35,531 nucleotides of DNA from Anaerolineae bacterium (GTDB lineage Bacteria > Chloroflexota > Anaerolineae > J102), in contig JALXCB010000177.1 in the NCBI GenBank assembly GCA_026991225.1, forward strand, positions 1 to 35,531, given 5' to 3'. Both the position numbers and the translations under genes were made by a program. The notes under the pieces were generated by a model. It was not told the DNA's origin, did not search any database, and saw only the letters and a list, made by a program, of their open reading frames with translations. Shown piece by piece: positions 1-35,531 of this stretch (the stretch's first letter is position 1; each line of letters opens with the position of its first letter).

Positions 1-157
1 CGGTGGGAGAGGGGGTGGGCGTGGCTGTGGGCAACGCGGGCGGTTGGGTGACGCGCGCGGCCGACTCTGAAACCGGAGAGGAAGCGGGCGGGCTGCCGCA
101 TCCTGCCAGGATCAGAGGCAAAATCAACAGGAGGCCAAAAGAAGCGAGAAGTCGCAT
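1..157 (-). CDS. Lipoprotein, 5' end only (cut by window edge)
   Basis: The minus-strand frame is open from an ATG at 157 to the left edge, about 52 codons. It starts MRLLASFGLLLILPL and has a lipobox LILAGC with the lipidated Cys at residue 20. The sequence after it is rich in Ser, Pro and Thr (PPALPTATPTPSPT), a flexible linker typical of Chloroflexota surface lipoproteins. The protein is therefore predicted to be exported and lipid-anchored. The functional domain lies outside the window, so no activity can be named. A TAGAAT -10-like box is visible on the minus strand near 193-198, but no good Shine-Dalgarno is seen. It is divergent from the sugar-transport operon that follows. Confidence 0.7.
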   Translation of the reverse strand, partial: MRLLASFGLLLILPLILAGCGSPPASSPVSESAARVTQPPALPTATPTPSPT

Positions 158-296
158 GGGATGGGCGTTTGAAAGATGAAGTCACCTTATTCTACCATTT
201 CGCGGCGATTTTCGGAGGATTGGAGGGCTTGATCGTCTGCTGCTTTCGGTGGTGGATGGAGTAAATGACGTAAGAAAGGATTTTCAGCAAGGATTC

Positions 297-438
297 GTAA
301 CTACTAAGGTCGTCACCCGAAAACCACTAAGAACACCAAGATACAAAGGCACAAAGGGGAATTTATACATTTTTTCTTCGTGTTCTTAGTGCCTTTGTGC
401 TCTTTGTGGTTTGTTAACCGGGGTACGTTAGCAGTTAC
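297..438. mobile_element. IS66-like MITE, copy A
   Basis: This is a 142-bp non-coding element bounded by inverted ends GTAACTACTAAGGT and ACGTTAGCAGTTAC. It is flanked on both sides by the 8-bp direct repeat AAGGATTC. Ends starting GTAA and an 8-bp target duplication are known features of the IS66 family, so mobilisation in trans by an IS66 transposase is inferred. Its interior (about 309-427) is nearly identical to the interior of copy C near 11346-11460 in the opposite orientation. It sits just upstream of the sugar operon promoter. Confidence 0.75.
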
Positions 439-471
439 AAGGATTCTCTGAAAAAACTTTCAGGAAGCCTA

Positions 472-524
472 TTGACAACCAAAACGTTTTGGATTACAAT
501 GAAAGCGCGACCAAAACGTTTTGG
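472..524 (+). promoter_or_regulatory. Sugar operon promoter with two LacI-family operators
   Basis: A near-consensus sigma-70 promoter is visible: TTGACA at 472-477, a 17-bp spacer and TACAAT at 495-500. The perfect palindrome CCAAAACGTTTTGG occurs twice, at 479-492 inside the spacer and at 511-524 just after the expected start site near 507. The centres are 32 bp apart, about three helical turns. The central CG in an A/T-rich palindrome is typical of LacI/GalR-family operators. This layout implies repression relieved by a sugar ligand. No LacI-type regulator gene lies in the window. The leader to the first gene is about 170 nt. Confidence 0.85.
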
Positions 525-676
525 AAAAGTGAGGACTGCCCGGATTTCGAGGAAGCTTTGAATCGACGCGAGATGAGCCGGACAGAGAAATGTTGGCTCA
601 GCAGGTGATATTGGAGAGACAACCCTCATAGTTCAACCCTTCCCACTCATTCTCACATTCCCATAGGAGCGAAAAA

Positions 677-2098
677 ATGAAGAGATTGTTTGCACTCATC
701 GCCCTGATCGCTCTGATGGCCGTCGTGTTGGCGGCGTGCTCTCAGGCGACGCCCACGCCGCAGGTCATCGAGAAGACGGTTGTCGTGAAAGAGACGGTGG
801 TCGTGCCGGCGACGCCCGCGGAACGGACGGTCGTAGAATTCTGGACCACGGACAATGAGGAGAAACGCGTCGACGTGTATGAAGCTGTGGCCAAGAAATA
901 TATGGAAGAGCATCCCGATGTGGAGATCCGCATTGTGCCCATCGAGGAGGGCGGCATCTCCCAGCGCATCGCCACGGCCCGGGCCGCGAACCGTCTGCCT
1001 GACATCGTGCGCATGGGCGTCGAACGCGTTTCGGCCTTTGCTGCGGATGGCATTCTGGATGAGGATGCGGCCAGCGCCGTCATCGACAGCATCGGCAAGG
1101 ATGACTTCCGTGCCGGTCCGCTGGAAATGGTGACCGATCCCTCCACGGGCAAATATGCGGCTGTGCCCTACGATGGCTGGATTCAGGCCATCTGGTATCG
1201 CAAGGATATGTTCGAGCAAGCGGGCGTGCCTGCGCCCACCAGTTGGGACATCCTGGACCAGGCCTGCGACAAGCTGCCCGGCACGGGCAATCTGCTCTAT
1301 GCCCTGACCCTGCCCACGGATCCGGGCCAGAACTATCCCCATCAGGTCTTCGAGCAGTTCGCCATCTCCAACAATGTGTGGCCTTTCGACGACAATGGCA
1401 ACGTCACCATGAACACGCCCGAGATGGTGGAAACCCTGCGCTTCTACACCAGCCTGCAACGCTGTGCGCCTCCTGGCCCGCAGTACTGGCGCGGCGCCCG
1501 CGAGGCCTATGAGCTGGACCAGGCCGGCATGCTCTTCTACTCCACCTACATCATGGACGACCTGGTGGAAGGTTCGGGCACGGAAGGCGGCGGCAAGGTA
1601 CAGATCGCGGTGCCCGATCTGGCCAAGAAGACGGGCTTCGCTCCCAAGCTGGAGGGTCCCAGCGGCGCTTCCGCCACCTACGGCCAGTTGGTGACCCTCG
1701 GCATCATGCAGGGCGCGGACCCGGTGGCCCAGGACGTGGTCAAGTTCTTCCTCACCGGCGAGAACTATAAAGACATCCTGGCCCTGGCTCCCTTCGGCAA
1801 GGTGCCTGTGCTCAAGAGCGCGGTGGGCGAATGGAAAGACCTGAGCCCCTTCTTCAAGGAGTACGATCCCGAGACCCTGGATCAGATTGCCAATGGCTAT
1901 GACACCATGCAGCGGTGGCTCTTCAAGCCCGGCTACGACGCCACCCAGCGCGCGGTCGTCGGCGACATCGAAGGCCGCCTGCTGATTCCGCAGGCCATCG
2001 CCAACATCGCGTTGGATGGCAGCATGACGCCTGAATCCGCTGCGGAGTGGTTGCAGCAGCAGGTGGAACAGCTTTATCAGGATCGCCAGAACCAGTAA
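677..2098 (+). CDS. Sugar ABC transporter substrate-binding lipoprotein
   Basis: The 473-residue protein begins with a lipoprotein signal peptide (lipobox VLAAC, Cys21) followed by a Pro/Thr/Val linker. From about residue 50 (VEFWTTDNEEKRVDVYE) it has the extracellular solute-binding protein family 1 pattern, with ARAANRLPDIVRM and the late AEWLQQQVEQLYQD helix. It would capture a sugar or glycoside outside the membrane and deliver it to the two permeases encoded downstream. GGAG lies a few bases before the ATG. It is the first gene of the LacI-operator-controlled operon. The ligand cannot be read from sequence; the phosphorylase downstream suggests a glucoside such as glucosylglycerate or sucrose. 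Confidence 0.9.
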   Translation: MKRLFALIALIALMAVVLAACSQATPTPQVIEKTVVVKETVVVPATPAERTVVEFWTTDNEEKRVDVYEAVAKKYMEEHPDVEIRIVPIEEGGISQRIATARAANRLPDIVRMGVERVSAFAADGILDEDAASAVIDSIGKDDFRAGPLEMVTDPSTGKYAAVPYDGWIQAIWYRKDMFEQAGVPAPTSWDILDQACDKLPGTGNLLYALTLPTDPGQNYPHQVFEQFAISNNVWPFDDNGNVTMNTPEMVETLRFYTSLQRCAPPGPQYWRGAREAYELDQAGMLFYSTYIMDDLVEGSGTEGGGKVQIAVPDLAKKTGFAPKLEGPSGASATYGQLVTLGIMQGADPVAQDVVKFFLTGENYKDILALAPFGKVPVLKSAVGEWKDLSPFFKEYDPETLDQIANGYDTMQRWLFKPGYDATQRAVVGDIEGRLLIPQAIANIALDGSMTPESAAEWLQQQVEQLYQDRQNQ

Positions 2099-2113
2099 CC
2101 ATCGTCACGCCTT

Positions 2114-2147
2114 CAGGGGAGTCTGGCAACCAAGCCGGGCTCCCCTG
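2114..2147 (+). terminator. Hairpin after the binding-protein gene (attenuator-like)
   Basis: CAGGGGAG at 2114-2121 pairs with CTCCCCTG at 2140-2147, and the loop can pair further (CTGGC with GCCGGG). Only a short T-poor tail (TTCTG) follows. A stem here would protect the abundant binding-protein mRNA or reduce read-through into the permease genes, a common arrangement in sugar ABC operons. The function is inferred. Confidence 0.5.
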
Positions 2148-2184
2148 TTCTGAAATATAGGATTCGGATCAGGATTAGGATTAA

Positions 2185-2330
2185 GATCGCCAGGCCGACG
2201 TTGGGCGAGGCGGCAACGGGCGTGATGCGTGAAAACGTAAAACGTGAGAGCGTTACGCATCACGCATTACGTTTCACGGCTCGCCAACCTGGCCGCGAGA
2301 CGTTTTCGCTAGGCGTCGGCAAGCCATTGC
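2185..2330. repeat. Dispersed palindromic repeat, copy 1
   Basis: This copy contains the long hairpin core GGGCGTGATGCGTGAAAACG followed by GCGTTACGCATCACGCATTA. It closely matches the copy at 17153-17340, including the right part CCTGGCCGCGAG with GCGTTTTC. It separates the binding-protein gene from the first permease gene. It is non-coding and lacks clear transposon ends in this copy. Just before it (2161-2185) is a degenerate GGATTA-like run. Confidence 0.75.
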
Positions 2331-2367
2331 TCGGGCCGACGATTTTGATACCCAAAGGAGGGAGGTC

Positions 2368-3330
2368 ATGTCCTCATCCACGGAGGCGGTGCAAAAATAC
2401 CAGAAGCGGCGATGGTCTTCTCTGAAATCGCAGGAGGCCAGACTGGCCTGGCGGCTCTTGTTGCCCACGGCCGTGATCGTCTTCGGTCTGGTGATTTTCC
2501 CCGCCATCTTCAGCATCTGGATCAGCTTTCACAAAGTCGATCTCAGCAATTTGAACGACGTGTTTCACGCGCCTTATGTGGGGTTGGATAATTACAAACG
2601 GGTGATCCATGATTACGCTTTCAAATGGCAAAGCTGGAAGAATATGGGCGCGTACATCACCAGCATCGTCTACTCCTTCGTCAGCACCCTTCTCACGATT
2701 ATCATCGGCCTCATTGCGGCGTTATTGCTCAACCGCCCCTTCCGCGCCCGAGGCGCGTCCCGCGCGGTTTTCCTGTTCCCCTATGTGGCCCCCATCGTCA
2801 GCGTGGCCTTTGTCTGGCGGTGGCTGCTGGACCCCAAGCCCTCGGGCGTGGCCAACGACATCCTTATGCGGTTGAATCTCATCGATCGGCCCTTGGGTTT
2901 CCTCTCCACGCCGGGCCTGGCCCTGCTGCTGGTCATCCTCTTCACGGGCTGGCGTTATTTCCCCTTCGCCATGCTCATGATCCTGGCCCGACTGCAGGCC
3001 ATCGACAAGACCCTTTATGAAGCCGCGGACGTGGATGGGGCCAACGAGTGGCACAAATTCTGGTATATCACCATCCCCGAGTTGCGCTATGTGCTGGGCG
3101 CGCTTTTCCTGCTGCGCCTGATCTGGACCTTCAACAAATTCGATGACATCTTTCTGCTCACCGGGGGCGGTTTCGGCACCAACGTGCTGCCCGTGCTCAC
3201 CTATCAATTCAGCTTTCGCCTGTTCAATTTCGGCGTGGGCGCCGCCGCCGCCATGATCCTGTTGGTCACATTATTGATCTTCCTGGTGGTCTACGTCGGC
3301 GTGTTCATGCGCTATACCGAGGAAGCCTGA
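2368..3330 (+). CDS. Sugar ABC transporter permease (MalF/UgpA type)
   Basis: A 320-residue inner-membrane protein with about six hydrophobic segments. The first is near residues 30-50 (RLLLPTAVIVFGLVIFPAIF). The EAA loop that docks on the ATPase is visible as YEAADVDGANEWHKFWYITIP in the C-terminal third. A strong AGGAGG site lies seven bases before the ATG. It would form the transmembrane channel with the permease encoded 7 bp downstream. The cognate ATPase is not in this operon, so a shared MsmK/UgpC-type ATPase encoded elsewhere is inferred. Confidence 0.92.
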   Translation: MSSSTEAVQKYQKRRWSSLKSQEARLAWRLLLPTAVIVFGLVIFPAIFSIWISFHKVDLSNLNDVFHAPYVGLDNYKRVIHDYAFKWQSWKNMGAYITSIVYSFVSTLLTIIIGLIAALLLNRPFRARGASRAVFLFPYVAPIVSVAFVWRWLLDPKPSGVANDILMRLNLIDRPLGFLSTPGLALLLVILFTGWRYFPFAMLMILARLQAIDKTLYEAADVDGANEWHKFWYITIPELRYVLGALFLLRLIWTFNKFDDIFLLTGGGFGTNVLPVLTYQFSFRLFNFGVGAAAAMILLVTLLIFLVVYVGVFMRYTEEA

Positions 3331-3337
3331 GGAGGAT

Positions 3338-4240
3338 ATGATGACTGCTGCAATCTACGACCATCGTCCCAAGAACTTCATCGAACATTTGGCGGCGCAC
3401 ATGAGCTGGCGCAAGTTCATCTTCGCCCTCGTCCTGTTCATGTTCCTGTCGGTCATCCTGTTTCCCTTCTACTGGATGATCTCCTCATCCTTCAAAACCT
3501 ACGCCGAGATCGGCGGCCGCCATCCCGTCTACATCCCCAACGAACTGCGCTGGGACGCCTATCAGGAATTGTTCGGCTACTGGAATTTCGGACGCAACAT
3601 CATCAACAGCTTCCTGGTGGCCATTCCCACGGCCCTCATTGCGGTCGTGCTCTCCACCATGGGTGCCTACGCCTCCGCCCGGCTGAGCTTTCGGGGCAAA
3701 AACGTGATGCTCAACAGCATCCTCATCATCTACCTGTTCCCAGGCATCCTGCTCATCATCCCCCTCTTCGCCATGCTGGCCAAGATCGGGGCCGCCATCG
3801 GCTTCGAAGTGCAGGACAATCTGGGTATCCTCGTCTTCACCTATCTGGCCCAGACCCTGCCCGTGGCCCTTTACATGCTGGCCAACTACTTCCGCACCAT
3901 CCCCGAAGAGATCGAACAGGCTGCGCTCATCGACGGCTGCACCCGCTCCCAGGTTATCTGGAAGGTGACCCTGCCTCTGTCGGTGCCGGCGCTGGTGTCG
4001 GTGGTGATTTACACCTTCATGATCGCCTGGAACGAGTTCCTCTACGCCCTGGTCTTCCTGAACGACCGGGATATGTTCACCATGCCCATCAAGATCAACA
4101 CCATTTTCAACGACCCCACCCCGCGGCCCCACGTGGTCATGGCGGCCTCCACCATCATGACCATTCCCATCATCATCCTCTTCCTGGCCATGGAGCGCTA
4201 TCTCACCGAAGGTCTGGCCGCGGGCGGCGTAAAGGGATAA
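3338..4240 (+). CDS. Sugar ABC transporter permease (MalG/UgpE type)
   Basis: The 300-residue second permease starts 7 bp after the first one, behind GAGGAGG. ATGATG offers two adjacent starts; the first is used here. It has six predicted membrane segments and the EAA motif EQAALIDGCTRSQVIWKVTL near residues 189-208. MIAWNEFLYALVFL is the typical segment 5 of this family. It pairs with the upstream MalF-like protein as the heterodimeric channel. The next gene begins 6 bp downstream, so co-transcription is nearly certain. Confidence 0.92.
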   Translation: MMTAAIYDHRPKNFIEHLAAHMSWRKFIFALVLFMFLSVILFPFYWMISSSFKTYAEIGGRHPVYIPNELRWDAYQELFGYWNFGRNIINSFLVAIPTALIAVVLSTMGAYASARLSFRGKNVMLNSILIIYLFPGILLIIPLFAMLAKIGAAIGFEVQDNLGILVFTYLAQTLPVALYMLANYFRTIPEEIEQAALIDGCTRSQVIWKVTLPLSVPALVSVVIYTFMIAWNEFLYALVFLNDRDMFTMPIKINTIFNDPTPRPHVVMAASTIMTIPIIILFLAMERYLTEGLAAGGVKG

Positions 4241-4246
4241 TCGCTT

Positions 4247-5494
4247 ATGCGCATCGGTTTCATCTCCACCCGTCTCAACGGCGCCGATGGCGTGTCGCTG
4301 GAAGTGGAAAAATGGATGACCGTGCTCACCCGCATGGGGCATGAATGCTTTTTCTGCGCGGGCGAACTGGGCGGCTACGCCGCGGGCGGCACGCTGATTC
4401 CCAGGCTCCACTTCAAGCACCAGTCGATCATCGCGCTCTCGCGGCGGGCCTTTGGCCCGGATCGCGAAACCGATCCCGAACAGCTTGTGGAAAATATCTA
4501 CGCGGTGGCGGACGAGATTCGCCCGCCCCTGCGCGCGTTCATCCGCAAGCACAAGCTGGATGTCATCATCGTTGAAAACGCGCTGGCCATCCCCATGAAT
4601 CTGCCCCTGGGCGTGTGCCTCACGGGCCTCATCGCCGAGTTGGGCATCGCCACCATCGCCCATGACCACGACTTCTATTGGGAGCGGGAGCGCTATCAGG
4701 CCAACGCCATCCTCGACCTGCTGGACACCACCTTCCCGCCCGATCTGCCCACCATCCGCCACGTCACCATCAACTCTATCGCCCAGCGCCGCCTGAAGCA
4801 CCGCCGCGGCATCGACTCCGTAGTCATCCCCAACGTGATGGATTACGACACGCCGCCGCCGGGCGTGGATGAGTACAATGGGGATTTCAGGGAGATGTTG
4901 GGGCTGAGCGAGGAGGATGTGTTCGTCTTGCAGCCCACGCGCGTCATCCAGCGCAAGGGCATCGAGATGGCCATCGAACTGGTGCGCAGGCTGGATGATC
5001 CCCACGCCCATCTCTTCATCACCCATAGCGCCATGGACGAAGGGCTGGACTACTGGCATTGGCTGCAACGCGAGGCCCGTCTCATGCAGGTCGATCTCCA
5101 GCTCATCGATTATCTGGTGGATGTGAAGCGGCGGATGGAGGACGGGCACAAGATCTACAGCCTGTGGGACGCCTATCTGCACGCGGACCTGGTCACCTAT
5201 CCCAGCCTGTATGAGGGCTTTGGCAACGCCCTGCTGGAGGCCATTTACTTCAAGAAGCTGATCGTGGTCAATCGCTATCCCGTCTACAACGCGGATATCC
5301 GTCCCCTGGGCTTTGAATTTGTGGAACTGGATGGTTATGTGGATGATGGGGCGGTCGAGGAAGTGAAAGCGTTGTTGGACGATCAGGCCGAAGTGCGGCG
5401 TCGGGCCGAGAAAAATTACGAACTCGCCCGTGAACACTTCTCCTTCCAGACGCTGGAAAAGAAGCTCCGTGCGATCCTCGCCGATTTTCAGTAG
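4247..5494 (+). CDS. GT4-family glycosyltransferase
   Basis: The 415-residue GT-B fold protein has an N-terminal domain starting MRIGFISTRLNGADGVS. The C-terminal nucleotide-sugar domain carries VLQPTRVIQRKGIEMAIEL and the EX7E signature EGFGNALLE near residues 325-333. The family transfers a sugar from a nucleotide donor with retention of configuration. Its place between a sugar importer and a GH13_18 phosphorylase suggests that it makes the glycoside that the phosphorylase degrades, or a related one; that is inference. An AAAGGGA sequence upstream may serve as ribosome site. There is no signal peptide, so it is cytosolic. Confidence 0.8.
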   Translation: MRIGFISTRLNGADGVSLEVEKWMTVLTRMGHECFFCAGELGGYAAGGTLIPRLHFKHQSIIALSRRAFGPDRETDPEQLVENIYAVADEIRPPLRAFIRKHKLDVIIVENALAIPMNLPLGVCLTGLIAELGIATIAHDHDFYWERERYQANAILDLLDTTFPPDLPTIRHVTINSIAQRRLKHRRGIDSVVIPNVMDYDTPPPGVDEYNGDFREMLGLSEEDVFVLQPTRVIQRKGIEMAIELVRRLDDPHAHLFITHSAMDEGLDYWHWLQREARLMQVDLQLIDYLVDVKRRMEDGHKIYSLWDAYLHADLVTYPSLYEGFGNALLEAIYFKKLIVVNRYPVYNADIRPLGFEFVELDGYVDDGAVEEVKALLDDQAEVRRRAEKNYELAREHFSFQTLEKKLRAILADFQ

Positions 5495-5546
5495 GTCAGT
5501 GGCAACTGACCAGGCGATGAAACGACCAAACGACCAGACGACCGAT

Positions 5547-7277
5547 ATGACCTCGCCGCGAGACCGCATTCGACACTGGCTGCGCGCCATCTACACGGAA
5601 TCCCAGGCCCGATGGCTGGAAGAGGCCATTGCCGGACGCATCGCAGCCTTTCGAGCCCACCATCCCGAAAAGATCGTCAGTCATCCCCTGGATGACATTC
5701 TGACCGAGCGGGACGCCATCCTGATCACCTACGGCGATCAATTTCAGACGCCCGGCCAGCCCCATCTGCACTCCCTGGCCCGTTTCCTTGACGCCCATCT
5801 CCGTGATGTGCTGGACGGCGTTCATATCCTGCCTTTCTTCCCCTACTCCTCGGACGATGGCTTCTCGGTCATTGACTACAAGCGGGTGGCCCCGGCCCTG
5901 GGCGATTGGGAGGATATCGCCCGGTTGGAGCGGCGCTATCGGCTCATGTTCGACGCGGTGATCAATCACATTTCGCGAGAAAGCGCCTGGTTTCAGGGGT
6001 TTGTGCGGGGCGAGGAACCCTATCGAGATTATTTCATTGTCGTGGACCCCAACGTCGACCTCTCTCAGGTAGTGCGGCCGCGGGCGCTGCCCCTGCTCAC
6101 GCCCGTGGAGACTGTCGAGGGCGTGAAATATGTGTGGACGACCTTCAGCGCGGACCAAATCGACCTGAATTACGCCAACCCGCGGGTGGCGCTGGAGATC
6201 ATCGACGTTCTGCTCTTTTATATCGAAAAAGGCGCGCAGATCATTCGTCTGGACGCCATCGCCTATCTGTGGAAAGCGATCGGCACGCCCTGCATCCACT
6301 TGCCTCAGACCCACGCCATGGTGAAGCTGTGGCGGGCCATCTTCGACGCCACCGCGCCCGACGTCCTCATCATCACCGAAACGAACGTGCCCCACGCGGA
6401 GAACGTCAGCTATTTCGGGGACTATTTGCCCGAGATGGGCAGAACCGATGAGGCGCAACTGGTCTATAACTTCACCCTGGCTCCGCTGACCCTGCATGCA
6501 TTTCAATCGGCGAACGCAACCAAGCTTTCGCAATGGGCCGCGGGCCTGGAAGCGCCGCCGGGCGCCACCTTCTTCAACTTCATCGCCTCGCATGATGGCA
6601 TTGGCGTGCGCCCGGCCGAGGGCATCCTCACCGACGCGGACATGCAGGCGTTGGTGGACCGCACGTTGGCTCATGGCGGGCAGGTGGGCTATAAGGCGAA
6701 TCCCGACGGCAGCAAGAGCGTCTATGAGCTGAACATCACCCTGTATGATTTTCTGAATCACCCCGATCATTCCGACCAGGCCATGGACGTGGCCCGTTTC
6801 CTGGCGTCCCAGAGCATCCTCCTGGCCCTGGCGGGCGTCCCCGGCATCTACGTGCACAGCCTGTTCGGCTCCCGCAACTGCCACGCCTGTTTCGAGCAAA
6901 CCGGCCGGGCCCGCTCCCTCAATCGGGAGAAGTTCGACCTGGCCGCCATCGAGGCCCTGCTGGCCGACGAGTCCAGCCATCAGCGGCAGGTGTTCGAGGG
7001 GTATCGCCGTATGCTGGCCGTGCGTCGGGCCCACGCGGCCTTTCATCCCTTCGGGCCTCAGACCGTCCTGCACCTGAACCCCGCTATCTTCGCGGTGCGC
7101 CGCGCGTCGCCAATGGACGACGAGCGCATTCTCTGTCTGACCAACGTCAGCGCCCAACCGCAATCGCTGACCCTGCCGCCGGGCCGCTGGCGCGATTTGC
7201 TGAACCCGGGCGATGCGCTTTCGGGCGAGTTCACGCTGCCTGGCTATGGCGTGGCCTGGCTGACTTCAACGACCTAA
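5547..7277 (+). CDS. GH13_18 sugar phosphorylase (glucosylglycerate/sucrose phosphorylase-like)
   Basis: This alpha-amylase-superfamily enzyme uses phosphate to split an alpha-glucoside into glucose-1-phosphate and an acceptor. The TIM-barrel motifs are visible: nucleophile Asp in IIRLDAIAYLWK, acid/base Glu in IITETNVPHAENV and stabilising Asp in FIASHDGIG. NPDGSKSVYELNIT and GIYVHSLFGSRN resemble the glucosylglycerate phosphorylase (YcjM) branch more than classical sucrose phosphorylase, judged from memory. I chose ATG 5547 (MTSPRDRIRHW) because it matches the family N-terminus. ATG 5517 and an earlier in-frame start at 5430 would add low-complexity residues, and the earliest would overlap the previous gene. 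The length of 576 residues is usual for the family. Confidence 0.85.
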   Translation: MTSPRDRIRHWLRAIYTESQARWLEEAIAGRIAAFRAHHPEKIVSHPLDDILTERDAILITYGDQFQTPGQPHLHSLARFLDAHLRDVLDGVHILPFFPYSSDDGFSVIDYKRVAPALGDWEDIARLERRYRLMFDAVINHISRESAWFQGFVRGEEPYRDYFIVVDPNVDLSQVVRPRALPLLTPVETVEGVKYVWTTFSADQIDLNYANPRVALEIIDVLLFYIEKGAQIIRLDAIAYLWKAIGTPCIHLPQTHAMVKLWRAIFDATAPDVLIITETNVPHAENVSYFGDYLPEMGRTDEAQLVYNFTLAPLTLHAFQSANATKLSQWAAGLEAPPGATFFNFIASHDGIGVRPAEGILTDADMQALVDRTLAHGGQVGYKANPDGSKSVYELNITLYDFLNHPDHSDQAMDVARFLASQSILLALAGVPGIYVHSLFGSRNCHACFEQTGRARSLNREKFDLAAIEALLADESSHQRQVFEGYRRMLAVRRAHAAFHPFGPQTVLHLNPAIFAVRRASPMDDERILCLTNVSAQPQSLTLPPGRWRDLLNPGDALSGEFTLPGYGVAWLTSTT

Positions 7278-7286
7278 GGAACCATC

Positions 7287-7533
7287 TAAACTGAAAGCAA
7301 ATTGAAACCAAGGCTTTTGGTTTGCATTGGATCATCCATGAAAGGCGATTCTCTGGCCGCGCCGCCGCCCGCAGGTGAACCTGCGGGCTAAAAACGACGC
7401 CCCATGAATGGGGCTACGGTGCATGTCGCGCGCCGCAGGAAGCCGGGTTCACCCGGCGTCGTTTCGTAGCCCGGAGCTTCAGCTCCGGGTGGCCGAGGCC
7501 GAAAACACCTGATTTCAAAATGCGTTTAGTTTA
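7287..7533. mobile_element. 247-bp TA-flanked multi-hairpin element, copy 1
   Basis: The element begins TAAACTGAAAGC and ends GCGTTTAGTTTA, giving imperfect inverted ends of about 22 bp with TA at both borders. The TA target pattern is that of IS630/Tc1-mariner elements. The interior contains four compact hairpins: GCCCGCAGG/CCTGCGGGC (7367-7388), GCCCCAT/ATGGGGC (7399-7414), GCCGGGT/ACCCGGC (7442-7457) and CCCGGAGCT/AGCTCCGGG (7470-7489). Their loops are TGAA, GA, TC and TC. There is no ORF. An inverted copy lies at 11468-11714. Confidence 0.8.
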
Positions 7534-7543
7534 GTCTTTGTTT

Positions 7544-7687
7544 GTAACTGCTAAGGTAGTTGGCCCCAATCGCCCCTCTTTTGCCACGAAGACACGAAGG
7601 AAACGAAGGCGCGAAGTCATTCAAAAAAGATTTTATCCGTGTTTCCTCGTATCCGTGTCGAGTGAACAGGGCTATGTTAGCAGTTAC
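7544..7687. mobile_element. IS66-like MITE, copy B
   Basis: This 144-bp element has ends GTAACTGCTAAGGTAG and ATGTTAGCAGTTAC. The flanking octamers CTTTGTTT and TCTTGTTT agree at six of eight positions, an eroded 8-bp target duplication. It lies 10 bp after the 247-bp element. Its interior shares the CCACGAAGACACGAAG type of sequence but is otherwise different from copies A and C. It is non-coding. Confidence 0.65.
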
Positions 7688-7938
7688 TCTTGTTTTTGTG
7701 TTTGCGGACTGAAGTGGGCCCCTGAAGGCTGAAGGCCGGCGGACGGCCTACGTCGTCCGGTGGAGGTCAGAAGGTCAGCAAGCCAGAGGTCAGAGCGGCA
7801 GTAGTCAGACGGCAGTTGCGCTTGCCGTTGCCCTCGACCTGACAGGCCCCTGGCCGATGCTCGGATGCCAAGAAGTCCGGTGTCATGTTTTGTAGAGTTC
7901 GGATATTGGACGATGACGGCGGGGGACCTGTCAGGTCA
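7688..7938. other. Gene-free stretch with low-complexity sequence and paired palindromes
   Basis: Between the MITEs and the stop of the Agl23-like gene there is GGTCAGAAGGTCAG-type low-complexity sequence. Two near-palindromes follow, CGACCTGACAGGCCCC at 7835-7850 and GGGGGACCTGTCAGGTC at 7921-7937, which can also pair with each other. The second ends at the gene's stop codon and could act as a transcription stop for the minus-strand gene. No coding signal is seen here. Confidence 0.4.
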
Positions 7939-10900
7939 TCATGGCGCCGGCTCGAACTTCATCACCCGCGCGTTGTCCGCATCCGCCACCCAGATGAAGC
8001 CGTCGGGCGAAGCCGCGACGCCGTTGAGATAGCCGAACTGGCCCGGACCCGAGCCGTACTCGCCCCAGGCCGCCTTCGGATTCCCCTGCGCGTCCCACAC
8101 CAGCACCCGCCAGCCCGTGGGATCGGCGGCGTACACCCGGTTGTTCTTGTCCACAGCCAGATAGGGCTTCATCAAGATATCCTGCCCCTCCCAGCCGGGC
8201 ACGGGCCACGCTTTGAGGAACTGGAAGTCGGGGGAGAACTTCTGGATGCGCTGGTTCCAGGTGTCGGCCACATAAACGTTGCCGTCGCCATCCACGGCGA
8301 TGCCCACGGGCTCATCGAAATACCCGTCGTCGACGCCCGCGCCGCCGAACTGCGTCACCGGCTGGCCGTCGGGCGTGAACACCTGCACCCGCTTGTTGCC
8401 CGTGTCCGTCACCAGCAGATTGCCGTCCTGGGTGAAAGCGATGGCGCGCGGGCCCCAGAACACGCCCATCTCGCCCAGTTGGCCATCGGTGGAGACAAAC
8501 GCGCCCCAGGCGGTGATGAACTCGCCCTCGGGCGTGAACTTCTGGATGCGGTGATTCCATGTGTCGGCCACATAGACATTGCCATCCGGGCCGATGGCCA
8601 CGTCCCAGGGCTCGTTGAACTGGCCCGGCTGATCGCCGAAGCTGCCCCACGCGTTCATCATCTGGCCGTCGGGCGAGAACACGACGATGCGATGGTTGCC
8701 CGTATCCGCCACATAGATGCGGCCATCCGCGGCCACGGCCATATTGCGCGGGGTGGCGAGTTGCCCCGCCCCGCCCACGATCTGCACCGCGGGATGGTCG
8801 ATATATAGATTTTCGAAGGGGTCTGTGGTGACGCCCTCCTCGGCCAGCGCCGGCAGCGTGGTCAGGTCCCATACCTGCGCCGCGATATCCTTGCGGATGA
8901 ACATGATGAAATGGTCGGCCGGGCTCCAGTCCGCAATGGGCTGCTGATATTTGCGATAGAGCACGATATCCCAGAAGACCTTGCGGGACTGAGGGTCCTT
9001 GATCCAGCTCCAGAGCAAGGGCAGGCCCTTCAGCACCGTGCCGTCGGGCTGCGGCGCGCCATCCACCAGTTGCTTGTACGTCTCCTTGGGCCACCAGATC
9101 TGCCGGTATTCGATGCGATAATACTTTTTCCCCAGGAAAGGCTTGGCCTTGCCCTCGTTCTCGATGCCCACCAGCACCACGGGCGCATCCTTCAGCGCTT
9201 CACGGGTAATGCCCGCGCCCACATATTTCTTGTTGGGGAAGTCGCGGAAATACCACTCGAAAGGCCATGTGGTCTCATTGTCATAGACAAAGGCCAGCGC
9301 ATTCTCGCCCACCGTGCGACGGGAGATCTCCCGCAGGTCATTCACCACGATTTTGATATCGGGCGTGCCGTGCGCGTACACCAGCGGCTCGATGGGATAA
9401 TCGTAATTGACGTAATTCAGCAAAAACGACGTGCGCACCCAAAACAGGGCCAGCAATCCCAGCAGACTCAACAACACCAGCCGCCCGCTCAGCCCCCAAC
9501 CCAGCGTCCGCATCTTGCGATAGAGGAACCACCCCAGCCCCATCAGCGCCAGCGCGCCGATGAGCGCAGCCATGGTCTGACTCAGCGCCTCCAGCGATTT
9601 GCCCTGGAACGGGCGTTGCTTCAACACTTCGTAAAACACAATCAGCCAGATGGGCGCGCCCAGCAACACCCACAGGCCGCCCTGCTTCCAGACCGCTCGC
9701 CAATCGATGGCCTTCAGCTTCCAGGCGATCCACCAGCCCGCCAGGATCGACATGGGCAGGGCGAAATGCGTCGTCAGCCAGGGCATCTTCTCGCCCGCCC
9801 AGGTGTACGCGCCCCAGGTCAGCGCGATCCACCACACCAGATAAAGCAGCCACAGGTCGCGCACCGATTGGGGCGCCGCCGCGTCATCGGTGATGGAGGC
9901 GTCCACCGACTGGCGGCGGAAGATACGCACGAGAATGCCGATGGTCGCCGCGCCGCTGAGCAGCATGGGGATGAATTCGTAGAGAGGGACGAGCATGAAA
10001 TAATAGAACCAGGGTTGATTCCCGCGGGCCACCTCCTGTTGCGAAAGCCAATAGCCCAGCGCGCCCACCAGGCCCGTGGCCACGCCTCCGCCATTGGTGA
10101 AGAAGGTGGTGAAAAACAGCAGCATCAGGCCGTAGTAGAGCCCCAATCCGCCCAGATACGCGTAGAGATCATCCTGCGTCGAAGCCCACCACGCGCCCAA
10201 CGCCGTGAACAGAATCCACATGACCGCAAACACGACCACGGCGATAAGGGTGTCGCGGGCCAGCGGGTCGTTGAAATTGATGCTGGAGGGATTCCCGCCG
10301 AACATCTTGATGAAGAACGCAGCGAACAACGGCCCAGACAGCGTCACCACCCACACCGTCACGTCCCACTCCCGCCAGCCGTGGATCTTGTCGCTGCCGT
10401 AGCCTTTGAACATGAGCCAGAAGGCCCCAGCCAACATGGCTCCGCCCAACACAGCCATCGGCCACACCGGAAAGCCCAGGCTGTTGCTTTTTACCACCTG
10501 GCCCACGGGCGCATGGATGGATTCATACATGGGATAGACCAGGAACAGCCCGCCCAGAGCGAGCAGGCCCAGGAAAGGCCACTTGTATCCCTTCGTCTGC
10601 CAGTTCCCGGCCAGCAAGCGCCACAGCAACACGAGCACGAGGTAGCCCATGAGGATGATGACATAGATGAACGCCACCTCCTTGGTCGTGTACAACAGCC
10701 CCAACATGGCCGCCATCGCCACCAGCAGCTTCTTTTCTCCCTTCTGGATGTAGAGAAAGATGAGGAGAATGACCGCCAGGGCGAAGAAGATGGCGTAGAG
10801 GTCGTGGCGGATGTAACGGCTGTGGAAGAGCAGGGATGGGGACAGGGTCAGCATGACCGCGGCCAGAAACGCGCCCAGCTTGCCCAACCAGGGCCGAGCC

Positions 10901-11253
10901 CACCACAGCATCGCCACCACGCCCGTGCCCAGCAGCACCACCGGGAACCGGGCCGAGAAGTCGCTGGGCCCGAAAATGAAATAGCTCAGCGCGGTGAGGT
11001 GAAACAGCAGCGGGCCGTGCATCAACGGATCATGCCGAAAGCCTGTGCCATTGTACAGATTGTAGCTGTACGTGGTGTGCAGGCTCTCATCGTGGCTCAT
11101 GGTGCGGGCGCCCACATCATACACCCGTAGGATGAAGGCGATGAGCACCAGTGTGATCCATGCGATCTTCTCCCAGTTCAGGCGGAGATAGACCACCGCC
11201 GGGCTGTCGAGAATCGAGGTGGCGTGAGGGGAATCGGAGTGTTGTGCGGTCAT
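7939..11253 (-). CDS. Agl23-type GT39 membrane glycosyltransferase fused to an NHL beta-propeller
   Basis: A 1104-residue protein. The N-terminal ~620 residues are polytopic and carry the GT39/PMT first-loop motif SHDESLHTTYSYNLYN (the DE pair is the likely catalytic or metal site). This matches what I know of the family called flippase activity-associated protein Agl23. After a middle extracytoplasmic region, residues from about 815 form five to six NHL repeats (for example ADTGNHRIVVFSPDGQ and VADTWNHRIQKF). The expected role is sugar transfer from a lipid-phosphate donor, with the propeller outside the membrane; substrate unknown. No clear Shine-Dalgarno is seen. It is the sole gene between inverted mobile elements. 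Confidence 0.85.
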   Translation of the reverse strand: MTAQHSDSPHATSILDSPAVVYLRLNWEKIAWITLVLIAFILRVYDVGARTMSHDESLHTTYSYNLYNGTGFRHDPLMHGPLLFHLTALSYFIFGPSDFSARFPVVLLGTGVVAMLWWARPWLGKLGAFLAAVMLTLSPSLLFHSRYIRHDLYAIFFALAVILLIFLYIQKGEKKLLVAMAAMLGLLYTTKEVAFIYVIILMGYLVLVLLWRLLAGNWQTKGYKWPFLGLLALGGLFLVYPMYESIHAPVGQVVKSNSLGFPVWPMAVLGGAMLAGAFWLMFKGYGSDKIHGWREWDVTVWVVTLSGPLFAAFFIKMFGGNPSSINFNDPLARDTLIAVVVFAVMWILFTALGAWWASTQDDLYAYLGGLGLYYGLMLLFFTTFFTNGGGVATGLVGALGYWLSQQEVARGNQPWFYYFMLVPLYEFIPMLLSGAATIGILVRIFRRQSVDASITDDAAAPQSVRDLWLLYLVWWIALTWGAYTWAGEKMPWLTTHFALPMSILAGWWIAWKLKAIDWRAVWKQGGLWVLLGAPIWLIVFYEVLKQRPFQGKSLEALSQTMAALIGALALMGLGWFLYRKMRTLGWGLSGRLVLLSLLGLLALFWVRTSFLLNYVNYDYPIEPLVYAHGTPDIKIVVNDLREISRRTVGENALAFVYDNETTWPFEWYFRDFPNKKYVGAGITREALKDAPVVLVGIENEGKAKPFLGKKYYRIEYRQIWWPKETYKQLVDGAPQPDGTVLKGLPLLWSWIKDPQSRKVFWDIVLYRKYQQPIADWSPADHFIMFIRKDIAAQVWDLTTLPALAEEGVTTDPFENLYIDHPAVQIVGGAGQLATPRNMAVAADGRIYVADTGNHRIVVFSPDGQMMNAWGSFGDQPGQFNEPWDVAIGPDGNVYVADTWNHRIQKFTPEGEFITAWGAFVSTDGQLGEMGVFWGPRAIAFTQDGNLLVTDTGNKRVQVFTPDGQPVTQFGGAGVDDGYFDEPVGIAVDGDGNVYVADTWNQRIQKFSPDFQFLKAWPVPGWEGQDILMKPYLAVDKNNRVYAADPTGWRVLVWDAQGNPKAAWGEYGSGPGQFGYLNGVAASPDGFIWVADADNARVMKFEPAP

Positions 11254-11333
11254 GGCGATCGGTTCGTCGGATGAACGTTGGAAATGCCGATGGAATAGGG
11301 TGGCGGGTGAATGTGTTATATTCTACTCGAATC

Positions 11334-11722
11334 GTAACTGCTAACGCACCCCGGTTAACAAACCACAAAGAGCACAAAGAACACGAAGAAAAAATGTATA
11401 AATTTCCCTTTGTGCCTTTGTGTCTTGGTGTTCTTAGTGGTTTTCGGGTGACGACCGGTGACGACCTTAAACTAAACGCATTTTGAAATCAGGTGTTTTT
11501 GGCCTCGGCCACCCGGAGCTGAAGCTCCGGGCTACGAAACGACGCCGGGTGAACCCGGCTTCCTGCGGCGCGCGACATGCACCGTAGCCCCATTCATGGG
11601 GCGTCGTTTTTAGCCCGCAGTTCACCTGCGGGCGGCAGCGCGGCCAGAGAATCGCCTTTCATGGATGATCCAATGCGAACCAAAAAGCCTTGGTTTCAAT
11701 TTGCTTTCAGTTTAGTGGTTAC
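11334..11722. mobile_element. IS66-like MITE, copy C, split by a second element
   Basis: The left end GTAACTGCTAACG starts at 11334. The interior to 11467 is an inverted near-copy of MITE A. The expected right end resumes only after the 247-bp insert, as TAGTGGTTAC to 11722. Flanking octamers CTCGAATC (before 11334) and CACGAATC (after 11722) match at seven of eight positions, confirming the outer borders. The order of events is therefore MITE C first, then the TA-targeting element into its right end. Confidence 0.75.
11468..11714. mobile_element. 247-bp TA-flanked multi-hairpin element, copy 2 (nested)
   Basis: This is an inverted, near-identical copy of 7287-7533 with the same hairpin series and TA at both borders. 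It lies inside MITE C, leaving CCTTA on one side and TAGTGGTTAC on the other, as expected from TA duplication. It starts about 23 bp downstream of the stop codon of the radical SAM gene at 11738. Small differences from copy 1, such as the hairpin GCCCGCAGTTCACCTGCGGG, indicate independent drift. Confidence 0.8.
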
Positions 11723-11737
11723 CACGAATCCGGATTT

Positions 11738-13030
11738 TCAATCGGGAATGGCAAATAGCAGTTTGCGCCAGGCCCGACGCAGTGGCGCATGTTGGCGGGC
11801 GTATTCCGTGGCCAAATCCCGCTGAACATCCAGCAGCGGGCGGCGGAGACATTCGGTCTCCGCTTCGGATAGGCCTTCGCCCAGAATGACGCGGGGATAG
11901 GCCACGTAGGGGCGGGGATGGAAGAAGGTGGGACGTAGCTCGCGAACGTATGCGGCGGTGTTCTGGATGTTGTCCATGGTCTGGTCGGGCAACCCCACCA
12001 TGACATAGGCCCGCACGTTGATGCCATACCGTTTCGCTGCGGCCACCACTTCGTGGATATAGGCCAGATAGGTTTTGGCGTGACGTGCATCCTCCACCCG
12101 CCCGATACGCACGAGCTCCTCCGGGTCGCCCGATTCGACGCCGATCTTGATGGTGGTGCAGCCCGCGCGGGCCAGCTTCTTCAGCAGGGTTGGATCGAAA
12201 TGCTCGGGCCGGGATTCACATTCCCAGGGCGTGTGGAAGTTCGCGGCGATCAGACCCTCGGCCACGTCCATCGCCCACGACCGTTCTGCCGCGAAGACGG
12301 GATCGCGGGCCATGACGCGTCGCGGCCCGAATGACCGCTCCAGCCACAGCATCTCCTCCACCACGTCCGAGGCCGGGCGCTGGCGGTGCGAACGGCCCTG
12401 GGCTCGCACGTAGGCGCAATAGGCGCAATTGTCATCGCAGCCGCGGGACCCGAACAGGGTGAGGAAACCGTACTTCTGCCAGGGAACCGCGTCCCAGGCC
12501 GGGCGAGGCAGGCGTTGGGGGTGGCGAAGCAGGCCGGCGAAATTGTGTTCGTCGGGAAGCAGGTCGTGGGCTTTGACGATGCCAGGATCGGGCAGCGGCC
12601 CGGACGCCAGCCTGGCAAACGCCAGCTCCGGGTCGCCCGCCAGCATGTGACTGGCTCCCGCCGCCAGCAAGTCCTCGCCGTTGTAACGCACACCCGTCCC
12701 CAGGGCGACGATGGGCGTTTGGGGAAAAGCGGCCCGCAGGGCCGAGATAGCCTGTTTGTCCACGTCCAGCGTGCCCCAGCTCGCATAGACGCCCAGCAGG
12801 TCGGGCTGCAACGCTCTCACCCGGTCGATGGTCTCCTCCAGACCGATTTCCTCGCCCACCGCGTCCACCAGCCCCGCGTCGATCTCCGCCTCGCGCAGCG
12901 CCGCCAGGATGACGGCCAGCGTGTGAGGCGGATAGAGAAAGCCGGTGGACATGGCTCCAAACGAGGCCGTGCCCTCCCGGTTGGGAAGGAGGTCTGTGGT
13001 GGAAGGAGGATTGAGGAGAAGGACGGGCAT
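11738..13030 (-). CDS. B12-binding-type radical SAM protein
   Basis: A 430-residue cytosolic enzyme. Residues 1-140 resemble the cobalamin-binding fold of BchE-like radical SAM proteins (LLLNPPS, FLYPPHTLAVILAALREAE, LLGVYASW), although a DxHxxG cobalamin motif is not apparent. The radical SAM CX3CX2C cluster motif is SRGCDDNCAYC, with Cys198, Cys202 and Cys205. It is followed by KIGVESGDPEEL and AYVMVGLPDQT, typical of the barrel. It would cleave S-adenosylmethionine reductively; substrate unknown. A possible promoter is TTCGAC-N18-TAAAAT near 13085-13115 on the minus strand. It is separated from the upstream GT39 gene by a dispersed repeat, so it probably has its own promoter. Confidence 0.82.
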   Translation of the reverse strand: MPVLLLNPPSTTDLLPNREGTASFGAMSTGFLYPPHTLAVILAALREAEIDAGLVDAVGEEIGLEETIDRVRALQPDLLGVYASWGTLDVDKQAISALRAAFPQTPIVALGTGVRYNGEDLLAAGASHMLAGDPELAFARLASGPLPDPGIVKAHDLLPDEHNFAGLLRHPQRLPRPAWDAVPWQKYGFLTLFGSRGCDDNCAYCAYVRAQGRSHRQRPASDVVEEMLWLERSFGPRRVMARDPVFAAERSWAMDVAEGLIAANFHTPWECESRPEHFDPTLLKKLARAGCTTIKIGVESGDPEELVRIGRVEDARHAKTYLAYIHEVVAAAKRYGINVRAYVMVGLPDQTMDNIQNTAAYVRELRPTFFHPRPYVAYPRVILGEGLSEAETECLRRPLLDVQRDLATEYARQHAPLRRAWRKLLFAIPD

Positions 13031-13162
13031 GGCGGATGTTCAGTAATCAGTGATCGGTCTTCAGAGTGCAGTCAACCTTGCAATTTTACTCCATCCCGGC
13101 GTCGATGTCGAACGTTGCAGTCAGGCCGTCGGGCGTCAGGTGGGTTACGTGCATGGACCCGA

Positions 13163-13305
13163 CAGAGGCGGGAAGCTAATCACGTAATGCGTAATGCGTG
13201 ATGCGTAAGGATTTTACGAATCACGGATGACGCATCACGCCCGTTGCAGATTCGCCCAACATGGGCTTCAAATCCCCTTCGCAAACCAACGCAACGCTAT
13301 TTGCG
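13163..13305. repeat. Dispersed palindromic repeat, copy 2 (reverse orientation)
   Basis: It contains the core CACGTAATGCGTAATGCGTG and GATGACGCATCACGCCCGTT and ends in CAACGCAACGCTATTTGCGG. That end is the reverse complement of the TTCCGAAAATAGCGTTG boundary seen in other copies. The end overlaps the last codons of the GT39 gene on the minus strand and supplies its TAG stop. Confidence 0.7.
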
Positions 13306-14964
13306 GATCAGCTCATAGATGACCACCGGCTCGCCCCCGGCGTCACCCTGAACGACCATCAGCAGCTTCAGGCCCGGCGGCGGGTTTTCGGGATCATCCA
13401 CCAGGGGCGCGAATTGAGGGCGCAGGTTATGGGCTTCATAACCATCGATGGCCCAGAATTTGGCGCGGTGATGGCGGGCGTAGGCCAGGGCTTTATCCAC
13501 GCTGGCCGCGGGCGTGGGAACCCATGCCGCGCCCGCGTGGTAGGCGATGGCGGGATAGCGGCTCATCACGATGTCGCCTGGTTCGACATAAGGCGCGAGG
13601 GCCTTGCCCGCTTCCAGGTGCACGGGCCGGGCCGAACCGGGTAGATAGGCCGTGTCCGCCTGCCGCGGCGTCATCACCAGGAAGAAGACCGCCAGCAGCG
13701 CCGTCGGCAGCCAGACCAACCATGTCAGGTTGCCTCGATTTTTCCCTGGCCTTGGCGCCTTCGCGTCTTTGCGTGAGATCGTCCAAACCGTATCCTGCAG
13801 CCAGTCGCCCAGCTCCAACAACCCATGTCCCGCCCAGATCATCAGGATGGGGACCAGGGCCGCGATATAGCGCTCCTGCACGAAGAAAAGGATGAAGCTG
13901 AGGCCGGGTAGCAGGGTGAAGGCCAGGAAAAGCTCGTTCCAGGCCCGTTCCCTGTCCCAGGCGCGGCGGAACAGCCCCAGCGCCAGGGGGAGCAGCAGAT
14001 ACCACGGGAAGAGATGGATATTGAAGAGCTGAGCGAACAGCTTGAGCGTGTTGCCGTAGAGGATGCGGGCGTAAGCCACGGGATTCGCCAGGATGTAATC
14101 CAGCGCGGATGCAGCCGCGATCTCCTCGCTGAAAAAGCGCACCTGCTGGCCCGTGCTGTCCAGTCCCCATGTCTCGATATCGAACTGGCGGAAGCTGCCC
14201 AGCGCCAGTCCCTCGGCCGTGGCGAAATTCGCCCCCACTTTCTGGCTGATGGTCCATACGCCCGTGGCTTCGTGCACCCGATAGAGATAGGGGAAGATGA
14301 CCGCCAGGAAGACGATCCCCAGCAGCAGGGGATAGCCCAGGTTGCGGATGCGGGGCGGGCGGCTCAGCGCCCGCAGGCCCAAAATCAACCCCATCGCTCC
14401 CAGGAAGACGACCGCCTCCGGCCGCACGTAATAGGCCAGGGCCAGAAAGACGCCCGCCAGGGCGATATCCAGCGCCCGAAATTTCTGGAACGCGCGATAG
14501 GCGAAGAACACGCCCGTCAGCGACAGCGCCCAGTAAGGCGGCTCGGTCAGCGTGCCCCAATAGAGGGGCATGAGCGCGGTGGCGGGCGCCAGGGCGATGA
14601 GCAGACCCGCGGCGATGGCGCTTTTCGTCCCGTAGACGCGTCGGGCCAGAAAGTAGATGACCAACACCAGCCACACGCCGAACAGGATGAAACTCCAATC
14701 GCTGGCCCGCTTCATGTCGCCCGTCAGCAGCGTCAGCGCGGCGTTGATGAAGGGGTAGCCGGGCGTGTGGTGATAATCCCAATGATTGGTGAAGGCGAGA
14801 TGGTAGCCCTGGCCGCGGAACCAGTTGCGGCCCAGCCACATGTAGAAAGGCTCATCGCCCCACACGATACGTTCGGCCCCGGCGTAAACATATCTCACCA
14901 CAAACGCCAGCAGGCCCAACAACAGCGGCGGGAGGATAGAAGATCGACGGAATGTATCGGTCAT
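13297..14964 (-). CDS. GT39-family (PMT/ArnT-like) membrane glycosyltransferase
   Basis: The 555-residue polytopic protein has about ten to twelve hydrophobic segments. The first periplasmic-loop motif WGDEPFYMWLGRNWF (near residues 35-49) contains the conserved acidic pair of GT39 enzymes, and HHTPGYPFINAAL follows as in this family. A soluble C-terminal part begins around residue 435. It should transfer a sugar from a polyprenyl-phosphate carrier to a cell-surface acceptor, unknown here. It starts 4 bp after the stop of the DUF2304 gene, so the two are one transcription unit. The C-terminus ELIRK ends at a TAG that lies inside a dispersed repeat, so the original tail may have been altered. 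Confidence 0.85.
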   Translation of the reverse strand: MTDTFRRSSILPPLLLGLLAFVVRYVYAGAERIVWGDEPFYMWLGRNWFRGQGYHLAFTNHWDYHHTPGYPFINAALTLLTGDMKRASDWSFILFGVWLVLVIYFLARRVYGTKSAIAAGLLIALAPATALMPLYWGTLTEPPYWALSLTGVFFAYRAFQKFRALDIALAGVFLALAYYVRPEAVVFLGAMGLILGLRALSRPPRIRNLGYPLLLGIVFLAVIFPYLYRVHEATGVWTISQKVGANFATAEGLALGSFRQFDIETWGLDSTGQQVRFFSEEIAAASALDYILANPVAYARILYGNTLKLFAQLFNIHLFPWYLLLPLALGLFRRAWDRERAWNELFLAFTLLPGLSFILFFVQERYIAALVPILMIWAGHGLLELGDWLQDTVWTISRKDAKAPRPGKNRGNLTWLVWLPTALLAVFFLVMTPRQADTAYLPGSARPVHLEAGKALAPYVEPGDIVMSRYPAIAYHAGAAWVPTPAASVDKALAYARHHRAKFWAIDGYEAHNLRPQFAPLVDDPENPPPGLKLLMVVQGDAGGEPVVIYELIRK

Positions 14965-14968
14965 GAGT

Positions 14969-15373
14969 TCATGAGAGATCGTTCGTTGATGATGGCGTCT
15001 CCAATTCCTCCTCCCCCTCTTTGCCGCGTTTTTCCAAGGCGTCCACCCGCAGGCGCAGGATCGCGATCTCCTGGGTCAGCGTGCGTATCTGATCGCTGAA
15101 TTTGGAAATGACCAGCGTAAGCTGGAAGATGATGAGCAAGAGACCGATGATGCCCAGGCCCAGGAAAAGCGCGGGGGGATATTCGATGCCGAGGAAAAAG
15201 GCAATCTGATCGAGCGGCGTGATGAGGATAGGGGTAGCGACCAGCGTCAGCGCGGCCAGCAGCCACAAAAGCGCATATTCCTCTTTCAGACGCCGCGTGC
15301 GCATGAGGTTGATGATGGTGAACAGCACGATCAACCCGATGACGAAAAGCAAAAGACGCGCGCGCGGGGACAT
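14969..15373 (-). CDS. DUF2304 membrane protein
   Basis: A small protein of 134 residues from ATG 15373 (142 if the ATG at 15397 is used). It has three hydrophobic segments and a C-terminal coiled-coil-like helix (LTQEIAILRLRVDALEKRGKE). YALLWLLAALTLV and LGIEYPPALFLGLGIIG match the DUF2304 pattern. Such proteins often sit beside polyprenol-linked glycosyltransferases, as here, and a scaffold or assistance role is inferred. I prefer 15373 because the codons just upstream of it are a TATACT -10 box seven bases from this ATG, which would give a leaderless mRNA. Confidence 0.78.
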   Translation of the reverse strand: MSPRARLLLFVIGLIVLFTIINLMRTRRLKEEYALLWLLAALTLVATPILITPLDQIAFFLGIEYPPALFLGLGIIGLLLIIFQLTLVISKFSDQIRTLTQEIAILRLRVDALEKRGKEGEEELETPSSTNDLS

Positions 15374-15400
15374 GGGCCAAAGTATAGCATAATTCATTCA

Positions 15401-15432
15401 GACCTTGGAGCTCTGCGCAGAGCTCCAAGGTC
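15401..15432. repeat. 32-bp perfect palindrome
   Basis: GACCTTGGAGCTCTGC is followed immediately by its exact reverse complement, giving 16-bp arms with no spacer. It lies just upstream of the DUF2304 promoter, overlapping where a -35 box would be. It could be a binding site for a dimeric regulator, an extruding cruciform or a small dispersed repeat. No second copy is seen in the window. Confidence 0.75.
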
Positions 15433-15507
15433 TTATGCGCGGCGCGGATGAAGCCGTTGCTGGTCGGATCGCTCTATTCGAAATTGTGGGAACGCTCTCA
15501 AGGTGAT

Positions 15508-15536
15508 TTGACAACACAGCGTTTTTGGTGCAGGAT
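15508..15536 (+). promoter_or_regulatory. Candidate promoter of the FHA gene
   Basis: TTGACA at 15508-15513 is followed after 17 bp by CAGGAT at 15531-15536. The -35 box is perfect and the -10 box is weak. The predicted leader is about 48 nt. Confidence 0.45.
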
Positions 15537-15591
15537 CAAGGCGATACGATGCGCTTTTCCCCCGTCCCCCACCTGATACGCGCCGTTTCCC

Positions 15592-16137
15592 ATGCCTTAT
15601 CTCAACCTATCTACCAACCGAACCGTGCCTTTGCAGAAAACCTCCTTTACCATCGGTTCCGATCCTTCCTGCGACCTTCCCCTCACGGACAAGGCAGTGG
15701 CCCCGCGCCATCTCATCCTGCAATCGCGCGGGGATGGCTGGCAGGTGGCGACGCTGAATCTGCACGCGCCCGTGACCGTCAACGATCGACCCATATCCGG
15801 GCTGGCTTTGTTGCATGACGGCGACCGTATCCGCATGGGTGAGGGCGTAGAATTTGTCTGGCGCGAAGCGGATGCGCCGCCGCAGAAAGGCCCGTGGCTG
15901 GGGCTCCTGCTGATTTTTCTGGCCGTGATCGCGGTTCTAAGCATCCTTTTCGCGGTGTATCGATTCGACGCCGCCTATCTGGAGGGCGTGCTCCCCGCCA
16001 CCATGGCTCCGGAGACGACCATGCAACCCGCGCCCGCTCCTGCATCCGGTGCGCCCATGCTCCAGCCCGCGGGCGTCAGCCCGAACGGGCATCCGGTGTA
16101 TGAAATGACTTTGTCCGGGGATGGGAAGAGCCCGTAG
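15592..16137 (+). CDS. FHA-domain membrane protein
   Basis: In this 181-residue protein, residues 1-90 form a forkhead-associated (FHA) domain (FTIGSDPSCDLPLTD, then HLILQSRGDGWQV, then LHDGDRIRMGE). FHA domains bind phosphothreonine peptides. One membrane segment follows near residues 100-123 (WLGLLLIFLAVIAVLSILFA), then a Pro/Ala-rich tail outside. The canonical SxxH is here APRHL, so phosphopeptide binding may be weakened. A Ser/Thr kinase partner would be expected but is not in the window. No clear Shine-Dalgarno precedes the ATG. Confidence 0.8.
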   Translation: MPYLNLSTNRTVPLQKTSFTIGSDPSCDLPLTDKAVAPRHLILQSRGDGWQVATLNLHAPVTVNDRPISGLALLHDGDRIRMGEGVEFVWREADAPPQKGPWLGLLLIFLAVIAVLSILFAVYRFDAAYLEGVLPATMAPETTMQPAPAPASGAPMLQPAGVSPNGHPVYEMTLSGDGKSP

Positions 16138-16207
16138 GGTGGACGTGTGGGGGCGAAAGGGGCAACTCGAGCGACGGTTCGCCGATATCGATGAACATAG
16201 CGGGGCG

Positions 16208-16303
16208 CGTAGCCCCGTAAACCAGTAAACCTGGAAAACCGGTTCCATTCGCTCATCCACCCGGTCTACTGGTGTACCGGTCTACCGATTTCCTGGTCTA
16301 CTA
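16208..16303. repeat. GGTCTAC/GTAAACC inverted low-complexity repeat
   Basis: The left part GTAAACCAGTAAACCTGG and the right part with CCGGTCTACTGGTGTACC and CCTGGTCTAC are degenerate inverted copies built on a GGT(C/T)TAC unit. No ORF is present. It lies between the FHA gene and the response-regulator promoter and could fold as a terminator-like structure. Confidence 0.45.
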
Positions 16304-16347
16304 ACTCTATTTTCAAAAGGGGGCCTGACTTGCCCATGCGCCCGAAA

Positions 16348-16376
16348 TTGTCGAAGATTAGAAGCTGGGATACAAT
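16348..16376 (+). promoter_or_regulatory. Candidate promoter of the response regulator
   Basis: TTGTCG at 16348-16353, 17 bp, then TACAAT at 16371-16376. The predicted leader to the ATG at 16428 is about 45 nt. Confidence 0.6.
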
Positions 16377-16427
16377 AATCGCAAGGCCGATCTTTCTTAT
16401 TTCTTCTCTTATCCCGGCGAGATTTCC

Positions 16428-17150
16428 ATGACTTCCAACAATCCTTTTGCTGGCAAACTCATCCTGGTGGTCGATGACGAAGCGCGCATGATTCGCTTTG
16501 TGCAATACAATCTGGAATTGGAGGGTTTTCGGGTCATTACCGCGCATAACGGACTGGAAGCTATCGAGAAGGTGCGTACGCAATTGCCCGATCTTGTGAT
16601 TCTGGATGTGATGATGCCCGAGATGGATGGTTTCGAGGCGCTGGAACAAATCCGTAAGATCTCGGATGTGCCCGTGATCATGCTCACGGTGAAGAACGAG
16701 GATGAGGACAAGCATCTAGCCTTCTCCAGCGGCGCCGACGACTATCTCACCAAGCCCTTCAGCCCTCAGGAGTTGGTGGACCGGGTGAAGGCGGTGCTGC
16801 GGAGGACGTCCGGGCCTTCGTCCACTGACAGCCAGATTTTGAAGATCGACGATCGATTGCAGATCGATTTCGCCAGCCGCGAGGTCATCGTCGATGGCAA
16901 GCGTATCAGCCTGCGCCCCACCGAATGGCGACTACTCTATCATCTTGTGAAGAATGCGAACTGGGTCATGCCTGCGGAGCTGCTTCTGCAGAAGGTGTGG
17001 GGCTATGAGTACAAGGACGACGTGCAGCTTCTGCGCCTCTACATCGCCTATCTGCGCAGCAAAATCGAGAAGGACACCAGTAATCCCCAGTACATTCTCA
17101 CCGAGCGGGGCGTGGGCTATCGCTTCGTCATGCCCGAGAAGTCCTCCTGA
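16428..17150 (+). CDS. OmpR/PhoB-family response regulator
   Basis: The 240-residue protein has a receiver domain in residues 10-125, with acidic pair DDE (16-18), phosphoacceptor Asp60 in [14 protein letters not shown], Thr87 and the conserved Lys in YLTKPFS. A winged-helix DNA-binding domain occupies residues ~140-236 ([16 protein letters not shown], then [13 protein letters not shown], then GVGYRF). It would bind DNA when phosphorylated. No histidine kinase gene adjoins it, so it is an orphan here. The first dispersed repeat boundary (GTTCCGAAAATAGCG) begins 2 bp after its stop codon. Confidence 0.92.
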
Positions 17151-17152
17151 CT

Positions 17153-17340
17153 GTTCCGAAAATAGCGTTGTCGTTGGTTGAGAAAGGATCGCCAAGCCAA
17201 GATTGGCCGAGGCGGCAACGGGCGTGATGCGTGAAAACGTGAAACGTGAGAGCGTTACGCATCACGCATTACGTTTCACGGCCCGCCAGCCTGGCCGCGA
17301 GGCGTTTTCATTGGTATCGGCGCGGGGTTGCCCGCCGTCG
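17153..17340. repeat. Dispersed palindromic repeat, copy 3
   Basis: This copy has both parts: the left boundary GTTCCGAAAATAGCGTTG at 17153 and the hairpin core GGGCGTGATGCGTGAAAACG with GCGTTACGCATCACGCATTA, ending with TTTTCATTGGTATCGGCGCG. It nearly matches copy 1 over the core. The left boundary starts 2 bp after the response-regulator stop codon. Confidence 0.75.
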
Positions 17341-17361
17341 GACTGCTTTGAAAATAGATTT

Positions 17362-17566
17362 GGAGGACGCAGATGACGCAGATTGAAACGAATGAACGCA
17401 GATAAAAAGAAAAAAATCGTAACTGCTAACGTACTTGACTTTAGGCCGCCAAAAGCCACGTGTCTTCGTGGCAAAAAGTGGTGGCGATACCTTAGCAGTT
17501 ACAAAAAATCTGTAAAAATCATCTGCGGAAATCTGCGATGCGAAGCATCCATGTCATCTGCGTTCT
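17362..17566. repeat. CGCAGATGACGCAGATT inverted repeat, interrupted by MITE D
   Basis: The left arm (GGACGCAGATGACGCAGATT, 17364-17383, and the following AACGCAGATAAAAAG) is complemented on the right by AAATCATCTGCGG, AATCTGCGATG and GTCATCTGCGTTC up to about 17566. MITE D sits at the centre. After the right arm the sequence TTTTCATCGGTATCGGCGCG repeats the tail of palindromic repeat copy 3, suggesting that this element itself entered a dispersed repeat. Layering of at least three elements is inferred. Confidence 0.55.
17419..17502. mobile_element. IS66-like MITE, copy D (84 bp)
   Basis: The ends are GTAACTGCTAACGTA and ATACCTTAGCAGTTAC. The element is flanked on both sides by a perfect 8-bp direct repeat AAAAAATC. 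It is the shortest member of the family here. The short interior includes CCACGTGTCTTCGTGGC, itself a hairpin. Confidence 0.8.
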
Positions 17567-17626
17567 CATTTTCATCGGTATCGGCGCGCTGCCGCGCGTG
17601 GCGCCTGTTGCGTCACGTTCTGACGT

Positions 17627-17656
17627 TTTACGCTTGACGTTTGACGGTGGTATACT
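17627..17656 (+). promoter_or_regulatory. Candidate dnaN promoter
   Basis: TTTACG at 17627-17632, 18 bp, then TATACT at 17651-17656. The leader would be about 43 nt and includes the GGAGG site before the GTG start. Confidence 0.6.
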
Positions 17657-17705
17657 TGCCTATTGAACGTCATCCCATACATCGTCATTTTTCCGGAGGT
17701 CATTC

Positions 17706-18857
17706 GTGCGCGTTTCGGTCTTGCAAGAAAATCTGGCCAAGGGCCTTTCCATTGTCGGGCGGGCAGTCGCCAGCCGCAGCACGCTGCCTGTGTTGAATAA
17801 TATCCTGCTGGAGACAGAGCATTCTCAACTCAAGCTCTCCGCCATGGATATGGAGATTGCCATCAATTGTTGGGTGGGAGCGATGGTCGAGGAGGAAGGA
17901 CAGATCACTGTGCCCGCGCGTCTGCTCAGCGATTTCGTGAACTCCCTGCCCAAAGAACGCATCGATATGGAGCTCAACGCCCGCACGCAGACCCTGCATC
18001 TGCGCTGCGCCCATTACGAGGCCAACATCAAGGGCATCGACGCCAACGAATTCCCCATCATCCCCACCTACCAGGGCGACATGGACGCGCCCAGCGTGGA
18101 GGTGGAGCCCGCGAAGCTGCGTAGCATGATCGATCAGGTGGCCTTTGCCGCCTCGAAGGATGACAGCCGCCCCACTTTCACCGGCGTCTACACCCTGCTG
18201 GAAGGGGATCGGCTGACCATGGTGGCCACGGACGGTTTCCGTCTGGCCGTGCGCAGCGCCATCCTTGAAGAGCCTGCGGCCTCCAACCTGGGCGTGATCA
18301 TCCCTGCGCGGGCCCTGACCGAACTCTCGCGCATCATCAGCACTGTCAGCCTGGGCGAAGATGACGGCGTGGAGGTCATCTTCACGCAGGCCCGGAACCA
18401 GATCATGTTCCACCTGCCGGGCGTGGACCTGGTGAGCCAGCTCATCGAGGCCAATTTCCCCGATTACAAGAAGATTATCCCCACCAGCTACAACACCCGC
18501 GCGGTGCTCGATACGGGCGAGTTCCTCAACGCCATGAAGGTGGCCGATCTCTTCGCCCGCGACGCGGCCCGCTCCGTGAAAGTGACCATGGAGCCTGGCG
18601 ATCCGGGCAAAGTCATCCTCACCGCCACCAGTCCCGAGCTTGGCGACAACGTCTCCGAGATCGACGCCATGATCGAGGGCGAGGGCATGAACGCCACTTT
18701 CAACTCCAAATACATGATCGACGTGTTGCAGATCATCGACACGCCGCAGGTGGCCTTCGAGGCGGTGTCCGCCACCCGTCCGGGCGTGTTCCGGCCCGTG
18801 GGCGGCTCACCCGAGGATGAATATGTGCATGTGATCATGCCCATGAGTCCGCGGTGA
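17706..18857 (+). CDS. dnaN: DNA polymerase III beta subunit (sliding clamp)
   Basis: The 383-residue protein is the normal length for DnaN, which forms a ring dimer that tethers DNA polymerase III to DNA. Three repeated clamp domains are recognisable: LSIVGRAVASRSTLPVLNNILLE at the N-terminus, then KDDSRPTFTGVYTLLEGDRLTMVATDGFRLA in the middle, and FNSKYMIDVLQII with VHVIMPM at the C-terminus. Start is GTG at 17706, with GGAGG 8 bases upstream. It is not next to dnaA or recF, so this is not the classical origin cluster. A Yip1-family gene follows in the same direction. Confidence 0.96.
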   Translation: MRVSVLQENLAKGLSIVGRAVASRSTLPVLNNILLETEHSQLKLSAMDMEIAINCWVGAMVEEEGQITVPARLLSDFVNSLPKERIDMELNARTQTLHLRCAHYEANIKGIDANEFPIIPTYQGDMDAPSVEVEPAKLRSMIDQVAFAASKDDSRPTFTGVYTLLEGDRLTMVATDGFRLAVRSAILEEPAASNLGVIIPARALTELSRIISTVSLGEDDGVEVIFTQARNQIMFHLPGVDLVSQLIEANFPDYKKIIPTSYNTRAVLDTGEFLNAMKVADLFARDAARSVKVTMEPGDPGKVILTATSPELGDNVSEIDAMIEGEGMNATFNSKYMIDVLQIIDTPQVAFEAVSATRPGVFRPVGGSPEDEYVHVIMPMSPR

Positions 18858-18903
18858 GGCGGTCATTAGTCATCAGTTATCAGCGTTCAGTTATCCGTAG
18901 GAC

Positions 18904-19569
18904 ATGGAGACGCAGGCAAGCCAACCCCTGAATCCCTGGCTGTCCATCTGGTTCCGGCCGCGGGCGACCATTCGCTATATCATTTCCACTGACCCGACCT
19001 ATCGGGTATATTCGTTAGCGGCCTTGGGCGGGATCTCTAAGGTGTTGGATCGAGCGATGTCGCGGGCATGGGGGGATTCGATGGCCTGGTACTGGATTGT
19101 TCTCCTGGTGCTGGTTGGCGGCCCGGTGGCGGGCGTGTTCGGCCTTTACATCGGGGGCGCAATTTTTCGTTGGGTTGGCAGTAAGCTGGGCGGTGCGGCG
19201 ACTTCGGAGGAGGTTAGGGCGGCCATCGCCTGGGCCTCTTTACCAGGCATTGCCGGACTTGTGTTTATCATCCCTTATCTCATCTTTTTGCGATCGGAGG
19301 CTTTTACCAGCGAAACGCCTCGCCTCGATGCGATAGTAGCGCAATCTCCGGCGTGGGCCATACTTGTCTCCCTGCTTGGCATTTACCTTATCGTGATCGG
19401 GGTTGTGTTGAGCCTTTGGCAACTGGTGCTATTGAGCAAAACCCTGGGCGAAGTGCATGGCTTCTCGGCCTGGCGGGGTTTTCTGACCTATTTTATCCCC
19501 AGTTTTGTATTCTTTATTCTGCTTTTCGTCATCTTTGTGCTTCCCAGGGCGATTTACATCGGTCCCTGA
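18904..19569 (+). CDS. Yip1-family membrane protein
   Basis: In this 221-residue protein a short cytosolic segment (PLNPWLSIWFRPRATIRYII) is followed by about five hydrophobic segments and a final one near residues 195-218. The opening pattern, with the W-x-RPRATI motif and later GFSAWRGFLTYFIP, matches bacterial Yip1-domain proteins, whose function is not established. It starts 46 bp after dnaN with weak ribosome-site sequence GTAGGAC. It is probably transcribed with dnaN and ends at a bidirectional terminator. Confidence 0.75.
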   Translation: METQASQPLNPWLSIWFRPRATIRYIISTDPTYRVYSLAALGGISKVLDRAMSRAWGDSMAWYWIVLLVLVGGPVAGVFGLYIGGAIFRWVGSKLGGAATSEEVRAAIAWASLPGIAGLVFIIPYLIFLRSEAFTSETPRLDAIVAQSPAWAILVSLLGIYLIVIGVVLSLWQLVLLSKTLGEVHGFSAWRGFLTYFIPSFVFFILLFVIFVLPRAIYIGP

Positions 19570-19587
19570 TGGCGAGCCTTCCCAGAC

Positions 19588-19627
19588 GAAAAAACGCCCC
19601 CGGCCAATGGCAGCCAGGGGCGTTTCG
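19588..19627. terminator. Bidirectional terminator between dnaN/Yip1 and gyrB
   Basis: AAACGCCCC (19592-19600) pairs with GGGGCGTTT (19617-19625), with A-rich and T-rich flanks on the two sides. It lies between converging genes, 18 bp after the Yip1 stop and 20 bp before the gyrB stop. Confidence 0.85.
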
Positions 19628-19645
19628 TGGTGGTGAGAAGGGATG

Positions 19646-22643
<2,998 letters not shown>

Positions 22644-22652
22644 AGCCCCTAT

Positions 22653-22682
22653 ATTTTACCATAATTCCCCGTTTTTCGGTAA
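22653..22682 (-). promoter_or_regulatory. Candidate promoter of the membrane-protein/gyrB unit
   Basis: On the minus strand, TTACCG, 18 bp, then TAAAAT (plus positions 22653-22658), nine bases before the ATG at 22643. The start site would fall only two to three bases from the start codon. Confidence 0.5.
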
Positions 22683-22685
22683 TCC

Positions 22686-22830
22686 ATTCCGAAAATAGCG
22701 TGGCGTTGGTTTGCCAAAATGACTCGAAGCCCCCGTTGGGCGAGTCTGCAACGGACGTAATGCGTAATCCGTGATGCGTAACGACCTCACGGATTACGCA
22801 TTACGTTTGCCGCTTCCCGCCTCGGACTGA
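22686..22830. repeat. Dispersed palindromic repeat, copy 4
   Basis: It starts TTCCGAAAATAGCGTGGCG and contains CGTAATGCGTAATCCGTG and CACGGATTACGCATTACG, then CCGCTTCCCGCC. It lies between the divergent membrane-protein promoter and the 3' end of the acyl-CoA dehydrogenase gene. Confidence 0.75.
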
Positions 22831-22865
22831 CGTGCGGGATGCGATGGCTGCTCGTCTTCAACGAT

Positions 22866-24002
22866 TCAGCTCTTTGATATCTCGCGAGCGATGATATGCC
22901 GCTGGATCTCGCTGGTGCCTTCGTAAATCTGGAAGATCTTGGCGTCGCGCATCAGCTTCTCCACGGGATATTCCCGGCTGTAACCGTAGCCGCCGAAGAC
23001 CTGCACCGCCTCGGTGGTGATCTTCATGGTCATATCCGCACAGAAGGCCTTGGCGTAGGCGGCCAGGGTCGTGTTGCGGTGGCCGTTGTCCAGCAGCCAG
23101 GCGGCCTTATGGGCCAGCAGACGCCCGGCCTCGATGTTGATGGCCATATCCGCCAGCTTGAAGCCGATGGCCTGTTTGGCGATGATGGGTTTGCCGAAAG
23201 CGATGCGGGTCTTGGCGTATTCGGAAGCCTCTTCGAACGCGCGGCGAGCCACGCCCACTGCCGCGGCCGAGACCGCAGGCCGGGAGCTGTCGAATACCTT
23301 CATGGCGATCATGAAGCCCGCGCCCTCGGGCCCAAGCCGGTTCTCCACCGGCACTTCCACTTCCTCGAAGAAGACCTCGCTGGCCCAGGCCGCGCGCTGG
23401 CCCATCTTGGGCAGATGCTGGCCCGTGGTCACGCCCCATTCCCGCTCCACGATGAACGCGCTGAGGCCGCCGTAGCGGTCTTCTTTGTTCGTGCGGGCGA
23501 AGACCACGAAGAGATCGGCCACCGGGCCATTGGTGATCCAGATTTTCGTGCCGTTGAGCACATACCTGTCCCCTTTCCGCTCCGCGGAAAGCTTGATGCC
23601 CGCCACGTCGGAGCCCGCGCCCGGCTCGGTGACGCAGTAAGCGCCCATGGTCCCTTCCGCCATGCGGGTGAGGTACTTTTGCTTTTGCTCTTCGCTTCCC
23701 GCGATCGTGATGGGCAGCGCGGCCAGGGAGTTCAGCATGAGCGCGGTCTCGATGCCCGAGCAACCCCAGGCCAGCTCCTCGGTGAGGATGACCTCTTCCA
23801 GCAGGGACATGCCCGGACCGCCGTACTCCTCCGGAATGTTGACGCTGAACAAGCCCAATTCCTGCGCCTTTTGGATCACGGGCCAGGGATATTCGTCGTT
23901 TTCATCGTAGTGGGCCGCCACCGGCTTGATTTCGTTTTCCGCGAAATCATGGGCCATATCCCGCAGCATCTTTTGTTCAGAAGAAAGTTCGAAGTTCAAC
24001 AT
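22866..24002 (-). CDS. Acyl-CoA dehydrogenase
   Basis: A 378-residue flavoenzyme oxidising an acyl-CoA to the trans-2-enoyl-CoA and passing electrons to electron-transfer flavoprotein. The N-terminal helical domain starts MLNFELSSEQKMLRDMAHDF. The family signatures are AYCVTEPGAGSDVAG (middle domain) and the C-terminal VFGGYGYSREYPVEKLMRDAK. The catalytic Glu is the one in IYEGTSEIQ. I chose ATG 24002 (GACGAGG upstream) over an in-frame ATG at 24071, because a good promoter lies over that extension. The sequence looks short-chain or butyryl-CoA-like, but chain length cannot be fixed by eye. No ETF or thiolase genes adjoin. Confidence 0.93.
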   Translation of the reverse strand: MLNFELSSEQKMLRDMAHDFAENEIKPVAAHYDENDEYPWPVIQKAQELGLFSVNIPEEYGGPGMSLLEEVILTEELAWGCSGIETALMLNSLAALPITIAGSEEQKQKYLTRMAEGTMGAYCVTEPGAGSDVAGIKLSAERKGDRYVLNGTKIWITNGPVADLFVVFARTNKEDRYGGLSAFIVEREWGVTTGQHLPKMGQRAAWASEVFFEEVEVPVENRLGPEGAGFMIAMKVFDSSRPAVSAAAVGVARRAFEEASEYAKTRIAFGKPIIAKQAIGFKLADMAINIEAGRLLAHKAAWLLDNGHRNTTLAAYAKAFCADMTMKITTEAVQVFGGYGYSREYPVEKLMRDAKIFQIYEGTSEIQRHIIAREISKS

Positions 24003-24061
24003 GGTGCGCCTCGTCGTTGAGAATGGGAGAGGATGAAGGTAGCGAATGGAATCCTGCATCC

Positions 24062-24091
24062 ATTCTAGCATATACTAACGCAATGCGTCAA
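24062..24091 (-). promoter_or_regulatory. Acyl-CoA dehydrogenase promoter
   Basis: On the minus strand, TTGACG (plus 24086-24091), 18 bp, then TAGAAT (plus 24062-24067). Transcription would begin near 24055, giving a leader of about 53 nt that ends in the GACGAGG ribosome site. This supports the internal start of the gene at 24002. Confidence 0.7.
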
Positions 24092-24140
24092 AGTCTTGTT
24101 GCGCAACGCGTCGTAGCTGGGGCGCTGCTTTGAAAATTGA

Positions 24141-24216
24141 TCTCACGCCAAGTCGCTAAGTCGCAAAGGGAAAAGAAGCAAAGAATTCTTGGCGGTCTTT
24201 GCGACTTAGCGTGAGA
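24141..24216. repeat. Short inverted repeat element (TCTCACGC... ends)
   Basis: TCTCACGCCAAGTCGCTAAG with GTCGCAAAG on the left is complemented by CTTTGCGACTTAGCGTGAGA on the right. It is a 76-bp non-coding inverted repeat of a type common in this lineage. It lies between the acyl-CoA dehydrogenase promoter and the end of the phosphodiester glycosidase-like gene. Confidence 0.6.
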
Positions 24217-24278
24217 TTTTTGTCCGTATCGCCGCGGGCGCGCCCGCCGTCGGACCGAGTTCGGTTTTCCGCCCAATG

Positions 24279-25169
24279 CTACGGCAATGGCGCAAATGTG
24301 ATTACGCAGGGGATGGGCAGACTGTCCAGCCCATCCTGCTCCCCGCCCGCCCCACTTCGCCAGCGCAGCCCCGTCGACGCACCGCCATCCAGATTCACCG
24401 CGTCGACCAGCCCGATATCCGCTTCTTGCAGGCGTTGGGCGAAGTCGGTCAGCGTGCTGCCATATCCGTCCACCACCCACAGCACCCGACCTTCGCCATC
24501 CACGCCCACCGCGGTGCGCCGGGCCAGGGTCCCATCGTCCATCTCGGCCATCTCTGGCACGATTTCCCCCCGCCACAGCAGCGTGGGCCAGCCCTGCACG
24601 CCCAGGGTCATGGGCGGAATGCGTTTCTTGGGCTGACGCACGATCTCGGCCCGGTTGTCCCGAATGACCAGGGCTGCCCCCCATTTGGGCCGCACCTGCG
24701 CCAACCGCTCCCCATCCACTTCCAGCAGGCCCATGTGTAGATACGCGCCCTCCTTTTCCCAATAGAATCCGCAATTGACCGCGGCCCGTGCATCCGTATC
24801 CCCGTCAAGCCACTGGCTCACCGTACGCGCGGCGTCGGGGTCGCCCTCGAAATGGACGCCGTAGCGCACCAGGCCCGGCGCATGGCGCAGAATCGCCAGA
24901 TTGTCGGACGTCTTCAGCACCTCCGCGCCGGGGAAGATCAGCGTCCAGAAGGCGGGGAGGAGGGTGGGCGTGGGATCAGGATGGGGGCTGAGCGCAGGCA
25001 GGGACGCGGGCTTCGTGGCCGCGGACGCGTGCAGTTCCGCGGGCGTGGGCGTGAAGGTGGCCAGGAGGAGGGGCGAGACGGGCGATGGGGTTGGCATCGG
25101 TGGCGGGGCGGGCACGGTGCAAGCCGCTGCTAACCACGCAAGCACCGCCAGGAGAAACATACGGACCAT
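24279..25169 (-). CDS. Phosphodiester glycosidase (NAGPA)-like lipoprotein
   Basis: The 296-residue protein has a lipoprotein signal peptide (WLAAAC, Cys17) and a Pro/Thr-rich linker to about residue 65. The catalytic-type domain follows: AAVNCGFYW, ALVIRDNRAEIV, RRTAVGVDGEGRVLWVVDGY and the hallmark NLDGGASTGL. This domain (phosphodiester glycosidase, formerly DUF2233) includes the enzyme that uncovers mannose-6-phosphate on lysosomal glycoproteins and secreted bacterial relatives acting on cell-surface glycans. The substrate here is unknown. A GATACT box six bases before ATG 25169 suggests a leaderless mRNA. It is divergent from mqnA. Confidence 0.82.
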   Translation of the reverse strand: MVRMFLLAVLAWLAAACTVPAPPPMPTPSPVSPLLLATFTPTPAELHASAATKPASLPALSPHPDPTPTLLPAFWTLIFPGAEVLKTSDNLAILRHAPGLVRYGVHFEGDPDAARTVSQWLDGDTDARAAVNCGFYWEKEGAYLHMGLLEVDGERLAQVRPKWGAALVIRDNRAEIVRQPKKRIPPMTLGVQGWPTLLWRGEIVPEMAEMDDGTLARRTAVGVDGEGRVLWVVDGYGSTLTDFAQRLQEADIGLVDAVNLDGGASTGLRWRSGAGGEQDGLDSLPIPCVITFAPLP

Positions 25170-25175
25170 GGGCCA

Positions 25176-25205
25176 AGTATCCCATCAGGCCCCTGAATTT
25201 GGCAA
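25176..25205 (-). promoter_or_regulatory. Leaderless-type promoter of the NAGPA-like gene
   Basis: Minus strand: TTGCCA (plus 25200-25205), 18 bp, GATACT (plus 25176-25181), then six bases to the ATG. The predicted start site is the A of the start codon. Confidence 0.55.
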
Positions 25206-25211
25206 CTTGTT

Positions 25212-25405
25212 GTTCCGAAAATAGCGTTCGTTGGTTTGCAAAAGCAACTCGAAGCCCACGTTGAGCGAGTCTGCCATGGACGTGATGCGTAATGCGTAAT
25301 CCGTGAGGTCATTACGCATCACGCATTACGCATTACGTGCTTGGCTTTACGCATCCACGTGGCTGCGAGGCATTTTCATCGGTATCGGCGCGGGTTTGCC
25401 CGCCG
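25212..25405. repeat. Dispersed palindromic repeat, copy 5
   Basis: It starts GTTCCGAAAATAGCGTTCG and continues GGTTTGCAAAAGC, GAAGCCCACGTTGAGCGAG, then the core GACGTGATGCGTAATGCG with GGTCATTACGCATCACGC, and ends TTTTCATCGGTATCGGCGCG. It fills the divergent region between the NAGPA-like gene and mqnA. The copy at 27651-27839 is in reverse orientation, so mqnA and the nuclease gene are framed by an inverted pair. Confidence 0.75.
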
Positions 25406-25435
25406 TTGGACACAATCCCCGCTCTCAAGTACAAT
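25406..25435 (+). promoter_or_regulatory. Leaderless-type promoter of mqnA
   Basis: TTGGAC at 25406-25411, 18 bp, TACAAT at 25430-25435, then six bases (CAACCC) to the ATG at 25442. Transcription is expected to start at the initiator codon itself. No Shine-Dalgarno exists. Confidence 0.65.
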
Positions 25436-25441
25436 CAACCC

Positions 25442-26326
25442 ATGATCACCATCGGCATCATCGACTACCTCAACGTCGAGCCCCTTTACTTTCGATTGCA
25501 GGAGCGGCTGGCGGGCAAACCCGTGCGCTTTCGCCGGGGCGTGCCCACCGAACTCAACCGGGCGCTGGCCGCAGGCGAGATCGACCTGGCCCCCATCAGC
25601 GCCATCGCCGCCGCCCGCCTGGCCGACCAGGTCGCCATCCTGCCCGATCTCTCCATCGCCACCCTGGGCGCGGTCAAAACCGTGCTCCTCTTCAGTTGGA
25701 TGGCCGACCCGCGCGAGCTGGATGACTGCCGCATCGCCCTCTCCGATGAGTCCGCCACCTCGGCGGAGCTGGTGAAGATCCTGGCCCGCCACTTCTGGCG
25801 CATCACCCCCCGCTATGCCACCGAACCCCAGGACCTGGACGCCATGCTGCGGCGCTCCTCCGCGGCCCTGCTCATCGGCGACGACGCGCTGGTCGAGTCC
25901 GCGCATCGGCGGGAGATCCGGGGCCGAGGCCAGCCCTACGCGTTCGACCTGGGCGATGAATGGCTGAAGTGGACAGGATTGCCTTTCGTCTTCGCCCTGT
26001 GGGCCGCGCGCCGCGAGGCGTTGCCCCTGTTGGCCGAACTGGACATCCTGCCCGCGCTCTACGCCAGCAAAGCCGAAGGGCTGGACCACATTCCTCAGAT
26101 CGCCCGGGCCTACGCGCCCCGCCTGGGTCTGAACGTGGGCGTGCTCACGAAATACCTCTACGACCTGCGCTACGACCTCACCCCGGCCGACCGCGCCGGC
26201 CTGCTCACCTACTTCTCCCTGGCCCTGGACGCTTTCCAACCCAACGCGCTGCAATGCTGGCATCCGCAGGAAGGCATGTATCCCGTCTTCGAAGGCGTCC
26301 AGACGCCCCTCGCCGCCCTGGCCTGA
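25442..26326 (+). CDS. mqnA: Chorismate dehydratase MqnA (futalosine menaquinone pathway)
   Basis: The 294-residue protein catalyses the first step of the futalosine route to menaquinone, converting chorismate to 3-enolpyruvylbenzoate. It has the periplasmic-binding-protein-like fold. Recognisable motifs are GIIDYLNVEPLYF at the N-terminus, [40 protein letters not shown] and DLGDEWLKWTGLPFVFALW. The start at 25442 gives the usual N-terminus; upstream in-frame codons lie in a repeat. Other mqn genes are not in the window. It is followed after 36 bp by a YprB-like nuclease gene. The MqnD paralogue is less likely because of the IDYLNVEPL start. Confidence 0.9.
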   Translation: MITIGIIDYLNVEPLYFRLQERLAGKPVRFRRGVPTELNRALAAGEIDLAPISAIAAARLADQVAILPDLSIATLGAVKTVLLFSWMADPRELDDCRIALSDESATSAELVKILARHFWRITPRYATEPQDLDAMLRRSSAALLIGDDALVESAHRREIRGRGQPYAFDLGDEWLKWTGLPFVFALWAARREALPLLAELDILPALYASKAEGLDHIPQIARAYAPRLGLNVGVLTKYLYDLRYDLTPADRAGLLTYFSLALDAFQPNALQCWHPQEGMYPVFEGVQTPLAALA

Positions 26327-26362
26327 CAGCGTTTTCCTCAAATCGGCGCCCCTTTCTCAAGC

Positions 26363-27640
26363 ATGCCCGATGATATCCACGCCCGCTTGAAGCGCCTGCG
26401 CAAAGCGGGGCGAAAGCGCCGCCGCCCGGTCCCGCGCGGGCCGGAAGTCCGGCCGGAGGCGTCCGCCCAAACGCCCGTCCAGCCCTCCGCGCCCGCGCAT
26501 GATGCGCGCGCGGACGCGGGCGACCTGGCGCAACTGCCGGGCATGGAGGAGCGGGAAAACGCCTGGGGCCGGTATCTCCTCCGCACCGTGCGCTTCCCCC
26601 TGACGCACCAGCAGGGCAGGGTCAGCCTGGGCGAGGTGCTGGGGCTGGACGAGGACGCGGTGCGGATGCTGGTCGAGGCCAGGGCGTTCGACTTTCGGCG
26701 AGCGGCGTTTTTGGACACGGAGACCTCGGGCCTGGCCGGGGGCGCGGGCACGATTGTCTTCCTCACGGGCGTGGGCGCGTTCGAGGGAGACAGTTACGTG
26801 GTGCGACAGTACTTCGCCCGGAATCCAGCGGAGGAGCGGGCCTATCTGCTCGACCTGGCCCGGTTCCTCCTCGAACGCGAGGGCCTGGTCACGTTCAACG
26901 GCCGATCCTTCGACTGGCCCCTGCTGCGCACCCGCTTCATCCTGACGGGCGTGGCTCCGCCCGACCCCGAGCCCCATCTCGATCTGCTGATCCCGGCCCG
27001 GCGGCTGTGGCGGCCGCGCCTGGGCGCGTGCAATTTCGGCAACCTGGAGCAGCGCATCCTGGATCACCAGCGCAGCGGGCTCGACATCCCCTCCTGGCTC
27101 ATCCCAAGCCTGTGGTTTCGCTTCGCGCGGGGCGAGGGCAGCGTGCGGGAGATGGAGGCCGTGCTCTATCACAATCAGGAGGATATCGTGAGCATGGCGC
27201 CCCTGGCCCATGTGCTGGCCGCGACCCTGGCCGGCGTGCACGATCCTCATCCCCACGACTGGCTGGCCCTGGCCCGCATCTACGCCCGCGCGGGCCAGCT
27301 CGACCGGGCGGAGTCAGCCTACCGCCGGGCGCTGGACCATCCCCTGCCGCCGGCGCTGCGGGCGCAGGCCATGCGCGAACTGGCCGCGCTGCTCAAGCGG
27401 GCGGATCGCCGGGACGAGGCCGCGGTCTGGTGGCAGGCCCTGGCGAAGCTGCTGCCTGCGGATATCGAGGCGTTGGTGGAGCTGGCCAAGTATTACGAGT
27501 GGCATGTGAAGGATGTGGAAAAAGCCCGGGCGATGACCGGGGAGGCCATCCGCCGGGCGCAGGCGTGGCGCAATCCTGTGGAGCGAACGCGGGCGCTGGA
27601 GGCGTTGGAGCATCGCCTGGCGCGATTGCGGCGGAAATAG
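26363..27640 (+). CDS. YprB-like ribonuclease H-fold exonuclease with TPR tail
   Basis: A 425-residue protein. A basic, Pro-rich N-terminus of ~65 residues is followed by a DEDD-type RNase H-like domain. It contains AAFLDTETSGLAGG (first acidic pair), VTFNGRSFDWPLLRTRF (second acid) and LYHNQEDIVSMAPL (last acid). This is the YprB/RNase_H_2 pattern, found in proteins of uncertain role in RNA or DNA processing. From about residue 295 there are TPR-like helices (LDRAESAYRRAL and AAVWWQALAKLLP). It probably shares the mqnA transcript. The C-terminus LRRK ends at AAATAG, close to a dispersed repeat. Confidence 0.8.
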   Translation: MPDDIHARLKRLRKAGRKRRRPVPRGPEVRPEASAQTPVQPSAPAHDARADAGDLAQLPGMEERENAWGRYLLRTVRFPLTHQQGRVSLGEVLGLDEDAVRMLVEARAFDFRRAAFLDTETSGLAGGAGTIVFLTGVGAFEGDSYVVRQYFARNPAEERAYLLDLARFLLEREGLVTFNGRSFDWPLLRTRFILTGVAPPDPEPHLDLLIPARRLWRPRLGACNFGNLEQRILDHQRSGLDIPSWLIPSLWFRFARGEGSVREMEAVLYHNQEDIVSMAPLAHVLAATLAGVHDPHPHDWLALARIYARAGQLDRAESAYRRALDHPLPPALRAQAMRELAALLKRADRRDEAAVWWQALAKLLPADIEALVELAKYYEWHVKDVEKARAMTGEAIRRAQAWRNPVERTRALEALEHRLARLRRK

Positions 27641-27650
27641 GTGCGCCGGG

Positions 27651-27839
27651 CAAAGGCCCGCCGACACCTAATGAAAACGCTTCGCGGCCAGGGCGGCGCG
27701 GGAAGCCAGTCACGTAATGCGTAATACGTGATGCGTAATGACCTCACGGATTACGGATTACGCATCACGTCCGTAGCAGACTCGCTCAACGTGGGCTTCG
27801 AGTTGCTTTTGCAAACCAACGCAACGCTATTTTCGGAAC
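27651..27839. repeat. Dispersed palindromic repeat, copy 6 (reverse orientation)
   Basis: It is the reverse complement of copy 5 over most of its length, including GCAAAGGCCCGCCGACACC, CACGTAATGCGTAATACGTG and GGATTACGCATCACGTCCG. It ends GCAACGCTATTTTCGGAAC. The last 13 bases lie inside the STAND regulator gene and encode its final residues F-R-K and the TAG stop. Confidence 0.75.
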
Positions 27840-30343
27840 AACTTGCGGGTGATGACGTATTCATCCCATGCGCCCAACGCGTCGAACATGGCGGCGCTGC
27901 GTTCCAAAAGCTCCTTCCCCCAGCCCTGATTTCCCAAACGCAGTTGCAATGCGCCCATGGCCCGCAGAGCCGTTCCCTTGGCGACGCTGTCAGGGAGATC
28001 TTCCGCCAGCATATACGCCTGTCCGGCGTAGTCGGAAGCCTCCTCCAGCCGTTCCATGGCCGTGTACGCCATGGCCAGACCCGCGTATGCGGTGCACAGG
28101 TCTCGAGGTTCTTCGGACAATCGGGCCAGTTCGAGCAAGGCTCGGGCGTGTTCCAGGGCTTGGGCATGTTCACCCAGCGCCAGGTAAAGGTAGATCATGT
28201 TGTGATGGCCGGTTTGAAGCGCAGTCAGTTCACCCACAGGTTCGAGAATAGCCATCGCTTCTTCATACCGCCGTCGCTGTGTTTCCAGATCGCCCTGAAG
28301 CCCGGCCAACAGGCCCAAATTCCCCACTGCCATCCCCAACGTCCGGCGATCTCCTATCGCTTCAAATGCCGTGCTGCTTTCCTCCAGAAGGACTTGGGCT
28401 TCGTCCACGGTTTTGTTGTGGAGTAATGCCGATCCCAAGCTGAATTTCGCTTTGGCGATGTCTACAGGATCGCCGAGTTCTTCGGCGATATCCAGGGCCT
28501 GGCGATGATACGCCACGGCTTGCTCGATGTTCCCTGTTCGCACCGCCACCCAACCCAGTCCACGCAGGGATTTGCCAATGCCCGATTCGTCCTCCACGCG
28601 TTGATACGCCTCCAGAGCAAATTGATAATGCGTGCGGGCCTGTGGCAGATCCCGCATGTGTTCATAAGTAAGCGCCAGTTCGAAAGTGATATCGGCTTTC
28701 CATATCAGGGGGAAATCCTCTTGCTGGAGCAAGGCGTCGAAGAGCGCGATGGCGTCGCGATAACGTCCTCGAAAGCGGAGAAGCGCGCCCTGGATCTTCA
28801 TCAAGCGCAGGTGGGCTTCGGGGGAGAGTGTCGGTTGGGGCGATTGTTGGAAGGCTTCGACGAGTTTTCCCAGCCATTGGGCTTTGCCCTGTCCCAGATA
28901 CACCCCTGGCTGTTCGGGCAGCCAGGCGATGGCCTGCTCCAGATCCCCGGCCTGCGCGTAATAATAGGCGGCGGGCAAGGCTTGATGCTGCCTGGCGAAA
29001 TGGCGGGCGATTTGGAGGAAGAGATGCTGTCGCTCTCGGGCGCTCATCAACTCCACGAAAAACGCCCGCACCGCCTGATGCATCCCAAACCGTTTTCCTT
29101 GAGGCGTATCCCGAAAATGCAACAGGTTTTTCTCCTGCAACGCAAGCAGGATCGAAAGCTGCGATCCTGCTTGCATGACGCCTTCGACGGTCTCTCGGGA
29201 CGCGATCTCCTCATCCAACAGGGCGATGACGCGCAGGGTCTCACGCTCCTCTTCGCTCAAACCCTGATACACTTCGAACAAAAGATAGCGGATGATGGAC
29301 TCGCTGGACCAAAGGTTATCCAGCGCCGAGATATCCCGTCCCTGTTTCAACACGGCAATGGCCAGCAAGAGCAATTGCGGGTTCCCCTGGGCGGTGCGGT
29401 ACAGACGTTCGGACTCTGAGGGAGCCAGGGAAATGCCATGCTGCGCGACCAGTTGGGCGGCGGCATGTGGATCCAGGCCAGAAAGCGTCATGATGTCGAA
29501 TACAGGGAGATATTTGGGGAAATGACGGGAGATGAGGATGAGTTTGAGCGCATCGCCCCCAGAACGGAGGATGGGCTCAATCAGGCGAATGTGAAATGCC
29601 TCCTGGTCAACGAGGTGATAGTCATCGAAGCACAGAATCACCTGTTCCCGGCTCAGGCGCTCCAATAGCGCACCGAGCAAGATGTTTTCGGGAGGATGTT
29701 GGGGATTCTGGAGGATGCGCCAGATGGTGGGATCGCCCAGATGGGCCAGGAAGGCGGCCAGGCGCCAGAGCACGGTCTCGGGGGTTTCATCCGGGCGAAG
29801 CGTGTGCCAGAAGACGCGCCAGCCTGCGAAAGGGGGCGTGGAAACCAGATGGGCGGCGAAGGTGCTCTTGCCCTGGCCCGCCATGCCGGTGAGCACGAGA
29901 TAGTGCTGGGTTTGTAACAACGCCCGAGCACGGGCCAGTTCCGACGACCGACCCACGAAATGGGTGGGGATGGGAGCAGTCTCCAGAGGAGGCGGAGGGA
30001 TGATTGTGGGTTCCGATGCGGGGGACGCTTCCTTGGGGAAATGCGCCTCCAGGAAGGCTTCGGCGTCTGGACATTCCAGGAGGTCCAGGAAATCCTGGAA
30101 CCACGCCCGGTCGAAGTGCTCCCGTTGAAAGGAGGTCAGTTCCCACAGCGCCTCGGCCAGCGCTGCCGCGTCTTCGTCCGATGCAGGAAGCCGTCGGCCA
30201 TAACGCCAGTTGTTCAGGGTGTGGGGAGAGATGTAAAGGGTTTCGGCCAGCTTCAAACACACGCCCGACATGGTCATGCGTCGGTGGTGGGCGATGAGCT
30301 TGATGGCTTCGTTGAGCTTGCGGCCGACTCGTTGTGCTCTCAT
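27827..30343 (-). CDS. STAND NTPase transcriptional regulator with TPR repeats
   Basis: An 838-residue protein from ATG 30343. Residues 1-~60 hold a helix-turn-helix-like segment (KLAETLYISPHTLNNWRYGRRLP). An NB-ARC/STAND ATPase follows, with Walker A GMAGQGKST near 153-161, Walker B VILCFDDYH and a conserved GNPQLLLLAI sensor-like motif. From about residue 480 to the end there are 9-10 tetratricopeptide repeats (for example RTGNIEQAVAYHRQALDIA). Such MalT/AfsR-type switches are opened by a ligand and ATP and then activate nearby genes. It diverges from the peptide/radical SAM locus, so it is the likely regulator. A TTG at 30370 could add nine residues. The final LFRK and TAG come from a dispersed repeat. 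Confidence 0.85.
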   Translation of the reverse strand: MRAQRVGRKLNEAIKLIAHHRRMTMSGVCLKLAETLYISPHTLNNWRYGRRLPASDEDAAALAEALWELTSFQREHFDRAWFQDFLDLLECPDAEAFLEAHFPKEASPASEPTIIPPPPLETAPIPTHFVGRSSELARARALLQTQHYLVLTGMAGQGKSTFAAHLVSTPPFAGWRVFWHTLRPDETPETVLWRLAAFLAHLGDPTIWRILQNPQHPPENILLGALLERLSREQVILCFDDYHLVDQEAFHIRLIEPILRSGGDALKLILISRHFPKYLPVFDIMTLSGLDPHAAAQLVAQHGISLAPSESERLYRTAQGNPQLLLLAIAVLKQGRDISALDNLWSSESIIRYLLFEVYQGLSEEERETLRVIALLDEEIASRETVEGVMQAGSQLSILLALQEKNLLHFRDTPQGKRFGMHQAVRAFFVELMSARERQHLFLQIARHFARQHQALPAAYYYAQAGDLEQAIAWLPEQPGVYLGQGKAQWLGKLVEAFQQSPQPTLSPEAHLRLMKIQGALLRFRGRYRDAIALFDALLQQEDFPLIWKADITFELALTYEHMRDLPQARTHYQFALEAYQRVEDESGIGKSLRGLGWVAVRTGNIEQAVAYHRQALDIAEELGDPVDIAKAKFSLGSALLHNKTVDEAQVLLEESSTAFEAIGDRRTLGMAVGNLGLLAGLQGDLETQRRRYEEAMAILEPVGELTALQTGHHNMIYLYLALGEHAQALEHARALLELARLSEEPRDLCTAYAGLAMAYTAMERLEEASDYAGQAYMLAEDLPDSVAKGTALRAMGALQLRLGNQGWGKELLERSAAMFDALGAWDEYVITRKLFRK

Positions 30344-30364
30344 GGATAGTTTATCCCAAAGTCT

Positions 30365-30430
30365 GGACAAAAATTTGTCCGGATTGGTCAGCAGATGAAT
30401 GATTTTTTGTCCGCGGGATGGAATTATAAT
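30365..30430 (+). promoter_or_regulatory. Divergent control region: palindrome, direct repeats and -10 box
   Basis: The palindrome GGACAAAAATTTGTCC (30365-30380, 7-bp arms) is followed by a second TTTGTCCG at 30406-30413. The two TTTGTCC boxes are 32 bp apart, three helical turns, on the same strand. TATAAT lies at 30425-30430 on the plus strand with no recognisable -35 box, which suits an activator-dependent promoter for the peptide locus. The palindrome is also 22 bp from the regulator's ATG, allowing autoregulation. Binding by the STAND regulator is inference. Confidence 0.55.
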
Positions 30431-30520
30431 ACCACCAAGCTAAGGCAAGCCCAACAACCTCCGTCTCACTCATGTTTTCAATCCCTCTTTTTCCACTCCA
30501 TTCGCAAAGGAAAGAAGAAA

Positions 30521-30724
30521 ATGAATGCCAAACGCCAAACGAAACCTTCGATTCGTCTTGTCATGTGGATGCTGGCCATTCTGTTCGTGGCGGGCATGGC
30601 GCTTTCCGCGGGCGTCACCACCCTGCAACGACATTCTCTCCAGATGAGGAGTCGACAGCCATCTCAGGCTATCACCGATTGCAGCGGCGTTTGCCCTGAC
30701 GATACCTGGGGAGATAACGGTTGA
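30521..30724 (+). CDS. 67-residue secreted or membrane-anchored Cys-X3-Cys peptide (possible RiPP precursor)
   Basis: The ORF starts MNAKRQTKPSIRLVMW after an AAAGGAAAG ribosome site. Residues ~12-31 are a hydrophobic helix (signal anchor or signal peptide) preceded by Lys/Arg. The exported tail ends AITDCSGVCPDDTWGDNG. The CSGVC spacing matches the CGAGC of the 22-residue ORF further down the locus. It could be a second substrate of the radical SAM enzyme, or an accessory small membrane protein. Without the 227-bp insertion its stop codon would lie about 50 bp before the maturase start, which supports an original operon. I recognise no family. Confidence 0.6.
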   Translation: MNAKRQTKPSIRLVMWMLAILFVAGMALSAGVTTLQRHSLQMRSRQPSQAITDCSGVCPDDTWGDNG

Positions 30725-30745
30725 CGCTCGAGATAACGTTCCACG

Positions 30746-30972
30746 CTGGTTGACTGACAAATCTTGCTGTCTGCATTTCCGCCCGCTTTTACCGAGTAAA
30801 CTCGGACTCTTTAGGCGCTTCGCGCCCGGGGTCGACCTTCGTCGACCTGATTTCCAGCATGAAAATGGACGGCGGAGGCCGTCCACTGGCCGCAGGCCTG
30901 CCATGGTGCGACTTCAGTCGACAAAATATGAGCGACTAAAGCAGGCCTCAACGCGTTTTGTCAGTCAATCAG
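30746..30972. mobile_element. 227-bp multi-hairpin insertion with 9-bp target duplication
   Basis: The ends are CTGGTTGACTGACAAA and the complement of CTGATTGACTGACAAA. Both sides carry the 9-bp direct repeat CGTTCCACG (30737-30745 and 30973-30981). The interior is a chain of hairpins: CCGAGT/ACTCGG, GGCGC/GCGCC (30814-30826), GGTCGAC/GTCGACC (30830-30847), GGACGGC/GCCGTCC (30867-30884) and CGACT/AGTCG (30909-30920). There is no transposase gene. It separates the small peptide gene from the maturase, ending 28 bp before the maturase ATG. The family is not identified. Confidence 0.78.
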
Positions 30973-31000
30973 CGTTCCACGTTTTAAGAGGAGTGACGAC

Positions 31001-32302
31001 ATGGCGTACTTACTTTCTCGATATGCCCGAATTTTCGAAAAGAATGGACATTGGTGGCTGTTCCATTCGCCTACGGGCATCGCTGCACAATTCACCGACG
31101 ATTTCATCGAGACGCCCGAGTTCGCGCAACTTCGCTCGCAACGAGCCGTGGAGGAGAGCGATCACGAGGTGGTCGACACCATGCGTCAGTATGGCATCCT
31201 CGTTGATGAGGCCACTTATGCTCATGAACCTATCCAGTTAGCCCAAACATTACAGGAGCACATTCGTAGGGAAGACCGATTTGAGCTCATCATTTTGCCT
31301 ACAGAGAAATGCAATTTCCGCTGTCCTTATTGTTATGAAGATTTTAGACAAGGTAGAATGTCTCGGCAGGTCGTAGAAAGCGTCAAACGTCTCATTTCCC
31401 GCAAGGCGGCCAACGAAGCAATTCGCCACATTCATCTCGGGTGGTTCGGAGGAGAACCGCTGATAGCCAGAGATATTGTTTTTGAAATCACGGAACACGC
31501 TTTGAATGAAGCACATAAGCATTCGGCAACCTTTGCAGGCGATATCACGACCAATGGCTATTATTTGAATGAGGCAATTTTCTCAAAATTGATGGAATTG
31601 CAGATCAAAATCTATCAAGTCACCTTGGATGGACCGCCTGAAGTGCATAACCGATCGCGTGTACTATTCAATGGGGGCGGCACGTTCGACCGCATTTGGA
31701 TGAATCTTGAAGCCATGCACAGGTCCGAAGCGGATTTTGACCTCCTGTTGCGAATGAATGTTCATGACGGAAACTTTGAAGCAATCAAGCAATGGATTCC
31801 GGCTTTGGGTCAAACATTCTTGCGGGAGGAAAAACGGTTTCACGTGCACTTTCATGCTGTTTTTACGAAAGACCTCCATAGTAAAGTGCGCTCAAGGAAA
31901 ATGGATCGAATCCGGGAATTGTATCAACTGGCGCTTACCCACCATCTTTCCGTAGACTTGCAACGGCTTTTTGTCCCTTTTGGCTCGGTTTGTTACGCAT
32001 CCAAAGCACATAACTTTGTCATTCGAAGCAATGGTGACATCAACAAATGCACTGTCGCTTTTGGCATCCCTCAGAATCGAGTAGGGAAACTGACATCGGA
32101 TGGCGAATTGGAATTGAATGACAATTATCGATTGTGGGTGCGGGAGACGCTCTCACATCCATCATGTAGTTCTTGTTCGTTTGTTTACCAATGTGGCGGA
32201 TACGCCTCGTGTCCGTTACAACCCATCTTACGTGGAGAAAACAAACGCTATTGTGGCATCTATCGAGATACTGAAAACTTACTTCCCCTGCTTGCTCTCT
32301 GA
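31001..32302 (+). CDS. Radical SAM/SPASM peptide maturase
   Basis: A 433-residue enzyme. Residues 1-~95 are a leader-binding-type N-terminal region (FHSPTGIAAQF). The radical SAM cluster motif is EKCNFRCPYCYEDFRQGRM with Cys104, Cys108 and Cys111, followed by HLGWFGGEPL and ITTNGYYL. The C-terminal SPASM domain that binds auxiliary iron-sulfur clusters has VCYASKAHNFVIRSNG-DINKC (CX13GX4C), then CX2CX5CX5C at 389-404 and a last Cys near 418. The phrase NFRCPYCYEDF is typical of enzymes that crosslink Cys-rich ribosomal peptides. AAGAGGAG precedes the ATG. GC is about 40-45% in its middle, below the neighbouring genes, suggesting transfer. Confidence 0.9.
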   Translation: MAYLLSRYARIFEKNGHWWLFHSPTGIAAQFTDDFIETPEFAQLRSQRAVEESDHEVVDTMRQYGILVDEATYAHEPIQLAQTLQEHIRREDRFELIILPTEKCNFRCPYCYEDFRQGRMSRQVVESVKRLISRKAANEAIRHIHLGWFGGEPLIARDIVFEITEHALNEAHKHSATFAGDITTNGYYLNEAIFSKLMELQIKIYQVTLDGPPEVHNRSRVLFNGGGTFDRIWMNLEAMHRSEADFDLLLRMNVHDGNFEAIKQWIPALGQTFLREEKRFHVHFHAVFTKDLHSKVRSRKMDRIRELYQLALTHHLSVDLQRLFVPFGSVCYASKAHNFVIRSNGDINKCTVAFGIPQNRVGKLTSDGELELNDNYRLWVRETLSHPSCSSCSFVYQCGGYASCPLQPILRGENKRYCGIYRDTENLLPLLAL

Positions 32303-32312
32303 TTGTTGACTA

Positions 32313-32341
32313 CAGGATTTAGTTTGCCGGCAAAAATCCTG
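32313..32341 (+). promoter_or_regulatory. Hairpin between maturase and 22-residue ORF
   Basis: CAGGATT (32313-32319) pairs with AATCCTG (32335-32341), and the inner TTTGCC pairs with GGCAAA (32323-32334), with a TAG bulge. It starts 11 bp after the maturase stop. There is no T-run, so it may be an mRNA-processing or protective stem rather than a strict terminator. Confidence 0.5.
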
Positions 32342-32398
32342 AGTTCTCTTATCTTAAACCGTTCAACACTCACAATACTTTTCAAGGAGGCTAGAAAC

Positions 32399-32467
32399 AT
32401 GAAGGTTCTCACTTCGGTCACACCCAATGCCTGGATCAAAAACGGTATCTGCGGCGCGGGATGCTAG
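32399..32467 (+). CDS. 22-residue Cys-X3-Cys peptide, candidate RiPP precursor
   Basis: The tiny ORF starts MKVLTSVTP and ends NGICGAGC, then TAG. Cys18 and Cys22 are its only cysteines, and a Trp stands at residue 12. AAGGAGG at 32384-32390 with 8-base spacing is an ideal Shine-Dalgarno, the best in the window, which strongly suggests real translation. It lies between a radical SAM/SPASM enzyme and an ABC exporter, with hairpins on both sides, the usual place of a precursor peptide. The short Cys-rich form faintly recalls clostridial radical SAM-modified peptides (Clo7bot-type), from memory only. An attenuation leader peptide is the main alternative. Confidence 0.68.
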   Translation: MKVLTSVTPNAWIKNGICGAGC

Positions 32468-32510
32468 TTGTCTCAAATCGAGATTCACCAACTTTCAATC
32501 AATCTCCGAA

Positions 32511-32537
32511 TGTGAGAGGGAGACTCTCCCTCTCACA
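32511..32537 (+). terminator. Strong hairpin between the 22-residue ORF and the exporter genes
   Basis: TGTGAGAGGGAG (32511-32522) and CTCCCTCTCACA (32526-32537) form a perfect 12-bp stem with loop ACT. No T-run follows, so partial termination or stabilisation of the upstream precursor mRNA is more likely than full termination. This arrangement gives more precursor than exporter. Confidence 0.65.
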
Positions 32538-32558
32538 TGATTCCTTGAGAGGTGGCGT

Positions 32559-33305
32559 ATGCGTTCGCTCAAAACAATTTCATTCTCCGGTTTTCTCTAC
32601 TTTTATTATTCTATTATTGCCATGGTGCGCCAGGCGCAATATGGAATTCAAATCCTTTTTCTCCCCGCCCTCGGCCTCTCCATCTTCCTGGCTGTGTTTG
32701 CGGCAACGAAAATGGTTCATGGCAACACTCAGACCTTGTTCTTCCCCTTCCTGGTCTATAATTTCATTAACTTTCCCCTTGGCGCTGTGATGCAAGGGTC
32801 GTTTCATATGTTTACAAACCCTTCGCGTTCCAATGTCTATCTGGCAACGCCCACATCCCTCAATGCTCTGCTAGGGATATTTTTAGGTGACTCATGGACG
32901 ATGCTGATCGGTAATTTGATGGGAGTCTTGGTCGCAGCTATAATTGTGCGCCCTGTCATTTTTCCTCTTCCCGCCATATTGGCCATGGCGTTGTTATTGC
33001 TGTTTCTTGTTCCAAGTGTGTGGCTGGGCATGGCCATGGGCATGAGGTTGCTTTTTGCACATCAGCTTTCCCAATTTGTTTTTCTGGGATTGTTTGTCAT
33101 CATAGCTTTACCCACCAGTTTGCCATGGCTGTGGGTGATTGCGCCTTTTACTGCAGTTCTTTATCTTTTCAATCAAAGTCAAATTGCCTGGCAGCCTTTC
33201 TGGTTAGGGCTGGCAGGCACTGCTTTCTGGTGGATACTTTCCAAATTCTTTCTCTCTCTGGCATATAAACAGTATCGACTTGGTTTGGGAGTAGACAGAC
33301 GATGA
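32559..33305 (+). CDS. ABC-2-type permease of the peptide locus
   Basis: The 248-residue protein has six predicted membrane segments, including FGIQILFLPALGLSIFLAVF-like (as YGIQILFLPALG), FPLPAILAMALLLLFLVP and FVFLGLFVIIALPTSLPWLW. GAGAGGTGG precedes the ATG. The stop overlaps the start of the ATPase gene by four bases (ATGA), so translation is coupled. With the ATPase it should form an exporter or immunity transporter for the modified peptide, which is inference from position. No protease domain is present, so leader removal, if any, must occur elsewhere. Confidence 0.8.
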   Translation: MRSLKTISFSGFLYFYYSIIAMVRQAQYGIQILFLPALGLSIFLAVFAATKMVHGNTQTLFFPFLVYNFINFPLGAVMQGSFHMFTNPSRSNVYLATPTSLNALLGIFLGDSWTMLIGNLMGVLVAAIIVRPVIFPLPAILAMALLLLFLVPSVWLGMAMGMRLLFAHQLSQFVFLGLFVIIALPTSLPWLWVIAPFTAVLYLFNQSQIAWQPFWLGLAGTAFWWILSKFFLSLAYKQYRLGLGVDRR

Positions 33306-34213
33306 CACAGCCTATTATTCTTGCCAACGACATTCGAAAAACATATCCTACCAAACCGCCCGTCACGGCGCTGGCTGGATTGTCCCTATCTGTTTTTCCT
33401 GGAGAGACACTGGCGTTGCTCGGTCCAAATGGCGCTGGCAAAACGACTTTTATCCGCATTCTTTTAGGCATTCTGTTGCCGGACAGCGGACACATTCAAG
33501 TGGGTGGTCAGGATCCCATTCAATCTCCTCAAAAAGTTGCCGATCAGATACGGTTTGTCCCAGAGCAGCCTTTTTTGGAGACGAGTTGGACGCTTTGGCA
33601 AAACGCTCGTTTTTGGTTCAGCCTATGGCAAGAGCCCTGGGATAAAAAACGCGTCACCGATATTTTGAGGCGATTTGATCTCGTTCATCGAGCCGATGAA
33701 CCCCTCACCCGCTACTCGCGGGGCATGCAGCAACGGGCCGGGCTGGCTTTGGCCCTGGCCACCCACGCTCCCATCATCGTGCTGGACGAACCCACCCTGG
33801 GCCTGGACGTGCTGGGCGTGCAGGAAACCATCGACGTGTTGCAGGAAGCGAAGCAGTTGGGTAAGACCATCCTTTTCGCTTCCCACGACATGTCTTTCGT
33901 GGAAAGCATTGCAGATCGCATTGCGCTGGTCGCCCACGGCCGGGTGCTGGAAGTGAATGAAACCCAGGCCTTCCGCAAAAAGCACGGGAAGGAATACGTG
34001 GTGCTGCGCTATCGGCCTCATGGCAGTGAAGAGCTCGTCACCCAGCGGATTCGGGCCAACGGGCATTTCTCCGAAGAGCAGTTATGGCGCGAGGTGATCG
34101 ATCGCGGGGATTCATTGGTGGAGCTGAAGCGCGAACTGCAACCCCTTTCCATGGTCATCCAGGAATATCTTCAACATTTGCCTGAGCTCGAAGAAAGGAG
34201 CGAATTGTCATGA
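33302..34213 (+). CDS. ABC transporter ATP-binding protein of the peptide locus
   Basis: The 303-residue ATPase has Walker A GPNGAGKTTF (near residues 41-50), signature YSRGMQQRAGLALAL near 138-152, Walker B IIVLDEPTLGLD and the switch His in FASHDMSF. A C-terminal extension of about 90 residues follows the ATPase core, as in DrrA/CcmA-type exporters. It pairs with the membrane protein encoded just upstream. Base composition changes inside the gene: by hand count 32 of 60 bases are G/C at 33661-33720 but 42 of 60 at 33721-33780. The 3' half may derive from a resident gene by recombination. Confidence 0.9.
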   Translation: MTQPIILANDIRKTYPTKPPVTALAGLSLSVFPGETLALLGPNGAGKTTFIRILLGILLPDSGHIQVGGQDPIQSPQKVADQIRFVPEQPFLETSWTLWQNARFWFSLWQEPWDKKRVTDILRRFDLVHRADEPLTRYSRGMQQRAGLALALATHAPIIVLDEPTLGLDVLGVQETIDVLQEAKQLGKTILFASHDMSFVESIADRIALVAHGRVLEVNETQAFRKKHGKEYVVLRYRPHGSEELVTQRIRANGHFSEEQLWREVIDRGDSLVELKRELQPLSMVIQEYLQHLPELEERSELS

Positions 34214-34425
34214 GCATCAAACCGTCGCGTTTCTTTGGACGTATGGTGCATTTTTACTTTGCCCATGGCGTCGATCCGACGATTCTGCCGTTAAGGAACG
34301 CGCGAGAACCCTATCGGATTGCCATGCCATCTCATCCCCAGGTGGAAATGTTGCCAAAATCTCCCCGCAATCTCGATGGGAATGTATCGAGTTCGAAAAC
34401 CACAGAGGCGCGGGGGAATCGGTAA
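34210..34425 (+). CDS. 71-residue ORF coupled to the ATPase, possible gene remnant
   Basis: The ATG overlaps the ATPase stop (ATGA), and GAAAGGAG lies upstream, so a real gene start is likely. The first ~22 residues (MSIKPSRFFGRMVHFYFAHG) look like the start of a membrane component. After that the sequence is polar, has no domain pattern and reads like non-coding DNA, ending inside a terminator stem. I think a second permease or accessory gene was truncated here by deletion or insertion. It may be only a short chance extension. Confidence 0.4.
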   Translation: MSIKPSRFFGRMVHFYFAHGVDPTILPLRNAREPYRIAMPSHPQVEMLPKSPRNLDGNVSSSKTTEARGNR

Positions 34426-34453
34426 GGAAGCGCTATGTCGATATCCCCCGCGC
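34408..34453. terminator. Bidirectional hairpin between converging units
   Basis: GCGCGGGGGA (34408-34417) is complemented by TCCCCCGCGC (34444-34453). It lies between the end of the peptide locus and the stop of the PRC-barrel/BON gene on the other strand, and probably ends both transcripts. Confidence 0.6.
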
Positions 34454-34481
34454 TTTCGCGTCATCTGCGCTGTATCCTCGT

Positions 34482-35531
34482 TCACGGCTCCTGAACGTTG
34501 ACAGCGACGATGGGCGGGAGCTCCTCTGCGAAGGCTTCCCGGTCTACCGAGATCTCGTCGATGACCGAGAGGATGCCGGGCGTGTTGCGCACGATCTCCA
34601 GGATGATATCCTGAATCGCGGGGCTGGGAACCTTGCCGATGACGGTGGCGATGCGGTTTTTGACGACGACGTCGACCGGGTAGAGGCTGGCGATGGGATC
34701 GCTGAGCAGGCGCTGCTGCACCCGAATCTCCAGCTCGCGATCGGTGGTGATCTCGTTGCTGACGCTGACGACGCCCTCGACCGCGCGGGCCGCTGCGCCA
34801 ATGCGCCGCCGGTCTTCCTGCGAATGGCTGTGCCCGCGCAGCAGCACGTGGCCTCTCTCCACAAAGACGCTGAGGTCTTCTACAGGCACGCCAAGAGCCT
34901 CGATGGCCTCGCGCACCCGCTGGGCCAGGGCTTCGTCCTTCTTTTTGGGAACGTAGGGCGGCAAGGCGTAGAGGGCGTCTTTGTCCAGGTCGAGCACGAC
35001 GGCGTCATGTCCCCAGTCCTTCACCTGTGGGGCTGTAACCACAACGCGGCGACGACGGATGCCCGGCAGCCGCACCACCAGGTAAAGAAGCTTTCGGGTA
35101 TCGGGGTCGACGACGACGTGATCTACGACGCCTACCCGTTCGCCCAAAGCCGTGAAGACGCGCGAGCCGCGCCCCACCAGCACGCGATCTTCGTCCACGC
35201 CCTGATCGATATGCACGCGCTTCAAGGGGCGAGGCAGTTCCTTCACCGTGACGCCATACGAATCATTCCAGATGAGTAACTCATCCAGGTCATAGCCTGT
35301 GCTGCCCGCCCAATCAGGCGTTTCGAATTCTTTGTGGTCGAATTCGCGCAGGGATTTTATAAAAGCCTTATCGACATTCAGATAAATGCCGCCATCCTCA
35401 TCGATACGGTCGATATAGCGGGCCGAAACCACGCGTGAACCGGTGAACAAATCGCATTTCACAATGATATCGCTTACCTCGCGGGTATGGGGATTCATGA
35501 CGACATATTGCAAGACGCCCGCGCGTCCATC
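34482..35531 (-). CDS. PRC-barrel/BON domain protein, N-terminus cut by window edge
   Basis: The minus-strand frame is open to the right edge. The first visible residues are DGRAGVLQYVVMNPHTREVSDIIV, part of a PRC-barrel-like domain. A second PRC-barrel-like segment is RVFTALGERVGVVDHVVVDP. The C-terminal half holds two BON domains (EALGVPVEDLSVFVERGHVLLRGH, and then LYPVDVVVKNRIATVIGKV), small folds thought to bind membranes or ligands. The true start lies beyond the window, so the ATG/TTG codons near 35513 should not be taken as the start. The family role is unclear; stress or envelope functions are common guesses. Confidence 0.75.
   Translation of the reverse strand, partial: DGRAGVLQYVVMNPHTREVSDIIVKCDLFTGSRVVSARYIDRIDEDGGIYLNVDKAFIKSLREFDHKEFETPDWAGSTGYDLDELLIWNDSYGVTVKELPRPLKRVHIDQGVDEDRVLVGRGSRVFTALGERVGVVDHVVVDPDTRKLLYLVVRLPGIRRRRVVVTAPQVKDWGHDAVVLDLDKDALYALPPYVPKKKDEALAQRVREAIEALGVPVEDLSVFVERGHVLLRGHSHSQEDRRRIGAAARAVEGVVSVSNEITTDRELEIRVQQRLLSDPIASLYPVDVVVKNRIATVIGKVPSPAIQDIILEIVRNTPGILSVIDEISVDREAFAEELPPIVAVNVQEP

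Follow-up and report, generated by a model that had tools for sequence, protein, structure and literature searches.

A candidate thioether RiPP cassette with a very short Asn-x-x-Cys precursor in an Anaerolineae bacterium

Among the peptide maturases of the radical SAM/SPASM type, CteB is a thioether-forming enzyme with a RiPP recognition element (RRE); among their products, thuricin CD is two-component. In the streptococcal NxxC family, NxxcB joins the sulfur of Cys23 to the beta-carbon of Asn20 (PMC8326336; PMC13361665). We analysed a window of 35,531 nucleotides, contig JALXCB010000177.1 of an Anaerolineae bacterium, in which, as in the NxxcA/NxxcB system of Streptococcus orisratti, a SPASM radical SAM enzyme adjoins a short precursor (PMC8326336; PMC13361665) with Asn at position -3 of the predicted donor Cys, the enzymes being likened here by the published description. 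Precursors of the window family are 22-28 aa long, whereas NxxcA reaches at least residue 23. Unlike NxxcA, the window precursor has a second Cys at its extreme C-terminus, and the sister locus described below has tandem NxxC motifs. The window cassette also differs from the streptococcal NxxC systems in having an ABC pair and a further peptide, A, and in the gene next to it, which codes for a STAND/TPR protein in place of their Rgg/SHP quorum-sensing pair. Its features are as follows.

27827-30370, minus strand, diverging: STAND-type NTPase with TPR repeats (Pfam TPR_12, 1.2e-28; weak AAA/nSTAND matches)
30521-30724, plus strand: peptide A, 67 aa, with a hydrophobic N-terminal signal/anchor segment and the C-terminal sequence DCSGVCPDDTWGDNG
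30744-30974, unstranded: MITE-like insertion of 231 bp, with inverted terminal repeats and a TTCCA target duplication
31001-32302, plus strand: radical SAM/SPASM peptide maturase, 433 aa (PF04055, 3.9e-15)
32399-32467, plus strand: peptide B, putative precursor of 22 aa, MKVLTSVTPNAWIKNGICGAGC, with a proposed Asn15-Cys18 link (homologues in genome G001; NxxC signature)
32512-32536, plus strand: perfect hairpin between B and the permease gene (folding calculation)
32559-33305, plus strand: ABC permease, 248 aa, proposed exporter (60% identity in G001, 68% in G005)
33302-34213, plus strand: ABC transporter ATPase, 303 aa (PF00005, 3.4e-31; 63% identity in G001)

The initial annotation had described a maturase flanked by two small ORFs (67 and 22 residues), an ABC pair with coupled starts and a divergent STAND/TPR gene. 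All of these parts are in place, the coupling being an ATGA overlap between the permease and ATPase genes. The proposed span ran to 34425; its last small ORF (34210-34425) was left out of the cassette because no counterpart of similar length lies 3' of the ATPase gene in G005. A purine-rich ribosome-binding site precedes each of A, B and the maturase gene (AAGGAGG in the case of B). The permease has no Pfam match. The N-terminal domain of the STAND/TPR protein is of a type typical of DNA-binding regulators, and this protein may well regulate the cassette. Neither Rfam matches, nor tRNA, nor an excess of promoter-like or terminator-like sites were found in this DNA. A reading as an anti-phage defence locus gave generic matches only (TPR, radical-SAM/viperin and ABC-type).

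The maturase carries a radical SAM motif, CX3CX2C (C104, C108, C111), and a seven-Cys SPASM set (C331-X13-G-X4-C350...C389, C392, C398, C404, C418) in which the customary CX2-3C is replaced by CX5C. All ten of its Cys belong to these two motifs, and their spacing is identical in G001 except for a two-residue shift between the motifs. The nearest solved fold to the predicted structure is that of the thioether-forming CteB of the SCIFF system (Foldseek E 4.9e-18; VIA-align Z 22, rmsd 4.1-4.7), which covers nearly the whole enzyme (model residues 6-405) at 20% sequence identity; ChlB and anSMEcpe, likewise SPASM enzymes, tie with CteB on Z, yet their match starts only at about residue 88. A SCIFF precursor carries six Cys in a stretch of about 45 residues, whereas each small peptide here has two. 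Residues 1-63 are predicted to form strands followed by helices, and the CteB alignment begins at residue 6; an RRE is only suggested by this model, because its confidence is low in the N-terminal part (pLDDT 44-68), as it is in the SPASM part. The best profile matches, all from the same SPASM peptide-maturase superfamily, score far below their curated cut-offs: TIGR04463 (183.7 bits against 525), Clo7bot (169.6 against 600), CefB (144 against 600), geopeptide (130.9 against 400) and PapB (106.1 against 340). Our literature search on TIGR04463 returned nothing specific. In a tree of 25 maturases, the window and G001 enzymes stand together (100/100) inside a moderately supported group (93/87) with that of genome G554, the Deinococcus plasmid enzymes and the NxxC enzymes of plasmids and viral contigs; enzymes of the Clo7bot and TIGR04463 types branch elsewhere. 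At least one NxxC locus read later, L105, falls outside this group, to which the motif is thus not wholly confined.

Among 100 sampled genomes of relatives, just two had the maturase at E <= 1e-30, the window genome and G001, a member of the same genus (55% identity). The block in G001 is collinear (STAND regulator, A homologue, maturase, two B-like peptides, permease, ATPase), with identities to the window of 43% for the STAND protein, 55% for the maturase, 60% for the permease and 63% for the ATPase. A third genome of the genus, G005, has the regulator (69%), A, the permease (68%) and the ATPase intact, while its maturase frame agrees with the family for only about 57 codons, and B is missing. 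The junction is GAGGTGG, a word that occurs twice in the window, inside the maturase gene and at the ribosome site of the permease; the loss is due to a true deletion or to an error in the assembly of this draft genome. In G004, the permease gene and the end of a STAND gene sit at contig ends, which leaves its locus unreadable. Maturase searches in 400-genome samples of the class and of the phylum returned, besides its own genome, only G001, G213, G356 and G554, and among 396 genomes sampled from the class neither the permease nor peptide A turned up outside the genus. Maturase, permease and ATPase are under strong constraint between genomes. Intact loci number only two, and the genomes are drafts.

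Both B homologues of G001, B1 (MKLLTTPSVAADKVANVGCVNIICW) and B2 (MKLLTTENVYSDQAGLNIGCINFICWEV), share an MKLLTT start and an NxxC core. Over their whole length they differ by pN 0.23 and pS 0.92, in the first six residues by synonymous changes only (pN 0, pS 0.92) and in the core by pN 0.125 and pS 1.1; the window B, which starts MKVLTS, again shows more change at synonymous sites (pN 0.18-0.22, pS 0.81-0.92), all of these values being rough because the sequences are short. A precursor gene is thus kept beside a peptide-modifying enzyme in two genomes, as B and its two homologues. The window B has a single such core, N15-G-I-C18 (within K-N-G-I-C), its second Cys, Cys22, being without Asn at -3, and each G001 peptide has two Asn-x-x-Cys in tandem. 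We read B as the substrate of the maturase.

The same signature recurs well beyond the genus. Related maturases (L013-L019, L073-L076 and G554), many with PTE[KQ]CNFRC and about 35-42% identical to the window enzyme, adjoin precursors with Asn-x-x-Cys cores, one of which, in L015, has Asn at -3 of all five Cys. On plasmids, viral contigs and chromosomes these precursors are mostly 55-100 aa long, many with a recognisable, GKVVI..PE-like leader, unlike the 22-28 aa of the window family; the precursor of G554, at 30 aa, resembles that of the window and has one Asn at -3 (N-P-G-C). The SPASM region is reduced in L013 and L014, unlike that of the window maturase. When small Cys-containing ORFs beside related maturases (plasmids, viral contigs, other genomes) were picked by adjacency and Cys content, 28 of their 52 Cys had Asn at -3 (shuffle mean 6.7, 0/5000), and 41 of 52 had Asn at -3 or -4. 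Averaged per locus, the first Cys had Asn at -3 in 9 of 14 loci (mean 1.26, 0/20000). Control peptides beside other maturases (Clo7bot, CefA, an Oscillospiraceae pair and L079) had Asn at -3 in 8 of 87 cases, and the Clo7bot and CefA precursors that were checked are without the NxxC signature. The NxxC idea had been noted before five further loci were read. Four of these (Bradyrhizobium, Rhizobium, Streptomyces, Flammeovirga) have Asn at -3 of the first Cys; in the fifth, Rhizosphaericola, with five peptides, position -4 predominates over all Cys. Counted per Cys, this later set is enriched for -3 and -4 together (17 of 28, mean 7.8) and not for -3 alone (5, mean 4.3). Some related precursors use -4 or are without the motif (L019, L071, L072).

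The CX3C spacing, which the initial annotation had taken as the signature, was rejected as the defining motif. It recurs in L073, L075, L076, L014 and L004/L006, yet it varies in the closest homologues, becoming CX5C in the A of G001 and CX4C in both of its B peptides; the recurring motif is Asn-x-x-Cys. Nor do the two peptides stand on an equal footing, as had been supposed, for the substrate signature is present in B only.

Peptide A was found solely in this cassette, its only homologues being those at the corresponding position in G001 and G005. Its hydrophobic part evolves fast and its C-terminus, DCxxxCPDDTWG, is constrained (dN 0.21, dS 1.16 between the window and G005, rough figures for so short a peptide). 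One might suppose that A is a substrate as well as B, with its C-X3-C region cross-linked by the maturase to give a two-peptide product as in thuricin CD. A directly precedes the maturase gene, at about 40 bp when the MITE is subtracted and at 37 bp in G005, and a role as second substrate is possible since its DCxxxCP end resembles that of the L014 precursor, VEDCNVYCPKPS. We nevertheless consider this unlikely: A has no Asn-x-x-Cys in any of the three genomes, it carries a signal/anchor segment where a leader would be expected, its Cys spacing shifts in G001, and it was not found beside the maturase of G554 or those of the plasmid relatives. The hydrophobic N-terminus, the want of NxxC, the variable front with a fixed end, and the survival of A in G005 without B and most of the maturase argue that A is instead an accessory; our preferred guess is that it may serve in self-protection, together with the ABC pair.

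Granting that B is the substrate, its Cys could be modified otherwise, by C-alpha thioethers of the sactionine type or by a plain C18-C22 disulfide with another role for the enzyme. This fits the CX3C near the C-terminus of several related precursors (L073, L075, L076, L014, L004) and a maturase fold common to sacti- and ranthipeptide enzymes, and remains the least improbable of the rival readings; Asn at -3 is shared more strongly, however, and the CX4C of both G001 peptides also speaks against it. That the cassette is decaying and yields no product in this strain is quite improbable. The MITE, flanked by TTCCA at 30739-30743 and 30975-30979 and with 55 matches in its own genome, many of the other copies with matching target duplications, does separate A from the maturase gene, and the maturase is truncated and B lost in G005; but the insertion is intergenic, every ORF of the window cassette is intact with its ribosome site, and the constraint on maturase, permease and ATPase is strong. 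Finally, short ORFs are frequent (343 of 20-80 aa in the window, 11 of them with CX3C), so that A and B might have arisen by chance, with the substrate encoded elsewhere. Judged by their position, ribosome sites and sequence, all conserved and with purifying selection, A and B are nonetheless real genes, and the B1/B2 comparison comes close to refuting chance, which we hold to be extremely unlikely. Homologous maturases without nearby small ORFs, or small ORFs free of purifying selection, had been named as observations that would speak against the original proposal; the closest homologue, in G001, does have small ORFs next to it, and purifying selection is seen for both peptides.

The cluster very probably yields a small cross-linked peptide, and our best call is that it belongs to the thioether RiPPs of the NxxC type, as a variant whose precursor is very short. 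It is fairly probable that B is the precursor and receives an Asn15-Cys18 thioether, with A as accessory, export by the ABC pair and control by the STAND/TPR protein. The N-terminal domain of the maturase would hold the N-terminus of B, MK[LV]LT[ST], and the enzyme would bind the Cys18 sulfur to Asn15 (N-G-I-C), with the beta-carbon of the asparagine as the most likely acceptor, by analogy with NxxcB; this C-beta thioether is the leading prediction because the spacing is common to the NxxcB substrate. A short C-terminal core (about NGICGAGC) would then be freed by a protease, of which no gene was seen in the cassette, and exported by the ABC pair. Peptide A, itself exported or membrane-anchored, would not be the main substrate and would act as an accessory, such as in self-protection, and the STAND/TPR protein would control expression. 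The region after B folds at -27 kcal/mol (z -3.9), and G001 has a strong hairpin at the same place, a weaker case (z -2.05); the hairpin may be an attenuator or a processing site, and would suit a higher output of precursor than of exporter. The initial annotation, which had seen a RiPP system with thioether cross-links, thus keeps its maturase, short precursor, exporter and regulator, conserved as a block, and a ranthipeptide-type thioether is probable, while the substrate and the motif had to be revised.

More speculatively, the locus may represent a two-peptide system in which a leader-poor NxxC(xNxxC) thioether peptide of 22-28 aa, with its own ABC pair, is matched by a secreted or anchored A (C-X3-5-C...DTWG) acting as extracellular co-effector, receptor or antidote under a STAND/TPR switch; we regard this as doubtful. 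To our knowledge, no described RiPP class combines an NxxC peptide, an ABC pair of its own, a partner peptide and a STAND/TPR sensor.

Biarylitides are reported to mark the minimum precursor length (PMC12951456). At 22 residues B is very short, and it would therefore be a handy minimal substrate for the study of leader recognition and radical thioether formation; ORFs as short as this are probably overlooked by annotation pipelines. The prediction of Asn15-Cys18 gives a candidate substrate site for an uncharacterised group of maturases that extends over several phyla, on chromosomes as well as on plasmids and viral contigs. This suggests that the NxxC type of thioether formation known from streptococci may have a much broader distribution, one that would include precursors with five Asn-x-x-Cys repeats.

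The G+C content of the maturase, the 22-aa proposed precursor peptide B and the ABC permease (window 31000-33500) is 44-50%, as against 54-71% in the flanking sequence, a low value relative to the surroundings which suggests that this region may have been acquired horizontally. The genes of the maturase and of peptide A, the 67-aa small ORF, are separated by a MITE-like element that has 55 matches within the window's own genome. Repeats in the window:

Window 30744-30974: MITE-like element, 231 bp, bounded by inverted terminal repeats and flanked by 5-bp target duplications
Window 13182, 17589, 22755, 25280 and 27712: intergenic repeat family, unit ACGTAATGCGTAATGCGTGATGCGTAA, copies direct and inverted

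In G005, the third genome of the genus, the sister locus (L093 4306-5466, G005:C114) has kept the regulator, peptide A and the ABC genes, but B is gone altogether, as is most of the maturase; the loss lies at a GAGGTGG microhomology. G005 is possibly a natural non-producer that retains the remainder of the cassette.

Relatives of the maturase were found further afield, in the more distant genome G554 and in viral contigs:

L077 4971-8745 (G554:C105): maturase relative with adjoining 30-aa precursor, flavoprotein and MFS transporter
L015 6096-6377 and 6697-6930: precursors with repeated Asn-x-x-Cys, viral contig
L014 4941-6138: compact maturase and 58-aa precursor, viral contig

The G554 precursor ends in GCNFATGC and the flavoprotein is of the cysteine-decarboxylase type (PF02441); decarboxylation of the C-terminal Cys could conceivably be combined with NxxC (Asn at -3) thioether chemistry. 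All 5 Cys of the first L015 precursor (6096-6377) have Asn at -3 (VNAGC, SNGSC, GNSGC, TNGGC, ANAGC). The L014 precursor ends in VEDCNVYCPKPS and, as it and its maturase adjoin phage-like structural genes, phages may act as carriers of such maturase/precursor cassettes.
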